The position numbers and the translations under genes were made by a program. Shown here one piece after another: positions 1 to 64,000 of a stretch of 64,000 bases of DNA; within the stretch, counting starts at the first letter, position 1; the number at the start of each line of letters is the position of its first letter. The notes under the pieces are model-generated. The model worked only from the letters and a program-made list of their open reading frames with translations, was not told the DNA's origin and made no database searches. Source of the stretch: Brevibacillus agri (lineage in GTDB: Bacteria; Bacillota; Bacilli; Brevibacillales; Brevibacillaceae); assembly GCF_004117055.1 (NCBI RefSeq), contig NZ_CP026363.1, forward strand, positions 5,008,501 to 5,072,500, read 5' to 3'.

Positions 1-971
1 CTGTAGTGAACGGTGGAGCGGATCAAAGCGCCGTTTCCATCGTAGCTGTTGCGGTTGTGCACGTCGCGGTAGTAGTCGTACGTTCTTTGCGCATACGCGT
101 GCGCGTCGACTGCCGCGCCATCTGTCCAATAGTTGTCGCTGTCGCTCAGCAGCGTGCCAGGGAGCGTAGTGCGGTTATTGGCTGAGTATGTCTCGATGCC
201 TTTTCCGCGAGTCTTGTCGCTCAGCACGTACTTGCCGCTTTGCAGTGTCGTCTCGAACTGCTTCGTATCGCCCAGCACGCCTGTTCCGCTTCCGGTCACG
301 TGGTCGAGCATATTGTATTTGTTGATGACATCTCCGCTGTGCGCGTCGATAAAATACATCCAACGGCCAGGCTGCGGATCGAGGAAGTTCAGCTCAACGG
401 CATACGCCAGGTAAGCTTCATCCTCATGCACGTAAATGTACAGCTTCGCCTCTGGGTCGCGGATGAAATCCGGCTCTTCGCCCACTTCATCCTCGATGTC
501 CTTGATTGCTTGTTTCAACGCTTTTTGTTCACTGAGCTTCGGCTTTTTCTTCAACTGCTTGTTGTCATCGAGATCTGGAATGAACTGGCCCAGATAAGAC
601 GTGACATTGCCGTCCGCATCTATGTGAACTGTTTGCTGGAAGCCGTAAATCGGAATGCCGTTGTAGACTTCCTGCAGCCGGTAGTGCTTCGTATCCGTCT
701 CTTTGTTGCGGACCTGATTCACAATTTGGAAGTGGTCCTCTACGTCTCCCTGGATACGGAACTCGTCTTTGTACTTCTCGAGGTATGACCAGACGACGTC
801 ATCCCCCTTAGCCCCTTCTGGCTCCCAAGCTTCCCCGATATACTGCGGTGTGTCCCACTGTTTGCTGTAATCGATTTGCTTCGGTTTGGCCAGAGCAGGC
901 ACCGATGCAAATCCCGACACACCTACGGCAATGCTGAGAGTGAGGCTGGTGGCAATGTAAGACTTTTTCAT
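1..971 (-). CDS. Thermolysin-family (M4) neutral metalloprotease, 3' part outside window
   Basis: The first 323 codons of a secreted M4 zinc protease. A signal peptide ([13 protein letters not shown], ending near PALA) is followed by an FTP-type propeptide domain at about residues 60-110 and a PepSY domain at about 120-195. The mature catalytic domain then begins ([27 protein letters not shown]; the last visible residues are STVHY). The zinc motif HExxH lies beyond the window. Family members are exported as proenzymes, and the propeptide acts as a foldase and inhibitor before autocleavage. The ATG follows a G-rich ribosome binding site (GGGGGA). It is likely an extracellular bacillolysin for protein scavenging. 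Only the end of the gene is missing; no frame damage is seen. Confidence 0.9.
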
Positions 972-1233
972 TCTAAAAAATTCCCCCAATCAAAAGATTA
1001 TGAATGTATGAAACATTTTATCTTATTTGCTTTTTCTGGAAAAAATCCCTTTTTTCTCGGTATTTTTTTGCCGACATTTTCTCCATTTCTTTGACAAAAA
1101 TCGCGGACTGGCAGTTCACGCTACCATACACCCGGCTTGCGCAGGCTTGTTCCTCTGGCTCAAACGGCCCGGCCAAGCGAGTGCCAAGGCTACCCGGAGC
1201 GGCTCGTCCCGAATCGGCGGATCGCTTCTGCAC
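972..1233. other. Intergenic region upstream of the protease gene
   Basis: About 260 bases between the protease start and the terminator of the next gene. The half next to the protease is AT-rich and presumably holds its promoter; a GATAAAAT stretch on the minus strand is a possible -10 region. The other half is GC-rich with no coding pattern I trust. No RNA gene was seen. Confidence 0.4.
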
Positions 1234-1266
1234 CAACAAAAAAACACCCGAGCTTATCGGGTGTTT
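1234..1266 (-). terminator. Rho-independent terminator of the regulator gene
   Basis: On the minus strand AACACCCGA and TCGGGTGTT form a stem with a 5-base loop, followed by a run of T. It lies just after the stop codon of the regulator gene at 1277. Confidence 0.85.
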
Positions 1267-1276
1267 GCCTGCTTTT

Positions 1277-2581
1277 TCAGCGCACAAGCGTGTATATTTT
1301 TTTCGGCCGACCGCGCATCGCCTGCTGTTCCTCGCCTTTGTACTCGGCAAGCTCCACTTCGCACAGGCTGCCCATGATTCGCTGGGCATTGCGCACCGTC
1401 ATGGACAAATACGAAGCGATGTCTGTCGTGGTGAACGATTTCCAGCCCATCCGCTGCACCAGCGCCCGCAGCTTGTGGTACGTCTTGACGCTGACGTTGG
1501 CCTTGTTCAGCTTTTCGAGAAGCTCCCGGTCATTGGAGCGGTAAGCGTACTCCAGCTCCTCCGCTTCTCCCACCGATTCCATCATGACGCCGTTGTCCTG
1601 CACGACCACGATGCCGAACTGCGGCCGCTCCTTGGCGTGCTGAATCGCTTTTCTCGCGTTGTTTTCCGCAGAAAAAGCCGTATCGCCGAAGCCTACGCCG
1701 ACTGCGACAGGCACGTCCGCCTCCAGCGAGAGCTGCTCGACCGTGTGGCGAAGCATTTCGATCTCCCGCTGGATCGCGCCGCGCGAGCTGAAAATCTGGT
1801 AGCGGCCGTTTCCGTTTGCCATCAGCGAGCCGTCCAGGCGCTCGCAGAGCAGAAGCAAAATCTCCCTGATTTTCAGCTCCAGATGTTGCAGATGGAAGCG
1901 CGTTTTCGCCCGCTCGGGAATTTTGTCGAACTGTTCCAGCTCGATGATTTCCACCCCGATTTGCGTGTGCTTGAAATACGAGCTTTTCGCTTTTTCGATG
2001 ACGATCTTCATCGCCTGGCGAATCTCCATCTTCGTCATCAGGACGCGGTACACGGGAATGCCGGCCTCGCGCAGCGCCTGCTCGACGGAAAACAAGGTGG
2101 TGAAAGCGCCCTGCGTTTTTCCTTCTTTCCATAGAGAGAGATGGAACTGCGTAATGACATCAGGGTCGTAATGCTCGTCGTAGGTCATCACGTGCATTTC
2201 TTCCTCGGGAATATTCAGTTCGGACATCGCTTCGCGCAAATACGTCCCTTCTGAATCAATCATATCGACAGAGATGCGCTTCACGACTTCATTGTGATCG
2301 ATCGACATCTGGATGAAGCAACGATACAGATTAGACCCGGTCGGCGGACAGTAGACGATATTGGCATCCGGGCTCAACACATTTTTGGCGATCGTAAAAG
2401 GAATCGGGCCAGAGAAAAACCACCCGTTAAATTCCGGGTTATGCTCCTGCACGATTCGGCTCACTTCTCTTGCATCGTCATAGGTGAAGGGAACGAATTC
2501 GATTTCATGCTCAAACTCATTGGCAACAGCCAGTATCCGCTCAACTGAGGGGGGCGGGCCCACAACACCGATTTTATACAT
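1277..2581 (-). CDS. Regulator with degenerate GGDEF-like middle domain and C-terminal winged helix
   Basis: A 434-residue cytoplasmic protein. Residues 1-200 look like an alpha/beta sensor domain (MYKIGVVGPPPSVERIL at the start). The middle (about 210-330) has a nucleotidyl-cyclase-like pattern (VPVAVGVGFGDTAFSAENN then ARKAIQHA) without a GGDEF active site. The C-terminus (about 365-434) looks like a winged helix: KSFTTTDIASYLSMTVRNAQ with a basic tail RGRPKKI. I infer a transcription factor that senses a small molecule through its N-terminus. It diverges from the oligopeptide-binding lipoprotein gene at 2869, so control of that gene is plausible. I do not recognise a characterised homologue. 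Confidence 0.7.
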   Translation of the reverse strand: MYKIGVVGPPPSVERILAVANEFEHEIEFVPFTYDDAREVSRIVQEHNPEFNGWFFSGPIPFTIAKNVLSPDANIVYCPPTGSNLYRCFIQMSIDHNEVVKRISVDMIDSEGTYLREAMSELNIPEEEMHVMTYDEHYDPDVITQFHLSLWKEGKTQGAFTTLFSVEQALREAGIPVYRVLMTKMEIRQAMKIVIEKAKSSYFKHTQIGVEIIELEQFDKIPERAKTRFHLQHLELKIREILLLLCERLDGSLMANGNGRYQIFSSRGAIQREIEMLRHTVEQLSLEADVPVAVGVGFGDTAFSAENNARKAIQHAKERPQFGIVVVQDNGVMMESVGEAEELEYAYRSNDRELLEKLNKANVSVKTYHKLRALVQRMGWKSFTTTDIASYLSMTVRNAQRIMGSLCEVELAEYKGEEQQAMRGRPKKIYTLVR

Positions 2582-2868
2582 AAGGGCGTAAACTCCTACC
2601 TGATTTGATAGCTTCCATAATTGGTTACCTCATTCTTATCATTTGCCGACCACTTTGTCTACTGGTGTCATTCATTCCTCTTCGCTAAATTAGTTAGCTA
2701 CTTAACCAGTTACAAAACAGTGAGTTGTATCAAGCATTTGCCAAGAATACTTTGTTAATCACCTAACATAAAATTTTTTTTTCGAGCAAGATAAATATTA
2801 CCTTTGCGAAACAAAACGCAAACAAATATTCTGAATATATGTTTCTATCATTTCCAAGGGGGATTTAC

Positions 2869-4509
2869 ATGAAAAAGGGCATTGCGCTGGCAACCTGTCT
2901 TACCTTGCTGTTCGGGGTAATCACAGGCTGTTCGAACTCGACAACCACTTCCCAACCGGCGGGCCAACCATCCGCCACACCGACAGAGGCGACAAAGGCA
3001 GAACCGATGGTGCTGCGCTGGAGCATCAACAGCGAACCGCCTTCCATGGACCCTGGCATCGCAGTTGACGCCGATTCGTTTGACATGATCTACGCCGCTT
3101 TTGAAGGCTTGACCAGCTACGACCTGAACGGACAACTGACCAACGCCACCGCAGAGAGCTTCACCAACACGCCGGACTACATGAACTACACGTTCAAAAT
3201 CCGCAAAGACGCCAAGTGGAGCAACGGCGATCCTGTCACCGCCCACGACTTCGTCTATGCGATCAAACGCAACCTCGATCCGAAGACAGCGTCCGAGTAC
3301 GCCTATCAGCTTTACTACATTAAAGGAGGAGAGGAATACAATACGGGTAAAGGAAAAGCCGAGGACGTAGGGGTAAAAGCACTCGACGACTACACCGTCG
3401 AATTCAACCTGAAATCGCCTACGCCGTTTTTCCGTGAGCTGACCTTTTTCCCGACGCTCTTCCCGCTGCACCAAAAAACAGTGGAGGGCAACCCGCACTG
3501 GGCTGCCGAAGCGAAAACGATCGTGGGCAACGGGCCGTTCATCATGGACACCTGGGAGCACAAAAGCAAGATCGTCTTCACCAAAAACCCGAACTACTGG
3601 GACAAGGACAACGTAAAGCTGGACCGTCTGGAAATTTCGATGATCGAAGACAACAACACGGCTTTCTCCATGTTTGAAAACGGCGATATCGACTGGGGCG
3701 GCTACCCGGCCTCCACGCTGCCGCCCGATGCCATCCAGTCTCTGAAGGACGCAGGCAAGCTGATGGTAGCGGACAACCCCGGCACGCAATCCGTCGTGTT
3801 CAACACGAACCAGCCGCCTTTCAACAACAAAAAAATCAGACAAGCCTTCTCCTACGCGATCAACCGCCAGGAAATCATCGACAACATCCTGCAAACCGGC
3901 GTACCAGCCGCTTACGGATGGGTGCCGACCTCGATGGGCCTGAAGGCGGACGGCTACTTCAAGGAGGACGCAGAAAAAGCGAAACAGCTTCTGGCAGAAG
4001 GGATGAAGGAGCTTGGCCTGACTGCCTTCCCGACCGTCACCTACACTTACGACACTACCGACACGAACAAAAAAGTGGCGGAAGCTTTGCAAGACCAGTG
4101 GAAAAAAGTGCTCGGCGTCGACGTGAAGCTGTACAACGCAGAGCTGAAAGTGTACCGCGACATGCGCTCCCAGGCCAATTTTGACCTGATCCGCTTCCAG
4201 TGGGGCGCAGACTTCAACGATCCGATCAACTTCCTGGAAATGTTCCGCGACAAAACAGGCGGCAACAACCACCCGGATTGGGAGAATGCCAAATTCAAGG
4301 AACTGATCGACAAGAGCTACAACGAGCCTGACCTGGAAAAACGCAAGCAAATTTTGCTCGAGGCGGAAACCATCCTGATGGACGAAATGCCGCTCGCGCC
4401 GATCAACTTCCGCGGAAGCCCTTATGTAAAAAACGACAAGGTGAAAGACTTCATCATCTTCCCGCTCGGGGGCGCGTACTTCAAGTACACGTCGGTGGTG
4501 ACGCAGTAG
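2869..4509 (+). CDS. Oligopeptide ABC transporter substrate-binding lipoprotein (OppA type)
   Basis: A family 5 extracellular solute-binding protein of 546 residues. The signal peptide starts MKKGIALATCLTLLF and ends in a lipobox ITGC, so the protein is lipid-anchored outside the membrane. The family signature near the N-terminus reads SEPPSMDPGIAVDADS, and the domain continues through RKDAKWSNGDPVTAHDF. I chose the ATG at 2869 over an in-frame upstream start at 2839 because AAGGGGGAT sits at the right distance and the signal peptide begins there. No permease or ATPase genes are adjacent, so it is an orphan binding protein that probably feeds a transporter encoded elsewhere. The divergent regulator at 1277-2581 is the likely controller. 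Confidence 0.93.
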   Translation: MKKGIALATCLTLLFGVITGCSNSTTTSQPAGQPSATPTEATKAEPMVLRWSINSEPPSMDPGIAVDADSFDMIYAAFEGLTSYDLNGQLTNATAESFTNTPDYMNYTFKIRKDAKWSNGDPVTAHDFVYAIKRNLDPKTASEYAYQLYYIKGGEEYNTGKGKAEDVGVKALDDYTVEFNLKSPTPFFRELTFFPTLFPLHQKTVEGNPHWAAEAKTIVGNGPFIMDTWEHKSKIVFTKNPNYWDKDNVKLDRLEISMIEDNNTAFSMFENGDIDWGGYPASTLPPDAIQSLKDAGKLMVADNPGTQSVVFNTNQPPFNNKKIRQAFSYAINRQEIIDNILQTGVPAAYGWVPTSMGLKADGYFKEDAEKAKQLLAEGMKELGLTAFPTVTYTYDTTDTNKKVAEALQDQWKKVLGVDVKLYNAELKVYRDMRSQANFDLIRFQWGADFNDPINFLEMFRDKTGGNNHPDWENAKFKELIDKSYNEPDLEKRKQILLEAETILMDEMPLAPINFRGSPYVKNDKVKDFIIFPLGGAYFKYTSVVTQ

Positions 4510-4565
4510 CAGGTGCAACGACAGAACACGAAATGTATTTCACGAATGAGCTATAACGAAAGACT

Positions 4566-4604
4566 AGCCGGTTTTCACCTTGCCAAGGGTGTAACCGGCT
4601 TTTT
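4566..4604 (+). terminator. Terminator of the OppA-type gene
   Basis: AGCCGGTT pairs with AACCGGCT, with a partial inner stem, followed by TTTT. It lies 57 bases after the stop codon. Confidence 0.85.
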
Positions 4605-5040
4605 CTGTCCCTACATTGCTAAATTTGAAGTAAGATGCAGAGAAAGTTGGGACTAAGACGAGTATATGAATGCAATCAAGACAATAAACACTTCATTCCT
4701 TGTGAATAGCTGGCTAATTGAATCGAAGGACTTTTTTCATTTGATTCTCGTGTATCTCTATTTTACTTAGGAACAGGTTGATTAAACGAATAACTTCGTT
4801 CCTCATTCAACAAAAAAGATCCTAAGTTAAAAAACTGTCAAACTTGGGATATTCAAAAATCCCTGATAGAACACATATGTCATGCCATGATATCTACTAG
4901 TGTATCAAGTTGAGCCTGGTCATGAACAAACGCTGGAGCCAGTTGTATGTATTTCTGAATAGGTGTCTCGTTTTTAGTCCGCCACAAACATGTTAATTGT
5001 ATTTTTGGTGATTAACTATTTGAATCAACTACTTTGACTT
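4605..5040. other. AT-rich region without an intact gene
   Basis: About 430 bases of AT-rich sequence with no full-length reading frame. The only coding-like patch is the minus-strand fragment at 4880-4996, listed separately. The rest shows no hairpin, repeat or RNA gene that I can support. It probably represents degraded accessory DNA next to the IS remnant. Confidence 0.4.
4880..4996 (-). pseudogene. Possible C-terminal fragment of a class III aminotransferase
   Basis: A short minus-strand frame ends ...YIQLAPAFVHDQAQLDTLVD-IMA before a TGA. The pattern (hydrophobic strand, LAP-A/P, acidic helix with LDxLVDIM) matches the usual end of class III pyridoxal-phosphate aminotransferases. There is no start codon or upstream domain, so at most this is a gene remnant. 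The assignment is from pattern memory and could be wrong. Confidence 0.35.
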
Positions 5041-5055
5041 AAGGAGCTGATCCAC

Positions 5056-5151
5056 TTGTTAAACAAATGGAAGGTACTTCTTTTCATTATTTTAGGTGTA
5101 TTTGTTTTATTTTTCATCACTGGACTTACTAATTTCTTGGTTAGTTCATAA
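5056..5151 (+). CDS. Small hydrophobic membrane peptide, 31 residues
   Basis: A TTG start at 5056 is preceded by a good ribosome binding site (AAGGAG, 5041-5046, spacing 9). The peptide begins MLNKWKVLLFIIL, has one predicted transmembrane helix of about 20 residues and ends NFLVSS. It could be a small membrane protein or a type I-like toxin peptide, but nothing in the sequence proves either. It lies upstream of the secreted-protein gene at about 5273 in the same orientation and in the same AT-rich patch. Confidence 0.4.
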   Translation: MLNKWKVLLFIILGVFVLFFITGLTNFLVSS

Positions 5152-5272
5152 GAACAGTTTGGGTTCACTAGAGTTAATAAACTACTAAACATTAAGAGAT
5201 TTTTCCTGCTGAATCCGTGGCTTAGGCGAGCGAAAAAGGGGGGCTCATTCCCTTGTCCACAGTTCCTCTTTT

Positions 5273-5917
5273 CTGTTAAATCACTTATTTTCTAGTGAAA
5301 TTTCCTCTGCGCAAGTAGTTGATGATTCTCAATTTCTAACTGTTGCCGATATTGTAGAATCAGAGTACTTAACAAAATACACCAATAAATTCAAAACTTA
5401 TGAAGAAGTTAGAAAAAGTGCTGGTTTTACCTTGGACGGAACTATTGATGCAGAAACAATCAATAATTCTACTGGCGAAGGACATAAAGGAATAAAAGTA
5501 AATAATGTAGATGAATATGCCGCTTTGTTATTCTATTTAAAGGATCAAGATGGTCAAACCCAAACGGTAAAATTAAATGGACCAGTTAAGCCTAAGCCTG
5601 GTGTTGTTACTCCGTTTGCAACAAAAACTTTTGAAAAAGTTGTCGCTAGCGCCCTGACCCAAACTGTTATGGGGTATGTTACCGTAACTTATGATAATGG
5701 AAAAATATCCAAAGCTGTAACATCTAGTGAACTAATTGGATTTCATCCTATGAATACTTGGAAACATAATTCTGATAGGTCCTATGTAGATTTAAATTCA
5801 AAGAAAACCGGTGGAACTGCTTATATTGAGGGAACATTAAGTTTGGTTGTTTTAATTGAGGGAGTAGGTACAATTTCTACTAAAACTCACAGTACGTATA
5901 TTGATTTTTCTATCTAG
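5273..5917 (+). CDS. Secreted protein of unknown function; start unclear
   Basis: The frame is clearly coding from about 5282 to the TAG at 5915-5917. It begins with a signal-peptide-like end (LFSSEISSAQ), then VADIVESEYLTKYTNKF, and runs into a beta-rich C-terminal half (GYVTVTYDNGKISKAV; STKTHSTYIDFSI). The frame is open back to about 5212 but contains no ATG, GTG or TTG before 5432. A ribosome-binding-like AAAAAGGGGGG with a TTG at 5253 sits in another frame. The start therefore looks damaged (frameshift) or uses a rare codon; 5273 is a CTG. The TTG at 5432 would remove the conserved-looking N-terminus. The gene is AT-rich compared with the chromosome around it. Function unknown. Confidence 0.5.
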   Translation: MLNHLFSSEISSAQVVDDSQFLTVADIVESEYLTKYTNKFKTYEEVRKSAGFTLDGTIDAETINNSTGEGHKGIKVNNVDEYAALLFYLKDQDGQTQTVKLNGPVKPKPGVVTPFATKTFEKVVASALTQTVMGYVTVTYDNGKISKAVTSSELIGFHPMNTWKHNSDRSYVDLNSKKTGGTAYIEGTLSLVVLIEGVGTISTKTHSTYIDFSI

Positions 5918-5984
5918 GTTTTCGTTGTAAAAGACATCTGAATAATTTAGAGGTTCACGGGGCTGTCTAATAAGTCCCCAAAAT

Positions 5985-6030
5985 AAAAAAGTTGGACGGG
6001 AAAACGCAATATTTCCCGTCCAACTTTTTT
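5985..6030. terminator. Perfect 19-bp stem inside the IS left end
   Basis: Positions 5985-6003 and 6012-6030 are exact inverted repeats with an 8-base loop, starting with six A and ending with six T. It would terminate transcription on both strands and would stop outside transcripts from entering the element. Confidence 0.85.
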
Positions 6031-6798
6031 GTTTTTGCTGGAAAGTGGCGAGGCGGATACCCGCCACCTTCAGTAAGTTGTGGGCCAAAGCCACAATCCC
6101 AAACTCAGTGTGCACCTTCTCCAGTCCTCGCAAGGAGAACCGACGGAACGACCGCTTGTCCTTGATGTGACCGAACACGCTTTCGACCTCGACTTTACAT
6201 CGAGCATAGATCGCGGATTTCTCGTCATCCTCAAGGGCTATTTTTGCCTTAACTTTTAGCTATTCCCAAATCGTGTTCCAGTGTATCTGACGGTTGCCTT
6301 TTGCTTTCGTACAAGCCGGTTTGAGTGGACAATCGCTGCACTCTTCGCATTCATAGATCTTGAAACTTTGCTCCAGACCCGATGCCGTTTTCCTGGTTTT
6401 GTATTTCATAAAGGAAACGTAGCGGCCATTCGGGCAAACGAACCGATCTTCCAACTCTTCATATGTCCAGTTGGATGCGTGACGGATGTCCTTCTTGTAC
6501 CGACGGGTTTTTTCTTTCTTATAGCCACCATAGGGAATCAGGAAGTCGAAACGGGGCTCTTTTTCTTCTCCGATCGCATACAAGTAGTTCTCTTCGCAGC
6601 CATAGCCCGTATCGGCAAAGAAGACGCCGCTAGTCGCTCCAGATGAGGGAGGAAGCAGCGCGTATCGGTAGGGCATTGGTGCAGACTGTAGAACAAAATA
6701 AACTGGTTTTCCGTCGCCAGTTGTACATTGTAACCCAGTTTCAGTTGACCGTTTTTCATGTGGTCTTCTTTCATCCGCATAAACGGGGCGTCCAGCAG
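6031..6798 (-). pseudogene. IS1182-family transposase remnant
   Basis: Three reading-frame pieces on the minus strand together give the C-terminal half of an IS1182 transposase. In order they are [20 protein letters not shown] (6780 downward), then [13 protein letters not shown] and a cysteine-rich YECEECSDCPLKPAC segment, then VFGHIKDKRSFRRFSLRG-type sequence at 6178 downward. Frameshifts near 6670 and 6260 and the loss of the N-terminal half make it non-functional. The upstream junction lies only about 20 bases inside the right inverted repeat, which shows an internal deletion. Confidence 0.85.
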
Positions 6799-6835
6799 TC
6801 AGTTTACATTGACTTTCTGGACAGCCCCTCTTTAA

Positions 6836-7855
6836 TCAATTTAATCGAAGTGATTCCGCATATTCGTAAGAGATAATTTGTTCGTCTCTGGTTTGTTTCC
6901 ATGCTTCTTCTTCATGAGCGAAGTCACTGATCGTTCTGGATCCATATGTTTTAAAATAATCTTCCACGTAACGAAGTACATCCCAATCTGCATGATCAAA
7001 AATATTGGGATCAAAATCCTTCTTAGCCTGAATGAGTATCATCGTGTATCCTTCAGGATTTTCCTCTTCCCGGATAGAAATAAGATCCAGTCCTGCCATT
7101 GTTCCCAATACGAAATCATGCTTTTTAGGGACAGGACCATATGGCAAATGCCAATATGGGGTGCCACTTATTGGCTTTTGTGTTCTCTTATATCTGAGGA
7201 AGTCAGAGTACCATAATAACTTCATGAGTTTAGTTTTCAAAACATGTTCTCTGGAGAAAAACAAAATCATGTGGAACAGTTTTTGATAGTTAAATGTGAT
7301 CCCCCCTGTCTCAATCGTATTATTATGCGGCTCATATGTTTTCTCCAATAATCGCTGACTTGAATCCTCGATATCATCATTATCAATGAATGACTCGAGC
7401 TTTTTTTCCACCGTTTTCAATTCATCCGGTTCGAAGTTGCTTTTGTTCTGTTCAAAAAACTGCATGATTGATTTCGGATTACTCTTCAGCAGCTTATAGA
7501 TTCCAATCTGAGTTGTATCCGGAGAAGATGTGCCCAGTTCATATCGCTTAATTGTCGCAATACCCATATTCAAAAGCTTCGCAAACAAATATTGTGAAAG
7601 ATCATATCCCTTTCTTATTTCCTTTAACATTTCCGGATTAACAGAGTGCTTAATTTGATAAAGGTCACTCACCTGTTTGAGGGTTTTATTATCCAGTTCT
7701 TCATCAGTAACAGCATTTCCACATTCTGTGCATTCAGCGTACTCTTCAATAATCTCAAACTGCTCATTCCGGTAAGTGTATGTGGAGTTCCTTTCTTTGA
7801 CCACGGCTTCGCGTTCGCAACGGCACTCATCACAATACCTTATCCTTTTCAACAT
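6836..7855 (-). CDS. MqsA-like antitoxin/regulator with zinc finger, HTH and Panacea (DUF4065) domain
   Basis: A 339-residue protein with three parts. Residues 1-50 carry paired cysteines (C8/C11 and C42/C45), as in the zinc-binding domain of MqsA. Residues about 70-125 are an Xre-type helix-turn-helix (LFAKLLNMGIATIKRYELG). Residues about 175-320 match the Panacea/SocA-like domain (KLMKLLWYSDFLRYKR; TPYWHLPYGPVP). Panacea proteins are known antitoxins or adaptors for diverse toxins. The ATG has a ribosome binding site GGAGGAAAA. It lies downstream of an MqsR-like toxin in the same direction, which is the mqsRA order. I infer that it neutralises the toxin and represses the operon at the palindromes at 8394 and 8438. 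The C-terminus ends 8 bases from the IS element but appears intact. Confidence 0.85.
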   Translation of the reverse strand: MLKRIRYCDECRCEREAVVKERNSTYTYRNEQFEIIEEYAECTECGNAVTDEELDNKTLKQVSDLYQIKHSVNPEMLKEIRKGYDLSQYLFAKLLNMGIATIKRYELGTSSPDTTQIGIYKLLKSNPKSIMQFFEQNKSNFEPDELKTVEKKLESFIDNDDIEDSSQRLLEKTYEPHNNTIETGGITFNYQKLFHMILFFSREHVLKTKLMKLLWYSDFLRYKRTQKPISGTPYWHLPYGPVPKKHDFVLGTMAGLDLISIREEENPEGYTMILIQAKKDFDPNIFDHADWDVLRYVEDYFKTYGSRTISDFAHEEEAWKQTRDEQIISYEYAESLRLN

Positions 7856-7941
7856 ATGAATTTTCCTCCAATGAATAATTCGTAGAATATAGTTTAATGT
7901 TTATTTTATGATATAAAGTGAGTTTAAAATTTTAAGGTTGG

Positions 7942-7963
7942 GGATGGGGGAAGGAGCCCATCC
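7942..7963. other. Short hairpin between toxin and antitoxin genes
   Basis: GGATGGG and CCCATCC form a perfect 7-bp stem with an 8-base loop in the 155-base toxin-antitoxin gap. No T-run follows on the minus strand, so it is not a typical terminator. It could tune the toxin-to-antitoxin ratio. Confidence 0.4.
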
Positions 7964-8010
7964 ACCACTCACATATTTTTCTCTGCAATATAATCGTTAA
8001 GTATTAAGTT

Positions 8011-8361
8011 CTATGGTTCGTCTTCATGAAATGAGAGGCAGACACAGCCACGTCCGTTCGTCTCAATCTTTAACTTGATGTAAGCAATGACTCCGTTTAT
8101 TTCCATTTTGAACACCCAAACGACCAGGGGACTTCCAGGTCCATCTTGATGGTCATGCATTGGACCGGAGTGATAATGAGTATGATTTAGGTCATTTACG
8201 ATGCACTCCCACGCTGCATCAATACTGGTTAAGTTCATATCGAGAAGTTGTTGCAAATAATTTTTACCTTGTCGATTTCGCCTTACGAAGTGTTTCTTTC
8301 CTTCAAGTATTAATTGCTTCATCTCCGCAAGGACAGTCTTACACGTTTCCTCCAAACTCAC
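8011..8361 (-). CDS. MqsR-like toxin (predicted RelE-fold ribonuclease)
   Basis: A 116-residue protein starting with GTG behind an excellent ribosome binding site (GGAGGTGA). The layout resembles MqsR-family mRNA interferases: basic N-terminal helix (HFVRRNRQGKNYLQQL), helix around SIDAAWECIVNDL, then HYHSGPMHDHQDGPGSP, and strands VWVFKMEI, GVIAYIKLKIE and CVCLSFHEDE at the C-terminus. The family cleaves mRNA at GC-rich sites, but I cannot assign catalytic residues here with confidence. The paired MqsA-like/Panacea protein follows 155 bases downstream. Two identical palindromes lie immediately upstream. It is somewhat longer than E. coli MqsR (98 residues) and histidine-rich in the middle, so the exact activity is uncertain. 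Confidence 0.7.
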   Translation of the reverse strand: MSLEETCKTVLAEMKQLILEGKKHFVRRNRQGKNYLQQLLDMNLTSIDAAWECIVNDLNHTHYHSGPMHDHQDGPGSPLVVWVFKMEINGVIAYIKLKIETNGRGCVCLSFHEDEP

Positions 8362-8393
8362 TTTTTCACCTCCCTACTATGATATCCTAGACA

Positions 8394-8451
8394 GTATCAA
8401 TTGATACCTAACTAAAGATTACCACAACTTGTCCACGGTATCAATTGATAC
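8394..8451. promoter_or_regulatory. Two identical palindromic operators upstream of the toxin gene
   Basis: The exact 14-base palindrome GTATCAATTGATAC occurs at 8394-8407 and again at 8438-8451. The start-to-start distance is 44 bases, about four helical turns, so both face the same side of the DNA. They lie 33 and 77 bases upstream of the toxin GTG. They are the obvious candidate binding sites for the HTH antitoxin. Confidence 0.8.
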
Positions 8452-8517
8452 TTTTTATTTCCGAGTGTGAACCATCAGAATCCTGCGTAACTACTTTGAA
8501 AATTCGCTGTGAACGGA

Positions 8518-9088
8518 TCAATAATTATCCTGGTATGAGCTCTCATAACGAAACCCTTCATCTACCAACTCATGGTACTTGTAAAACAAAGAACCAATCC
8601 CTGTGATCCTTCCGTCTGTCTGTATTCCTCCCGTAGCTGCAATTTTGCGTCCTTTTACCAAGTTTTCACCTGTAAGCTGCTGGTACACCTTTAAAGCGCG
8701 AGACAGACTGCTTGAGTCCCCTTTAAAATCATCCCTGGCAATTACTTTCGCAGGGAGGGTATTCAAATCTAGTTTAGGAAATTCTTGATCTGACCTGGAC
8801 ATTTGCCTTCATTAATTTTTCTATGAACAATTGTTTGGTCATTTTCAGATCTTGCTTCCCATAAATATTCACTGTCACTGTCTCGTCTGGGATAGTTTGA
8901 GGATACCTTGTCCAATAAATGATCTTTGGTATAGAACTCTCACCGTTGATCGAGACAATTTGATCGCCATTTTGCAGGAAATTTTCAACTTTATTCAGAG
9001 CATTCACGCGAGCAATTTCCTCAAATTTTGGCTTCGGTATAGCCTGTTTGTTGCTTGCTTTAAGTCCCGTTCCAGCAAAAGGCAACAA
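8518..9088 (-). pseudogene. PDZ / Lon-type S16 protease remnant, frameshifted
   Basis: Two overlapping minus-strand frames join into one protein. The first (9088 to 8774) has a PDZ-like part (FLQNGDQIVSINGESS). The second (8802 to 8518) resembles the end of a Lon S16 proteolytic domain: KGDSSSLSRALKVYQQLTG, then GRKIAATGGIQTDGRITGIG and a lysine in SLFYKYH. This is the architecture of membrane-anchored YlbL-type proteases, but the N-terminal anchor is absent and the frame changes at about 8774-8802. The 5' end runs into the tcyP terminator. The serine could be the S in GDSSS; the normal motif is GPSAG. It is probably a decayed paralogue. Confidence 0.6.
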
Positions 9089-9131
9089 CCCCGGCTGCTC
9101 CTGCCAGACAGGCAGAACAACCGGGGTTGTT
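9084..9131 (-). terminator. Terminator of tcyP (usable on both strands)
   Basis: AACAACCCCGG at 9084-9094 pairs with CCGGGGTTGTT at 9121-9131. TTTT follows on either strand within a few bases. It lies 18 bases beyond the tcyP stop codon. Confidence 0.85.
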
Positions 9132-9148
9132 TTTCGCGTCTTTCAGTT

Positions 9149-10537
9149 TTACACCGTCACAGACTGCTGCTGTACTCCGTTGAACACTTTCGTATCCAAC
9201 TCTTTCGTCGCCCGGCTCGTCAACAGCCCGGCCGTCATGCTGCCGCTCACGTTGAGCGCTGTCCGGCCCATGTCGATCAGCGGCTCCACGGAGATGAGCA
9301 GCCCGACAATTGCCACCGGCAGGTTCATCGTCGACAGGACGAGCAGCGCGGCAAAAGTCGCTCCGCCCCCTACTCCGGCAACGCCGAAGGAACTGAGCGC
9401 GACAACGACGATCAACGTCAGGATGAACGAAGGCGTCAGCGGATCGACTCCGGCCATTGGCGCTACCATGACGGCCAGCATCGCGGGATACGTGCCTGCG
9501 CAGCCATTTTGACCGATCGACAGGCCGAAGGAGCCGGCAAAGTTGGCGATCCCTTCAGGCACACCCAAGTCTTGCGTCTGCGTTTTCACATTCAGCGGCA
9601 ATGCCCCTGCACTCGTGCGGGAGGTGAAGGCGAAGGTCAGGACAGGAAACGCCTTTCGCACGTACGTGATCGGGTTCAGTCCGGCAAAAGCCAGCATCAA
9701 CAGATGCACGACAAACATGAGCACCAGCGCCACGTACGAAGCGATGACGAATTTGCCAAGCTGCCAGATCGCATTGTAGTCGCTCGTCGCAGCTACGCGC
9801 GTCATGATCGCCAGCACCCCGTATGGCGTCAGGCGCAAAATCAGCGTCACGACGCGCATGATGATGGCGTGCAGCGCGTCGACGATTTTCGCGAACAATT
9901 CCGCCTGCTCGGGACTTTTCTTTTTCACGCCCAAATACGCAATCCCGATAATCGCCGAGAAAATGACAACCGCAATCGTAGAAGTAGCCCGATCCCCCGT
10001 CAAATCGAGGAACGGATTGGCCGGGAGCAGCTCCAAAATTTTTGCGGGCAAGGTCATGTTTTGAATATCGCCCAGCCGTTGCTCCACCTGTTCAATGCGC
10101 GCCGCCTCCGCTTCTCCCTGCTGGAACTGGCTTGCGTCCAGATTGAAAGCAAACGTCGAGGCGATCCCAATTGCGGCGGCAATCGCTGTCGTGCCGACCA
10201 GAAGCCCGATAATCAGCGAGCTGATTTTGCCGATGTTGTTGGCCAGCTTCATTTTGGTAAAAGCGGCAACAATCGAAATGAACACCAGCGGCATGACGAT
10301 CATTTGCAGCAGCTTCACGTAGCCTTTGCCCACGATGTTGTACCACTCGATGGAATCTTTCAGGACGTCTGATTTTACTCCATAGGCGAATTGCAGGATG
10401 AGTCCGAAAACAATCCCGATTCCGAGACCGACAAATACTCGCTTGGAAAAAGAAATATGTTTCTTCTGCATGGCATACAAGCCGCCAATGAATAAGAGCA
10501 TGATAATAATGTTGAGAATCGTAAGAAGTGTTGACAT
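9149..10537 (-). CDS. tcyP: L-cystine symporter TcyP
   Basis: A dicarboxylate/amino acid:cation symporter (SLC1/DAACS family) of 462 residues, the same length as B. subtilis TcyP. It is predicted to take up L-cystine with sodium or protons across the cell membrane. Several transmembrane helices are visible from the start (LLTILNIIIMLLFIGGLYAM). Hallmark stretches are the serine-rich motif TSRTSAGALPLNV and the NGCAGTYPAMLAVM loop. The ATG is preceded by GGGAGGGG. It is a single-gene unit with its own terminator. Regulation by the cysteine repressor CymR is typical of this gene in Bacillus, but I did not find a convincing box. Confidence 0.92.
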   Translation of the reverse strand: MSTLLTILNIIIMLLFIGGLYAMQKKHISFSKRVFVGLGIGIVFGLILQFAYGVKSDVLKDSIEWYNIVGKGYVKLLQMIVMPLVFISIVAAFTKMKLANNIGKISSLIIGLLVGTTAIAAAIGIASTFAFNLDASQFQQGEAEAARIEQVEQRLGDIQNMTLPAKILELLPANPFLDLTGDRATSTIAVVIFSAIIGIAYLGVKKKSPEQAELFAKIVDALHAIIMRVVTLILRLTPYGVLAIMTRVAATSDYNAIWQLGKFVIASYVALVLMFVVHLLMLAFAGLNPITYVRKAFPVLTFAFTSRTSAGALPLNVKTQTQDLGVPEGIANFAGSFGLSIGQNGCAGTYPAMLAVMVAPMAGVDPLTPSFILTLIVVVALSSFGVAGVGGGATFAALLVLSTMNLPVAIVGLLISVEPLIDMGRTALNVSGSMTAGLLTSRATKELDTKVFNGVQQQSVTV

Positions 10538-10595
10538 ATTTTCCCCTCCCTTTCTCCTTTGAACTCGTAATGTCCATCTTGTCGGTCTAGATATA

Positions 10596-10625
10596 GTTAT
10601 ATTACCAACAATCCCTACTGGTCAA
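10596..10625 (-). promoter_or_regulatory. Likely sigma-A promoter of tcyP
   Basis: On the minus strand, TTGACC (10625-10620) and TATAAC (10601-10596) are spaced by 18 bases. They lie 59-88 bases upstream of the tcyP start codon. Confidence 0.5.
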
Positions 10626-10752
10626 GTAAGACTTATGGATACACTGTCGAAACCTGCACTTTCTCCTTCGCTGATGTTTATGCGCTCCGCGCCGCTTTAT
10701 GCGTGTGCGCGCTCTTTTTCGCTGTTCGCCAGACGCTCCGCTTTTTTGCACG

Positions 10753-10783
10753 AAAAAAAGGAACCGCCACCAGGGCGATTCCT
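10753..10783 (-). terminator. Terminator of the GlsB-like membrane protein gene
   Basis: On the minus strand AGGAATCGCC and GGCGGTTCCT form a stem with a 5-base loop, followed by seven T. Confidence 0.85.
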
Positions 10784-10825
10784 GTCTGCTGTTTGCTTGT
10801 GCCAATGACAATTGTACTCGTGTGG

Positions 10826-11074
10826 CTACTTGGATTGTCTGCTGAGCAGTGTCCACAGCCAGGTGAGCATAGCCGCTCCGATTACCCCGGCAATGACGTT
10901 GAAGCCAGCCCACATCCACAGCCAATCGCCCAACACCAAGTCTCCAAGCCAGCTTCCCAGAAGCGCAGCGATGAGCGAAGCCCACCAGTTTGTTCCTGCC
11001 GCTTTTCCTGTCAAAATCATGTTCATTGCCCACCAGACAACGACGCCGACGACAGCCCATACGAACCAGAACAT
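10826..11074 (-). CDS. Small GlsB/YeaQ-like stress membrane protein
   Basis: An 82-residue protein with three predicted membrane helices (FWFVWAVVGVVVWWAMNMIL; ASLIAALLGSWLGDLVLG; AGFNVIAGVIGAAMLTWLW). The glycine-rich helices and the GDLVLG pattern resemble the GlsB/YeaQ/YmgE (transglycosylase-associated) family, which is linked to general stress but has no known biochemical role. I prefer the ATG at 11074, spaced 9 bases from AAAGGAAG, over the GTG at 11080. It is transcribed alone, with a terminator about 43 bases downstream. Confidence 0.7.
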   Translation of the reverse strand: MFWFVWAVVGVVVWWAMNMILTGKAAGTNWWASLIAALLGSWLGDLVLGDWLWMWAGFNVIAGVIGAAMLTWLWTLLSRQSK

Positions 11075-11202
11075 CCGCACACACTTCCTTTCTCATGATG
11101 GTAACGCTTGCATAAGGGCTCGAAAGATGAATGGATATCTACTATAATCCTATGAAGAAAAAAGCAAAATGTGCCTGACCACTTTCCTTTTCCCAAAACA
11201 AA

Positions 11203-11249
11203 AATACAGCCGGCCGCCCGCTTGAGCTGGTGGGGCGACCGACTGCCTT
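11203..11249 (-). terminator. Terminator of the nitrilase-family gene
   Basis: On the minus strand AGTCGGTCGCCC (11244-11233) pairs, with two G-T pairs, with GGGCGGCCGGCT (11219-11208). GTATTTTTG follows. Confidence 0.8.
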
Positions 11250-11269
11250 TTTACAGAAATCCCATGTAT

Positions 11270-12067
11270 TTAATTGGTGTACAGCTCTGCCCGGCGATTG
11301 GCGACGCTCGGCAGCTTGCCGCGCACGCGCTGAATCCGTTCCAGATCCAATTCTGTTATCAGCAAAGTTTCTTCTTCTCCGGCGCTGGCGATCACGACGC
11401 CCATCGGATCGACGATCATGCTGCGTCCCGCGAAAATGTTGCCAACCTGGTCAGCCGCGCACACGAACATCGTGTTTTCAATCGCCCGCGCCCGAACCAG
11501 CGTCTCCCAATGGTCCTCCTTCATCGCGCCCGCTACCCAGCCTGCGGGTACGAACAAAATATCCGCTCCTTGCAGGGCAAACTGCCGCGCGATCTCGGGA
11601 AAGCGCACCTCGTAGCAGACCATCAGCCCGATTTTGCCAAACTCTGTCTCCACCACGCGATACGGATTGTCGCCAGGCGCAATAAAGTCTGATTCGATAT
11701 AGGAAAAAGCGTCGTACAAATGCGTCTTGCGGTAGGCGTGAATCAGCGCGCCCTCGTGATTAAGAAAGACCGTCGTATTGTAGGCGCGGTTCTCGTCGCC
11801 GTCAATCGCTTCGAACACGCCGCACACCACGTAGAGGCCGTGCTGACGCGCCGCCTCCGCCAGTCCCGTCACAAACGGGCCGTCCAGCTTTTCCGCCACC
11901 TCGGCTGGCGTCACTCCCGACTTCGGCGTGGCTGGCGCGCTGTACATCTCCGGCAAAATGACAAAGTCTGCCCCGGCTTTTTTGGCTTTGGCGATATAGT
12001 CTTGCGCTTTTTGCAGATTCAGCGCTTTGTCCATGCTCGCTGTAAGCTGTGCAATCGCTACTTTCAT
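11270..12067 (-). CDS. Carbon-nitrogen hydrolase, Nit1/omega-amidase-like
   Basis: A cytoplasmic amidase of 265 residues in the nitrilase superfamily. The catalytic triad is complete: E40 (VILPEMYSAP), K114 (YRKTHLYD) and C151 (GLMVCYEVRFPE). The CYEVRFPE context resembles the Nit1/Nit2 branch (deaminated glutathione amidase or omega-amidase), which repairs or recycles keto-acid amides, so that is the likeliest role. The exact substrate cannot be read from sequence. The ATG follows a G-rich ribosome binding site. It is monocistronic, with a terminator downstream. Confidence 0.88.
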   Translation of the reverse strand: MKVAIAQLTASMDKALNLQKAQDYIAKAKKAGADFVILPEMYSAPATPKSGVTPAEVAEKLDGPFVTGLAEAARQHGLYVVCGVFEAIDGDENRAYNTTVFLNHEGALIHAYRKTHLYDAFSYIESDFIAPGDNPYRVVETEFGKIGLMVCYEVRFPEIARQFALQGADILFVPAGWVAGAMKEDHWETLVRARAIENTMFVCAADQVGNIFAGRSMIVDPMGVVIASAGEEETLLITELDLERIQRVRGKLPSVANRRAELYTN

Positions 12068-12234
12068 CTTCTATCCCCCGTCCTTCCCCTACGTGCAAAA
12101 TCTGTTTGCTCTTATATGCTAGTATAACGGATATTCGCCCAGTTCCAAGCAATAATGCTTTACCCGCCGTGCTCGTTGTATATAATGGACTAGTCATCTT
12201 TTGCACACCCCAGTTATCGGGAGAGGTGAGTTTT

Positions 12235-13027
12235 ATGTCTATCCGCATCAAGCTGCTGCTCTCCTACACGGGGATGCTCGTCATCAGTCTGCTCATGTTT
12301 GTTCTCGCCGCCAGCCTGTTTACGATTGCAGCCACAGGCGACATCCACAGCTTTCGCGATTTTTATAAAGTGTACTACTAGCTCAACCCGCTCACGAGCA
12401 GGAAGAGTCGATTTTTCTCGAACTGAAATACCTCGCCAAAAGCGAGCCGGACGAGCTGCTCGACAAGTCGTTGCTGCAAGACTACGATTTCAAGCTGCGA
12501 ACCGTCCGCGCCGGCCTGTACGTCCGCAGGAAGAGCAACCAGGTTTTCGAATCGCTCACCTTCAACCAGCCGGAGCTGGAAAAAAGCCTTCCGCCCTACG
12601 ACCTGAACAACAGCCAGATTCGCAACACGTTCAACATCGGGGAGCGCTTTTACGCCTACGCCAAATTTGACTTCCTCTACTCGGACGGGGCAAAAGGCAG
12701 CGTGTTTGTCATTCGCGAGCGCAGCCCGTTTGGCGAGGTGACCCGCAGTGGGCGACCATCGAGATCAGGGACAACGGGATCGGCATTCCCGAAGAAGCAA
12801 TCCCCCATCTGTTCGAGCGCTTTTACCGGGCGGAGCAATCGCGCAATTCCTCGACGGGCGGCAGCGGTCTGGGACTTTCCATCGCCCGCCAAATCATCGA
12901 GGGACACGGCGGCGACATCTGGGTGAAAAGCAAAGAGGGCGTCGGCACGAGCCTGTTTTTTACTTTGAGACGATCGAACTACCTGGGAGGGGCCAAGCCA
13001 CATGACGACGCGCATCCTCATCATTGA
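12235..13027 (+). pseudogene. Sensor histidine kinase remnant (HAMP, DHp and part of ATPase deleted)
   Basis: The start is intact: ATG at 12235 behind GGGAGAGGTGA, encoding MSIRIKLLLSYTGMLVISLL, a membrane helix typical of a sensor kinase. A TAG interrupts it at 12379 (YKVYY stop LNPL). The sensor domain then continues in another frame (DELLDKSLLQDYDFKLR to FDFLYSDGAKGSVFVIRE) up to about 12740. It jumps straight to the end of the ATPase domain in a third frame: RDNGIGIPEEAIPHLFERFY, then GGSGLGLSIARQIIEGHGG. The HAMP segment, the phosphoacceptor histidine and the N box are missing. The C-terminal piece overlaps the start of the response-regulator remnant. Clearly inactive. Confidence 0.85.
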
Positions 13028-13175
13028 AGACGAGACGACGATCGCGCAGCTCGAACGCGATTATTTTGAACTGAACGGCTTTCAGGTCGATCTGTGCCAC
13101 AACGGAAACGAAGGCTTGCAGCTCGCCCTGCGCGACGGGTCGGCGGCTGGGCTGGCGAATCCCGGGCCGAGCTGA
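13002..13175 (+). pseudogene. Response regulator remnant, first 45 or so residues
   Basis: ATG at 13002 behind GGGAGGGG begins an OmpR-type receiver: MTTRILIIEDETTIAQLERD, then LNGFQVDLCHNGNEG. The acidic pocket (EDE) is present, but the frame leaves the family after LALRDG, before the phosphorylated aspartate, and stops at 13175. The rest of the receiver and the DNA-binding domain are lost. It was the partner of the kinase remnant at 12235. Confidence 0.85.
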
Positions 13176-13196
13176 CAGTCGAATAAACCACTTTTC

Positions 13197-13952
13197 ATGC
13201 GAACAACCAAACGAGCAGAAAGGGGCCGGTTCGCCATGCTGCAAGCAAGTCTTTTGACCGTCGCCCTCCTGCTGGCAGGGTGTGCGGCGAACGTGGATAC
13301 GCTGCTTGCGAGCAGCGAGCAGCAAGCGACACAGGCGGAAAACGACGAAATGGACAAGCGAAATCAGGCGTTGCTTGCAGCAGTCAAGCAGGGAGACACA
13401 GAAACGATGCAAAAGCTGCTCGCGGACGGAGCCGACATCAACGCGACGGATGAACGCGGACGGACGTCTGCAATGATCGCGGTGCACACGAACCAGCTTG
13501 CGATGTTCAACCTGCTCGTGGAACATGGCGCGAACATCAACATCCGAGACGACCGCTCCGACAATCCGCTGCTGTACGCAGGCGCAGAAGGCAAGCTGGA
13601 CTTTGTGCGGGCCGCTATAGCGGCAGGTGCCGATACGACCATCACCAACCGTTTTGGCGGCACTGCCCTCATCCCCGCCGCTGACCGCGGGCATGTGGAG
13701 ATCGTCCGGGAGCTGCTCACTACTTCGGACGTCAACATCGACCACGTCAACAACCTCGGCTGGACCGCCTTGCTGGAAGCAGTCATTTTGGGAGACGGGG
13801 GCAAAAAGCACCAGGAAATCGTCCGGCTGCTGATCGAGCACGGAGCCGATGTCAATTTGGCCGATCACGATGGAGTCACTCCCCTCCAGCACGCCAAACA
13901 GCGCGGCTACAAGGAAATGATCGAAATGCTCACAAAGGCGGGCGGAAAGTAA
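13197..13952 (+). CDS. Ankyrin-repeat lipoprotein
   Basis: A 251-residue protein. The signal peptide has a basic start (MRTTKRAERGRF) and a lipobox LLAGC, so it should be lipid-anchored outside the membrane. Residues about 55-250 hold five or six ankyrin repeats (for example KLLADGADINATDERGRTSA; LLVEHGANINIRD; LLIEHGADVNLADHDGVTPL), which usually bind other proteins. A second start at 13236 has a better placed AAAGGGG, but it would remove the basic n-region, so I keep 13197 with some doubt. It follows directly after the two-component remnants and ends before its own terminator. The binding partner is unknown. Confidence 0.85.
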   Translation: MRTTKRAERGRFAMLQASLLTVALLLAGCAANVDTLLASSEQQATQAENDEMDKRNQALLAAVKQGDTETMQKLLADGADINATDERGRTSAMIAVHTNQLAMFNLLVEHGANINIRDDRSDNPLLYAGAEGKLDFVRAAIAAGADTTITNRFGGTALIPAADRGHVEIVRELLTTSDVNIDHVNNLGWTALLEAVILGDGGKKHQEIVRLLIEHGADVNLADHDGVTPLQHAKQRGYKEMIEMLTKAGGK

Positions 13953-13983
13953 GCCATTTGGCATCTGGCAGCCACAAGCAAAC

Positions 13984-14029
13984 AGGACAGGAACGTCAGT
14001 CAGAACTGGCTCTCCCGTCCTTTTTTTGT
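13984..14029 (+). terminator. Terminator of the ankyrin lipoprotein gene
   Basis: AGGAC.GGA and TCCCGTCCT form a stem with one mismatch, followed by seven T (14021-14027). Confidence 0.6.
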
Positions 14030-14150
14030 CCTGTTTTGTAGTCCAAAAGACTCGGTCGCGCCAAAACTTTTTCCAGCGTTGCGCGTATCACTAATAGAAT
14101 GAAGCTTCGCCTGCATATGATTGAATTTTTCGAATAGGAGTCGGCGTTCC

Positions 14151-15899
14151 ATGAATACTTTTGCATCCGTATCCATGCTGGAAACAGACAAGCCCATCCG
14201 CAAGGCGTCACCAGACCTCGATCCCCATATCGAAATGTACAAGCTCTATCTCACCTCCGAAGAGGCAGTCGAAATACATATCAGCAATTTGACGCATCCG
14301 TCCTCTGCCATCGAAGTGTATGACGTGCACGGAACGAAGCTGAGCGAAGCCCGCTTTGCTCCCGGCGGCAGCATCATCCTGCCCTTTTTCCCCGACGAAG
14401 ACGGCTTCTACTACATCAAGCTGACGATTGGCCCAGACCCCGACCCGCAGCACGCCTGTCAGTTGCACGTCGACAAATACGTTCGGCTGAGCGGCACGAT
14501 CGAGAGCGATCGCGTGTTTACGGCAAAAGGCGGCCCTTACCTGATCGGCCCTGAAGACGTGACCATTCCCGCAGGCGTCCGCGTCAGCTTTGAAGCCGGC
14601 ACCTCGATCAATGTCCGCTGCCAGCACAAGCTCATCGTCGAGGACAGCGGCTCCATCGCCTTCAACGGAGAAGCGGACAACCCCGTCGTCATCATCGGGG
14701 CGATCGACAACGGCAGCTCGCACCGCTGGAGCCAGCTCGTCCTCTCTCCCTCGGCCCAAACGAGCTTCACGCACATTCTCGTCCAGTACGACAATGACGA
14801 GGACGGCGTCGACTTTCTGGCCTCCTCGTCTCCTTTTGCCGATGGCGCTACGTCGCTGGAACAGTTCCAGGCCGATATCGCCAAAACGAGCTATTTGGAA
14901 AGAGCCGTCGTCGTGCCGCCCTCTTCCCGGCTCGCTTTCATCAAAACCTGGTTTCAGCAATCCAGCCCTTACCGTTTCAGCCTGTTTGGCGATCTGCTGC
15001 CGTTTGAGCTGTACTTCGGGATTGACGTCGCGACATTTGCCCACTGGGAAGCGGAAACGAAGCGGATAGACGAGCAGCGCTCCCAGGCCGGAGACGTGAA
15101 TTACTGGGACTTCGTCAACGGCAACTTCACCGCCGACCTGCTGGAAGCGACACACTTGTTTGCCAACAACCAGCAAAGCCCGGAGCTGCGCATCCAGCGC
15201 CTGATCGACTTTTTGCTGCTCGCCCAAAGCTGGCGCAAAAAGCACGGCTATTTCAAATGGTACGACTTGATCGACCCGTTCAACGAGCACGACGACGAAT
15301 TTTTCAAAACCTTTGAGGAGATGTCCTCCGCCTTCTGGCTGGCGCACAACACCTCGATCATTTACTGGGATACGATCGCCCGCGATTTGGGCATCTGGCA
15401 AAAGGAAAGCTTCTTCGAGCGGCAGTTCATCAACTCGGTCATCGTGCGCCTGCATTTCGCCGCCGACCTGCCGTTTTCGCTCACCGGGTACGGGAACAAC
15501 ATCCCGCCCGTCGGCTTTTTGGGCATTTCCATCCACTACGGCCCGCTGCGCTACCCGGAACAGTACCCTGCCCCCGGACCGGAATTTGACGTGAACTACG
15601 GCCCGCTCTCCATCGCAGAATATTTGAAGTTCATCCTGGAGTCGCTAGTCAAAGGTCAGACCAATCCCGTCTACACCTGGTGGATTCCTACCCAGGCGGA
15701 CAAAGACTTGTTCCAAATTCTCGACGAAAAAGGCATCTCGCTCGAATCGCCTCCGGAAGACTGGGACCGCGAATTTGTCCAGCCTGCCCAAAAGACATTG
15801 GAGGAAATTCGGGCGCACTACCTTGGGCATCTGACACTGGAGCACAGTCGAAGCGCGAAGGGATATTTGCAAACCGAAAGCGCCCTGAGCACGACCTGA
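14151..15899 (+). CDS. Unrecognised 582-residue protein with PPC-like and beta-helix-like N-terminus
   Basis: Not recognised as a whole. Residues about 20-105 look like a PPC-type jelly-roll (KLYLTSEEAVEIHISNL; SAIEVYDVHGTKLSEA; DGFYYIKLTIG). Residues about 130-200 look like the opening turns of a right-handed beta-helix (DVTIPAGVRVSFEAGTSINV; LIVEDSGSIAFNGEADNPV). The C-terminal 350 residues are rich in aromatic and acidic residues (QRLIDFLLLAQSWRKKHGYF; HDDEFFKTFEEMSSAFW) and match nothing I know. No signal peptide is visible at the N-terminus. ATG 14151 has AGGAG 11 bases upstream. The gene stands alone between two terminators. A structural or surface role is possible but unproven. Confidence 0.75.
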   Translation: MNTFASVSMLETDKPIRKASPDLDPHIEMYKLYLTSEEAVEIHISNLTHPSSAIEVYDVHGTKLSEARFAPGGSIILPFFPDEDGFYYIKLTIGPDPDPQHACQLHVDKYVRLSGTIESDRVFTAKGGPYLIGPEDVTIPAGVRVSFEAGTSINVRCQHKLIVEDSGSIAFNGEADNPVVIIGAIDNGSSHRWSQLVLSPSAQTSFTHILVQYDNDEDGVDFLASSSPFADGATSLEQFQADIAKTSYLERAVVVPPSSRLAFIKTWFQQSSPYRFSLFGDLLPFELYFGIDVATFAHWEAETKRIDEQRSQAGDVNYWDFVNGNFTADLLEATHLFANNQQSPELRIQRLIDFLLLAQSWRKKHGYFKWYDLIDPFNEHDDEFFKTFEEMSSAFWLAHNTSIIYWDTIARDLGIWQKESFFERQFINSVIVRLHFAADLPFSLTGYGNNIPPVGFLGISIHYGPLRYPEQYPAPGPEFDVNYGPLSIAEYLKFILESLVKGQTNPVYTWWIPTQADKDLFQILDEKGISLESPPEDWDREFVQPAQKTLEEIRAHYLGHLTLEHSRSAKGYLQTESALSTT

Positions 15900-15934
15900 C
15901 CGAGCTGGATTGAGCCGGAGCCGGAACGGGACGC

Positions 15935-15999
15935 AAAAAAGATGAGCCGCCGCGCAAAAAGAACAACTCCTTTTTGCAACGACGACGCTCATCTTTTTT
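15935..15999. terminator. Bidirectional terminator between convergent genes
   Basis: GATGAGCCGCCGCGCAAAAAG and its imperfect complement CTTTTTGC..GCTCATC form a long hairpin with A/T runs on both outer sides. It serves the 14151 gene on the plus strand and the esterase remnant on the minus strand. Confidence 0.85.
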
Positions 16000-16001
16000 A
16001 T

Positions 16002-16822
16002 TCACACGCTTCTCAAAAACAAGCGAACTGCGCGGCTGATGAACACGGGCAGCACCGAGATGTGATTTTCCCGCGCGAACTGTTCGAACTGAACGTCCAG
16101 CCCGCAGTCGGCAAAAGCCCCCAGCCGCTCGGCCACGCCGCGCGCATGCTCGTTAATCCGCGTCGGGTGCGTCTGTTCCTCTTCGCCTACTCCGATCAAC
16201 ACGTGTTTGCGCTTGCCACCTGGCTGCAACTGCGTGACAAAAGCTTGTTCCTCCGCGAAAATCAGCCGCTTGTACCAGTCAATGGACGGGCTTCCGGCCA
16301 AATAGGTGGAAAAAGCGTCCGGCCGCGTGTACAGCGCATGCAGAACGAACAGCCCTCCGAGCGAATGGCCGAGAATCGCCTGGCGCTCGCGATTGACCGT
16401 CGCCATGCTCTCCACCATCGGCCGTACTTCTTCCAACACAAAGCGCAGGAAATCATCTGCTCCGCCTTGGCGCGGCCATTCTCCCCCGCGCGAAAAAGGA
16501 GGCAGTTCCTCTACTGTCATCGGCAAGGAGTAATCGGTTAAGCGCGCAGTGGCAAAAGGAACCTCTTCGTCGTAGCCGAGCCCGACCACGACCGCCGGAC
16601 TGCCCTGGCCGTCCCTGCTCCTGCCTTGCAAGCGCACCGCCTCCACCACCGTGCCGATGACCGAGTTGGCATCGAGCACATACAGGACCGGGAAGCCTCC
16701 TCCGGCGCCTCGCCCGGCGGCACTGCCAAACAGATGCGGTACGTTTGCCCGCTGCCTCCTGCCTGCATCACGAGCTGCTTCGTCCACGGAATCGCTGCCG
16801 TTTCCCAAGCCGCGCCACTCAT
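16002..16822 (-). pseudogene. Siderophore-esterase-like alpha/beta hydrolase, frameshifted
   Basis: The start (MSGAAWETAAIPWTKQLVM) overlaps the stop codon of the upstream regulator remnant as ATGA at 16822. After PPGEAPEE the coding frame changes at about 16693-16705 and continues as FPVLYVLDANSVIGTVVEA to the end. The domain keeps the nucleophile elbow GHSLGG, the family motif VLYVLDAN and a C-terminal histidine region (FARENHISVLP). This fits the Fes/IroE/BesA esterase fold, which releases iron from catecholate siderophores. One base would restore the frame, in a G+C-rich run, so a sequencing error is possible. The partner genes support a siderophore role. Confidence 0.7.
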
Positions 16823-18149
16823 TTGTTCAACGTCTGCTCCAGCGTATCGAGCAGAAGCTCCTTGCCAAGCGGCATGTAAGCCTGGTTGTAGTAAGGGTTT
16901 GCAGGCAAGTAGTAAATGTGATCGTTTTTGTAGGCTTTCAGCCCTTGCCATACAGCCGAATCTTTATACGACTGCTCGCCGCCCTCCGGATGCAGCAGCA
17001 CGATGCGATCCGGGTTGATCGTCGTGATGCCTTCCAGCGTCAGCAGCACCATCGTTTTTTCTTTCGTGTCCGGCGATGTCGCTGGCTTCGGCAGCCCCAG
17101 ATCGTCATACAGAACCGAGCCTGCGCCTTCGCTGCCCAACAGATACGGGCCTTTTTTGTGCGCCAGGAAAATCGAGAACGTTTCGTCAAACGGATCGCGC
17201 AAATGAACGGGAATATCGCCAGCGTATTTTTGCCGATAGTACGCCGACCATTTCGGATCGAGCGGGGCCGCGCTGGAGATCGTTTGCAGCGCCAAAAGCT
17301 GTCCGGTGATCGCCGTGTGATACGTCGCGACCCTGTGGCGCCTGCTTTTCATGTGGACAGTCGGGGCCACGCCTTGCTGCTGCTTGAATTTGCGGCTGAA
17401 GTAATACTCGTCGCTGAAGCCGACCTGTCTGGCGATCTCGCGTATCCGCTCGTTTCCCTGGCCCATCAGTTGCTTGGCCTTGTTGATGCGCAGTTGCGTC
17501 ACGTAATCCATGGCGCGTAAGACGGGCTTAATCCGGCCATGGCCGCCAGCTTTTCAATCGTCCAGCTTTCCTGGTAGTGGCCGTCCAAATAAAGCCGGGT
17601 CTGCTCCAATGTTTCCAGGGAATCCTCTGATGCTGCGCACTGCGAATCAGGCAGCAGCTCGTACATCAGCTCCTGAAGCTGCGTCTGTGCGCGGAAGCGG
17701 CTGCGCGCGTCCGTCTGCTCCCACGCTTCCCCGATGGAACCGCAGCGCATGCGAAGCGTCGGCTGCGACAAGCATGTCACGCGTCCGGCAAACGGCAACG
17801 TCGTCCGGTGCAGCGTGATCGCCTCGCCGTCTTCGCTCTCCGCTTCCCGGTACACGTCAAAAGCGAGCGCATGGCAGGTGAGCTTGCGAGAAGATTCTAT
17901 ATAGAAAGAACACGACTGACCTGGGAGAAGCAGCCACGCCTCCCCTTCCTTGACAGGATAGCAGCTCGTGTCGATCTCGATGGAGCCGCTGCCGTCCAGC
18001 GCAACGATCAGCCGATGCTTGTCTATGCAGCCTTGACCCGCGTGCGGGACATCCTGCTTGACCATGATCTGTTCACTGTGCCGCAGCTTCATCCACAAGC
18101 CTTGCCATGACACTGTCCCGCTTTTCTCGCTGCCTTGTTTGCTTTGCAT
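16819..18149 (-). pseudogene. Btr-like AraC regulator with siderophore-binding domain, broken in the HTH
   Basis: Two frames give one protein. The first (18149-17499) has a cupin-like N-terminal sensor region (LDGSGSIEIDTSCYPVKEGE; AWLLLPGQSC) and the first helices of an AraC HTH (IEKLAAMAGLSPSY). The second (17511-16819) resumes at MDYVTQLRINKAKQLM and FSDEYYFSRKFKQQQG, then a periplasmic-binding-type domain (GLPKPATSPDTKEK; YLPANPYYNQAYMPLGKE). About ten residues between the two HTH motifs (the usual FSRxFKxxxGxSP part) are missing and the frame shifts at about 17500, so the DNA-binding unit is destroyed. The B. subtilis relative Btr activates siderophore uptake. The intact relative in this window is at 37966. 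Confidence 0.8.
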
Positions 18150-18189
18150 AGCTGGTTGCCACCGTCCTTTTGCGCTTATGCCCCCATTA

Positions 18190-18208
18190 TGATTGATAAT
18201 GATTTTCA
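18190..18208. promoter_or_regulatory. Fur-box-like site upstream of the broken siderophore locus
   Basis: TGATTGATAATGATTTTCA resembles the Fur consensus GATAATGATTATCATTATC on the minus strand. It is about 41 bases upstream of the regulator start. This fits iron control of the now damaged locus. Confidence 0.55.
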
Positions 18209-18244
18209 GCGTCAAATGGTAAGATCGCAAAGAGCGCCCGCAAA

Positions 18245-18318
18245 TGCAAAAAGGCTGCTCTCCCTCGAACCGCTGCCTCGTCGCTTGGGTGCGGACTTGC
18301 TGCAAGGGAAGCAGCCTT
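18245..18318 (-). terminator. Terminator of speD
   Basis: AAGGCTGCT (18251-18259) pairs with AGCAGCCTT (18310-18318) around a long loop; TTTTGC follows on the minus strand. It begins 3 bases after the speD stop codon. Confidence 0.7.
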
Positions 18319-18320
18319 GC

Positions 18321-19133
18321 TTAGTGGCGAATAATATTTTTCCCGTAGTAAATCTCGTCCATCTCTGTTTGCAGCCGCTCGGTAATTTCCGCTTGCTCTG
18401 CAGGCGTCAGCTTGTCTTTTGTGTAGCCGAACAAGTAATTGTTCAGGTCGAACCGCCTGCGCTTGCATTTCGTGTGAAAAATGTTGTCCTGGTACACGTT
18501 CACATCAATCATGTGGAACAAATCTTTAATTTCTTCGGGAATATAATTTTGAATCGAGCTGATGTCGTGGTCGATAAACAGCTTGTAGCCGTGAATATCG
18601 CGGGTAAAGCCGCGCACCCGGTAATCAATGGTCATCAGATCCGTATCGAAGGAGCGGATCAAATAGTTGAGCGCCTTGAGCGGCGAGATTTCGCCACAGG
18701 TCGAGACGTCAATGTCTGCGCGAAACGTGCTGATTTCCTCATCGGGATGGTATTCCGGGTACGTATGGACCGTAATGTGACTTTTGTCCAACTGCAGCAC
18801 GACATTTTCCGGCAGCGGGCCGGGGGATTCTTCATACGACTCCGTCGGCACTTCCACGACCGGACCTTCGGAAACGAGAAACGTCACGCTCGCCCCTTGC
18901 GGCACATAGTCCTGCTGCGCCACGTTCAATACGTGCGCCCCGATAATCTCCGAAACGTTTTTCAGGATGCTGGTCAGCCGTGCAGCGTTGTACTGTTCAT
19001 CTATGTATTCGATGTACGCTTCCCGCTCCGCTTTTGTCTTCGTGTAGCAGATGTCGTACATATTGAAGCTGAGCGATTTCGTCAGGTTGTTGAAGCCGTG
19101 CAAAGTAATATGCTGGTCTTTCGTCGGTTCCAC
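18321..19133 (-). CDS. speD: S-adenosylmethionine decarboxylase proenzyme
   Basis: A 270-residue SpeD of the long E. coli type. The enzyme makes decarboxylated SAM, the aminopropyl donor for spermidine. The self-cleavage serine that becomes the pyruvoyl group is visible in [13 protein letters not shown] (S118). Other conserved stretches are [17 protein letters not shown] and [20 protein letters not shown]. The start is a GTG with GGGGAGG about 12 bases upstream. It is monocistronic with a downstream terminator. No spermidine synthase is nearby. Confidence 0.93.
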
Positions 19134-19247
19134 TTCTTTTGTCCTCCCCTGTTATGAGCGAGTCTTTGCCATCATTTCCTTTTTTCAGGGTGCCCATTCC
19201 TTTCGATAAAAATCATGCGAACGTTTGCAGGAAAGCGGCTGGCAGTT

Positions 19248-19266
19248 GAGAATCATTACCATTTTC
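19248..19266. promoter_or_regulatory. Fur-box-like site between speD and the DUF805 gene
   Basis: GAGAATCATTACCATTTTC matches 15 of 19 positions of the Fur consensus. It sits in the divergent region, about 115 bases from speD and 125 from the DUF805 gene. It has no obvious iron gene to control, so it may be chance. Confidence 0.35.
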
Positions 19267-19390
19267 CTATCTCTCGCTGCTTCAATAGCACCAAATCCAA
19301 AAAATAAGATTATTTCCTTTCTATCCTCTGGAAAATGATGCTAAAATAATATTGCATGCTAAATTTTAGAAAGAAATGGAGAATTAGGTC

Positions 19391-19750
19391 ATGGATTGGT
19401 ACCTGAAAGTTTTAAAAAATTACGTCAACTTCACCGGACGCGCCAGACGCAAAGAGTATTGGATGTTTGCTTTGTTCAGTGCCATTATTTCTATCGTACT
19501 CATGCTCATCGAATACTTGATTGGTCTGCCGCAATCTTTGTCTTCGCTCTACTCGCTGGCTGTCCTGCTGCCGGGTCTGGGCGTAGGCGTCCGTCGTCTG
19601 CACGACACTGGAAGAAGCGGCTGGTGGCTGCTGCTCGCGCTGGTTCCGTTTATCGGCGCCATTGTCCTGATCGTGTTCTTCTGCCTGGACAGCACACCGG
19701 ACAACGACTACGGTCCAAATCCAAAAACCGAAGAAAGCGTGTTGGCGTAA
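19391..19750 (+). CDS. DUF805 family membrane protein
   Basis: A 119-residue inner membrane protein. It opens with the family signature WYLKVLKNYVNFTGRARRKE followed by YWMF, then has three or four membrane helices. The LHDTGRSGWW motif and the DNDYGPNP tail are typical of DUF805. Function in the family is unknown. The ATG follows GGAG with a spacing of about 9. It ends before a bidirectional terminator. Confidence 0.85.
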   Translation: MDWYLKVLKNYVNFTGRARRKEYWMFALFSAIISIVLMLIEYLIGLPQSLSSLYSLAVLLPGLGVGVRRLHDTGRSGWWLLLALVPFIGAIVLIVFFCLDSTPDNDYGPNPKTEESVLA

Positions 19751-19757
19751 CATGCGA

Positions 19758-19797
19758 AAGCCTCTCCCCATTTTTTGCGGGAGAGGCCTTTTCTTTT
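19758..19797. terminator. Bidirectional terminator between DUF805 and sugar-cluster genes
   Basis: CCTCTCCC (19761-19768) pairs with GGGAGAGG (19779-19786). T-rich tails follow on the plus strand (TTTTCTTTTTTT) and A-rich sequence precedes. It also ends the long leftward sugar cluster. Confidence 0.75.
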
Positions 19798-19798
19798 T

Positions 19799-20671
19799 TT
19801 ATGCTTCTTCCCAGAAGCGGCGCAGATTGTCCATGCCAATTCGCGAGCCTTCGCGGCAATCCTCCATGCCTTCGAACTCGACGGTGATGTAGCCGTCATA
19901 GCCCGACTGCTTCACCAGCTTGACGACCTCGCGAATGTTGATGTCGCCCTGGCCGACGATTGCGCCGCGCAAGTAATTGCCGTTAACCGTCTTGAACCAT
20001 TTGCCCGCTCCCGGGTCCTGATAGTACGGGCGGAAGTAAAAGTCTTTGAAGTGAACGAGCGAAGCGTACGGCAAGTTTTTCTTCACGCCGACGAGCGATT
20101 CCTCGTCCACGCACATGAAGTTGCCGATATCGAGCGTCGTCTTGAAATTCGGACGATTGACCGCTTGCAGCACGCGCTGGACGCGGTCGCTCGCCTGCAC
20201 GAGCCAGCCGTGGTTCTCAATCGTCGTCGTAATCCCGAACTGCGCGGCGTAATCGGCAATCTGGCGGCTTCCTTCGACCATCGCATCGAGATGCTGTTCA
20301 AAGTACGCGATCGTCGTCTGCTCGACAGGTACGGTAAAGGTGGAGACATCGTGGCGCATGTGGCGGATGCCCATGCGGTGCAGCAAATCGACGTGCGTTT
20401 TGATGCGGGCCACCTCTGCGGCAAATGCTTCCTCCGTCTCGTGAATGAAGTTGGCTGGCATCGAGTAGTTGGACAGCTCGATGCCGAGAGCTTTTGCCTT
20501 GTCCCGCACCGCGTCCGCCAGCTCGTAGTTGTCCACCAGCGTAAAGCCGTACGGCACGATTTCCATGTGCTCTCCGCCGTTGTCCGCGATCCACTGCACG
20601 ACATCCAGTACATCCATTTCCCCAGCGCGAATTGCTGTCAGCAAGCTGTACGTGCTCAATCCGATTTTCAT
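19799..20671 (-). CDS. Sugar phosphate isomerase/epimerase, TIM barrel
   Basis: A 290-residue xylose-isomerase-like TIM-barrel protein (AP endonuclease 2 family). Visible motifs are FKTTLDIGNFMCVDEE, with the metal-site aspartate, ASLVHFKDFYF with a metal-binding histidine, TTTIENHGW, and the closing strand YDGYITVEFEG. Such enzymes epimerise or isomerise sugars, keto-sugars or inositol intermediates. I chose ATG 20671 because GAGGTGG lies just upstream; the longer frame from 20710 has no site. It is the last gene of the sugar cluster and probably acts on a product of the Gfo/Idh dehydrogenases encoded just upstream. Confidence 0.85.
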   Translation of the reverse strand: MKIGLSTYSLLTAIRAGEMDVLDVVQWIADNGGEHMEIVPYGFTLVDNYELADAVRDKAKALGIELSNYSMPANFIHETEEAFAAEVARIKTHVDLLHRMGIRHMRHDVSTFTVPVEQTTIAYFEQHLDAMVEGSRQIADYAAQFGITTTIENHGWLVQASDRVQRVLQAVNRPNFKTTLDIGNFMCVDEESLVGVKKNLPYASLVHFKDFYFRPYYQDPGAGKWFKTVNGNYLRGAIVGQGDINIREVVKLVKQSGYDGYITVEFEGMEDCREGSRIGMDNLRRFWEEA

Positions 20672-20731
20672 TCTTTCCACCTCATTTGAATGTTTGTAGT
20701 CGTACGCCATTTTTTTGGCAAAAAAACTTAG

Positions 20732-21724
20732 CTAGGCAAGCGGCACCCTGTCGAGGACGACCGTTTGCTTCCGCTTGTTGGATTCATAAGCGGCCTTCAC
20801 CACTTCAAGCGTTCGCAGTCCGTCCTCTCCCGTGATGGACGGGGCCCGCTTTTCCTGCACACTCTGCACGAAATCGGCAATCAGCCGTTCGTCCATGTCT
20901 GCGGCCCACGGCAGTTGCTGGAGCTTGCCTGCTGTGTCGTCATAGTGCAGCACATGCTGGCGGAAACCGTCTACCTCGATCGTTCCTTTCGTGCCGATGA
21001 TGCGCATGGTCACATCTCCCCACGTCGGGAACGTCTTCGGCCGGGACCAGCTCGGATCAATTCCGACCACTACGCCAGACTCCAAGACCAGGCTGACCAT
21101 GCCGCAGTCCTCCACCGCTAGCTCGTAAAAACGCGTATCCAGCTCCGCGTAGACGCTCTTCACCTCGTCGCCGAGCATCCAGCGCACAAGGTCCATCAGG
21201 TGGACGATATGGTCGGTCGCCGCACCGCCGCCAGACTGTTCTTTTTCCACGAACCAGCCGCCCGGCATCTGCCCGTGGTTCGTGCTGTTGATGGCGAGAA
21301 TCGTGCCGAGCGCGCCTGATTGCACCAGTTCTTTTACATGTTGCATCACGGGGGCAAACCGGACCGGATACGCGACTTGCAGCATCACCTGTTCCTTTGC
21401 GCAGACCCGGATCATTTCCAGTGCATCCTGGACGTCTGTCGCAATCGGCTTTTCGCATAGCACATGCTTTCCCGCTCGGGCGCAGGCGATGACGTGCTCC
21501 TTGTGCCGCGCGTTTTCCGAGCAGACGACGACAGCCTCAAGCGGTGCCTGCAAAAACGCGGACAGGTCGCGAAAAAAAGTCGCGCCGTACTTTGCCGCCA
21601 TCGCTTCTCCGCGGATCGGGTCGTCGTCCCAGAGCGCTGCCAGTTCGGCCTCCGGATGACGCTGCAATTGGACGGCGTAGCTCTGGGCGTGCATATGGGC
21701 AAAGCTGAGAATCCCTACCTTCAT
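20732..21724 (-). CDS. Gfo/Idh/MocA dehydrogenase (third of the cluster)
   Basis: A 330-residue NAD(P)-dependent sugar oxidoreductase. The Rossmann half begins MKVGILSFAHMHAQSYAVQL, without the usual GxGxxG, which here reads SFAHMHA. It then has VVVCSENARHKEHVIACARA and the family motif HVLCEKPIA. The catalytic-domain motif GGGAATDHIVHLMDLVRW carries the conserved D and H. The ATG overlaps the stop codon of the previous gene (ATGA), so translation is probably coupled. Family members oxidise or epimerise sugars, inositols or their derivatives; the substrate is not known. Confidence 0.85.
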   Translation of the reverse strand: MKVGILSFAHMHAQSYAVQLQRHPEAELAALWDDDPIRGEAMAAKYGATFFRDLSAFLQAPLEAVVVCSENARHKEHVIACARAGKHVLCEKPIATDVQDALEMIRVCAKEQVMLQVAYPVRFAPVMQHVKELVQSGALGTILAINSTNHGQMPGGWFVEKEQSGGGAATDHIVHLMDLVRWMLGDEVKSVYAELDTRFYELAVEDCGMVSLVLESGVVVGIDPSWSRPKTFPTWGDVTMRIIGTKGTIEVDGFRQHVLHYDDTAGKLQQLPWAADMDERLIADFVQSVQEKRAPSITGEDGLRTLEVVKAAYESNKRKQTVVLDRVPLA

Positions 21725-22665
21725 CGGGCAACACCTCCTTCGGCAAGCTGGACAGGCTGCCCTGTCTTCGCCGACTCCCTCGCCGCCTGCACGATGTCCA
21801 TGGCGCGCAGCCAATCTTCTGCATTCAGCCGGACGGCTTCCTCGCCCGCGAGATAGCGGATGAGATTGTCTCTTTGCTTCCACGGTGGGTCGATCCCTGC
21901 AAGCCGGCTGTCCCATCCGCCTGCTGCTGACGCATCTGCACGTCCGCCCGCGCCGCCCCTGCTCCAACGAATCGGCGAGCTTTCCCGGCTGTCGTGGAGC
22001 AGCATGCCTGCATCCCCTGTCAGCTCAAAAAACGACTGCTCCGCAGACTCTGCCCACGACAGCTCCACCTGGGCGATCGCTCCCGCGCGCATTTTCAGGA
22101 TGACGAGCGCATATGAAAGCACCTGCCCTGTTGCCGCGTCGGTATGTACGACCTGGTTTGCCTGCACGCGCTCCACTTCGCCGAACGTCCAGCGCAGCCA
22201 GTCAAATTCGCGCCAGCCGAGACTTGCAAAAAGGCAGCGGTCCGCGTTTTCAGCCGACGCCACAGCTCCGCGCCGCAGTCGCAAAACGCCGGGCTTGCCG
22301 ATCGCCCCGTTTCGAACGTGTTCACGCGCCAACTCGTACTCCGGGCAAAAGCGCAGCGTGTCTGGCAGTTGCAGGACGCGTCCTTTTTGCTGGCACAGGC
22401 GCGCTGCCTGCAACAGCTCGTGCTCCCCGAACCGGGGGCAGCTTCCTATGAAAATGTGCGCACCCGCCTGAGCTGCCGCCGCGAGGGCAGCGCCATCCGC
22501 CTCGCCTGCGAACTCCACCACTTCCACCTTTGTTTCTGCCAACAAATTGTGCAACTCCTGCAAGCTTTCTGCCCGCCCTACCAGCTTCGCGCCGCGCACG
22601 CGCGCCCAGATGCCGAGCTGCTCATCCACAGCGTCTTTTGCCCCGACTACTGCTACTCTCCCCAT
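21721..22665 (-). CDS. Gfo/Idh/MocA-like protein, divergent (second of the cluster)
   Basis: A 314-residue protein with an N-terminal Rossmann-like half (MGRVAVVGAKDAVDEQLGIW) and a C-terminal alpha/beta half (SLGWREFDWLRWTFGEVERV; IAQVELSWAESAEQSFFELT). The EKP motif is replaced by a region around GSCPRFGEHELLQAARL, so dehydrogenase activity is doubtful. It may be a partner subunit or have a changed substrate. ATG 22665 has AAGGAGGG 9 bases upstream. It overlaps the next dehydrogenase by four bases, a sign of joint function. Confidence 0.75.
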   Translation of the reverse strand: MGRVAVVGAKDAVDEQLGIWARVRGAKLVGRAESLQELHNLLAETKVEVVEFAGEADGAALAAAAQAGAHIFIGSCPRFGEHELLQAARLCQQKGRVLQLPDTLRFCPEYELAREHVRNGAIGKPGVLRLRRGAVASAENADRCLFASLGWREFDWLRWTFGEVERVQANQVVHTDAATGQVLSYALVILKMRAGAIAQVELSWAESAEQSFFELTGDAGMLLHDSRESSPIRWSRGGAGGRADASAAGGWDSRLAGIDPPWKQRDNLIRYLAGEEAVRLNAEDWLRAMDIVQAARESAKTGQPVQLAEGGVAR

Positions 22666-22699
22666 GAAGCAAGCCCTCCTTTTCTCCTGATCCGCCAAG

Positions 22700-23929
22700 C
22701 TAAAGCGACAGCGAAAACTGGAACGTGTTCTGCAACAAAATAGCGGCGGCGCCGACGACCTCGACGTCCTCCCCGAGCGAATTTGGCCGCAGCTCCAGCT
22801 CCTCTGTCAAAATGCCGTGGGCGTATTCGCTAACATACTCACGCACCTTTTCGATCAGCAGCTCGTTTTCAAACGCGATCTCGCCCCCCAAAATGATGAC
22901 CTCCGGATTGAACAGATGAATCAGGTTCACCATCCCGGCGGCCAGGTAAGAAGCCGTCTCTTCCAAAATGCTGATCGCCAGCGCGTCTTTTTCGGTCAAG
23001 GCCAGGCGAAAAATTTTCGCGTTGATCCGGCTGATGTCGCCCTCCACTAGCTCCATGATGCTGCTCGCCTTGCCTTTGGCGAGCGCCGAGAGCAGCTTCG
23101 AGTAGATGGCGGGCCAGCTCACGTAGTTTTCCAGACAACCGATATTGCCGCAATCGCACCGCATGCCCGCCCGGTCGATCGTTGTATGGCCGAACTCTCC
23201 GGCGCCGCCCTTGTAGCCGCGGTAGATCGCCCCGTCCATCAGCAGGCTCGCGCCCAGTCCGTCCCCAATCGTCACGTACAGCATGTTTTGATAGTGGCGA
23301 AATTGTCCCAGCGTCTTTTCGGCGAGCAGGTACGCATTCGTGTCGTTATCCACCCACGTCTTCAGTTGAAACCGCTGCTCGACCATTTCTTTTACAGGCG
23401 CATCCCGCAGGCGCAGCTTCGGATTGTAGCGAATGACGCCTGTCGCGGCATCGACAATCCCTTGCGTCACAATCGAAATGCCTACGCAGTTGTCGAGGCT
23501 TCCGACCTGCGCCAAAAATCGTTCGATCGTGTCCAGCAAAAAGCGGAGGACACTCTCGCCTTGCTGTAGCTTCAACGGATGCGTTTCCTTTTTTCTGACG
23601 CGCGCCTCCAGATTCATCTGGGCGATGGTCAGTTTGGAGCCGGAAAGCGAAATGCCGATCAAAAAACGGCTGTCCGGCGAAAACTGCACGAGAATCGGCT
23701 TTCTTCCCCCGTTCGACTCGCCGACTCCCACCTCGCACACGAGCGCGTCGCGGATCAGCTCGCCGACTGCCGAAGTGACGGTTGTCGGACTCAGCTTGTT
23801 CCGCTTGGCGATTTCACTTCGGGAAATGGGGCCGTATTGACGGATCGTGTCCAATATGATGGATCGGTTCAGTTCCTGGATCAGCTTCAAATCGCCCGTC
23901 CTGCGTTTGACACCATCCCTTTTATTCAT
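22700..23929 (-). CDS. ROK family transcriptional repressor (XylR/NagC type)
   Basis: A 409-residue regulator with an N-terminal winged HTH (ILDTIRQYGPISRSEIAKR, then SPTTVTSAVGELI). It carries a ROK sugar-binding/kinase-like domain with the zinc motif CDCGNIGCLENY after GGAGEFGHTTIDRAG. Family members bind a sugar and then leave the DNA. It sits 27 bases after the last ATPase gene of the transporter and before two dehydrogenase genes, so it is probably the local repressor of the cluster. A candidate operator is the TTAAC-NN-GTTAA palindrome at 30662. The ATG follows GGAGAGG. Confidence 0.9.
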   Translation of the reverse strand: MNKRDGVKRRTGDLKLIQELNRSIILDTIRQYGPISRSEIAKRNKLSPTTVTSAVGELIRDALVCEVGVGESNGGRKPILVQFSPDSRFLIGISLSGSKLTIAQMNLEARVRKKETHPLKLQQGESVLRFLLDTIERFLAQVGSLDNCVGISIVTQGIVDAATGVIRYNPKLRLRDAPVKEMVEQRFQLKTWVDNDTNAYLLAEKTLGQFRHYQNMLYVTIGDGLGASLLMDGAIYRGYKGGAGEFGHTTIDRAGMRCDCGNIGCLENYVSWPAIYSKLLSALAKGKASSIMELVEGDISRINAKIFRLALTEKDALAISILEETASYLAAGMVNLIHLFNPEVIILGGEIAFENELLIEKVREYVSEYAHGILTEELELRPNSLGEDVEVVGAAAILLQNTFQFSLSL

Positions 23930-23956
23930 GGATACCTCTCCTGCCGCGCACGCCGT

Positions 23957-24919
23957 TCACAGATGGCACGCGACCAGATGATCGTCGTCTGCCGCCTTTC
24001 GCAAATCTGGCGGTGTCGTCTTGCATATGTCCATCGCATACGGACAGCGCGTATGAAACAGGCAGCCTGCCGGCGGGTTTACCGGGCTCGGGACATCCCC
24101 CTGCAAAATGATGCGCTCCCGCTTCGCGCGCGGATCGGGAATCGGGACGGAGGACAGCAGCGCTTTTGTGTACGGATGCTGCGGGTTGGCAAAAATCGTC
24201 TCCTTCGCCCCGGACTCCACGAGGCTGCCCAAATACATCACGCCGATTTTGTCGCTGATGTGCTCGACCACGCTCAAGTCGTGCGAAATGAACAAATACG
24301 TCAAATGAAACTCCTCCTGCAAATCTTTCAGCAGATTGAGGATTTGCGACTGGATGGAGACGTCGAGCGCCGAGACCGGCTCGTCGGCGACGATCAGCTT
24401 CGGCTTTAAAATCAGGGCGCGGGCGATCCCGATGCGCTGCCGCTGCCCTCCGCTGAACTCGTGGGCGAACTTTTCCGCGTGGTAGCTGTTCAGGCCGACG
24501 ACCTCCAGCATCTCGGCGACGGTTCGCTCCCGCTCCTTGGGGGACAGCTTCGTATGGATCACCAGCGGCTCTGCGACTACATCGCGAATTTTCATCCGCG
24601 GATTGAGCGAAGCGTACGGGTCCTGGAACACCATCTGCACCTGCTTGCGCACCTCGCGCAGCTTCGTCTCGTTCATTCTCGAAATTTCTTCGCCCGCGAT
24701 CCAGATTTTGCCCTCATCCGGGGTCAAAAGCCGCGTGACCAGCCGTCCGGTCGTCGATTTGCCGCAGCCGCTCTCCCCGACGAGGCTGAACGTCTCGCCT
24801 TCGTGGATGACAAAGGAGACGCGGTTGACGGCCTTCACGCTTTTTTTGCTGGAAAAAAGGCCGCTGTCGATCGGAAACGTCTTTTTGATCCCGTCTACCT
24901 GCACCAGTGGTTTACGCAT
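23957..24919 (-). CDS. Oligopeptide/dipeptide-type ABC transporter ATPase (DppF/OppF)
   Basis: A 320-residue ATPase. Walker A is GESGCGKSTTGR, the signature is FSGGQRQRIGIARAL, and Walker B ends LIVADEPVSALDVS. The C-terminal oligopeptide-type extension with cysteines (GCLFHTRCPYAMDIC) is present. I use ATG 24919 because the longer frame adds non-family sequence. It overlaps the end of the partner ATPase gene by 8 bases. Together with the neighbours it powers import of the ligand of the binding protein at 27912. Confidence 0.92.
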   Translation of the reverse strand: MRKPLVQVDGIKKTFPIDSGLFSSKKSVKAVNRVSFVIHEGETFSLVGESGCGKSTTGRLVTRLLTPDEGKIWIAGEEISRMNETKLREVRKQVQMVFQDPYASLNPRMKIRDVVAEPLVIHTKLSPKERERTVAEMLEVVGLNSYHAEKFAHEFSGGQRQRIGIARALILKPKLIVADEPVSALDVSIQSQILNLLKDLQEEFHLTYLFISHDLSVVEHISDKIGVMYLGSLVESGAKETIFANPQHPYTKALLSSVPIPDPRAKRERIILQGDVPSPVNPPAGCLFHTRCPYAMDICKTTPPDLRKAADDDHLVACHL

Positions 24920-25904
24920 TGGCCCCCCTCCCTTCCGCGTCGTACAGCCAGCAGCGGCAAAAACGGTTCTCGCCCACGCTCGCAATCGCCGGCTCCTGCT
25001 CCCAGCAGAGCGGCATCGCGTCCTTGCAGCGCGGAGCGAATTTGCAGCCTTTTGGCATGTTGTTCGGCGTCGGCACATTGCCGGGGACAGAATCCAGCCT
25101 GTCGCGCTTCTGGCCGATTTTCGGGACGGAGCCAATCAGCCCTTTTGTGTACGGGTGCTGCGGATCGTCAAACAGGTCGTAGACGGACGCCTCTTCCACG
25201 ACCCGCCCGGCGTACATGACGACGACGCGGTTGCACATCTCCGCGACGACGCCCAGATCGTGCGTAATGAGCAGCATGGACATCTGCTCGTCCGCCTGCA
25301 ACTGTTTCATGACGTCGAGAATTTGCGCCTGGATCGTCACGTCGAGCGCCGTCGTCGGCTCGTCGGCAATCAGCAGGCTGGGATGGCAGGACATCGCCAT
25401 GGCGATCATGATTCTTTGCCGCATCCCGCCTGAAAGCTGGTGCGGGTACTCGCCCAAAATTTCTTTCGGCCGGGGAATCCCTACCTTTGTCAGCATGTTG
25501 ACCGCGTGCTCGCGCGCTTGCTTGTCCGAATAGCCAAGGTGCAGGCGAATCGCCTCCATCAACTGCTCGCCAATTTTCATCACCGGATTGAGCGAGGTCA
25601 TCGGCTCCTGAAAAATCATCGAAATTTCTTTGCCGCGAATCCGGCGCATGTCGTTCTCCGAGATGGACAGCAGATTCGTTCCGTTGTAGCGAATTTCTCC
25701 CTGCGTGATCTCGCCCGTCGTATCCTTGAACAGCCGCATGATCGAAAGCGAGGTGACGCTCTTGCCGCAGCCCGATTCCCCGACCAGGCCCAGCACTTCG
25801 CCCTTTTTTATATGAAAGCTGACGTTGTCGAGGACGACCGTCTTGCGTTCATCTCTCGTAAACTGTGTTTGCAGATGCTTAACCTCGATGATGTTTTCAC
25901 TCAT
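24912..25904 (-). CDS. Oligopeptide/dipeptide-type ABC transporter ATPase (DppD/OppD)
   Basis: A 330-residue ATPase with Walker A GESGCGKSVTSL, signature QLSGGMRQRIMIAMAM and Walker B LLIADEPTTALDVT. The C-terminal cysteine motif (GCKFAPRCKDAMPLC) is typical of peptide/nickel-type transporters. ATG 25904 is preferred over a TTG nine bases upstream because of the GAGGGAG and GGGG spacing. It is the third transporter gene after the two permeases. Confidence 0.92.
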   Translation of the reverse strand: MSENIIEVKHLQTQFTRDERKTVVLDNVSFHIKKGEVLGLVGESGCGKSVTSLSIMRLFKDTTGEITQGEIRYNGTNLLSISENDMRRIRGKEISMIFQEPMTSLNPVMKIGEQLMEAIRLHLGYSDKQAREHAVNMLTKVGIPRPKEILGEYPHQLSGGMRQRIMIAMAMSCHPSLLIADEPTTALDVTIQAQILDVMKQLQADEQMSMLLITHDLGVVAEMCNRVVVMYAGRVVEEASVYDLFDDPQHPYTKGLIGSVPKIGQKRDRLDSVPGNVPTPNNMPKGCKFAPRCKDAMPLCWEQEPAIASVGENRFCRCWLYDAEGRGANA

Positions 25905-25922
25905 CTGCCCCAACTCCCTCGT

Positions 25923-26816
25923 TTAGTTCTTCGTTTTCGGGTCCAGAATGTCGCGCAGGCCATCCCCTACCAGATTGAACGCCAGCACCGACAGGAAAAT
26001 CGCCAGGCCGGGAATCATCACGACGTGCGGGGAAGTGGCGAGATAATCGCGCCCCATGCTGAGCATGGCTCCCCAGTCGGGACTCTCCGGCTTTGCGCCC
26101 AGACCGAGAAAGCTGAGACTCGAAGCCGCCAAGATAGAAGTGCCGATCCTGAGCGAAAAGAAGACGATCATGCTGGAGACGGTTTCCGGAAAAATGTGGC
26201 GAAAGATGATCCGGCTGCTTTTTGCCCCCATCGAGCGCGCCGCTTCCACGAAGACCGCTTCCTTGGCCGCCAGCGTATTGCCGCGAATCAGGCGGGCAAA
26301 CGACGGAATGCTGAACACCGCCACGGCCACCACCACGTTCGTCAAGCCGGGGCCGAGAATCGCCACAATGGCGATCGCGAGCAGCAGGTCGGGAAAAGCG
26401 AACATCACGTCGCTGCCGCGCATGATAAGCCGATCAATCCAGCCGCCGTAGTAGCCGCTGCACAGCCCCAAAATCGTTCCGAGCACAGCCCCCACAAATA
26501 CCGAGGTAAAGCTGACGCCGAGCGAGAGACGCGCCCCGACGATTATCCGGCTCAAAATATCCCGTCCATACTCATCCGTTCCCGCCCAGTGCGCCATCGA
26601 CGGCGTCTGCAGCGTGGCGTCGTAGTTTGGCTCGTACGGATCATAAGGGGCAATCGCCGGGCCGAAAATCGCCACGAGCAGCAAAAACAGGATGAAAAAT
26701 CCGGCCCAGAACGCCGTCTTTTGCTTCCTCCACTTTTTCCAGAAATCCCGCGCCCTGGAGCTTTTCTGTTCCACGGCAACGGCCGTTGTCTGGCCGATTT
26801 CCTTTACTACCTCCAT
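25923..26816 (-). CDS. ABC transporter permease, DppC type
   Basis: A 297-residue membrane protein with a cytoplasmic N-terminal tail and six predicted helices, beginning AFWAGFFILFLLLVAIFGPA. It has the periplasmic loop motif GTDEYGRDILSRIIVGARLS and the EAA coupling loop EAARSMGAKSSRIIFRHIFP. It is the second permease subunit of the cluster transporter, 19 bases after the DppB-type gene. Confidence 0.93.
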   Translation of the reverse strand: MEVVKEIGQTTAVAVEQKSSRARDFWKKWRKQKTAFWAGFFILFLLLVAIFGPAIAPYDPYEPNYDATLQTPSMAHWAGTDEYGRDILSRIIVGARLSLGVSFTSVFVGAVLGTILGLCSGYYGGWIDRLIMRGSDVMFAFPDLLLAIAIVAILGPGLTNVVVAVAVFSIPSFARLIRGNTLAAKEAVFVEAARSMGAKSSRIIFRHIFPETVSSMIVFFSLRIGTSILAASSLSFLGLGAKPESPDWGAMLSMGRDYLATSPHVVMIPGLAIFLSVLAFNLVGDGLRDILDPKTKN

Positions 26817-26835
26817 TTACCTCGCCCCCCTTCGC

Positions 26836-27759
26836 CTAGCTTTCATAACGGATTTTCGGATTGAGCGCCTTGTACAAAATGTCCACCAGCAAGTTCACGA
26901 GAATGAACTCCAGTGAAAACAGCAGGATGACCGCTTGCACGACCGGATAGTCGCGGAAGGCAATCGAGTCGACCAAAAGCCGCCCCATGCCCGGAATGCT
27001 GAACACCGTCTCCACGACCACCGAGCCGCCCAACAGGAATCCGAATTGCAACCCGGCGATCGTCACGACGGGAATCATCGAGTTTTTCAGCGCGTGCTTG
27101 CGAACGACGACGGACTCCTTCAAGCCTTTGGCCCGGCCTGTGCGGATAAAGTCCTCCTTCAGCGTCTCCAGAAGCGAGGAGCGGGTAAAGCGGGCCAGCA
27201 TCGACATGATCCCCGCGCCCAGCGTCAGCGAAGGCAGCACGTAGCTTTTCCAGCCGTCGACTCCGCCCGTCGGGAACCAGCCCAGCGTGACGGAAAAAAT
27301 TTGTATGAGAATGAGCCCCAGCCAAAAGCCCGGCAAGGAAATGCCGGAAATCGCCGTCAGCATCCCCACGTAGTCCGGCCATTTGTTGCGGAAGACAGCG
27401 GAGACCGTGCCGATGAGCAGCCCCAGGACGAGCGCCCAGCCCAGGCTCATAAATGTCAAATTCATCGTAATCGTAAAGCGGTTGGCAAACATGTCGCTGA
27501 TCGGAAGCCCTGTTTTCAAGGAATGGCCGAGATTGCCCGTGAGCAGGTTTTGCATATAGGTGACGTACTGCAACAGCAGCGGTTTGTCCAGTCCAAGCTC
27601 CTGGCGCACGCGGGTAATCTCTTCGAGCGTGGCGTCTTTTCCCGCCGCCAAGCGGACAGGGTCCCCCGGGACGAGGTGGATAAAGAAGAAAATGAGCAGG
27701 GACACGACGAAAATGATCGGGATGATCTCGATGAGCCTTTTGACGATATAACGGAACAT
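26836..27759 (-). CDS. ABC transporter permease, DppB type
   Basis: A 307-residue membrane protein. The N-terminal motif YIVKRLIEIIPIIFVVSLL and LVPGDPVRLAAG are typical of DppB/OppB permeases. The coupling loop reads RTGRAKGLKESVVVRKHAL. Six membrane helices are expected. The ATG has GGGGG upstream. It follows the binding-protein gene after a hairpin. Confidence 0.93.
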   Translation of the reverse strand: MFRYIVKRLIEIIPIIFVVSLLIFFFIHLVPGDPVRLAAGKDATLEEITRVRQELGLDKPLLLQYVTYMQNLLTGNLGHSLKTGLPISDMFANRFTITMNLTFMSLGWALVLGLLIGTVSAVFRNKWPDYVGMLTAISGISLPGFWLGLILIQIFSVTLGWFPTGGVDGWKSYVLPSLTLGAGIMSMLARFTRSSLLETLKEDFIRTGRAKGLKESVVVRKHALKNSMIPVVTIAGLQFGFLLGGSVVVETVFSIPGMGRLLVDSIAFRDYPVVQAVILLFSLEFILVNLLVDILYKALNPKIRYES

Positions 27760-27866
27760 TTAGCGGTTCCCCCTAACGGATGGGAAAGCACAGCGGATGG
27801 CAACGCCATGCTTTCCTTCTCCCAAAGACTTTTCTTGATTGTTGCGACCAAAACGTAATAGGAAAG

Positions 27867-27899
27867 CAGCGTTGGGCTGCGAGCAGCGACCCAACGCTG
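27867..27899 (-). terminator. Hairpin between binding-protein and permease genes
   Basis: CAGCGTTGGG and CCCAACGCTG form a 10-bp perfect stem with a 13-base loop. Only CTTTCC follows on the minus strand, so it is a weak terminator or an mRNA-protecting hairpin. It would keep binding-protein mRNA more abundant than permease mRNA. Confidence 0.6.
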
Positions 27900-27911
27900 C
27901 CAGAAAAACCG

Positions 27912-29495
27912 TTATTGGAATGCCGCTTCCCTCACATAGATGCCGCCGCTCGGCGTGATGTAGACGCCGTTTACGTTGGCGCGCTTGCCGTACAAAATCT
28001 CGTCGACCGCCAGGAAAATCCACGGCGCATCCTTGAAGACGTGTTCCTGAACCGTTCCGTACAGCGCTTTTTGCTTGGCTTCATCGGAAGACTGCGTCGC
28101 TTCCTTGATGCTTTGGTCCACGATGTCGTTTTTGTAAAAAGCGGTGTTGGCGCCCGCTGGCGGGAAGTTCTCGCTGCTGAACAACGAGCGCATCGCATTG
28201 TCCGGGTCCGCCGAAGACCAGCTAACGTACCACATGTTCATCTTCGCTTCCTCTGGCGATTTGATGCCGTAGATTTCGTCCGACAGCGTCGCTTCCTCCA
28301 TCGACTTCACTTCTACAGTCACGCCGATTTTTTGCAGTTGTTGCTGGATGAACTGCATGCCTTTCATCGTGTCGGAGTTCGTGTTGCCCCAGATTTCTGT
28401 TGTAAAGCCGTTTTCGTAGCCCGCTTCCTTGAGCAGTTGCTTCGCCTTTTCAATGTTGTACTCATAGACGCCCTGCTTGGCGTAGTGCGCGATCGTCGGG
28501 GACATGACCGATTCCAGTTGCGTGCCGTAGCCTGCCTTCACCACTTTGATAAACGCATCCTTGTCGACCGCGTAGTTGATCGCCTGGCGCACGCGCAGAT
28601 CGTCAAACGGCTTTTTCAGCATGTTGATCGAGACGTAGCGGGTGATCGTGGACGGCGTGCGCTCCACCTTGACGCCTTCTGCTCCGCCAAGCGTCTCGGC
28701 CTGCTGCTCTGGCAGCGGATAGATGACATCGGCCTCGCCAGTTTTGAGCATCGCTACGCGCGAGCCGTTTTCCGGCACGGGCTTGTAAACGATTTTCCCG
28801 ACCTTGGCCGCGCCTTTGTTCCAGTGATCGGGGTTCAGTTCGACGGTCAGATGGTCGCCTTGTACCCATTCCACGAATTTGTAAGGGCCAGTGCCGACAG
28901 GGTTTTTGGAAATTTCCTTGCCGTACTTTTCCAATGCCGCCGGGCTGATGATGCCTGTCGTGAACTTGTTAATCATCGCGGAAAACGGCTGGGTCAGCGT
29001 CACTTTGACGGTGTACTCGTCGACAACCTCTGTGCTCTTGATGTATTTGTAGTTGCGGTACGCCCGCAGATTGTTGTCCTGGTTGCTCATCCGGTCGAAG
29101 TTGATTTTGACCGCTTCGGCATTGAACGGCGTGCCGTCGTGGAACTTGACGTTTTGCCGCAGCTTGAACGTGTACTCGGTCGCGTCTTCATTGACCGAAT
29201 ATTCAGTCGCCAGCCCCGGCATGAGCTTCAAGTCTTTGTCGTAAATCAGCAGCCCTTCGTACATCGAGGTTTGCACGCCAGAGGACAGGGCATCCCCGGT
29301 ATTTTGCGGGTCCATCGTGATGAAGTTTTCGTTTACGGCGATCACCATCTGGTCTTTCTGCGGTGCGCCCGTTTCCGTGTTCGCGCCCGTGTTGGTCGAC
29401 GCTGCCGGAGTCCCGCCTCCGCTGGAACATCCAAAAAGTAATGCCACTGAAAAAAGTAAGACAGATGCTGCTCGCAAGTACGATGCTTTTTTCAT
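27912..29495 (-). CDS. ABC transporter substrate-binding lipoprotein, family 5
   Basis: A 527-residue lipoprotein. The signal peptide MKKASYLRAASVLLFSVALL ends in lipobox LFGC. Family 5 features follow: ENFITMDPQNTGDALSSG, SMYEGLLIYDKDLKLMPG, and YTFKLRQNVKFHDGTPFNAE. These proteins bind peptides, glutathione, nickel chelates or oligosaccharides. The surrounding sugar genes suggest a sugar-like ligand here, which is inference. I chose ATG 29495 because AAGGGGGAAAAGGGG precedes it and a full signal peptide begins there. Confidence 0.9.
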   Translation of the reverse strand: MKKASYLRAASVLLFSVALLFGCSSGGGTPAASTNTGANTETGAPQKDQMVIAVNENFITMDPQNTGDALSSGVQTSMYEGLLIYDKDLKLMPGLATEYSVNEDATEYTFKLRQNVKFHDGTPFNAEAVKINFDRMSNQDNNLRAYRNYKYIKSTEVVDEYTVKVTLTQPFSAMINKFTTGIISPAALEKYGKEISKNPVGTGPYKFVEWVQGDHLTVELNPDHWNKGAAKVGKIVYKPVPENGSRVAMLKTGEADVIYPLPEQQAETLGGAEGVKVERTPSTITRYVSINMLKKPFDDLRVRQAINYAVDKDAFIKVVKAGYGTQLESVMSPTIAHYAKQGVYEYNIEKAKQLLKEAGYENGFTTEIWGNTNSDTMKGMQFIQQQLQKIGVTVEVKSMEEATLSDEIYGIKSPEEAKMNMWYVSWSSADPDNAMRSLFSSENFPPAGANTAFYKNDIVDQSIKEATQSSDEAKQKALYGTVQEHVFKDAPWIFLAVDEILYGKRANVNGVYITPSGGIYVREAAFQ

Positions 29496-29572
29496 TCCCC
29501 TTTTCCCCCTTACAAGGTTCTGTTTATGGATGCAATCTGGATGTCCGCTGCTGGGCACGGCCGCCATTTTTC

Positions 29573-30637
29573 TCAGGAAGAGAAGACGACCTCGCGTCCG
29601 GTCTGCGCCGATTCGTAAATGCCGCAGAGAATTTTCATCATCTCTACGCCGTGTTCCACTGGGCTGAGTGTCTCTTTTTCGCCCAAAATGTATGAGATGA
29701 AGTGGTCGATTTCATTTTGAAAGCCTTGCTTGAAGTCAAACGACAGCTTGTCGATCTGCGGCGTGACGTTGAGGATCGTGTCGTGCTTTTCCGTGATGAT
29801 GGAAAGCTCCGGCTCCACCTCTGCGCCGCCTTTGTCCCCGTACAGCTTCACGGCCAGCTCCTCTTTTTTGGCGTGCAGCGTGTAGCTGACATCCACGAAC
29901 AGGGAAGCGCCGTTTTCGAAGCGGATCAGCGCGTTTGCCATATCCTCGACCGTATTTTTGCTCGGATCGTAGTCAGCCGCTTTGTAAAAAGACAAGTTTT
30001 TGACGTGGGCGCGGTTGCCGAGCTTGTTGTATGTATTGCCGCTTACGGTCGCAACCTTCGGGCAGCCCATCAAATACCAGCACAGGTCGATCACATGTAC
30101 GCCGAGGTCGATCAGCGGCCCGCCGCCGGAGCGCTCCTTGTCCGCAAACCAGCCGCCCGGATTGCCCAACCGGCGCAGGCAGGATGCTTTGGCGTAATAA
30201 ATCTCTCCCAGCTCGCCCGCGTCGATAAACTGCTTGAGCAACTGCGCATTGGTGTCGTACCTTCTGACGAAGCCGACCTGGAGCCGCTTGCCGCTCTGCT
30301 TCACTGCTTCCTCAATCAGCAGGGCGCTCTCTACCGAGGTGCTGAGCGGCTTTTCCAGCAGCACGTGCTTGCCTGCGCGCAGAGCGGATACGGCAATGTC
30401 GGCGTGCGTGTTGTTCCATGTGCAGATGCTCACCGCGTCAATCTGCGGGTCAGCCAACGCTTCCTCCAGATTGCTGTAGTGCGCCGCCGCCTCGTACTTT
30501 TCTGCTTTTTCCTTCGCCCGTGCTTCGTTGAAGTCGACGACGGCCTGCAACTGTGCGCGGTCATTTTGCTGATACGATTGCAGGTGCATGTCCGAAATCG
30601 AGCCTGCCCCGATCACCGCAACCTTTACCTTTTCCAT
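29573..30637 (-). CDS. Gfo/Idh/MocA dehydrogenase (first of the cluster)
   Basis: A 354-residue sugar oxidoreductase with complete family motifs: Rossmann VAVIGAGSISDMHLQSY, the EKP motif in HVLLEKPLSTSVESALL, and the catalytic-domain motif GGGPLIDLGVHVIDLCWYL. It is expected to use NAD(P) to oxidise a sugar, inositol or glycoside. It lies between the kinase gene and the binding-protein gene. The palindromic operator 25-36 bases upstream suggests that a promoter starts here. Confidence 0.9.
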   Translation of the reverse strand: MEKVKVAVIGAGSISDMHLQSYQQNDRAQLQAVVDFNEARAKEKAEKYEAAAHYSNLEEALADPQIDAVSICTWNNTHADIAVSALRAGKHVLLEKPLSTSVESALLIEEAVKQSGKRLQVGFVRRYDTNAQLLKQFIDAGELGEIYYAKASCLRRLGNPGGWFADKERSGGGPLIDLGVHVIDLCWYLMGCPKVATVSGNTYNKLGNRAHVKNLSFYKAADYDPSKNTVEDMANALIRFENGASLFVDVSYTLHAKKEELAVKLYGDKGGAEVEPELSIITEKHDTILNVTPQIDKLSFDFKQGFQNEIDHFISYILGEKETLSPVEHGVEMMKILCGIYESAQTGREVVFSS

Positions 30638-30661
30638 GCGGATGTTTCCCCCCTGTGTCGT

Positions 30662-30673
30662 TTAACTGGTTAA
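30662..30673. promoter_or_regulatory. Palindromic candidate operator upstream of a dehydrogenase gene
   Basis: TTAACTGGTTAA has 5-bp inverted arms with a 2-base centre. It lies 25 bases upstream of the start codon at 30637 in an AT-rich stretch. It could bind the ROK repressor at 22700. Confidence 0.4.
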
Positions 30674-30718
30674 TTTATTTTTTCAGTGGAGTTATTAATT
30701 GAATGATACAAAATAATC

Positions 30719-31738
30719 TTAATCTTTGCAATATAGTTTCCGCGAGAAAATGGGAAGATTTGCTTCCTGCCCGTCCCACGAAAAAAACGACCCTGCCGCC
30801 CCGACCGCGCCCGCCTCTACGCCGACCTGTTGCAGCGCGAATTTCACCTGGTTCGCCATGGACGGGATGCACCGTTCCCTGACGCTTTTTTCTGCTTCCG
30901 CAAGCAGGATGGACGAAGCGTTCATGACGCCTCCGCCGAAGACGATTACTTCCGGGTTGAACAGATGAATCAGGCTGGTCGTGCCCACGCCCAAATAAAA
31001 GCCCGCCCGCTCTACGATCTCGATGCAGGCGCGATCTCCGGCAAGCGCCGCTTCTCCGATCGCTTTTGCCGTCAACGCCTCGCCCGTCGTCAAGGCACCG
31101 CCTGCACCTGCCAAAACAAGCTCGCCCGCCTCGACCTGCTTGCGCGCCAGCTTTTCAATCGCCGTCCCGGAAGCGTACAGCTCCAGGCAGCCACGGTTGC
31201 CGCAGCCGCACAACGGGCCGTTCCAGTCGATGGAAATGTGGCCGAACTCGCCAGCCCCGCCTTCCGCCCCCTGCACCAGTTGGCCGCCGCTGATGATCCC
31301 CGCCCCGACTCCCGTGCTGACCGTCACGTAGATCATGTTCTGCGTCCCCTTGCCCGCGCCCCACATCCACTCCGCCACCGCAGCGGCATTCGCGTCATTC
31401 ATCAGCCGGACAGGCAGCCCGAACCTGTCTGCAATCAGCCTGCCAATCGGAACATTCCGCCAGCCGAGATTGCCCGCAAAAATCACTTCGGCAGCCGCGC
31501 TGTCGATGACTCCGGCCGAGGCGATGCCGACTCCGCGCACGCTTCGCCGCTCCACCTGCGCCGTAGCCAAAACGCCTTCGATCGCCGCCAACACTCTGTC
31601 GATCACCGCCTCCGCTCCTTCCTGCGAAGCCGTAGGCAGCAGCGTCTGTCCGAGCATTTTTCCACTGCTGTGCACCAGTCCTGCCAATATTTTCGTCCCA
31701 CCCAAGTCCAATCCAATCGCATACTCGTCCCGTGCCAT
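30719..31738 (-). CDS. ROK family sugar kinase (glucokinase-like)
   Basis: A 339-residue kinase. The ATP-binding motif is GLDLGGTKILAGLV at the N-terminus. MNDANAAAVAEWMWGAGKG carries the catalytic aspartate. The zinc/ROK motif is GEFGHISIDWNG, then CGCGNRGCLELY. It would phosphorylate an imported hexose or aminosugar. ATG 31738 follows AAGGAG; the frame from 31774 lacks such a site. It is the first gene of the leftward cluster and has a cre-like site 43 bases upstream. Confidence 0.9.
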   Translation of the reverse strand: MARDEYAIGLDLGGTKILAGLVHSSGKMLGQTLLPTASQEGAEAVIDRVLAAIEGVLATAQVERRSVRGVGIASAGVIDSAAAEVIFAGNLGWRNVPIGRLIADRFGLPVRLMNDANAAAVAEWMWGAGKGTQNMIYVTVSTGVGAGIISGGQLVQGAEGGAGEFGHISIDWNGPLCGCGNRGCLELYASGTAIEKLARKQVEAGELVLAGAGGALTTGEALTAKAIGEAALAGDRACIEIVERAGFYLGVGTTSLIHLFNPEVIVFGGGVMNASSILLAEAEKSVRERCIPSMANQVKFALQQVGVEAGAVGAAGSFFSWDGQEANLPIFSRKLYCKD

Positions 31739-31780
31739 GCGCGTCCACTCCTTCCGTTGCTCTGATTCCTGCAAAATGAT

Positions 31781-31794
31781 TGCTACCGCTTACA
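31781..31794 (-). promoter_or_regulatory. cre-like site (CcpA binding) ahead of the sugar cluster
   Basis: On the minus strand TGTAAGCGGTAGCA matches the cre pattern TGWAANCGNWNNCA at every fixed position. It is 43-56 bases upstream of the ROK kinase start, where CcpA would repress the cluster when glucose is available. Confidence 0.65.
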
Positions 31795-31999
31795 TTATTT
31801 TCTCCAATGGCTTTACAAAGTTGCTTAGCTTTAGTTTTAGCACAGGTCGGAAAGAAAATAAAGCATTCGTACTTTTCTGACTAAAAAAGAAAAGCCCGGC
31901 CCCCCGCACACATCCCGCTACGTCAACAGGCCACTCCACCAACATGCCGCATTAGAAAGCTTGGCTGCGCCAAGCCATTTGCCCAGCCTTAGTTGCACG
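31795..31999. other. Intergenic region between sugar cluster and desR
   Basis: The sequence is AT-rich near the sugar cluster, where its promoter should be, and GC-rich near desR. No gene, RNA or repeat was recognised other than the terminator that follows. Confidence 0.4.
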
Positions 32000-32030
32000 A
32001 AAAAACCCTTCCTGCCTGCTACAGAAAGGG
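32000..32030 (-). terminator. Terminator of the des-desK-desR operon
   Basis: On the minus strand CCCTTTCTG and CAGGAAGGG form a stem followed by six T, about 50 bases beyond the desR stop codon. Confidence 0.8.
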
Positions 32031-32055
32031 CCTCTCCTGCTATGCTCCCGTTTTC

Positions 32056-32087
32056 GCTACTTGACTACTTGACTACTTGGCTACTTG
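32056..32087. repeat. Four tandem 8-base units over the end of desR
   Basis: On the minus strand CAAGTAG plus one variable base is repeated four times. The first unit contains the desR stop TAG. Because the period is 8, the following TAG triplets fall in all three frames. Confidence 0.75.
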
Positions 32088-32680
32088 AACCAGCCTTTTT
32101 CCTTGAAATGCATGATCGCCTCGATCCGGTTGCTCACGCCGAGCTTGTCGAGAATGACGGAAATGTAGTTGCGCACGGTCCCCGTCGTAATGAAAAGCTG
32201 GCTGGCGATCTCCTTCGTGTTTTTGCCGTCCGCGATCAGCAGCAGCACTTCCTTTTCCCGCTCGGTCAACGGATTCTCCTGTCCGTACGCCTCATCCACC
32301 AGCTCCGGGGCGTAAATCCGCTTGCCCGCCATGATGCTGCGAATCGAGCTGGCCAGCTCCTCGCTCGGGCTGTCCTTGAGCAGATAGCCGTTGGCCCCGG
32401 CCTTCAGCGCGCGCTCGAAGTAGCCGGGACGGGCAAAGGTCGTCAGGATCATCACCTTGCAGCCGCTGCCTTTCAGCTCCTCTGCGGCATCCAGACCGCT
32501 TTTTACAGGCATCTCGATATCCATGATACAGATGTCAGGCTTGTGCAAATGCACCAGCTTGACGGCATCCTCGCCATTGCTCGCTCTCCCGACGACCTGC
32601 ATATCTTCTTCCAGATCGAGCAGCGAAGCCAGGGCGCCAAGCAGCATGCGCTGATCCTCTGCAATGACGATGCGAATCAT
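32081..32680 (-). CDS. desR: Response regulator DesR
   Basis: A 199-residue NarL-type regulator, the length of B. subtilis DesR. The receiver has the phosphorylation site D54 (ICIMDIEMPVKSG) and acidic residues EDQ at 8-10. The C-terminal HTH reads LTEREKEVLLLIADGKNTKE and GTVRNYISVILDKLG. In B. subtilis phosphorylated DesR activates des at low temperature. ATG 32680 overlaps the desK stop codon (ATGA). The gene order des, desK, desR is the same as in B. subtilis, which makes the assignment firm. Confidence 0.94.
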   Translation of the reverse strand: MIRIVIAEDQRMLLGALASLLDLEEDMQVVGRASNGEDAVKLVHLHKPDICIMDIEMPVKSGLDAAEELKGSGCKVMILTTFARPGYFERALKAGANGYLLKDSPSEELASSIRSIMAGKRIYAPELVDEAYGQENPLTEREKEVLLLIADGKNTKEIASQLFITTGTVRNYISVILDKLGVSNRIEAIMHFKEKGWFK

Positions 32681-33813
32681 GATCCCGCCTCCTTTTCCGG
32701 TTGTTGGAAGGCGTTTGGCACCCGAAAGACGACCTGGGTGCCAGACTCCGACGACTGAATGTCCATGCTGCCGTTGACAAATTCCAGCCGCTCCCGCATC
32801 CCGCGCAGCCCGTTCCCCCGGCAAACAGATTCCTCTGCCATCCCGCTGCCGTTGTCGATGACGCGCACGATCAGATCCGTCCGGGCTGGCTCGATGACGA
32901 TGGAGCATGCCGTGGCGTTGCTGTGCTTGACGACGTTTGTGACGGCTTCCTTGAGGCACATGCTGAGCACGTTTTCCGCCATCAGGGAGGTGTGCTTCAA
33001 ATCCGGATCGCCTTCCACGGATAACTCGATTTCCGCCGCCTTGAAAATTTGCTTGATGCGGAACATTTCCTCCGCAAGCCGCGTCCCCCGCATCTGCGTG
33101 ACCATTTCCCGCACTTCCTTCAACGCAATTCGCGCCGTCTGCCTGATTTCCTCCAGCTCCGTTTGCGCGCGCACAGGGTTTTTATAGATCAACTTGCTCG
33201 CCAGGTCGCTTTTCAGGCCGATCAAGGACAGCTTTTGCCCCAGCGTATCGTGCAGGTCGCGGGCGATGCGCTGCCGCTCCTCCAGTTTGACCAGCTCGGA
33301 TATCCGCTTGTTCGCGTGGTTCAGCTCTCCCTGCAGCTTTTCCCGCTTGTTCCAGTTGTACGTCGTCACCGGCAACAGAATGACGGCGATCAGGCTGACG
33401 AGCACAAACGGCAACTGGTTGAAAAGCTGCGCGTTTTTCGAGAGAAAGCCCATGTTGATCGTCACGACGGTGCTAATCAAATGAATCGTGTACAGCGTGA
33501 TAAAGCCGATCTTGTTCTGGATATTGCCGATGAAAAACGCCAGAAACAGCGAGAAGTACACATAGCCGAACATGACGGTCATCGCAATCGAAATCACGAT
33601 CTGCAAGCTGGTCCAGAAGTAAATCAGCCAGCCCTTGGAGAGAAACGCCAGGACGTAGCAGACGAAAAACAGGATAATCATCGCGATTCCGCTCACGACC
33701 TCGTACGTGGACGACGAGCGAAAGATGAAGTAGAACGGCAGGATGTAGAAAACAACCCACACATAAGGACTAAGGCCCGTGTTTTTATGGAGAATGTGAT
33801 ACCACTTTTGCAT
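32677..33813 (-). CDS. desK: Sensor histidine kinase DesK (membrane thermosensor)
   Basis: A 378-residue kinase with four or five membrane helices in residues 1-155 and a coiled-coil linker (KREKLQGELNHANKRISELV). The HisKA_3 box has H188 in ARDLHDTLGQKLS, the same position as in B. subtilis DesK. The ATPase motifs are NVVKHSNA and VIDNGSGM, then GNGLRGMRERLE. It senses membrane thickness or fluidity and phosphorylates DesR. It is 67 bases after des and coupled to desR. Confidence 0.94.
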   Translation of the reverse strand: MQKWYHILHKNTGLSPYVWVVFYILPFYFIFRSSSTYEVVSGIAMIILFFVCYVLAFLSKGWLIYFWTSLQIVISIAMTVMFGYVYFSLFLAFFIGNIQNKIGFITLYTIHLISTVVTINMGFLSKNAQLFNQLPFVLVSLIAVILLPVTTYNWNKREKLQGELNHANKRISELVKLEERQRIARDLHDTLGQKLSLIGLKSDLASKLIYKNPVRAQTELEEIRQTARIALKEVREMVTQMRGTRLAEEMFRIKQIFKAAEIELSVEGDPDLKHTSLMAENVLSMCLKEAVTNVVKHSNATACSIVIEPARTDLIVRVIDNGSGMAEESVCRGNGLRGMRERLEFVNGSMDIQSSESGTQVVFRVPNAFQQPEKEAGS

Positions 33814-33880
33814 GGATGCCCACCTTTTTTTCTTCGCCGCTACTTATCAGTGTATCGGAATGCAGGGGATTCGGGCAGGC

Positions 33881-34960
33881 TTATTTTCTTTCCAAACTGG
33901 CTTTTTTGCTGTGCAGCGCGTCGATAATCGCCTCAGCCGATGCCGACATTAGCTTGACTTGCTGCTGTTTGCGTTCCTTGATTTCCTTGAAGCTCACAAA
34001 ACGCTTGCTCTCTTCATCCCACAGGCGGAAGCGCAACGATTTCACGCTTGTAGACAGCGTAATCGTCGTCGCCATTTGCAGCGGCGGCGTCTCGTTGTGC
34101 GCTTTTTCCAAATTGTAGTTTGGCACCTTCGGGCTCAGATGATGCACGTGGTGGAAGCCGATATTTCCCGTGATCCACTGCAACACTTTCGGGAGCTTGT
34201 AGTAGGAGCTGCCCTCTACTGCGGCCTTCACGTAGCTCCACTCTTCCTCGTTTTCAAAATACGAATCCTCGAACTGATGCTGCACGTAAAACAGCCAAAT
34301 CCCGAGCAACCCGGAGACAAAAAAGACGGGAAGCTGCACGAGCAAAAATGCTTGCCAACCGATCGCCCAGATCAGAAGCGCATACAGGCCAACCAGCAAC
34401 ACATTGGTCAAATACGTGTTCAATCGCTCTTTGCGGCGGGCTCCTTTGCGATTGAAGCGGTATTGCAGCGCAAATACAAAAATCGGACCGATCCCGAACA
34501 TGACAAATGGATTGCGGTAGATGCGATAGGCGATTTTACGCCAAAGCGGAGCGGCGAGATATTCCTCCACCGTCAAAATCCAGATGTCGCCGACACCGCG
34601 CTTGTCGAGGTTGCTGCTCGTCGCGTGGTGAATGGAGTGGCTTTGCTTCCACTGTTCGTACGGGACGCACGTCAGCACGCCCGTGATCGTGCCGAGAATG
34701 TCATTGGCCCGACGGCTTTTGAAAAAAGACTGATGGCAGCAGTCGTGAAAAATGATGAACGTGCGGATGACAAAGCCGGCTGTCAAAATCGCCAGCGGCA
34801 ACGTCAGCCAGTACGATACGGACAGGCTGAGATAGGCGCCATACCAGAGCAAAAGCAGGGGAAGAATCGTGTTGACCATCTGGCGAATGCTCGACTTGGT
34901 GTCTGTTTTTTCAAAGGGGGCCACATTCTTTTTGAGCTGGGCGATGTTCGATTGATGCAT
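33881..34960 (-). CDS. des: Acyl-lipid fatty acid desaturase
   Basis: A 359-residue integral membrane desaturase with the three histidine boxes: HDCCH (about 73-77), HSIHH (about 109-113) and HHVHH (about 271-275). They bind two irons. It would introduce a double bond into membrane phospholipid acyl chains during cold adaptation. ATG 34960 is 9 bases from AGGAGG; a TTG just upstream is also possible. It is followed by desK and desR, its predicted regulators. A palindrome upstream is the likely DesR site. Confidence 0.94.
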   Translation of the reverse strand: MHQSNIAQLKKNVAPFEKTDTKSSIRQMVNTILPLLLLWYGAYLSLSVSYWLTLPLAILTAGFVIRTFIIFHDCCHQSFFKSRRANDILGTITGVLTCVPYEQWKQSHSIHHATSSNLDKRGVGDIWILTVEEYLAAPLWRKIAYRIYRNPFVMFGIGPIFVFALQYRFNRKGARRKERLNTYLTNVLLVGLYALLIWAIGWQAFLLVQLPVFFVSGLLGIWLFYVQHQFEDSYFENEEEWSYVKAAVEGSSYYKLPKVLQWITGNIGFHHVHHLSPKVPNYNLEKAHNETPPLQMATTITLSTSVKSLRFRLWDEESKRFVSFKEIKERKQQQVKLMSASAEAIIDALHSKKASLERK

Positions 34961-35028
34961 CAATTGGTACCTCCTCGATTGAACTGCGCGGATGACTCAA
35001 GTAGCATCAGACGCATTTTTCTATCTAT

Positions 35029-35094
35029 ATTGTAAGAAATACGCGCTGGCCCCTGTAGTCATAAACGTCAAGTCGAGGGTATGACAAATGTCAT
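35029..35094 (-). promoter_or_regulatory. Candidate des promoter and DesR operator
   Basis: ATGACAAATGTCAT at 35081-35094 is a palindrome with arms ATGACA/TGTCAT. A further half site GTCATAAACGTCA lies at 35058-35070. A -10-like TACAAT (minus strand) is at 35034-35029, with no good -35, as expected for an activated promoter. Confidence 0.55.
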
Positions 35095-35134
35095 GGTTGA
35101 AAAAAGAACTGGAAAATTTAGGGTGTGTGAATGA

Positions 35135-35869
35135 TCACGAAAAATACTCCAACAAATAAACCGTCTGCTCCTGCGGCTTCCACAGAGCAAACACCGTCCC
35201 GCCGCCGATCGCGGACATGAAGCGGAAGCGCTCCGTCGCTGCGCAAACCATGCTCTTGTCGATTCCGTAATCGAATTTGACGTTCCATTGCAGGTTCATG
35301 AAAAACTCTTCGCTCATCTCCTGCGCCGTCTCCCGAGCGATCAGCACTGGCGAATCGTCATGGCCCCAGCCTTCCGTCAGCTCGGTAATATGGCGAAATT
35401 CGCCAGTCCGCTCGTAATGATATTTCGTAAATTCGTAACTGTAAAACGCCTCGGCATAGTAGTCCACGTCAAAATCGGCCACTTCGGCCAATTCGTCGAT
35501 CATCCGCTCCTTGTACGCCGCAACCGTTACTTTTTCCTTCCAGTACGTTTCCTTGTTTTGCGCAAAATCGGCCTGCAGCAAGGCGTAGACTTCCTCCACG
35601 TTGCCTTCGCCAAACGCCGCCAGGTCGCCGAGAAACTCGTACTTGCCTGCTACGTAGCGAAAGCCGAAAAAATTGTTTTCCGCATTGCGGTACTCTCTCT
35701 CACAGTAAAGGCCATCCGTGCCGAGCAAATGAAACGTGTACTCTCTGCCGTCCTGCCTACAGGCAAAGCTGAGCAGCGGCCTGAAGTAACAAGCGAGCCT
35801 CTCGTCTGTAAAAACATCGCTTGCCTTCGGATACAGGATTACTCCGTTTTCGTGCCATTTTTTCGCCAT
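35135..35869 (-). CDS. Hypothetical protein, 244 residues
   Basis: Not recognised. A soluble, aromatic-rich and acidic protein without signal peptide or membrane helix. Visible stretches are ENGVILYPKASDVFTDERLA, then NAENNFFGFRYVAGKYEFLG and ATERFRFMSAIGGGTVFALW. ATG 35869 follows AGGAGG-like GAGGAG and starts MAKKWHENG. The frame upstream of it is a shadow. It is 20 bases downstream of the frameshifted gene at 35890 in the same direction, so the two may form one operon. Confidence 0.75.
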   Translation of the reverse strand: MAKKWHENGVILYPKASDVFTDERLACYFRPLLSFACRQDGREYTFHLLGTDGLYCEREYRNAENNFFGFRYVAGKYEFLGDLAAFGEGNVEEVYALLQADFAQNKETYWKEKVTVAAYKERMIDELAEVADFDVDYYAEAFYSYEFTKYHYERTGEFRHITELTEGWGHDDSPVLIARETAQEMSEEFFMNLQWNVKFDYGIDKSMVCAATERFRFMSAIGGGTVFALWKPQEQTVYLLEYFS

Positions 35870-35889
35870 GTTTCTCTCCTCCTCTATCT

Positions 35890-36410
35890 CTACAGCCACG
35901 GACCGAAAAAGTTTTGTACCGCCTGCCTGGAATAGCCGTCCTCGCCGCCCCACTTGTGTCGCTCGAAATTCAGCACATTCAAATCCTCTTCCACATACGA
36001 TTCCCGGGAGGCGATATGGAAGCTGTCGCACACGTAGCAATCCCCGTGCATCGCGTAGGCGACGCCGTTTTCCGCTGCGGTATATCTGCCTGCGTTGCTT
36101 GCAAACGGATGCAGCGTAAACTGCCGCGTCAACGCCCAACTGGAGAGCGCGCTGCGCAAGTGCAGCTTGCGGGTGGACAAGCTGTGCAAAAAGGCGGCCG
36201 CTACCTTTTCCTTCGGCACCTTTTCATGCCATTCCACGACCTGGCGCACACACTCGTCATGATGAATCGTTAGCGGATCGAACATCAGCCCTTTGCTTTT
36301 CGCATAGGCAAAATCTTCACCCGAATAGTCGTAGGGGTGACTTTTCCAGCCTTGGCTGCTCCAAAATGCCTGGCTTTTTTATCCACAAAGGATTCCCCTT
36401 CCTTGTCCAT
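35890..36410 (-). pseudogene. Hypothetical gene frameshifted in a six-A run
   Basis: The 5' part starts at ATG 36410 (MDKEGESFVDKK). One base change in the six-A run (T6 at 36375-36380 on the plus strand) would continue it as SQAFWSSQGWKSHPYDYSGE and into the long frame LMFDPLTIHHDECVRQVVEW, down to FFGPWL at 35890. As written, the first frame ends at 36285 in a TGATG overlap, and a 131-residue ORF begins there. The restored protein has about 173 residues and one CYVC pair. Function unknown. The frameshift is either a slippage site, a mutation or a sequence error. Confidence 0.6.
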
Positions 36411-36419
36411 GCCGAGCAT

Positions 36420-36754
36420 CCTACACAGGTATATTTTTCCTTCCATATTTTAGCGCATAATCGCATCGAGGCTATAGCCTAAAAGACACTTTTTCCAAAT
36501 TTCACAGTGGTCGCCCTCCCGTTCTGTTCCCTTTCCAGGGCTTACGAGAAATATTTTCCTGCCGGATGATAAAAAAATTTAGCGGGGAAGGCTCCGCGAA
36601 GCGGCTGACGAGCACCGTCTACGAATGGAACAAAGATTTGCGAAAATACGAGCGCACAGCAACGGCTGTCTCTCCCCAGTAGAAAACGCGGCTGCACCTT
36701 GCCATTGGCGGAAGAGGAGCCTTTGCCTTGGTTGCACTTGCACGGCTGCAAACA
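36420..36754. other. Region with at most a small gene fragment
   Basis: About 335 bases without an intact gene. The only coding-like patch is a plus-strand frame at 36566-36682, beginning MIKKFSGEGSAKRL and containing VYEWNKDLRKYERT before TAG. It has no ribosome binding site and I do not recognise it. It may be a remnant C-terminus of a lost gene. Nothing else was seen. Confidence 0.35.
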
Positions 36755-36788
36755 AAAAAAGACCTCATCCCTTGCCCGGATGAGGTCT
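36755..36788 (-). terminator. Terminator of the siderophore binding-protein gene
   Basis: On the minus strand GACCTCATCC and GGATGAGGTC form a 10-bp perfect stem followed by seven T. It is about 35 bases after the stop codon at 36824. Confidence 0.9.
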
Positions 36789-36823
36789 TGTGCGTTGCGT
36801 TGTTTATTGGATTGGCTCGCTAT

Positions 36824-37861
36824 TTACTGGACATCAAGGCGCTTCATGATGTCGTCGAGCAGCAGGTTGGCCGCTTTGATGCCGCCTGCTGTGTTCCAGA
36901 TCGTCTCGCTAACCTGGAATACTTGGTTGTTTTTCGATACGTTCAACGATTTGAAAACTGGGCTGTCCATCCACTTTTTCGCCATGTTGGTAATATCGGT
37001 GGCGCCTTTTTCTTCCGATACCCAGTAGAACAGGACGTCTCCATCCATGACGGACATGCCTTCTTCGGACACGAACTCCGCGAAGTTGTTCACGTCTTGC
37101 GAAGCTGGACGCGCGATGCCCAGTTGTTCGAGCAAGACACCGCTGAAGGTATCCTTTTGGTAAATCTGCACGCCTTTTTTCGAGAATTTCGCTACGGATA
37201 CTTTGGTAGCCGTCTTCGAGCCAAGCTTTTCTTTGGCTGCGGCTACGCGCTCGTCAAACTCCTTGAGCACCTTCTCGCCTTCCGCTTTTTTGTTCACCGC
37301 TTCGGCATAGAGAGCGAAGTTGGTTTTCCATCTGCCCGACAGCTCTTCCGCGAACACGGTTGGCGCGACCTTGGACAGTTGGTCGTACACTTTTTCATGA
37401 CGGACTTTGTTTCCGATAATCAGGTCTGGGGAAAGCGATACAATCTTTTCGAGGTTCGGCTCGGTTTCAAAGCCGAGAGACTCTACCCCTGCCATCTCGT
37501 CCTTGATATGGTCGTACCAAGGTTCGCCTTCCCACGATTGCACGGCAGCGATTGGCTTCACGCCGAGAGCGAGCAGCGCTTCCGTTCCTTCGTTGGTCAG
37601 GATGATGACGCGTTGCGGCGTTCCTTTGATCTGGGTCGTACCCATGGCGTGCTTGATCTCGCGCACTTCGCCTGCTTCCGCTGGAGCTGGCTGGGCGGCC
37701 GTTGTGCTTTGCTCCGTCGTCGCTTGTTGCTGGGCTGGCTGCTGTGTCTGCTGTGCCTGATTGGCGCCTCCTCCGCAGCCTGCCAGAACAAACAGCATGC
37801 AAAGGGAGAAAAAGCTGGTCATGATGTGGCGCATGGTTCGTGCGCTGGTCTTTCTTTTCAT
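36824..37861 (-). CDS. Iron-siderophore binding lipoprotein (FeuA/YfiY type)
   Basis: A 345-residue class III periplasmic-binding-type lipoprotein. The signal peptide ends in lipobox VLAGC, followed by a flexible Q/T/A-rich linker. The binding domain has TPQRVIILTNEGTEALLALG and VSLSPDLIIGNKVRHEKVYD. It hands ferric siderophore to a FecCD-type permease. No permease gene follows it, so it probably shares the fused permease at 39712. The upstream Fur-box palindrome at 37897 implies iron repression. ATG 37861 begins the signal peptide. Confidence 0.9.
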   Translation of the reverse strand: MKRKTSARTMRHIMTSFFSLCMLFVLAGCGGGANQAQQTQQPAQQQATTEQSTTAAQPAPAEAGEVREIKHAMGTTQIKGTPQRVIILTNEGTEALLALGVKPIAAVQSWEGEPWYDHIKDEMAGVESLGFETEPNLEKIVSLSPDLIIGNKVRHEKVYDQLSKVAPTVFAEELSGRWKTNFALYAEAVNKKAEGEKVLKEFDERVAAAKEKLGSKTATKVSVAKFSKKGVQIYQKDTFSGVLLEQLGIARPASQDVNNFAEFVSEEGMSVMDGDVLFYWVSEEKGATDITNMAKKWMDSPVFKSLNVSKNNQVFQVSETIWNTAGGIKAANLLLDDIMKRLDVQ

Positions 37862-37896
37862 ATCGAGATATGCCCCCACTTCTATCAGTCGCTTGA

Positions 37897-37913
37897 TTGA
37901 TAACCATTATCAA
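37897..37913. promoter_or_regulatory. Fur box upstream of the FeuA-like gene
   Basis: TTGATAACCATTATCAA is a perfect 7-bp inverted repeat with a 3-base centre and resembles the Fur consensus. It lies 36-52 bases upstream of the start codon. Confidence 0.75.
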
Positions 37914-37965
37914 TTGATAGTATATAGAGACTGCTCCCGCTTTTCCATGCACGCCATTGCCTGTT

Positions 37966-39597
37966 TTATATGGACGGGATTGCCCGCAAAAAGTACGCCG
38001 TGCACTGCTCGATCATGTACTCCCTGCCCAGCGGCCCCCACGGGTCCCAATTTTTGCTCTCCGGATAGTACACCTTGTTTTCCCGAACAGCCCGCAAGCT
38101 TTGCCACAGCGGGTTCGGCCACAGGCGCTCCACGTCCTCTTTTTCGCTCCAGAACAGGATGATGCGCTCAGGGTCGATCCTGACCAGCTCCATCAACGCG
38201 TCAGGCTTGTAGGAGGCGTGTGTCACATGCGGATCGGGCTGGAAGCCGAGCTTGTCATAATACAGGTCGGTCAAGGCGTGCCCTTCCGTCCCGTACAGCC
38301 GCACCTCATTCTCCAGCACCCGGACGATCGTCCATTCGCCTTGGCGCGTGACGGGGAGAAGCGCCTCTCTTGCCGCTTTCTCCACTTTTTGCACGTGGTC
38401 GATAATCCGCTGGGCCTGGTTCTCCTTATTGAAAACCGTGCCGATCTGCCGTTGATACTCGTGCCAACTCAAGTAGCCGTTGAACATGAACGTCTCCCCG
38501 AGCTTTTTCCACTCTCCCTGCCCCTGCTCCTGTCCCGTGTCGATCTGCACAATCACGTCAGGCGACAAAGGCAAAACCTCCTGCGGCGTGATGCTGCGCT
38601 CCGCATTCAACGCCTTCGTTCCGCGCAGGCGCTGCTGCAAATAAACCGGAAACCCGGTTCGCGTCGGGAAATAGTTGGGAAACGACGGGGCGGCAATCGG
38701 CTGAATCCCGATCGCGAGGAAGTGATCTTGCAAAAACAGCTTGCTCGCGATCGCCACGCGCTGGCCCGCCTGCTTCATGTAAATTTGCGGCGACAAGCCT
38801 TCCCGCTTTTTGAATAGACGGCTGAAATAAAGCTCATCCGAAAAGCCGACACTGCGGGCCACGTCTTTGACGCGATTGGCGGAAGAAGACGAGGACAGCA
38901 TCGCCTTCGCCTCCTCCATCCTAAGCTGCGTCAAATACTCCCCCGGCGTCATCCCGACTGCCCGCTTGAACGCCCGGCAGTAGGAGCTTGGCGTCAACCC
39001 GGCCAGCTTGGGCAAGGCCCCGAGGTCCAAAGCCTCGCGAAAATGCTTTTTCATGTAGTCAATCGTCGCGGCAACGGAGCTGTCCCCGCCTTTTGCCCGA
39101 GCGCTTCGCTCCTCGCAAGCCGTGGCGAGCAAGTCGTAAAACAACGACTGGGCGCGCAGATGCAGGCATTCGTCCGCTTCTTGCCCCAAGCGGTACAACT
39201 CCTCCAGCTTCGTCACAAAAGCGGATGCGGACGCGACAGGAAACACTTCTGCTCCCGCCGCTTCCCCCGCCAGCCGCTTCTGTGCGCCGGGTGCTGCCGC
39301 TTGCTTGCCGCCTGCTGGCGATGCCGCGTCGATCCGCGTATAGTGCAGCCGATACATCTGCAGCGGTCCCGAGGGAACGGACAGCTCGTCAATGCGCATC
39401 GCAGGAGTCAGCATGATGAGCGTGCCCGCCTCGATTCCATGCTTTTTGCCATTGACGGTAATCTCTCCGCTGCCTTCTGCCACATAGCAGAGGACGTATT
39501 CTTCCAGTCGCAGTTGCCGCAGACGAAAGCCTCTTTTCAACCGCTGCTTGCGAAAAGCAGTCCATACATAAGCATGACAACCCCGGCTGTTCCTCAT
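37966..39597 (-). CDS. AraC regulator fused to a siderophore-binding domain (Btr type)
   Basis: A 543-residue fusion, close to B. subtilis Btr. It has an N-terminal cupin-like part (EGSGEITVNGKKHGIEAGTL). The two AraC HTH motifs are at about 220-330 (LPKLAGLTPSSYCRAFKRA; VGFSDELYFSRLFKKREG). A periplasmic-binding-type domain follows to the end (LPLSPDVIVQIDTGQEQGQG; TLDLYY-type region ALTDLYYDKLGF). Btr senses Fe-siderophore in the cytoplasm and activates the adjacent uptake genes. ATG 39597 follows AAGGA by 10 bases. It sits between a permease gene and a binding-protein gene, its likely targets. Confidence 0.9.
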   Translation of the reverse strand: MRNSRGCHAYVWTAFRKQRLKRGFRLRQLRLEEYVLCYVAEGSGEITVNGKKHGIEAGTLIMLTPAMRIDELSVPSGPLQMYRLHYTRIDAASPAGGKQAAAPGAQKRLAGEAAGAEVFPVASASAFVTKLEELYRLGQEADECLHLRAQSLFYDLLATACEERSARAKGGDSSVAATIDYMKKHFREALDLGALPKLAGLTPSSYCRAFKRAVGMTPGEYLTQLRMEEAKAMLSSSSSANRVKDVARSVGFSDELYFSRLFKKREGLSPQIYMKQAGQRVAIASKLFLQDHFLAIGIQPIAAPSFPNYFPTRTGFPVYLQQRLRGTKALNAERSITPQEVLPLSPDVIVQIDTGQEQGQGEWKKLGETFMFNGYLSWHEYQRQIGTVFNKENQAQRIIDHVQKVEKAAREALLPVTRQGEWTIVRVLENEVRLYGTEGHALTDLYYDKLGFQPDPHVTHASYKPDALMELVRIDPERIILFWSEKEDVERLWPNPLWQSLRAVRENKVYYPESKNWDPWGPLGREYMIEQCTAYFLRAIPSI

Positions 39598-39711
39598 CAG
39601 ACTCACATCCTTGCTTTCGTCATTATCTGTACAAGAAAAAAGTAGCCAAGCGTCGGTGCAGCCGCCTGTACTACTCCTTTTTTGTTCGATCATGCTGGAT
39701 CGCATCTCTGT

Positions 39712-41808
39712 CTACGATTGTCGTACTTTTGCCGCACGGAACATCAGCAGGAACAAATACGGCGCACCCAACAGCGCAACCACGATGCCTGACGGGATGT
39801 CTTTTGGAATCATCACGACTCTCCCGAGCAAGTCGGAGGCGGCCAGCAAGACCGCGCCCAACAGCGCGGAGACGACGACTGCCCTGCGGTGGTGAGCCCC
39901 GACCAGCAAGCGTGCCGCATGCGGCGCGAGCAAGCCGATAAACCCTACAGCCCCGACGCTGGCAACAGCCGCCGAAGCGAGCAGCACCGCAATGACCGCT
40001 ACAGCGAGTCGCGTCCGGCGAACTTGCAAGCCCAAGCCAATCGAGCTTTCATCGTTAAAGGCGAGCAGGTCCACGCGGCGTCCCAGCCACCAGGCGAGCG
40101 GAGTCAGCACGAGGATCGCGGGCAGCAGTCGGCTTATTTCCGTCCAGCCGCGTCCGTATGTGCTGCCTGCCATCCAGGCGAGCGCCGGTGCAGCCAAAAG
40201 CTGTGCTTTTACGATCAAAATATTGATAAAAGCGGCGCCTGCTGCGGCAACCGCGATCCCGACCAGAGTGAGAATGATCGGGTTCAAGCCCCTCCGCCAC
40301 GAAACGGCGTACACAATCGTGGCAGAGACAATCCCTCCGAGCATGGCTCCCAGCGGCATCCACGCGGAAAACTGCGGGAACACGAGCAGCAGCAGGATGG
40401 CTCCCACGCTCGCACCGCTGGTCACCCCGACGATTTGCGGATCAGCGAGCGGGTTGCGCACGGCGCTTTGCATGAGGCTACCGCTGATCGCCAAGGCCAC
40501 TCCCGCCAGCATCGCGGTCAAAAGCCGCGGCATCCGCAGCTCGAACAGAAGCTGGCTGTACATCTCGTTTCCTTGTCCCATGAAAACGGCGATGATTTCC
40601 GCCCAAGGCAAATACAGATTCCCGATTGCCAGGCCGGACATCCAGACGAGGACGAGCAGCACGCACAAGATGACGACGACGATCGGATACGGAACTTTGC
40701 GCTGCCAGCCGCCTACGCTCATCGAGGTCTGCGCCCCGGAGCCTGTGCCTCCGCTCAGCTTGCGGGATACCCGCATCGCCAGCCAGATCAGCCACGGCCC
40801 GCCAATCGCCGCCGTAATCGCACCTGCAGGCAGCTCGCCGTACGCATTGATAAACGTGCGTGAGATCGTGTCAGAGACAACGAGCAGCGCCGCCCCCCAG
40901 ATCGCACTGATCGGCAAAAGCCAGATGTGTCTTGTCAGCCCGCTGAGCCGCACCAGATGCGGTGCCACCAGCCCGATAAAGCCGATCGGCCCGACTACGC
41001 TGACGCTGACACACGTAATCAAAATCGCGATGAGCATGGCGATCAGGCGCGTTTTGCCGACCTTTTGCCCAAGCGACTGCGCTGTTTCTTCGTTAAAGCT
41101 GAGCACGTCAAGCTGTCTGGCCATCAGGCAGCTCGCTGCCACCCCGAGCAATATCAGCGGCCAACTGAACTGCACCCCTGTCCAGTCGTTTTGCTTCAAC
41201 GAGCCTGAACCCCAGATGAAGATGCCCTGTGTCGTTTCTTCATTAAACAAAATAATGGCACTGGTCAGCGAAGAAAACACCAGGGTAACGATCATCCCGG
41301 ACAAAGCTACGCGCACGGGCGTTCCTTTTCGCCCACCCGCCATGTAGTAAACGGCAGCAGCAGCCAGTATCCCTCCCGCCATGGCAAATGGCAGCGGGTA
41401 CTGGTGCAGGATCGCCGGCCAAAAAACCATTCCGAAAACGACAAACAAATAGGCTCCGGCATTTACGCCCAGCGTCGTTTCCGAAGCAAGCGGATTTCGC
41501 GTCACGGTCTGCATCATCGCTCCCGCAACCGCCAAAGCCGCGCCGGATAAGAGCCCCATCACCGTTCTCGGCAGACGGACGCCGTGAATCATCTGATGGT
41601 CGGCAATATCTTGTGGGGAGAGGATCGCTTCGATCACGGTACGTACCGAGATGTCAGCCAGTCCTTGTGTCAGGCTGACAAATGTGAGCAACACCAGAAG
41701 CACGAGGCCGCCAAGCAGCATCCATAACGGCCTCAAGCCTTCTCTTGAAGAAGAAGGGGCTTGATGGATGCCGCTTGGGGCATCGCTTTCACGCTTGGCC
41801 AGACTCAT
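39712..41808 (-). CDS. Fused double FecCD permease for siderophore import
   Basis: A 698-residue membrane protein made of two tandem FecCD permease domains, as in FhuB. Each half has the family motifs. The first half has VRLPRTVMGLLSGAALAVAG with NPLASETTLGVNAGA and GLVAPHLVRL. The second half has MPRLLTAMLAGVALAISGSL with NPLADPQIVGVTSGA and GLLAPHAARLL. About 18-20 membrane helices are expected. The ATG overlaps the stop of the binding-protein gene (ATGA). No ATPase gene is nearby, so a shared FhuC/YusV-type ATPase elsewhere must power it. Confidence 0.93.
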   Translation of the reverse strand: MSLAKRESDAPSGIHQAPSSSREGLRPLWMLLGGLVLLVLLTFVSLTQGLADISVRTVIEAILSPQDIADHQMIHGVRLPRTVMGLLSGAALAVAGAMMQTVTRNPLASETTLGVNAGAYLFVVFGMVFWPAILHQYPLPFAMAGGILAAAAVYYMAGGRKGTPVRVALSGMIVTLVFSSLTSAIILFNEETTQGIFIWGSGSLKQNDWTGVQFSWPLILLGVAASCLMARQLDVLSFNEETAQSLGQKVGKTRLIAMLIAILITCVSVSVVGPIGFIGLVAPHLVRLSGLTRHIWLLPISAIWGAALLVVSDTISRTFINAYGELPAGAITAAIGGPWLIWLAMRVSRKLSGGTGSGAQTSMSVGGWQRKVPYPIVVVILCVLLVLVWMSGLAIGNLYLPWAEIIAVFMGQGNEMYSQLLFELRMPRLLTAMLAGVALAISGSLMQSAVRNPLADPQIVGVTSGASVGAILLLLVFPQFSAWMPLGAMLGGIVSATIVYAVSWRRGLNPIILTLVGIAVAAAGAAFINILIVKAQLLAAPALAWMAGSTYGRGWTEISRLLPAILVLTPLAWWLGRRVDLLAFNDESSIGLGLQVRRTRLAVAVIAVLLASAAVASVGAVGFIGLLAPHAARLLVGAHHRRAVVVSALLGAVLLAASDLLGRVVMIPKDIPSGIVVALLGAPYLFLLMFRAAKVRQS

Positions 41809-42842
41809 TTCGCCAGCAGATCAGCAGCTTTTTTCGCCATGATTTGTGCGGACAATGGACCGCCGTATGGCCACATGTCGCCGCCCAATGCGTAAATGCG
41901 ATTTTCTTTGACAAATTTGAGGCCGTTCCAAACCGGGTTGTTTTTCAACTGGTTCTCGATGACGTTGTCATCGTCCTGAATGATGTGCAGGAAGTTGGCA
42001 TCCTGGAGCGCAGGAAGTGCTTCCACGTCTGTCGTCGTCATTCCGTTCATCTCAAATTTCTTAGGTTTGTATGCGTTGGTCAGTCCGACGCGGTTCAGAA
42101 TTTGGATCGCGGTAGAGTTGTCCGTGGACAGACGGAATTCTACTGCGTTCTGGTTGCTGTAACCCATGGCGAGTACGATTGGCGTTTTGTCCATGCCAGC
42201 TTTGACAATTCGCTCTTTTGCCTCTGCATAAGTTTTGTCGAGCTCTTTCAGCACATTTTCTGCTTCCGCATTTTTGCCCAAAATATCGGCAATTTCCTTA
42301 AAAGTGGCAATCATTTGGGTATATTGATCGCCCTGGCCTTCTGCCGGGTTGGATTCAAACGCGATGGTTGGCGCAATTTTGCTCAACTCGTCGTAGTTCG
42401 CTTCCACGTTGCGCTTCATGCCGATAATGAGGTCAGGCTTGAGGAGCATGATAGATTCCAAGTTTGGCGCGACGCGGCTTCCCACGTCCACTACATCCGG
42501 GGCAATTTCCACAGGGAGCTTGACCCACTTTTTCATATTTGGAATATCGGCAATTCCTACAGGCTGCATGCCGAGAGCCAGAACATGCTCAGCGCTGCTC
42601 CATTCCAGAGCAACAACGCGCTTAGGAACGCCTTTGATTGTCGTTTCTCCCATCAAGTGCTTGACAGTGCGCACTTGTTCTTCCGCCGCCTTGTCTGCCT
42701 CTGGCTGCGCAGATGCTGCCGGCTGTGCCTGCCCGGAACCGGATTGGGCGTTTTGAGTAGCAGTCCCTCCGTTCCCGCACGCTGCCAACAGAAGCATGGC
42801 AGACAAAAAGACGAGCAGGATTGGTAACTTCGTGATACGCAT
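41805..42842 (-). CDS. Iron-siderophore binding lipoprotein
   Basis: A 345-residue lipoprotein. The signal peptide MRITKLPILLVFLSAMLLL ends in lipobox LAAC, then a Q/A/S-rich linker and a class III binding domain (GVPKRVVALEWSSAEHVLAL; LLKPDLIIGMKRNVEANYDE; PVWNGLKFVKENRIYALGGD). It is translationally coupled to the fused permease gene, its clear partner. It is similar in layout to the lipoprotein at 36824. It is controlled by a near-perfect Fur box over its promoter. Confidence 0.93.
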   Translation of the reverse strand: MRITKLPILLVFLSAMLLLAACGNGGTATQNAQSGSGQAQPAASAQPEADKAAEEQVRTVKHLMGETTIKGVPKRVVALEWSSAEHVLALGMQPVGIADIPNMKKWVKLPVEIAPDVVDVGSRVAPNLESIMLLKPDLIIGMKRNVEANYDELSKIAPTIAFESNPAEGQGDQYTQMIATFKEIADILGKNAEAENVLKELDKTYAEAKERIVKAGMDKTPIVLAMGYSNQNAVEFRLSTDNSTAIQILNRVGLTNAYKPKKFEMNGMTTTDVEALPALQDANFLHIIQDDDNVIENQLKNNPVWNGLKFVKENRIYALGGDMWPYGGPLSAQIMAKKAADLLAK

Positions 42843-42918
42843 GCGATGACTCCCCCTTTTTTACGTTGCAAGCATTCTAAGGATGATTACTGGCGATGGT
42901 CATGTCTTCCACTATGCA

Positions 42919-42947
42919 ATGATAATGATTATCATTTTCTTTGTCAA
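42919..42947 (-). promoter_or_regulatory. Promoter overlapped by a Fur box
   Basis: On the minus strand TTGACA (42947-42942) and TATCAT (42924-42919) are spaced by 17. The Fur box GATAATGATTATCATTTTC (42921-42939, 18 of 19 consensus positions) covers the spacer and the -10 element. This is textbook iron repression. Confidence 0.85.
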
Positions 42948-43071
42948 TATTAGAATATGCAGATATGTTCGATTTTCGTGCCTTGCTGATCGAGGCGAAA
43001 TGAAGTAGTCATTCGCCCCAAGTACCGTTTTGTCCCGGATTTTGCGAGGGTTTTGACGGTCTTTTTGGCAT

Positions 43072-43102
43072 AAAAAAAGACACTCCGTTCATTCCGAGTG
43101 CC
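43072..43102 (-). terminator. Terminator of the secreted-protein gene
   Basis: On the minus strand GGCACTC and GAGTGTC pair (one G-T), followed by seven T. It is about 30 bases beyond the stop codon at 43133. Confidence 0.75.
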
Positions 43103-43132
43103 TAGAAAATAGGAATAAGATTTAAAAAGGGT

Positions 43133-44428
43133 TTACCTTCTTACAACCCAACAGAAGTACAAGTTACCGGAAGTATCCCCGTTATCAACCTCTGCTGGCT
43201 CTGCTCGGCCTGAATGGCCATCGATTGTTGCCTCGAAGTCATGACCTATTTTATGTCCCTTTGCATTCTGACTAATCGTGTACGACTGTGAAGATACCCA
43301 AACATCAGATTCCCTTAGAACATCATCAAAATACTCATTGTCCTCTACCTTAAATTCATGCCAATCGCCGGAAAGACTTCCATTTGAATCAAAAATCTCT
43401 ATGTCTCCAGATGTATCCCAAGATACTCTCGCGCCGGGAGGCCATGTAAGATCAAAATCTACACTACCAGAAATACTGGAATCATCAGGAAGCCACCCCT
43501 TTGTAATGATATTACTTGTTTTATCCGCATCAAGTCTGTCCACAAATTCTCTCGATTCAAAAACTTCAATTTCACTAAGCGGCTGGTCTGCACGGAAATA
43601 GACATAGCTTTTTGTATCAGGGTTAGAGGGAGTGTCATCTTTATAAACTTCCCAGACATGGTATGATTTTGCTAGTCTCTGTTGGGTAGAATTAATATCA
43701 ATAAAGTTATTCATTTCCGTTTCCCAAGTGTATATATTTGAAAATGAATCTGGAAGGTTCACGTCTATTCCCGCTGCTTTGGCTATATTTGGACTTAGAA
43801 AGCTAATTTGGGATTTTCGAGGGTTAGCGATCTTATTTATTTTAATATTGTATCTCTTTGTGATATTCTCGAGATCTTCCAGATTATAGCCTTGATTTTC
43901 TCGATTAATCGAGATAACAGATGACAATTTCACCTGGTTATTTTCAAATTTGTAACCAAACAGATCAAGCGAGTATGTTGAATCTTTCGGATACTCAGGG
44001 GACAAACCCAAATCCGGTTCAAAAGTGTTTATGATATTTTCCGCATCAAGTTTTTCGCCGAAAATATAAAAAGGCTTGTGTTCTTTTTTAGCTTGTTTAT
44101 ACCATTTTTTCACCTTCGTGTCCTTTAGATTCGATTCAGCGATCCAAAGCGCATCGATCTCATCTGGAATTTCTTGAATATCCTCTTCTAGTATTTGGAT
44201 GGATTCCTCTACTTTACCAAGACTTCTCTGTTCACGGGTAGCTTCTTCAATTGTTTTACCGACAGCGCTATTTTGCTCATAGCCAATTACGCCAATTTTA
44301 AAAGGGCCTTGTTTTATTTTTGAGGTAGTAATCTCTACTTCTTGAGCTTCAACACCAAAGTTACCCGCAACCACTGTCATGAGTAGAACAATACACGTCG
44401 AAATTTTTAGTATTTTTCTCCCCTTCAT
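43133..44428 (-). CDS. Secreted protein of unknown function, AT-rich
   Basis: A 431-residue protein, not recognised. A signal peptide (MKGRKILKISTCIVLLMTVV, ending near VEA) suggests export. Residues 40-130 contain a helical acidic region (KTIEEATREQRSLGKVEESI). The middle has FSNIYTWETEMNNFIDINS. The C-terminal 150 residues are beta-rich (SGSVDFDLTWPPGARVSWDT; DVWVSSQSYTISQ; YFCWVVRR) and look like an extracellular domain. ATG 44428 follows AAAGGAG by 9 bases. It stands alone and is visibly more AT-rich than its neighbours, so it was probably acquired. Confidence 0.75.
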   Translation of the reverse strand: MKGRKILKISTCIVLLMTVVAGNFGVEAQEVEITTSKIKQGPFKIGVIGYEQNSAVGKTIEEATREQRSLGKVEESIQILEEDIQEIPDEIDALWIAESNLKDTKVKKWYKQAKKEHKPFYIFGEKLDAENIINTFEPDLGLSPEYPKDSTYSLDLFGYKFENNQVKLSSVISINRENQGYNLEDLENITKRYNIKINKIANPRKSQISFLSPNIAKAAGIDVNLPDSFSNIYTWETEMNNFIDINSTQQRLAKSYHVWEVYKDDTPSNPDTKSYVYFRADQPLSEIEVFESREFVDRLDADKTSNIITKGWLPDDSSISGSVDFDLTWPPGARVSWDTSGDIEIFDSNGSLSGDWHEFKVEDNEYFDDVLRESDVWVSSQSYTISQNAKGHKIGHDFEATIDGHSGRAEPAEVDNGDTSGNLYFCWVVRR

Positions 44429-44663
44429 CAAACTCAACTCCTTTTTCGCATAAAAAACACCATTTATAATACTTAAATGTCAATCATTGGAGAGTGCCTT
44501 TATTATACCTAACATTTTCTGGTTTGACAGTTCTAATCGACTTGCCCTCGTCTCAAACTGAGTTGTGTACATTGGGACAAGCATTAGCCCTGGGCTTCCT
44601 CAGATTCCACCTCGCAATAGACTCCACTGTCTTTGGCTAACGATAAGCGCTCGCCCAACAACC

Positions 44664-44697
44664 AAAAATCCCCCTCATGCGAGGAGGATTTTTCCTT
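44664..44697 (-). terminator. Terminator of the BceAB-type transporter operon
   Basis: On the minus strand AAATCCTCCTC and GAGGGGGATTT form a stem with a 4-base loop followed by TTGG. The outer strand also has T-rich sequence, so it may act in both directions. Confidence 0.75.
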
Positions 44698-44711
44698 TTT
44701 ACTTCCTTCTG

Positions 44712-46592
44712 CTACACTTCTTTCGGCAACACAATCCCCCGGTAGAGCTGAACTGTGACGAGGTAGTAGATCGCGTACACGGCTACGAAAATGACCGTTG
44801 GAATCCAGATGTTTACATATGGGTCCAGCAGGATGATCGAAAACATTTCCATCCCAACGAGCACGTGCAGCAGGCCCAGCAAAGCCGGGAAGACGAACAC
44901 GACAAACAGCTCCTTGTAGATCGAGCCGACCAGCAGCTCCTTGCGCACGCCGATTTTTCGCAACATGCTGTAGCGGTCTTTGTCGCGGGTGGCCCCGGAC
45001 AAAATTTTGAACATCAGGCAACTTGCCATCATCGCCAGGAACGCAATCCCGAGGAAAAAGCCCATAAACATCGTGCCGCTGGTAAAAGCGTACACTTGCT
45101 GGTACGTGCTGTATTTGGAGTTGATGGAGACTTCATGGTCCTCGTCAACATGCTCAGGTTTGAGCAGCTTCATTTGGCGCTCGTCCATCGCTTTCAAGTC
45201 GGCTTTGTACTTGAGGTAGTCATCCACTTGCGCCACGAGAACTTTGTGCTCGCTGCCCTTGATTGCCGCATACGTCTCCTGGTCGACGATTTGCACGGCA
45301 TGGTCCGAGAGCATCTCGTAACTGCTGATGAACTCGCGGGAAATCGCTTGGCTCCACTCATCCGGCACCGAGGCAAGCTGCGGATCTTCGGCCGGATCGT
45401 TATACATGATGTACGCCTTTTCCGGCAGCGGCTGCGTCACCCGCTTTGGCTCGTTATCCGGCGAATACTGCTCCATCGTATTGGTCGAGATGAGCGGAGG
45501 ATGCGCCAGCAAGTCTTCTTTGGTAAAGTAGTAGGCTTTCTCGTCCTTTTTGTAGCGATACGTATTTTGCTCCAGCACTTGCATGTTGGCAAGCGCCTGA
45601 TAATCTTCCTCGACCGGATCGTGCAAGGTGATGTCGTAGATGCGCCCGATGCTCGCCACCAGCTCTACGTTTTGCTGGAAAGCCAGCCCGCCCGCCATCG
45701 CGCCGACGCCCAAGGCGATCAGCATCGCGACGGTTCCCAATATTTTCGTCAGGTTGTTGACCCGAAAACGAAGCTGGGCAAAGGTGAAGGCATTCAATTG
45801 ACAGTCGTTCAGCTTTTTGTTGTTCTTCAACATCTGGACGAATACAGGCAAGAGCGAGATAAAGATCAGATAGGTCCCAATCGTCGTCACGACAGCCCCG
45901 ACGATGAAGCCAAGTGCGACGTATTCTCTGAGGTGAGTCAACAAGTAGTAGCCAAAAGCTACCAGCGATATCCCAAGGATAGCCACGACAATCGTGCCGA
46001 CGCCTTTTGCCTTGACTTTGTCATTTTGCTGCTCGGCGCGTATAAGATCCAGCTCTGTCGCCCGCGCCAGCCGAATGGCGTTGATCGTCGACGTAATCAG
46101 GAACAGCACGAGGAAAAAGCCCCACGTCATCAGCAAAGACGGCAAGTAAAACGGATGGTACCCTTCAGTGGAAATGTCCAGCAAGCTCATCAGCAATTGC
46201 CCGATTCCGCTGGACAACACGATTCCGACAAGGCTGCCGATCACAAGGGAGACAACTCCCATCAGCAAAGTTTCCCCGAACAACATCTGGCTGATCCTGG
46301 CTTTCTTCGCCCCGAGCACCATGTACATCCCCAGCTCTTTGCGTCTTAGCGAGAGCAAAAACGAGTTCGCGTAAAAGATGTAGAAGATCGTAATGAACGC
46401 CAGCAGAAAGGCCCCTACATTGAAAACGATCCCGATCGAGCGGATCATCGAGTTCGCTTTCACGTACTCACTATTCATGCCTAACGTCTGGAACATGTAA
46501 AAAATCGAAATGGAAATGACGAGTCCGACCAGGAGCACCAGGTAGTCCTTCATCATCTTGCGCATACTCGATAACGACAGCTTCCACAACAT
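44712..46592 (-). CDS. BceB-type FtsX-domain permease (peptide antibiotic detoxification)
   Basis: A 626-residue permease. The N-terminal motif (MLWKLSLSSMRKMMKDYLVL) and the FtsX helices (FYANSFLLSLRRKELGMYMV; RDKDRYSMLRKIGVRKELL) are typical of BceB/PsdB. A large external loop of about 200 residues lies between the middle helices (from about 310: ELVASIGRIYDITL), which in this family binds the antibiotic. Ten membrane helices are expected. With the ATPase encoded 12 bases upstream it would protect against bacitracin- or lantibiotic-like peptides. No BceRS-type two-component genes are adjacent. Confidence 0.9.
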   Translation of the reverse strand: MLWKLSLSSMRKMMKDYLVLLVGLVISISIFYMFQTLGMNSEYVKANSMIRSIGIVFNVGAFLLAFITIFYIFYANSFLLSLRRKELGMYMVLGAKKARISQMLFGETLLMGVVSLVIGSLVGIVLSSGIGQLLMSLLDISTEGYHPFYLPSLLMTWGFFLVLFLITSTINAIRLARATELDLIRAEQQNDKVKAKGVGTIVVAILGISLVAFGYYLLTHLREYVALGFIVGAVVTTIGTYLIFISLLPVFVQMLKNNKKLNDCQLNAFTFAQLRFRVNNLTKILGTVAMLIALGVGAMAGGLAFQQNVELVASIGRIYDITLHDPVEEDYQALANMQVLEQNTYRYKKDEKAYYFTKEDLLAHPPLISTNTMEQYSPDNEPKRVTQPLPEKAYIMYNDPAEDPQLASVPDEWSQAISREFISSYEMLSDHAVQIVDQETYAAIKGSEHKVLVAQVDDYLKYKADLKAMDERQMKLLKPEHVDEDHEVSINSKYSTYQQVYAFTSGTMFMGFFLGIAFLAMMASCLMFKILSGATRDKDRYSMLRKIGVRKELLVGSIYKELFVVFVFPALLGLLHVLVGMEMFSIILLDPYVNIWIPTVIFVAVYAIYYLVTVQLYRGIVLPKEV

Positions 46593-46604
46593 GACAACTT
46601 CCTC

Positions 46605-47372
46605 CTAGCGCCCATCATGAGCTGCACCCAGCTCAGCCAGTACATCCAAAATTTGTTTAAAAAATTGCTGACGGTCCGTTTCGCGGTGAATTTCGGTGTA
46701 CAAGCTGCCGTCCTGGATGAACAGGATGCGTTTGCAGTAGCTCGCGCTAAAAGCGTCGTGCGTGACCATCATGATCGACACCTGGTGGTTTTCGTTCAGG
46801 TCGGACATCGTTTCCAGCAAGCTTTTCGCGTTTTTCGAATCGAGCGCACCCGTCGGCTCGTCCGCAAGCAAAATCGCCGGCTCATGCACCAGTGCGCGCG
46901 CCGCCGCAGCGCGTTGCTTTTGTCCCCCGGAAATTTGCACCGGATACTTTTGCAAAATCTCGCTGATGCCAAGCGTTTGCGCGACCTTGTTCACTTTGGC
47001 GCTGATCTCTTTGGAAGGCACACCCTGCAGCGACAGCGGCAGCGCGATGTTTTCGTACACCGTCAAATTTTCCAGCAGGTTGAAATCTTGAAAAATGAAA
47101 CCGAGCTTTTGCGAGCGGAAATCGGCCAACTGGTTTTGTTTCATTTGTGTAATGTTCGTTCCGGCTATCTGGATGAAGCCCTCCGATGGCCGATCCAGCG
47201 TGGAGATGACGTTCAGGAGCGTCGTTTTCCCCGAGCCGGACGGGCCCATGATTCCTACGAACTCTCCTTTTTCGATCGTCAGCGATACGCCCTTCAAGGC
47301 GTGGGACTGGCTCTCGCCCTTTGTCCCGTATATTTTTTGGACGTTTTTGACTTCCAGTACGGCTGTACTCAC
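46605..47372 (-). CDS. BceA-type ABC transporter ATPase
   Basis: A 255-residue ATPase with Walker A GPSGSGKTTLLNVIS, Q-loop FIFQDFNLLENLTVYENIAL, signature ISGGQKQRAAAARAL and Walker B LLADEPTGALDS. The LolD/MacB-like layout and the BceB partner place it in the BceA group. I chose GTG 47372 because GGAGGA lies 7 bases upstream; the frames starting at 47402 or 47387 have no such site. The first gene of a two-gene operon. Confidence 0.9.
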   Translation of the reverse strand: MSTAVLEVKNVQKIYGTKGESQSHALKGVSLTIEKGEFVGIMGPSGSGKTTLLNVISTLDRPSEGFIQIAGTNITQMKQNQLADFRSQKLGFIFQDFNLLENLTVYENIALPLSLQGVPSKEISAKVNKVAQTLGISEILQKYPVQISGGQKQRAAAARALVHEPAILLADEPTGALDSKNAKSLLETMSDLNENHQVSIMMVTHDAFSASYCKRILFIQDGSLYTEIHRETDRQQFFKQILDVLAELGAAHDGR

Positions 47373-47560
47373 TCGTTGTTCCTCCATTCGTTTTTTTGGC
47401 ATTCGGCTGCCTACCGTGGTTCTCTTCGCTATTTACTGTAACTCGTTTCCATATAGGGAGCTATTGATCTACCTTACAGTTCGCTTTCGTTTTTGTAAGG
47501 TCGTGGGAGGGGAAAAGAAAGGTTGGCTGGTTCCGTGGGGCGCCAAGCGCTTGGGAACGC

Positions 47561-47596
47561 AAAAAAGCCATCCGTTATCCGTAACGGGATGGCTTT
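47561..47596 (-). terminator. Terminator overlapping the end of the acetyltransferase ORF
   Basis: AAGCCATCCCGTTA and its complement TAACGGATGGCTT form a hairpin followed by TTTTGCG on the minus strand. The stop codon at 47575 lies inside it, which is unusual and fits the frameshift in the gene. Confidence 0.8.
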
Positions 47597-48012
47597 GTCG
47601 CTGTTGTCTCTCTCCCCGATGCGCTTTGCTCCCCTCGCCAAATAAAACGCTTCCGCATGCGGGCGCTATGGATCAATAGGCTGCCAATCCGCAACTCCTT
47701 CGCTAGCTTCCGCATGTGCTCCCACAATGTTTTTCCATAGCCTTTTCCGATTGCGTCTGGTTCGACAAACAAATCCTTCAGCAACCAGCGGCCGCTTTCC
47801 TCAAGTTGTTCCAGTCCCATAAACCCTAAGAGACGATTCTCGTCTTCCAGCACAATCACAAGCCCCGTCTCTATGTAATCTGGCGTCACCGTCAAATCTT
47901 CGCGGCATGCCTCCATGAATGCGTCACTGTAGCCCCAATAGGCTTTGGAACGAAAACAGAGGTCGCTCAGTGCGCCTGCCTCGTCCACGTGTGCTCTGCG
48001 TATTTGCAGCAT
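47575..48012 (-). CDS. GNAT acetyltransferase with frameshifted C-terminus
   Basis: Residues 1-118 are a normal GNAT domain: MLQIRRAHVDEAGALSDLCF at the start, VIVLEDENRLLGFMGLEQL, and the acetyl-CoA loop LFVEPDAIGKGYGKTLWEHM. After LLIHS the frame reads ARMRKRFIWRGEQ. Shifting it by one base at about 47660-47668 gives PHAEAFYLARGAKRIGE, the normal GNAT ending. So one base seems lost, and the last family strand is wrong as written. ATG 48012 follows AAAGGGAG. The target of acetylation is unknown. Confidence 0.75.
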   Translation of the reverse strand: MLQIRRAHVDEAGALSDLCFRSKAYWGYSDAFMEACREDLTVTPDYIETGLVIVLEDENRLLGFMGLEQLEESGRWLLKDLFVEPDAIGKGYGKTLWEHMRKLAKELRIGSLLIHSARMRKRFIWRGEQSASGRETTATKPSRYG

Positions 48013-48125
48013 TTTCTCTCTCCCTTTCTTTTCCCATTCAGCTTTTGGCATGTACTGACCGATTCTCCGACCAACATACAAAATCCCTCTGAATTTGTAA
48101 AAAAAGCCAACGCATCGCCAAAAGA

Positions 48126-48158
48126 AAAATGGCCATCGCAGCACGGATGGCCATTTTT
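48126..48158. terminator. Terminator downstream of the amidohydrolase gene
   Basis: AAAATGGCCATC and GATGGCCATTTTT form a 12-bp stem with T-rich ends on both strands. It is just beyond the stop codon at 48170. Confidence 0.85.
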
Positions 48159-48169
48159 GGGGGTCTGGT

Positions 48170-49957
48170 TTATTTTGCAGCAGCAGCTTTCAGGCTGTAC
48201 ACTTCTTTTCCTTCTACCAAGGTCAGCACGACTTTCGCATTCTTGATCTCTGTAGCCGGGATCGCAAACAGATTTTTGTCCAGCACGATCAGGTCCGCTT
48301 TTTTGCCCACCTCGATCGATCCGGTGATGTCGTCAACGTGGTTGGCGTACGCGCCGTCAATCGTGAAGCTGGCGATCATGTCAGGCAGGGTGGCGCGCTC
48401 ATTCGGATTGGCGATTTTCGCCGGATCGGTCACGCCGTCTTCGATGCGCGTAATGCCCTGCTGGATGCCGTGGAGCGGATTGAACTCAGGCGTCACGATG
48501 TAGTCCGAAGAGGACGCTACATGCACGCCTTGATTCAGGAAGCTTTTCATCGGGTATTCTTTTTCTGCGCGCTCCTGGCCGAGATACGGCACCTCGATCT
48601 CGTCGTAGTAGCCGTCCTCCTGCATGAACCAGAACGGCTGCACGATGCCGACAGCTCCGAGCTTTTTGAAGCGGGCGATGTCCTCCTGGTTGACCAGTTG
48701 CAAATGAACGAGCGAGTGACGGGCATCGTGTTTGCCGTTTTGCTGTTCCGCGTACTCCATGCCATCCAGCGCGATCCGGGTGGAAGCGTCGCCGATGGAG
48801 TGAACGTGCAGTTGGAAGCCCGCCTTGTCAGCGGCCGCTGCCGTCTTGTTGTACACCTCTGGCTTCCAGATCAATTCGCCGTTCGTGTGCTTGTGCTCAT
48901 ACGGCTTTTCCAGGTATGCAGTAGCACCTTCGACGACTCCGTCCATGAAAATTTTGACGGCGTTCACCTGGAACAGCGGGTTTTGGTTGCGCTCGCGAAT
49001 TTTCACAAACTCGGCAATCTGCTCAGGTCCTTTGTCCGGGTTGGCGGTGATGGCATTGCGAAAACGGATAGTCAGCCTGTTTTCGCGAGCCAGCTCCTCA
49101 TACGCTTCCAGCACGTTCGGATAGCGTAGCATGTCTGGGTCGCGGACAGTCGTCACGCCGCGCTCAACCGCTTTATGCTGATACTCCTCGATTCCCGCTT
49201 TGTACTGCTGCACGGTGTAGCCGCCGATTTTGGACAGCACGAGATCCATTGCTTTTTCGCGCAGCGTTCCCGACGGTTCGCCTGTCTCTGGATCGCGCTC
49301 GATAATGCCGCCTTCCGGATTTTTCGTTTCCTTTGTAATGCCCGCCAGTTTCAGCGCGGCGGAATTGACCCACAGAGAATGTCCGTCATCCGAGGTCAGA
49401 GCGATCGGAATGTTTGGCAAGATGGCGTCCAGCACTTCTTTGCGCGGACCGATCCCCGGCGCTACCGGATTGCTCCAGCCGCGTCCTTGCAAGGCTACTT
49501 CTTGTGGATGCGCCTTGACAAACGCGGAAACCACCTCTGTGTACTCCTCCATCGAGCCCGCGTCAAACAGGTCGATGGAATAGATCAGCCCGGTTGTTTT
49601 GCTCGCATGGGTATGGCTGTCGATGAAGCCTGGCAGCACCATTTGCCCTTTCAAGTCGGTTACCTTCGTACTTTTCCCGATGTACGCCTTTGCGCCCTCA
49701 TCCGTGCCTACGTAGACGATCTCGCCGCCGCGAATCGCGACAGCCTGTGCCCAGTTTCTGTTTCTGTCCACGGTGTACACGGCGCCGCCCGACAACACGA
49801 CATCGGCCGGCTGCACGACTGCCTGCTTCGCAGCATCCGCAGTCGCCTGACCAGAGGCTTGTCCCGCCGCCTGGCTCGTTCCTTGCGCAGCGAATGCGGG
49901 CAGCGGAATCATCAGCGCCGTTGCCAGCAATGCGCTGGTCCATTTTTTTCCGAACAA
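48170..49957 (-). CDS. Secreted amidohydrolase (YtcJ-like, amidohydro_3)
   Basis: A 595-residue metal-dependent hydrolase with a signal peptide (MFGKKWTSALLATALMIPLP, ending AFAA). It should act outside the membrane, which is uncommon for the family. The metal motif HTH is in PGFIDSHTHASKTTG. Further conserved parts are GWSNPVAPG, GFQLHVHSIGDASTRIALDG and ASSSDYIVTP. The family includes N-substituted formamide deformylase and related amidases; the substrate is unknown. I prefer TTG 49957, 7 bases from AGGTGGGG, over GTG 49969, which lies within the binding site. Q/A-rich residues follow the signal peptide. Confidence 0.87.
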   Translation of the reverse strand: MFGKKWTSALLATALMIPLPAFAAQGTSQAAGQASGQATADAAKQAVVQPADVVLSGGAVYTVDRNRNWAQAVAIRGGEIVYVGTDEGAKAYIGKSTKVTDLKGQMVLPGFIDSHTHASKTTGLIYSIDLFDAGSMEEYTEVVSAFVKAHPQEVALQGRGWSNPVAPGIGPRKEVLDAILPNIPIALTSDDGHSLWVNSAALKLAGITKETKNPEGGIIERDPETGEPSGTLREKAMDLVLSKIGGYTVQQYKAGIEEYQHKAVERGVTTVRDPDMLRYPNVLEAYEELARENRLTIRFRNAITANPDKGPEQIAEFVKIRERNQNPLFQVNAVKIFMDGVVEGATAYLEKPYEHKHTNGELIWKPEVYNKTAAAADKAGFQLHVHSIGDASTRIALDGMEYAEQQNGKHDARHSLVHLQLVNQEDIARFKKLGAVGIVQPFWFMQEDGYYDEIEVPYLGQERAEKEYPMKSFLNQGVHVASSSDYIVTPEFNPLHGIQQGITRIEDGVTDPAKIANPNERATLPDMIASFTIDGAYANHVDDITGSIEVGKKADLIVLDKNLFAIPATEIKNAKVVLTLVEGKEVYSLKAAAAK

Positions 49958-50100
49958 AAAAATCCCCACCTATCTCTTTTTCCATGATGCCAAACACGAC
50001 AAACTTGATTGTAGCACCACAACTCAGAAAATTCCATGAAATCCCTCCGGCAAACTCGACTTTTTCCCGATTTTTGGCGAAACACCTCGATTTTCATCGA

Positions 50101-50159
50101 ATGAACTTGTTCATTTGGTAAAAGGTAGATTTGACATCCCCGAGCAGAACATTTACACT
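50101..50159 (+). promoter_or_regulatory. Promoter and palindromic operator of the MarR-MFS operon
   Basis: ATGAACTTGTTCAT (50101-50114) is a perfect 6-bp-arm palindrome. It is 16 bases upstream of -35 TTGACA (50131-50136), which is 17 bases from -10 TACACT (50154-50159). The palindrome is a likely site for the MarR-type repressor encoded downstream. Confidence 0.7.
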
Positions 50160-50228
50160 GATTAATGTTTCAAGCATTTAATTATTAACTATGTATATTA
50201 TTTTACATTTAAAACAGGAGCGATTAGC

Positions 50229-50678
50229 ATGCCGAGCCAATCCGGTCTTACTGATTTTGAACAGCTCTACATCCAGGTGCAGCGAAGTGTCTCAGCAAAA
50301 TGGCACAAGCGGCTGGACCCGCTCGTCTCCGCGTCGCAAGCCATGCTTCTGCGGATGCTGGATAAAAACGGTCCGCAAAAAGCGTCGGCTCTGGCCGAGC
50401 TTTTGCAGATCACTCCCGGAGCAGTGACCAGCCTTTCCGATAAACTGATCGCCTGCGGTTACGCCAGCCGCAGCCGGGTCAGCCACGATCGCCGGGTAGT
50501 CTACCTGGAAATTACCGAGAAGGGAAAAGCGATTTTGCAGCAATACAGAGTGGAACTGAAAAAAACGATCGGAGACTTGTTTGCCGGGCTGTCGGAAGAA
50601 GACCTTCAGCACCTGAACCGCATCTACAGGCAAGTCTTGCTTAACATCGAACAGCGAAGAGAGGAGAATCACGCATGA
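50229..50678 (+). CDS. MarR family transcriptional regulator
   Basis: A 149-residue winged-helix regulator. The HTH is KASALAELLQITPGAVTSLS and the wing follows as CGYASRSRVSHDRRVVYLEI. Terminal helices form the dimer. ATG has CAGGAG upstream. It overlaps the MFS exporter gene by four bases (ATGA), so it almost surely represses that exporter and its own operon, and releases DNA when a toxic ligand binds. Confidence 0.93.
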   Translation: MPSQSGLTDFEQLYIQVQRSVSAKWHKRLDPLVSASQAMLLRMLDKNGPQKASALAELLQITPGAVTSLSDKLIACGYASRSRVSHDRRVVYLEITEKGKAILQQYRVELKKTIGDLFAGLSEEDLQHLNRIYRQVLLNIEQRREENHA

Positions 50679-52342
50679 ACGGGTTAACCGAAAAAAAGAA
50701 AGTGACGATCATGATCGCGATCATCACGGCGATGTTCTTTTCCGCGATCAACCAAACGATCATCGGCGTCGCCATGCCGCGCATTATCGCCAAGCTGGGC
50801 GGCATGGATTATTACTCTTGGGCCATCACCATTTACTTGCTGACTTCCACCGTCGCTTCCGTCCTGGTCGGCAAGCTGTCGGACATTTACGGGCGCAAGC
50901 CGTTTATTTTGGCCGGGATCGGGCTGTTCAGCATCGGCGCTTTGCTATCCGGCTTTTCCGCCACGATCTTTCAGTTGATCGCCTATCGCGCCATTCAAGG
51001 GGCAGGTGCCGGTATCATCATGTCCACCGCCTTCACCGCCATGGGCGACCTGTATGAGCCTCGCGAGCGAGCCAAATGGACCGGAGTCATGAGCGCGGTA
51101 TTCGGCGTTTCCAGCGTCGCGGGTCCGCTCCTCGGCGGATATATTGTCGATCATCTCGACTGGCATTGGGTATTCTGGATTTTCCTGCCGATCGGGCTGA
51201 TCGCCTTCACCTTGATTTTGCTTCATTTTCCGCAGGTGGAAAAACGCCAGGGCGAATCCGTCGACTACTTCGGCTCCCTGTTCTTGACGACGACCATCGT
51301 TCCGATGCTGCTTGCTTTTTCCTGGGCAGGAGAAGGCCTGCACAAATACGCCTGGGGCTCCTGGCAAATTCTCGGCCTCCTGGCTGTCACCGTCGTGTCC
51401 TTGCTCGTGTTCCTGTGGGTCGAGACGCGGGTAAAAACACCTGTGCTGCCGCTTGGCTTGTTTAAAAACAGCATTTTCACCGTCTCCAATCTGGTCGGCT
51501 TTTTCCTGAATGCCGGGATGATGGGAGCGATCATCTACGTTCCGTTTTTTGTCCAGGGCGTAAAAGGAATCTCGCCTACCATGGCAGGCTACGTCGCCAT
51601 GCCGATGTCGATTGCCATGCTCGTGACGTCTGCGCTCGCCGGACAATTGATGACCAAAACAGGCAAATACAAAAAGATGGCGATCAGCGGGCTGCTCGTC
51701 ATGACGCTCGGCATGGTGCTGATGTACTTCATGGTGCCGACCACGCCGATTTATTTGCTCGTGCTGTACATGATCGTGCTCGGCCTGGGCATGGGCATCG
51801 CGATGCCCGTCTTCTCCTTGACTGTGCAAAACGCAGTCGCACCGCAGGAGCTGGGTGTCGCCACCGCTACCTCCCAGTTGTTCCGCAACCTGGGCGGTAC
51901 GATCGGGATTGCCGTCATGGGCAGCGTCATGAGCGCCAGCATGTCTGCAAAAATGAACCAGCTCTCGGCTACCATGAGCCAGGGCGCTGCCTCGATGCCT
52001 GCTGATCCGGCGTTGGCTGAAAAGCTGTCGCTGTTCACCAATCCACAAAATTTGCTCGATCAGCCCAAAATCGAAGCGGCGCTGCACAGCTTGCCGCCTG
52101 AGTCGCAGACCGTGTTTGCCCACATGCTGGACACGATCCGCGAAGCGATGAGCTACGGCATTACGACCACCTTTTTGACCGGAGCAATTGTCGCTGGCTT
52201 TGCGGTCGTGATCGCGCTGTTCCTGAAAGAAATCCCGCTGCGCAGCCAAAACACCCCGGAGCAAAAAAAATCGTCCGAAAACGAAAAGCGGGCGACAAGT
52301 ACCGCCGAATGGGACGGTGCGCAGGCTGCAGGAAAAGCTTGA
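50675..52342 (+). CDS. MFS drug exporter, DHA2 (EmrB/QacA) family
   Basis: A 555-residue membrane transporter with 14 predicted helices. Motif A is in LVGKLSDIYGRKPFILAGIG and motif C in GVSSVAGPLLGGYIVD. D/R motifs are in AMFFSAINQTIIGVAMPRII. It would export drugs or other toxic compounds using the proton gradient. It is coupled to the upstream MarR gene. The polar C-terminal tail (QKKSSENEKRATSTAEW) is cytoplasmic. A terminator lies 27 bases downstream. Confidence 0.93.
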   Translation: MNGLTEKKKVTIMIAIITAMFFSAINQTIIGVAMPRIIAKLGGMDYYSWAITIYLLTSTVASVLVGKLSDIYGRKPFILAGIGLFSIGALLSGFSATIFQLIAYRAIQGAGAGIIMSTAFTAMGDLYEPRERAKWTGVMSAVFGVSSVAGPLLGGYIVDHLDWHWVFWIFLPIGLIAFTLILLHFPQVEKRQGESVDYFGSLFLTTTIVPMLLAFSWAGEGLHKYAWGSWQILGLLAVTVVSLLVFLWVETRVKTPVLPLGLFKNSIFTVSNLVGFFLNAGMMGAIIYVPFFVQGVKGISPTMAGYVAMPMSIAMLVTSALAGQLMTKTGKYKKMAISGLLVMTLGMVLMYFMVPTTPIYLLVLYMIVLGLGMGIAMPVFSLTVQNAVAPQELGVATATSQLFRNLGGTIGIAVMGSVMSASMSAKMNQLSATMSQGAASMPADPALAEKLSLFTNPQNLLDQPKIEAALHSLPPESQTVFAHMLDTIREAMSYGITTTFLTGAIVAGFAVVIALFLKEIPLRSQNTPEQKKSSENEKRATSTAEWDGAQAAGKA

Positions 52343-52360
52343 GAGTAAGACATATTTATT

Positions 52361-52562
52361 ATAGAAGAAAAAGGGGAGCACACTGACGTGCACCCCTTTT
52401 TTGTTGCCCGACACTCCGGTCGCTATGCTCGTTTTACAGCCGCGCTCTGCCCGTCCGGATCGCATGGGCATAGTCCATGCGCCCGGCTTCCTCTGCGAGT
52501 TTGGCCGCTTTTTCATAATCATACGGAAGCAGGGAAGCAGGACGTACTCCACTTTCCAGGAG
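52361..52562. repeat. Left part of a split tandem copy of the metallophosphoesterase gene 3' end
   Basis: This 202-base stretch matches 54636-54828, the terminator and last 40 or so codons of the metallophosphoesterase gene, with few differences. It also has a small duplication (GCAGGGAA) near 52530. It carries no intact gene. The remainder of this copy is at 54590-54632, on the other side of a 2-kb insert. Confidence 0.88.
52369..52404. terminator. Terminator after the MFS gene
   Basis: AAGGGG-GCAC and GTGC-CCCCTT pair, with A and T runs outside. It originated as the duplicated terminator of the metallophosphoesterase gene and now also serves the MFS gene. Confidence 0.75.
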
Positions 52563-52786
52563 CACTCGCGGGCAAGGGAACTCGTATGGGAACTGTACAA
52601 AGCTGCTTGTTTTAGTTCAATACGATTTCGAGAACTCTCTTGAATAAAGGATTTTTTACATTATTTTGAAATAGAACGCAGGTCCTGTTCCCTGTTAATT
52701 CCAATTATGATATATTTTTTATGGATTTTGTTTCACAATAGAATTCACAAATAGAAACATGACAATTCCTAAATGGGGTGACGAAG

Positions 52787-53326
52787 ATGAACCTGTTAAA
52801 AAACTTTCTATTATTATTGTTGATCTTAGTGGGAATTAGCGGATGTGGGGGGGCCACTGACAATAAGGAAGAGAATAGTAGTGTCACTGAAAATCCAATT
52901 AGCAAGCAGGGAAGTGCAATGATTGGAGCAGACACTATTAAATTATATGAATTAAGCGGTAATCAAAATCTCAAAGACCAATTCAAATTTGCGTTTGACC
53001 CAACAGTTCCCCAAGAGATTAAATACTACAAAAACGGTGAGACAGTTACCATCGATTTTGGTGAAACAGTATATGATAACATAACTATTTTGGACATTCT
53101 CCTAAATTCTAAAGGTGAACAATTATATACGGATAAAGAAATCAAGAATGTTGCCTTTACCCGGATAGACAATAAATATCAATTCAAATTAGAGAAGCAC
53201 TTCGCTTCTGCTTTAAATTCGAACGATGAACCGTGTCAAACGGTTTATAGAGGTTTTCGAATCAATGCTTATAAAGATGATAAGGAATATCCATTTGGAT
53301 TTGTAATAAAAACAGATGCTTACTAA
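52787..53326 (+). CDS. AT-rich lipoprotein of unknown function
   Basis: A 179-residue protein. The signal peptide (MNLLKNFLLLLLILVGI) ends in lipobox SGC, so it is lipid-anchored outside the membrane. The rest is beta-rich (IKYYKNGETVTIDFGETVYD; NKYQFKLEKHFASALN; RINAYKDDKEYPFGFVIKT) and not recognised. ATG 52787 is near GGGGTGA; a GTG at 52778 is also possible. It is the first of two genes in the AT-rich insert. Confidence 0.7.
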   Translation: MNLLKNFLLLLLILVGISGCGGATDNKEENSSVTENPISKQGSAMIGADTIKLYELSGNQNLKDQFKFAFDPTVPQEIKYYKNGETVTIDFGETVYDNITILDILLNSKGEQLYTDKEIKNVAFTRIDNKYQFKLEKHFASALNSNDEPCQTVYRGFRINAYKDDKEYPFGFVIKTDAY

Positions 53327-53505
53327 TGCTTTCGAATTGAAACAAAGTTGCTCATTTGAACTAAGGAAACAGATAATCATTTTTGCTCATCAAAGAATCA
53401 AACCATATATGAAATCTAATGCGATGGGAGGTTAGATTTTAGAACAACTTTCAAGATTGACCATTTCTTTATTTTTTCCAAATCGTATGAAAAGGAAGGA
53501 AAGGT

Positions 53506-54495
53506 ATGAAATTATTTAAGAGAGCTTTGCCCGTGTTTTTATTAGCGATAAGCTTAGTCGCACCTGCTAGTGCAGAAAAAGTTGGCGGATATGAGTACCC
53601 CGTGAAACCCGGAACAACTGAGTGGAAAGCACTTGAAAGCAAAATGGAACGCCAAAAGGTAAGCCAAATACCTGAGGATGTTTTGGAACAATTGTCAACC
53701 GAAGAGCTTGTTGAAACTGTTTTAGACTATCCGTTCCTGATCGACATGTATGCATACGATTCTTTTGAACAAGGTTTTTCTGCTGTTTCATCCAATTTCA
53801 ACGGTCTAAAGGAACTGCTGAAAAGAGAAGATGCTGCTTCGAAGCTACTTGAGAAATACAAAGTGACAAAAGAATCGAAGGGAGTTAAGAAAGCATCTTC
53901 AGATGAAATGTTAGACTTGAAGAATCTTGAAATTATTTTAGAACAAAGTGAGATTAAAGAGAAGTTATCTCCAAACGAAGTAGAAGAAGTGGAAGAGCTT
54001 ACGGAAGAACCAAAACGGGCAGCGGCTGCTATATATGTAAAGACACCAAAGGGCACTAAGGTGGAAGTGTTGCAACTAGGGGAACGTTTATCTTCTGCGG
54101 AGATTAAAGCTCTGGATCGGGAGGTTGAAAGGGCATATCCTCGTACTACTCTCCTAAGATCAGCTACAACAAATTACAATTGTCATTCCTATGCTTGGTA
54201 CAGTACTTCTTCTAGCAACAAATATTGGATGAATGACCCTGGCGCCTATATGACAGATGGGAGTTATAAAAAAAGGAGTTCTGCTTCTGGAGATAGCAAA
54301 ATTTACTACGATGTAAGAGGTAATGAACACACTGGGATAGTTACGACAGTTTATTCTGGCCCACCTGCACCTGGAAAAGATCAAGCAAGTATGATTAAAG
54401 TTAAATCCAAATGGGGGCAATTAGGATTAGTAGAACATATGGCCGATGATTGCCCGTATTATACGAGTGACTCAGATTTAGAATTTTACAAGTAA
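53506..54495 (+). CDS. Secreted papain-like (NlpC/CHAP-type) putative cysteine peptidase
   Basis: A 329-residue protein. Signal peptide: MKLFKRALPVFLLAISLVAP ending ASA. Residues about 30-190 form a helical propeptide-like region (LLKREDAASKLLEKYKVTKE; acidic EVEEVEELTEE). The C-terminal 120 residues carry a cysteine in NYNCHSYAWYS and a histidine in GNEHTGIVTTV, with KSKWGQLGLVEHMADDCPYY. This is the Cys-His order of papain-like NlpC/CHAP folds. I infer cell-wall or amide hydrolysis outside the cell, with the target unknown. ATG follows AGGAAAGG. The second gene of the AT-rich insert. Confidence 0.7.
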   Translation: MKLFKRALPVFLLAISLVAPASAEKVGGYEYPVKPGTTEWKALESKMERQKVSQIPEDVLEQLSTEELVETVLDYPFLIDMYAYDSFEQGFSAVSSNFNGLKELLKREDAASKLLEKYKVTKESKGVKKASSDEMLDLKNLEIILEQSEIKEKLSPNEVEEVEELTEEPKRAAAAIYVKTPKGTKVEVLQLGERLSSAEIKALDREVERAYPRTTLLRSATTNYNCHSYAWYSTSSSNKYWMNDPGAYMTDGSYKKRSSASGDSKIYYDVRGNEHTGIVTTVYSGPPAPGKDQASMIKVKSKWGQLGLVEHMADDCPYYTSDSDLEFYK

Positions 54496-54589
54496 TTAAT
54501 CCAAATTTCGAAAGTATCTTGGAGAACTACTTTTAGGTGTGAAATCCAAGGTACTTTCTCTTTTTTTGGTAAAGGGAGAATTTCACCTT

Positions 54590-54632
54590 GTGGACGTCGC
54601 ATACTTGGCGTACGGCGTCAATGACTCCATGA
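54590..54632. repeat. Right part of the split tandem copy
   Basis: These 43 bases match 54841-54883, inside the metallophosphoesterase gene, with about 5 differences. Together with 52361-52562 they form one old copy of the gene's 3' end. The intact copy begins just 3 bases further at 54636. Confidence 0.85.
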
Positions 54633-54644
54633 CATATAGAAGAA

Positions 54645-54678
54645 AAAGGGGAGCACATCGACGTGCCCCCCTTTTTTG
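54645..54678 (-). terminator. Terminator of the metallophosphoesterase gene
   Basis: On the minus strand AAGGGGGGCAC and GTGCTCCCCTT form a stem with TTTCTTC beyond. It is about 30 bases past the stop codon at 54708. Confidence 0.8.
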
Positions 54679-54707
54679 TTGCCCGGCCCTCGGCCGCTAT
54701 GCTCGTT

Positions 54708-55466
54708 TTACAACCGCGCTCTGCCCGTCCGGATCGCATGGGCATAGTCCATGCGCCCGGCTTCCTCTGCGAGTTTGGCCGCTTTTTCATAATCATACGG
54801 AAGCAGGATGTGCTCCACTTTCCAGGAGTCTCCTTGGCGCGTGGCCGTCGCATACTTCGCGTGCGGGGTCAACGACTCCATGAAATGCGGATGGGGCTTC
54901 TCTTCAAAGTAAGCGGGCAGCCCGACACTCCCCGGATTGACGATCCATTTTCCATCCGGCAGCCACACCGATCTGTGCACGTGCGTATGTCCGCAAAAAA
55001 TGACGTTCTGCGGTACATTCGCCAGCTCAATCATCAGTTCGGTGACGCTTTTCGCGTCAGTCCCGTACGGAGCGACCCGCTCCATGAGATACTCATCGTC
55101 CGCAAAAGGCGTTCCATGGCAGAACAAAAGGTCCTCGTAAACCCACTGCTTGCGAAACGTGCGGAGCCAGTCGAGCACGTCTTCGCGCAGCAGCGGCTTC
55201 ACATGCTGAAAAGTGGGGGAAGCCAGCACCCCCTCTAGCAAATAGCGGTCGCAGTTGCCCATAATGTGGACGACATCCGTGCGCCGCATCAGCAGCTCCG
55301 CGGTTTGCACCGGGGCAATCGGGCCAAACAGCGCGTCTCCGAGGTTCACAATCGTCTGAATCCCCCGCGCGTCAATGTCCTGCAAAACCGCCTCGAGCGC
55401 GAAGACATTGCTATGTATGTCAGAAATGACGGCGATGGCATGGTTCTGGTTTTGATGCTGATTCAA
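54708..55466 (-). CDS. Calcineurin-like metallophosphoesterase (YfcE/MJ0936 type)
   Basis: A 252-residue cytoplasmic phosphodiesterase-type protein. The metal motifs are all present: AVISDIHSN, VNLGDALFG, MGNCD, a lone histidine in LFCHGTPFADD, and IFCGHTHVHRSVWL then VNPGSVGLP. It would hydrolyse phosphodiester or phosphoester bonds; the natural substrate is unknown. The last 60 or so codons are duplicated downstream, split by an AT-rich insert. Confidence 0.9.
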   Translation of the reverse strand: MNQHQNQNHAIAVISDIHSNVFALEAVLQDIDARGIQTIVNLGDALFGPIAPVQTAELLMRRTDVVHIMGNCDRYLLEGVLASPTFQHVKPLLREDVLDWLRTFRKQWVYEDLLFCHGTPFADDEYLMERVAPYGTDAKSVTELMIELANVPQNVIFCGHTHVHRSVWLPDGKWIVNPGSVGLPAYFEEKPHPHFMESLTPHAKYATATRQGDSWKVEHILLPYDYEKAAKLAEEAGRMDYAHAIRTGRARL

Positions 55467-55686
55467 AAAGGCTCGCTCCTTTCAGACAGTCTTGTCACAA
55501 ATGATACCGCCCCTCGCCTTTATGAGCCAGCCATTTTGTGCGAAGGGAGACTTCACTTTTGATTGTGTAAATAGTATGTCACTTTCGCTAGATGCGTTGA
55601 TTATATTCTGAATTTTAATTATATTTGTATAACATATTGTAACGGTTGTGTTTGTCCGATTATTTTTTCCACAGGAGGCCACCGTC

Positions 55687-56103
55687 ATGAACCATGTCAA
55701 AGCCGTTATCAAGCATTTCTCCGTTCCGTCCCTGCTCCAACTGATCCTCAACCTCGCCCTGATTATCCTGGCCGTCATCCTCGTCGTGCTGCTCGGCAAG
55801 GAGCTGATCCACTTCGGGAAAATGATGATCTCGAGCGATTCCTCGCTGAACGAATTTCTCGAAGCCATCATTGCCTTTTTTCTCTACTTCGAATTTATTG
55901 CCATGATCGTCAAGTACTTTCGCGAGAACTACCATTTTCCCCTGCGCTATTTTCTTTACATCGGCATAACGGCTATGGTTCGTCTGATTATCGTGGATCA
56001 CCACAGCCCGCTCAACACGCTGATTTACTCCGGCGTGATTCTGATTTTGATTATTAGCTATTACATCATTAACAAAACTCCGGTCGAACGGCCAGGGAAA
56101 TAA
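55687..56103 (+). CDS. psiE: PsiE-family phosphate-starvation membrane protein
   Basis: A 138-residue membrane protein with four predicted helices (LQLILNLALIILAVILVVLL; FLEAIIAFFLYFEFIAMIV; YFLYIGITAMVRLIIVD; LIYSGVILILIISYYI). The family motif RYFLYIGITAMVRLIIVDH is clear. PsiE genes respond to phosphate starvation in E. coli; their function is unknown. ATG 55687 is preceded by AGGAGG; the TTG-started longer frame at 55648 is not needed. No Pho box was looked for with certainty. Confidence 0.87.
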   Translation: MNHVKAVIKHFSVPSLLQLILNLALIILAVILVVLLGKELIHFGKMMISSDSSLNEFLEAIIAFFLYFEFIAMIVKYFRENYHFPLRYFLYIGITAMVRLIIVDHHSPLNTLIYSGVILILIISYYIINKTPVERPGK

Positions 56104-56112
56104 ATCAAGCGG

Positions 56113-56149
56113 AAAAAGGCTGGCAGCAACTTGAGCTGTCAGCCTTTTT
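56113..56149 (+). terminator. Terminator of psiE
   Basis: AAAAAGGCTG.CAG and CTGTCAGCCTTTTT form a long stem with a T-run. Confidence 0.85.
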
Positions 56150-56214
56150 CTATCGAAAACAAACCTCCCTAACAGGCTGGGAGGCTTCACTCTTATCAGT
56201 TGCGGTTTGTACGG

Positions 56215-57102
56215 CTAGTTCGCTTCGTTCGCAGTGGTCCCGACAGATGCTTCTTCTTTTTTGACCGTTTCGTACTGCATCGGGTCCCACTTGCCCGCAG
56301 GCCCTTCCACCTGCACGGCTGGCAGCTTTTCCAGATCCTTTTCAAACTGGGGCGCAAAGTAGCTCGTAAGCTTGACGGTTGCGACCATTTTCGTGTCTTC
56401 CGGAATGACAAACTCGTCTTTTTGGTTCGATTTGAAGTCGAGCTGATCGACACGCAAATAACGCGACATCTTTTGCATTTCGCTCACAAAGCGATAAATT
56501 TCCTTGTAATCGCCTTTGATCTTGAGGGAAATTTCCACGCTATGAAAAGGAATTGGCGGCAAGTATTTTTCAATCATTTCCGCCTTCACCTGGCGCTCTT
56601 CTTTCCCGGCAGCCGGCTTTGGTTGTCCGGCCGATGAACCCGCATTTTGCGCGGACTTGGCGATCTTCTGCGCTTTTTCATCAAGCTTTTGTACCTCTCC
56701 TTCGAGTGTTGCCTGCGCTTCTCCCCCCTCAGCTTGATCCATGTAGGTGAGCTGATTAGCCAATTCTTTTGCAGACAGTTTTTCCCGCTCGGAAAAGGAG
56801 GCTTCTTCAATCGAAATCTGGCTGACGGATTGCAGCCTCTCCAGGTCCTTGATAAGCTGATCCGCATACGGCCTAACCGGGATCGCTTCCAGGATTTTAT
56901 TGGAGATCACCATTGGGGTTGTCGGCTCCGTCGCCTGTGCGCTTTGCAACTGGTCAAAGGTTTGTTTCAATTTCTCAAGCTGCACCTGCAAGCTCGTCTT
57001 TTGGTCCGTAACAGGTACGATGTATAAATAGTAAGCTCCTGCCAAGGCAGCGAACAATAACGCAAAGATGAAGAGTGCAATCTGACGCGTCTTTTCTCCC
57101 AT
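56215..57102 (-). CDS. pilO: Type IV pilus alignment protein PilO
   Basis: A 295-residue inner-membrane protein: one N-terminal helix (IALFIFALLFAALAGAYYLY), a coiled coil (LQVQLEKLKQTFDQLQSA) and a C-terminal ferredoxin-like domain (FHSVEISLKIKGDYKEIYRF; YLRVDQLDFKS). PilO pairs with PilN to build the inner membrane alignment ring. The assignment rests on this layout and the pilM-pilN-pilO order. A low-complexity A/K/E/G linker sits near residues 150-170. It is the last gene of the pilus operon. Confidence 0.85.
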   Translation of the reverse strand: MGEKTRQIALFIFALLFAALAGAYYLYIVPVTDQKTSLQVQLEKLKQTFDQLQSAQATEPTTPMVISNKILEAIPVRPYADQLIKDLERLQSVSQISIEEASFSEREKLSAKELANQLTYMDQAEGGEAQATLEGEVQKLDEKAQKIAKSAQNAGSSAGQPKPAAGKEERQVKAEMIEKYLPPIPFHSVEISLKIKGDYKEIYRFVSEMQKMSRYLRVDQLDFKSNQKDEFVIPEDTKMVATVKLTSYFAPQFEKDLEKLPAVQVEGPAGKWDPMQYETVKKEEASVGTTANEAN

Positions 57103-57120
57103 GCAACGGTTCCCCTCCTC

Positions 57121-57780
57121 TTACTTCTTCACTTCGGCTTTTCCTGTTGCGGCAGCTTGCTCCTTGGCAACCAGCTCTTGCAAATCAACAGTAATCGCCT
57201 TTATTTTCAGGGAAGCAGTATAGCGAGGGAGCAGCTTTCCGCCAACGGTGCTCAAAATGGCCGACAGCGGTTTTCCCTGGTCATCTACAGGGCCTTGCCA
57301 TTTGATTTCTCTCGCCTTGATGCTGGTAACTTCCGCTTTCACGACGTAGGGAGAGGCTTGCAAATTGTGGAGGTACGCAGCAACATCTTCGTACTGCTCA
57401 AAGCTGCCTTCCAGTTCAATGCTGCCACTCAAGCTATACTTGATGCTGTCCAGGCGGCCATGCTCGGGCAAAGCGTGCGCTATCTCGTCCATGAGCAGGT
57501 TCGTCGGCAAAAACAACTGCTGCATCCGCTCGGAAAAAAGCACATACTGATCCAGCGAGTCGTCCGCTTGCACGGCTACCGCCTGTTTTTGCAGGGCAGC
57601 AATCGCCGTTTCCTTCATTTTGATTTCCTGTTTCAAGAGAGTGACCGACTCATTCGTTGAGCCATACGTGAGCCAGAGAAAGCTGGCAGCAGCTACCCAC
57701 GTCAAGCCGATTCCTGACAATACGATATGCGAGGCGGTAAATAACCGCTTCTTTCGCGGAAGCAGATTTATCGTAACCAA
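57121..57780 (-). CDS. pilN: Type IV pilus assembly protein PilN
   Basis: A 219-residue bitopic protein. The N-terminal NLLPRKKR motif (INLLP is the PilM-binding signature of PilN) precedes one membrane helix (VLSGIGLTWVAAASFLWL) and a coiled coil (LLKQEIKMKETAIAALQKQ). The C-terminal domain has GRLDSIKYSLSGSIELEGSF. It is between pilM and pilO. Confidence 0.9.
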   Translation of the reverse strand: MVTINLLPRKKRLFTASHIVLSGIGLTWVAAASFLWLTYGSTNESVTLLKQEIKMKETAIAALQKQAVAVQADDSLDQYVLFSERMQQLFLPTNLLMDEIAHALPEHGRLDSIKYSLSGSIELEGSFEQYEDVAAYLHNLQASPYVVKAEVTSIKAREIKWQGPVDDQGKPLSAILSTVGGKLLPRYTASLKIKAITVDLQELVAKEQAAATGKAEVKK

Positions 57781-57786
57781 TAGCCC

Positions 57787-58833
57787 TCAACCTCTCAAAG
57801 ATAATCCCAGCGCCACAGAGAAGGCTTGCAGCATTGCCTGGTTTGCCCCTACGTGCTCAATGTGCTCTAGCGGCAGCGGCGCGATCTTCAACTGAGGAAG
57901 TCGCTCGCGCAAAAACCTGACCATTTTATCCAGGTCGGGAAAGTCACCTGTGAGGTACATCGTGTCCAGCTTGACTATCCCGTTTTTCAAGGAGAACTGG
58001 TAAAAGTTAATTACCCGTTCCAGCTCTCGTGCCAACTCCTCCGCAAAGTTGGAAAAGGCGCTGCGGCGTTCAAGGAATTGCAGCAGCTCTTTGGTCGACG
58101 GCTCGTTCTCGTCTGCACTGTTCTTGTAATTTTCCAGGTCAAGTGGAATATTGCGCAAAAACTCCGGAATATCTCCTTCAAAAATGCCGACATTGATGGA
58201 GCGTACCCCGAGCTGCACCACGAGCATGTTCCGGCTCAGCTCCATCCCGCCACTGGTCAGAAGCCGATGCAACGCCAACGGCTCGATATCAACCGAAGTC
58301 GCCTCCAAACGGAGCACCTTCAAAAGCGACAAATACTGGTCAATCAGTTCACCCGGCGCCGCAATGACCAGATACTGCTCCTCCTCTCCCGAGCCGAGCT
58401 TTTCGGCGGAGAATTGGTTGGGAAGCGCCCACACATTGTTTTTCGGCAGCTTGTAATAGTCAAAATAAGGACGGGAAAACGGCAAGTGAACGGATGATTC
58501 CAGCTCGATCTCGATCAAGGGGCGAACTTCCTTATCCGGCACTCGCGGCAAAGCGATCTTCCTGATGACGACAAACGAGCTCGGTACGGCAAGGCACACC
58601 TTGTTCCCGCTCAATAGTAACTGATTTTTGGCTGCGGACAGTTGCTGCTCCAGCGCCTGCTGGTTCATAATCTTCCCGCCGACAAGCAAACCTCGCTCCA
58701 ACGGAATCATGCCCATCTGGTGGACCTGGACAGCTCCTGCGTTCTGCGACGTTTCGACGACGCGAATCCCGTCATCTTCTATCGTAATGCCAATTCTCTT
58801 TTTGGACGGGAGAAACGGCAGATGGACCCCCAT
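57787..58833 (-). CDS. pilM: Type IV pilus assembly ATPase-like protein PilM
   Basis: A 348-residue actin-like cytoplasmic protein. The N-terminal half has KKRIGITIEDDGIRVVETSQ, then VCLAVPSSFVVIRKIALP and the PilM signature EVRPLIEIELESSVHLPFSR. The C-terminal half has LVVQLGVRSINVGIFEGDIP and VNFYQFSLKNG. It binds the N-terminus of PilN. It is 6 bases upstream of pilN. Confidence 0.88.
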   Translation of the reverse strand: MGVHLPFLPSKKRIGITIEDDGIRVVETSQNAGAVQVHQMGMIPLERGLLVGGKIMNQQALEQQLSAAKNQLLLSGNKVCLAVPSSFVVIRKIALPRVPDKEVRPLIEIELESSVHLPFSRPYFDYYKLPKNNVWALPNQFSAEKLGSGEEEQYLVIAAPGELIDQYLSLLKVLRLEATSVDIEPLALHRLLTSGGMELSRNMLVVQLGVRSINVGIFEGDIPEFLRNIPLDLENYKNSADENEPSTKELLQFLERRSAFSNFAEELARELERVINFYQFSLKNGIVKLDTMYLTGDFPDLDKMVRFLRERLPQLKIAPLPLEHIEHVGANQAMLQAFSVALGLSLRG

Positions 58834-58938
58834 TCGACTCCACCCTTTCTATTGATGCTAGGAAATGCATTTCTTGTTTTCTACTAAATTAGACAAAGCT
58901 CGCCTCCACCCTGCCGTAAATAGTGGCAGACCGATGGC

Positions 58939-59700
58939 TTAATAAAAAGATAAATACCAGTCCACGATAGCCGAACCGTATAAATAGGCGGTGACGGCTC
59001 CCAGCGCAATAAACGGCCCAAACGGAATCATCGACTTGCGCGTCGCCCTGCGAATCGCCAGCAGAAACAGTCCATACAAGGCGCCAAAGGCCGAGGAGAG
59101 AAACACGGTCAAAAACAACAGCGTCGGCGACAGAAACATCCCGATCACAGCAAACAGCTTGGTATCGCCGCCCCCCATCCCGCCACGCGTGATGACTGCA
59201 AGCAGAAAAAAGAACAAAAACCCTGCCGCCATCCCGATCAAATGCGCTACATAGCTGGCATCGCCATAGGGCCAAAAAAAGCGCATGACGAGAAAAAGCA
59301 AAAAGAACAGCAGCAGCACTTTATTCGGGATCAGCCGATACGTCAAATCCGCCACCGTGATGATCGACAGCAGGGAGACAAACAACATCCCGAGCAACGT
59401 CTCCCAGGTCAGATCGTACCGCAAATAGACAAGGACAAAACCAAGCCCCGTCAAGCCCTCCATCACCGGATAGAGCGGAGAAATCGCCGTCTTGCAGCCC
59501 TTGCATCTTCCTTTTGCGAGAAGATAGGAAATAACCGGGATTAATTCTCCGGGCAATAACCGCCGCTTACAGGTCGGACAATGCGACGGCGGGTAAATGA
59601 TGGACTGTTTTTTTGGCACTCGCAGCCCAACTACGTTGTAGAAGGAGCCAAAGAGGAGGCCGAGGAGGAAGAAGCTTATGGAGAGTGGTAGTTGGAGCAT
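58939..59700 (-). CDS. pilD: Prepilin peptidase PilD/ComC
   Basis: A 253-residue membrane peptidase. The N-terminal zinc-type cysteine region (CPTCKRRLLPGELIPVISYL, then CKGCKTAISPLYP) and the aspartates of the GxGD-type active site (ITVADLTYRLIPN and GGGDTKLFAVIG) are visible. It cleaves prepilins before the hydrophobic stretch and methylates the new end. ATG 59700 follows AGAGGTGAAG; the longer frame at 59757 adds non-family residues. Confidence 0.92.
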   Translation of the reverse strand: MLQLPLSISFFLLGLLFGSFYNVVGLRVPKKQSIIYPPSHCPTCKRRLLPGELIPVISYLLAKGRCKGCKTAISPLYPVMEGLTGLGFVLVYLRYDLTWETLLGMLFVSLLSIITVADLTYRLIPNKVLLLFFLLFLVMRFFWPYGDASYVAHLIGMAAGFLFFFLLAVITRGGMGGGDTKLFAVIGMFLSPTLLFLTVFLSSAFGALYGLFLLAIRRATRKSMIPFGPFIALGAVTAYLYGSAIVDWYLSFY

Positions 59701-59771
59701 TTCTTCACCTCTAGGTTGGAAGTCGTGTCGGGCATGTGTTAGCGAGCAAGCTGCCAACTGCTTCTAAGCTG

Positions 59772-59807
59772 CAAAAAACTTCCTTCTCGATATTTGAGAA
59801 GGAAGTT
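59772..59807 (-). terminator. Terminator or attenuator after the pilin gene
   Basis: AACTTCCTTCTC and GAGAAGGAAGTT form a 12-bp perfect stem with a 7-base loop followed by TTTTGC on the minus strand. It sits 11 bases after the pilin stop codon within the operon, so it probably raises pilin mRNA relative to downstream genes. Confidence 0.75.
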
Positions 59808-59817
59808 GTCTAATGAA

Positions 59818-60291
59818 TTACTGTGCTCCGTCTTCAGTGCCATCTCCATCCAAATCCACTACTGCTCTCGTTAAGTCTTGTGACTCCTCATTGTTAATAA
59901 ATGGATGAGTACGCCCTGGAGCAGTCAAAGTCACGTGGTATGTCAGTGTATTATTTGTAGCATTTCGTGCTACCACCACATTGCTAGTATCTGCATAGTT
60001 TCCATTGTCACCCGGCACACGAATATCTTGAATGAGCCCCCAATCCCGAAGTTCAGCTAACGTGAATTTACGATCATCGTAAGTAGTCCCTAATTGATTG
60101 GTTGTTATCCTCATTTTTGTTGCATCAATTAACATTCTGGCGTTGGCCACATGAGCATCGCGGCGGGAATTTTCAATAATATTTCCGATAGCAGGCACTG
60201 CGATTGCAGCAATAATCCCAATAATCACAATCACGGCCAACAGCTCGATCAGTGTAAGGCCACGCTCATTTTTTAAAATCTTTTTCAACAT
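59818..60291 (-). CDS. Type IV pilin (major pilin candidate)
   Basis: A 157-residue prepilin. The class III leader MLKKILKNERG is cut after G, leaving LTLIE with glutamate at +5 and the helix LLAVIVIIGIIAAIAVPAIG. The globular part has NSRRDAHVANARMLIDATKM and ends with DGDGTEDGAQ. No cysteine pair is present in the head. ATG 60291 follows GGAGG. It is the only pilin gene seen here, so it is the likely major subunit; minor pilins may be beyond the window or absent. Confidence 0.88.
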   Translation of the reverse strand: MLKKILKNERGLTLIELLAVIVIIGIIAAIAVPAIGNIIENSRRDAHVANARMLIDATKMRITTNQLGTTYDDRKFTLAELRDWGLIQDIRVPGDNGNYADTSNVVVARNATNNTLTYHVTLTAPGRTHPFINNEESQDLTRAVVDLDGDGTEDGAQ

Positions 60292-60313
60292 ACAATATGT
60301 CCTCCCCCGACCA

Positions 60314-61522
60314 TTATTTAACTTGACTGAAAATCTCAAACATCGGCACCATGATGGATAGCACGATAGTTCCCACAATTCCGGACAAACAGACGATCAT
60401 AATTGGTTCGATTAGCGACTTGATTTTGTCAACAGAGTTCTCCACTTCCTTTTCGTAGAAATCTGCAACCTTGTCCAGCATCGAATCAAGCGAACCTGTC
60501 TCTTCGCCAACCGCAATCATATGGGACACCATCGGAGGGATTACCCACGATTTTTTGAACGGCTCTGACAGAGGTCGACCTTGGCGCAGGCTTTCTTTCG
60601 CCTCGCCAATGGATTTGCTGATAAGCTGGTTCCCTACCACTCCCTCGACGATGTTGAGAGATTGCAGAATCGGAACCGAGCTGGCAAATAACGTAGCAAG
60701 CGTTCTGGTCATTCTTGCTACCGCGCCTTTTTGCAGCAGCTTGCCGAATATTGGTAGTTTTAACATACCATAGTCAGTGTAATATCGTCCATAAGAAGTG
60801 TTGACAAAAATTCGAAAACCGATAAACAGTGCCAAAAGTCCTAGAAAATAGAGATACCACACTTCAACCAGGCTGTTGCTAAAGCCCATGACCGCTTTCG
60901 TAATCGCCGGCAATTCCGCTTGAAAGCCTGCAAACATATCGACAAACGTCGGCACAATGCTGACCAGCAAAAAGACCGTGACGGTGACGGACATCAAGCC
61001 TACGGTCACCGGGTACGCCATCGCCGACTTGATCTTTTCCTTTGTGTAGTAGGACTTTTCGTAAAACGTAGCCAGCCTGTCCAGTACAAGCTCCATATTC
61101 CCCGACGCCTCGCCCGCGCGCACCATGCTGATGAATAGCGGCTCAAACACCTTCGGAAACTTGGCGCACGCCTCGGACAGTTGTGTCCCTTGCTGCAAAT
61201 CTACCTCGATATCCACCAAGTATTTGCGCAGCTTTTTGCTCTCGGTCTGTGCAGCGAGGATATGTACCGATTCTACGATCCCGATGCCCGCGCGAATCAG
61301 CGTGGCAAACTGGCGCAAGAAAATGACGATGTCCCTGCCTTTTACCGGTCGGGTGAGCTCGATGTTGCGGTCGAGCACGCCTTTGATCGGCTCCTGCATG
61401 TTCAGCACGAGGACGCCTTGCTGCTTCAATTCCATGATGGCAGAGTTTCTTGTATTGGCTTCGATTTTGCCCCTGACCTTTTTCCCCGTCCGCTCGCGGC
61501 CTTCGTATTGAAAAGTAGGCAT
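60314..61522 (-). CDS. pilC: Type IV pilus inner-membrane platform PilC
   Basis: A 402-residue T2SSF protein with two repeats, residues about 65-190 and 265-390. The markers are IFLRQFATLIRAGIGIVESV in the first half and MTRTLATLFASSVPILQSLN in the second, plus the glycine motif VRAGEASGNMELVLDRLATF and VGEETGSLDSMLDKVADF. Three membrane helices are expected. Its start overlaps the pilT stop codon (TAATG). Confidence 0.93.
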   Translation of the reverse strand: MPTFQYEGRERTGKKVRGKIEANTRNSAIMELKQQGVLVLNMQEPIKGVLDRNIELTRPVKGRDIVIFLRQFATLIRAGIGIVESVHILAAQTESKKLRKYLVDIEVDLQQGTQLSEACAKFPKVFEPLFISMVRAGEASGNMELVLDRLATFYEKSYYTKEKIKSAMAYPVTVGLMSVTVTVFLLVSIVPTFVDMFAGFQAELPAITKAVMGFSNSLVEVWYLYFLGLLALFIGFRIFVNTSYGRYYTDYGMLKLPIFGKLLQKGAVARMTRTLATLFASSVPILQSLNIVEGVVGNQLISKSIGEAKESLRQGRPLSEPFKKSWVIPPMVSHMIAVGEETGSLDSMLDKVADFYEKEVENSVDKIKSLIEPIMIVCLSGIVGTIVLSIMVPMFEIFSQVK

Positions 61523-62565
61523 TACTCCAGCACCCTCTCATTCAGGAAATACTGGGCCGCCTCCATCGTGATCGTGCCGCTTGCGATCAGCTCCTTGATC
61601 GACATCTCCAGCGTATGCATGCCCATCTCCCTGCTTGTCTGGAGAATGCTCTTGATCTGATGCACCTTTTCGCTGCGAATCAGGTTGGCGACCGCAGGGG
61701 TATTGACGAGAATCTCCGTCGCCACCGTCCTGCCACCGCCTACCTTCGGAAAAAGGCGCTGCGAGATGATGCCGACCAGGACGGAAGCGAGCTGTGTCCG
61801 CATTTGCGGCTGTTGGCTGCCGGGGAAAACGTCAATAATCCGGTCGATGGTCTGCGGTGCGTCTGACGTATGCAGCGTCGCGAGCACCAAATGTCCGGTC
61901 TCCGCCGCCGTAATCGCGGTGCTGATCGTCTCCAGATCGCGCATCTCGCCGACGAGAATCACGTCAGGGTCCTGGCGCAGCGCGGCCCGTAGCCCGCTGG
62001 CAAAATCTTTTGTATCAAAGCCGATCTCGCGCTGGTTCACGATGGAGAGCTGATGCTTGTGCAAATACTCGATCGGGTCCTCCAACGTAATCACGTGCTT
62101 TCTCATCGTGCGGTTGATATAGTCGATCATCGCGGCAAGCGTGGTCGATTTCCCGCTGCCTGTCGGACCTGTTACCAGCAGCAGTCCCTGGGGCTTTTGC
62201 GAGAATTTCCGCAAAATCTCCGGCATACAGAGCGATTCAATGGTCGGCACCGATGTCGGAATGACCCGAGCCACGATCCCTGTGCAGCCGCGCTGCTGAT
62301 ACGCGTTCACCCGAAAACGGGACACCCCTGCCAGGCCGTAAGAGAAATCCAGCTCGCCTTTTTCCTGGAACTTGTGGTACATGTGCTCCTGGATCAAGGT
62401 CCGCGCCATCGACTCGGTGTCTTCCGGAGTGAGCGGCGGCAAATCCAGCCGCTTCAGCTCGCCGTCAATCCGAAAGACAGGCGACGTCCCTACCGATATG
62501 TGCAGGTCGGATGCTCTTTTTTCAAAGGCGTACTTCAGCAGCTTGTTAATATCGACACTAGACAC
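61522..62565 (-). CDS. pilT: Type IV pilus retraction ATPase PilT
   Basis: A 347-residue hexameric ATPase. The marks are ASDLHISVGTSPVFRIDG at the N-terminus, Walker A VTGPTGSGKSTTLAAMID, the Asp box ITLEDPIEYLHK, Walker B DPDVILVGEMRDLETI and the His box HLVLATLHTSDAPQTIDR. The AIRNLIRE motif region reads AVANLIRSEKVHQI. It powers twitching and DNA uptake by retraction. ATG is 31 bases after the pilB stop. Confidence 0.93.
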   Translation of the reverse strand: MSSVDINKLLKYAFEKRASDLHISVGTSPVFRIDGELKRLDLPPLTPEDTESMARTLIQEHMYHKFQEKGELDFSYGLAGVSRFRVNAYQQRGCTGIVARVIPTSVPTIESLCMPEILRKFSQKPQGLLLVTGPTGSGKSTTLAAMIDYINRTMRKHVITLEDPIEYLHKHQLSIVNQREIGFDTKDFASGLRAALRQDPDVILVGEMRDLETISTAITAAETGHLVLATLHTSDAPQTIDRIIDVFPGSQQPQMRTQLASVLVGIISQRLFPKVGGGRTVATEILVNTPAVANLIRSEKVHQIKSILQTSREMGMHTLEMSIKELIASGTITMEAAQYFLNERVLE

Positions 62566-62596
62566 GCTTCATCCTCCCTCTTCCTGACGTCGGCCG

Positions 62597-64000
62597 TCAC
62601 TGGCTGACCGATATCCGATAAATTTCTTCCATGGTGGTGATGCCCTGCTTTACTTTGAGCAGGCCATCGTCGAACAACAGGACCATCCCGTTTTTCATCG
62701 CATACTTTTTGTACTCGTGGGACGGGAGGTTTTGGATCAGCATCGAGCGGATCGTGTCGTCGATCTTGAACACCTCGTGAACGGCGATCCTGCCTCGGTA
62801 TCCGGTCATTTGACAGCTTGCGCAGCCTTTTCCCCTCCATAATGTTTCCACGTTCAACCCTTTTTGGGCAAACAACTTCTTCTCCTGTTCGGACGCCTGG
62901 TATTCCTGCTTGCAGTCCTTGCAGATGCGGCGGACGAGCCGCTGCGCGAGTACGCCGTGCACCGAAGAAGCGATCAAAAACGACGGAATGCCCATGTCCA
63001 CGAGACGGGTAATGCTGCTGACCGCGTCGTTGGTATGCAGCGTGCTGAACACCGAGTGCCCGGTGAGCGCGGCGCGGATGGCGATTTCGGCCGTCTCCCT
63101 GTCGCGAATCTCCCCGACCATGATGATGTCCGGGTCCTGGCGCAAAATCGAGCGCAGCGCGGAAGCGAAGCTCATCCCGATATTTTCGTTGACCTGCACC
63201 TGGTTGATCCCGTCAAGCTGATACTCGACAGGGTCCTCGACGGTAATGATGTTGACATGCTCTGAGTTCAAATGGTTGAGCGCCGAGTACAACGTCGTCG
63301 ATTTCCCGCTTCCCGTCGGGCCCGTCACCAGTACGATCCCGTTGGACATGGTAACCAGCTCTTGAAACATCGCCAGATTGCGCTTCGACAGGCCGAGCTG
63401 GCTCATCTCCACCAGAGCGTTGGTCAGGTCAAGCAGACGCATGACGATTTTTTCCCCGTAGATGGTAGGCAAAGTCGACATCCGGATATCAATTTCCTTG
63501 AAGTCTACATTCATCTGCACCCGGCCATCCTGCGGCATCCTGCGTTCGGCGATGTTCAGATTCGCCATGATTTTCAGCCGGGCCGTCAGCATCCCCTGCA
63601 TGTGCCGCGGCAAGACCCGCTCCGTTCGCATCAGACCATCGATGCGGAAACGGACGCGGATGCCGTCTTCCATCGGCTCGATATGGATGTCGCTCGCCCG
63701 AAGCTGGACAGCCTGCTCAAACATTTGGTTGACCAGGCGAACAATCGGCGAATTGTCGTCAAAAATCCGCGCTTCTTCCAAATCCTCCGGCACTTCGATG
63801 CCTTCCATCAGCTCCTGCACAGAGCCTTGCATGCTGTACATTCGCGAGATGGCGCGCTGAATCTCGTCGCGGGTCGCGATCACCACGTTAATGACAAAAC
63901 CCGTGCTCATCCTCAGCTCGTCAATTGCGTAGTAATCAAGCGGGTCAACCATCGCGACAGTCAGCTTGTTCTCTTCTTTTTTCAACGGAACCAGCGAGTG
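62597..64000 (-). CDS. pilB: Type IV pilus extension ATPase PilB, 5' part outside window
   Basis: A T2SSE/PilB ATPase reading off the window edge. The frame is open to 64000 with family sequence (HSLVPLKKEENKLTVAMVDP), so the TTG at 63985 is not the true start. Motifs are SDIHIEPMEDGIRVRFRIDG, Walker A VLVTGPTGSGKSTTLYSALN, Walker B DPDIIMVGEIRDRET, the His box HSVFSTLHTNDAVSSITR and the four-cysteine zinc site (CKDC and CASC). It extends the pilus. First gene of the operon within the window. Confidence 0.93.
   Translation of the reverse strand, partial: HSLVPLKKEENKLTVAMVDPLDYYAIDELRMSTGFVINVVIATRDEIQRAISRMYSMQGSVQELMEGIEVPEDLEEARIFDDNSPIVRLVNQMFEQAVQLRASDIHIEPMEDGIRVRFRIDGLMRTERVLPRHMQGMLTARLKIMANLNIAERRMPQDGRVQMNVDFKEIDIRMSTLPTIYGEKIVMRLLDLTNALVEMSQLGLSKRNLAMFQELVTMSNGIVLVTGPTGSGKSTTLYSALNHLNSEHVNIITVEDPVEYQLDGINQVQVNENIGMSFASALRSILRQDPDIIMVGEIRDRETAEIAIRAALTGHSVFSTLHTNDAVSSITRLVDMGIPSFLIASSVHGVLAQRLVRRICKDCKQEYQASEQEKKLFAQKGLNVETLWRGKGCASCQMTGYRGRIAVHEVFKIDDTIRSMLIQNLPSHEYKKYAMKNGMVLLFDDGLLKVKQGITTMEEIYRISVSQ

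What the first reader, a model, noticed from the sequence alone, without database searches (positions are those of the whole stretch)
52361..54883. AT-rich two-gene insert lying inside a tandem duplication of a gene end
The 3' end of the metallophosphoesterase gene plus its terminator (54636-54883) has a tandem second copy. That second copy is split into 52361-52562 and 54590-54632 by a 2-kb AT-rich segment encoding a lipoprotein and a papain-like secreted protein. Only about 12 bases are missing at the split. The unit looks like acquired DNA that entered next to a gene whose end was duplicated, as integrating elements do with their target gene. No integrase or terminal repeat was found in the insert.
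Basis: partly seen in the sequence, partly recalled or inferred. Interest (0 to 1): 0.68.

Follow-up and report, generated by a model that had tools for sequence, protein, structure and literature searches.

The report
Acquired gene pair beside duplicated gene end
An AT-rich pair of acquired genes, for a lipoprotein and an unnamed secreted enzyme-like protein, sits in a decaying extra copy of a neighbouring gene's end; the layout looks like ordinary gene gain plus a small duplication, though the gene pair belongs to uncatalogued protein families.

Summary
The end of the metallophosphoesterase gene (mpe) plus its terminator (54636-54883) has a second copy, split by a 2,027-bp AT-rich segment (36.8% GC; GC3 about 0.33 against about 0.7 in the flanks). 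Relatives show that insert and duplication are separable. Species G017 has no insert but its own 3 x 116-bp array of the mpe end. Species G013 has the same left junction and the lipoprotein gene, but one decayed mpe end and no mpe. Lipoprotein and MFS divergence (dS) between G000 and G013 are alike (0.32, 0.28), so the insert predates their split. The two mpe-end copies differ by 6-7%, against 17-19% from G013, so either the duplication is younger than the insert or the copies were homogenised. No integrase, terminal repeats or att-like structure was found. The MFS/mpe gap carries unrelated extra genes in other species, without duplication. I read this as ordinary gene turnover between two convergent genes plus an independent small duplication. 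The most interesting part is the cargo: a sporadic secreted Cys-His protein family, uncatalogued by Pfam or NCBIfam, found next to the same lipoprotein family in one distant lineage and beside other lipoproteins elsewhere.

The parts
50675..52342 (+). MFS efflux permease (DHA2/EmrB type), left neighbour, convergent with mpe
   Evidence: ORF; Pfam MFS_1 4.7e-61 and NCBIfam EmrB; 94% identical in G013 and 90% in G017
52361..52562 (-). Copy A, larger part: duplicated terminator hairpin (about 52368-52401) plus decayed last codons of mpe, frameshifted by an 8-bp duplication
   Evidence: terminator-like hairpin also found
52563..54589 (+). AT-rich insert, GC 0.367
   Evidence: left junction shared with G013 (14/16 match, reached by 19 of 5000 shuffles)
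52787..53326 (+). Lipoprotein (179 aa, lipobox ISGC), purifying selection, dN/dS about 0.23-0.30
   Evidence: homologs G013 87%, G003 69%; dN/dS; no Pfam family
53506..54495 (+). Secreted protein (329 aa, signal peptide by eye) with YNCHSYAW...HTGIV...SKWGxxGxxxH...PY motif; putative cysteine hydrolase
   Evidence: relatives; Pfam DUF7689 only below cut-off
54511..54567 (+). Terminator-like hairpin with T run after the secreted-protein gene (stem 54511-54523 / 54545-54557)
   Evidence: read directly; the loop is too long for the scan
54590..54632 (-). Copy A', the 43-bp remainder of the duplicated mpe end on the far side of the insert
54636..54883 (-). Copy B: intact mpe 3' end plus terminator (hairpin 54643-54676)
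54708..55466 (-). mpe, YfcE-like/calcineurin-like metallophosphoesterase, intact
   Evidence: Pfam Metallophos_2 1.7e-19; orthologs at 58-77% identity

Best explanation
This is two ordinary events at a permissive site. (1) Before G000 and G013 diverged, an AT-rich segment with the lipoprotein gene, and probably the secreted Cys-His gene too, entered the 3' end of mpe or a spare copy of it, between two convergent genes (MFS -> <- mpe) that share a bidirectional terminator. It entered by illegitimate recombination; no element-encoded machinery is seen. (2) A roughly 250-bp tandem duplication of the mpe end plus terminator, joined at about 2 bp of microhomology, gives mpe an intact end and leaves each convergent gene its own terminator. 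The duplication either came first, with later gene conversion, or came second, restoring mpe from an uninterrupted allele through homology on one side and an illegitimate join on the other. Shown: the duplication, its decay, the insert's composition, inheritance of the lipoprotein gene with MFS, and the separability of insert and duplication. Inferred: the recombination mechanism, the order of events, and arrival of both genes together. Functionally, the lipoprotein is kept by selection. The secreted protein is probably a cell-surface cysteine hydrolase, with the lipoprotein as its surface-anchored partner; this is a guess from gene linkage.
For: Repeat structure and its uniqueness in the window. 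GC 0.367 and GC3 0.32-0.33 against about 0.7 in the flanks. Secreted gene in 1 of 26 genus genomes, lipoprotein strongly in 3 of 26. G013 keeps MFS, a decayed mpe end, the insert's left edge and the lipoprotein. dS of lipoprotein 0.32 and of MFS 0.28 between G000 and G013, lipoprotein dN/dS 0.23. A-B distance 6.8% against 17-19% to G013, and a 103-bp stretch without substitutions, p = 0.005. G017 has an independent 3 x 116-bp array of the mpe end. The MFS/mpe gap is empty in G004, G011 and G023, holds a 200-222 aa gene in G001, G005, G006 and G018, and a four-gene block in G022 and G018, with no mpe-end repeat in the genomes tested.
Against: G013 has lost everything from just after the lipoprotein to the pilD-like gene, so it cannot show whether it ever had the second mpe end or the secreted gene. 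Only one genome per species was available, so strain-level intermediates are unseen. The shared left junction rests on a short match (14/16) plus the better-aligned stretch just upstream of the lipoprotein gene.
Confidence: 0.72

Rival explanations
1. A site-specific integrating element, or relic of one, uses the mpe 3' end as its attachment site, carries a copy of the gene end, and restores the gene on entry.
For: The gene is intact and the second copy of its end lies beyond it, as is common at att sites; AT-rich cargo.
Against: The cargo splits the second copy instead of lying between two copies. No recombinase ORF or terminal repeats in the insert. G013 shares the left junction without a demonstrable second copy. 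Other cargo in the same gap has no gene-end copies. The insert shows no second genomic copy in G000.
Confidence: 0.07
2. Campbell-type single-crossover integration of a small circle holding [43 bp - cargo - 202 bp] into the mpe end, giving insert and duplication in one step.
For: The product of such a crossover is exactly the observed order. Copies differ by 6-10%, which fits DNA from a sister lineage.
Against: No replication gene and no such circle known. The insert junction is older than the divergence of the copies. Formally equivalent to a tandem duplication, so not needed.
Confidence: 0.1
3. Duplication first: a tandem duplication created a spare gene end, the insert landed in it neutrally, and gene conversion later kept the copies alike.
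For: Tandem duplication of this gene end also happened separately in G017. A 103-bp stretch without substitutions suggests conversion, p = 0.005. No loss of mpe function is needed.
Against: Even outside the clean stretch A and B differ by about 14/133 (10.5%), less than expected if they had separated before the G000/G013 split.
Confidence: 0.4
4. Insert first: the insert broke the sole mpe end. G013 then lost mpe, and the G000 lineage regained an intact end by recombination with an uninterrupted allele, homologous on the mpe side and joined at about 2 bp of microhomology on the other.
For: A-B divergence is smaller than the G000-G013 split while the insert is shared across it. G013 lacks mpe. 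Homology-facilitated illegitimate recombination is a documented process (PMC3240628).
Against: Gene conversion gives the same distances. It needs a viable mpe-negative phase, although several genus members lack mpe.
Confidence: 0.4

Closest known systems
Gene gain at flexible positions between convergently transcribed core genes (small genomic islets)
   Same: Different unrelated cargo at the same MFS/mpe gap in several species; composition unlike the host; no mobility genes
   Different: Here one flank also carries a partial tandem duplicate of the neighbouring gene end
Homology-facilitated illegitimate recombination and transformation-made tandem duplications (PMC3240628, PMC3784515)
   Same: One homologous side and one microhomology join can leave a partial tandem duplicate next to acquired DNA
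   Different: Mechanism inferred from footprint only; the duplications described in PMC3784515 are about 100-900 kb, here about 250 bp
Integrative elements that target and restore a gene's 3' end
   Same: Intact gene plus a second copy of its end near foreign DNA
   Different: No integrase, no att-like core bracketing the cargo, cargo inside the extra copy, age order does not fit
Cys-His hydrolases (papain clan, NlpC/P60, CHAP) and Pfam DUF7689
   Same: Invariant Cys followed by a later invariant His in an H(S/T)(G/A)IV context, secretion signal
   Different: No Pfam or NCBIfam family above cut-off; the AlphaFold model is too weak to test the fold

Membership tests
Site-specific integrative element / genomic island | Encodes an integrase or other recombinase | tested here: not met
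   Only two ORFs over 100 aa on the coding strand of the insert, neither a recombinase
Site-specific integrative element / genomic island | Cargo bracketed by direct repeats of the target gene end | tested here: not met
   The repeat copy is split by the cargo; both copies lie in tandem
Site-specific integrative element / genomic island | Same element with the same ends elsewhere or in relatives | tested here: not met
   Only the lipoprotein part recurs: G013 at the same site, G003 in another context
Transposon / IS | Terminal inverted repeats and target-site duplication | tested here: not met
   No inverted repeat at 52563/54589; no flanking short repeat by eye
NlpC/P60, CHAP or papain-like cysteine peptidases | Significant match to a family model or solved structure | tested here: not met
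   DUF7689 E 0.038, below cut-off; no Pfam family for the relatives; no credible PDB match
NlpC/P60, CHAP or papain-like cysteine peptidases | Conserved Cys and His in order | tested here: met
   C226, H275 and H311 invariant in the nine-sequence alignment
NlpC/P60, CHAP or papain-like cysteine peptidases | Papain-type fold | tested here: inconclusive
   Mean pLDDT 45.8, pTM 0.39; catalytic part below 40
Effector-immunity (toxin-inhibitor) pair | Conserved linkage of secreted enzyme and lipoprotein partner | tested here: inconclusive
   Same lipoprotein family next to a secreted-protein remnant in G344:C84; unrelated lipoproteins adjacent in G384/G219 and G344/G366; none in three loci
Effector-immunity (toxin-inhibitor) pair | Enzyme harms cells or proteins and lipoprotein neutralises it | not testable with these tools
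   Needs expression and binding assays

The most novel reading that the evidence does not exclude
The insert is a transferable two-gene surface module: a secreted cysteine hydrolase of an undescribed family with a cognate lipoprotein that guards the producer's own surface. Relatives that keep only the lipoprotein (G013, G003, G060) would carry orphan protection genes.
Probability: 0.2. Interest if true: 0.55.

Novelty: new member of a known kind. Interest (0 to 1): 0.3.

Why it matters
As a genome structure it is a readable case of gene gain between convergent genes in which insert and flanking duplication can be separated by comparing species. If the module reading is true, it adds an uncatalogued secreted Cys-His family with a lipoprotein partner, spread thinly over Firmicutes and Bacteroidetes, as a candidate for interbacterial antagonism or surface processing.

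Tried and rejected
Integrase, IS, tRNA or Rfam explanations: no recombinase ORF, no tRNA in the window, no Rfam match at gathering strength. Plasmid or phage origin: only 24-37% identical relatives of the secreted protein on three plasmids and one unverified phage scaffold, no plasmid match for the lipoprotein, none in IMG/VR. A gene-end duplication made by every cargo at this gap: not seen in the other species tested. Orphan mpe end in G024: read as a deletion remnant of mpe, not an insertion footprint. Lipoprotein as a known protease inhibitor (chagasin or BsuPI type, a memory lead): no Pfam match. Structure route: both AlphaFold models were too weak, so no fold search was run.

Full report
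OBSERVATION. The repeat is real. 52361-52562 matches 54636-54828, and 54590-54632 matches 54841-54883. A self-comparison of the window finds these two pieces and nothing else at E <= 1e-6. The aligned copies have 14 substitutions and 9 gap columns in 245 columns; one indel is an 8-bp repeat that frameshifts copy A. Between the pieces lie 2,027 bases at 36.8% GC. The 2-kb stretch starting at 52601 is the lowest-GC 2 kb in the window. They hold a 179-aa lipoprotein gene and a 329-aa secreted-protein gene with GC3 0.32-0.33; MFS, mpe and psiE have 0.69-0.74. By eye, the bases missing at the split are 12, or 5 if the insert's last seven bases (TCACCTT) are the remnant of TCTCCTT. The tandem join CCATGA/CATATAGAAG shares about two bases with both parents (read).

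THE SITE IN RELATIVES. The window's genome is G000, and 26 genomes of its genus were searched. The genus is unnamed by the tools; Brevibacillus is my unverified guess. mpe is present in most, with orthologs at 58-77% protein identity. MFS and mpe are direct neighbours in G004, G011 and G023. In G001, G005, G006 and G018 a 200-222 aa gene lies between them; in G022 and G018 a block of four genes (sugar epimerase-like, glycosyltransferase-like, response regulator, sensor kinase) lies there. These names are from sequence appearance and were not profiled. None of those tested repeats the mpe end. G017 has no insert but three 116-bp tandem copies of its mpe end, 97% matching. G024 keeps only an orphan mpe end. 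So the gap between these convergent genes is a place of repeated gene gain, mpe is often lost, and its end has been tandemly copied at least twice, with and without an insert.

AGE OF THE INSERT. G013 is the closest relative by MFS (94%). It carries MFS, a decayed single mpe end with the terminator, the insert's left edge (14 of 16 bases, reached by 19 of 5000 shuffles), the lipoprotein's upstream region and the lipoprotein gene (89% DNA). It then jumps to the pilD-like gene; the secreted gene, mpe, psiE and the pil genes between are not there. Synonymous divergence between G000 and G013 is 0.32 for the lipoprotein and 0.28 for MFS, with lipoprotein dN/dS 0.23. The lipoprotein was therefore most likely inherited with its neighbours and is under purifying selection. 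The secreted gene occurs in G000 alone within the genus. Whether it came in the same event cannot be told, because G013 is deleted there.

ORDER OF EVENTS. In the stretch shared by all three sequences (118 sites), A and B differ at 6.8%, A and G013 at 16.9%, B and G013 at 18.6%. A and B are thus closer to each other than to G013, although the insert in A is shared with G013. Either the duplication is younger than the insert, and copy B was restored from an uninterrupted allele, or it is older and the copies were homogenised. A 103-bp stretch without substitutions (p = 0.005) supports some gene conversion. Both A and B carry derived bases against the other species, so the duplication is not very recent. 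I cannot choose between the two orders. Both are built from known processes: tandem duplication at microhomology, and integration by homology on one side with an illegitimate join on the other (PMC3240628; see also PMC3784515).

WHAT THE LAYOUT DOES. The duplicated unit includes a bidirectional terminator hairpin (54643-54676 and its copy at about 52368-52401). As it stands, MFS ends into one copy, mpe into the other, and the secreted gene has its own terminator-like hairpin (54511-54567, by eye). The duplication may simply have kept both old genes properly ended around the insert. This is inference.

THE CARGO. The secreted protein belongs to a sparse family: 8 of 398 genomes across the phylum, the window's own included, Vagococcus salmoninarum and a Clostridiaceae bacterium, and plasmids of Parabacteroides, Flavonifractor and Hymenobacter. 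C226, H275 and H311 (within YNCHSYAW, HSGIV and SKWGxxGxxxH) are invariant in a nine-sequence alignment, which suggests a cysteine hydrolase. No Pfam or NCBIfam model reaches its cut-off, and the structure model is too weak to test the fold. 'Papain-like' therefore remains a lead. Relatives of the lipoprotein occur in 9 of 398 phylum genomes, the window's own included. In G344, contig 84, a lipoprotein relative lies directly after a remnant of the secreted protein (HSGIV...SKWGQLGVYQH...CPY, E 4e-12) on the same strand. In G384, G219, G344 contig 6 and G366, other lipoproteins directly follow the secreted gene. In Vagococcus, Clostridiaceae M8S5 and G405 none does. Against a local rate of 5.3% lipoprotein ORFs, three of six independent loci with an adjacent lipoprotein has p about 0.02, after the fact. 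A functional pair, perhaps a surface enzyme with its membrane-anchored partner or inhibitor, is a reasonable hypothesis and no more.

VERDICT. The acquired-DNA reading is supported; the integrating-element analogy is not. The structure is an ordinary, fairly old gene gain between convergent genes plus a small gene-end duplication. The cargo families are uncatalogued and worth a look.

Noticed in passing
L036:6686-7030 (G017): Three 116-bp tandem copies (97%) of the mpe 3' end in a species without the insert.
   Followed up: yes
L105:5430-6161 (G344 contig 84): Remnant of the secreted Cys-His protein directly upstream of a relative of the window lipoprotein, in a distant genome.
   Followed up: partly
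L102:6733-7209, L103:6147-6668, L118:5381-6427, L104:6682-7710: Lipoprotein genes of two other kinds directly downstream of relatives of the secreted protein, nearly touching or overlapping it.
   Followed up: partly
L041:2407-5504, L090:1552-5668, L042:4-gene block beside mpe: Four-gene block (epimerase-like, glycosyltransferase-like, response regulator, sensor kinase) next to mpe, lying between MFS and mpe in G022 and G018.
   Followed up: no
L037:44-4355 (G013): CRISPR-Cas genes (Cas7/Cas4/Cas1/Cas2-like by appearance) with an ORF repeating 'SHPTRMRGLK', probably a translated CRISPR array, near the G013 deletion.
   Followed up: no
L077:4971-6862 (Parabacteroides plasmid): The secreted-protein relative is split into two ORFs, the second with a lipobox-like start, on a plasmid.
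   Followed up: no
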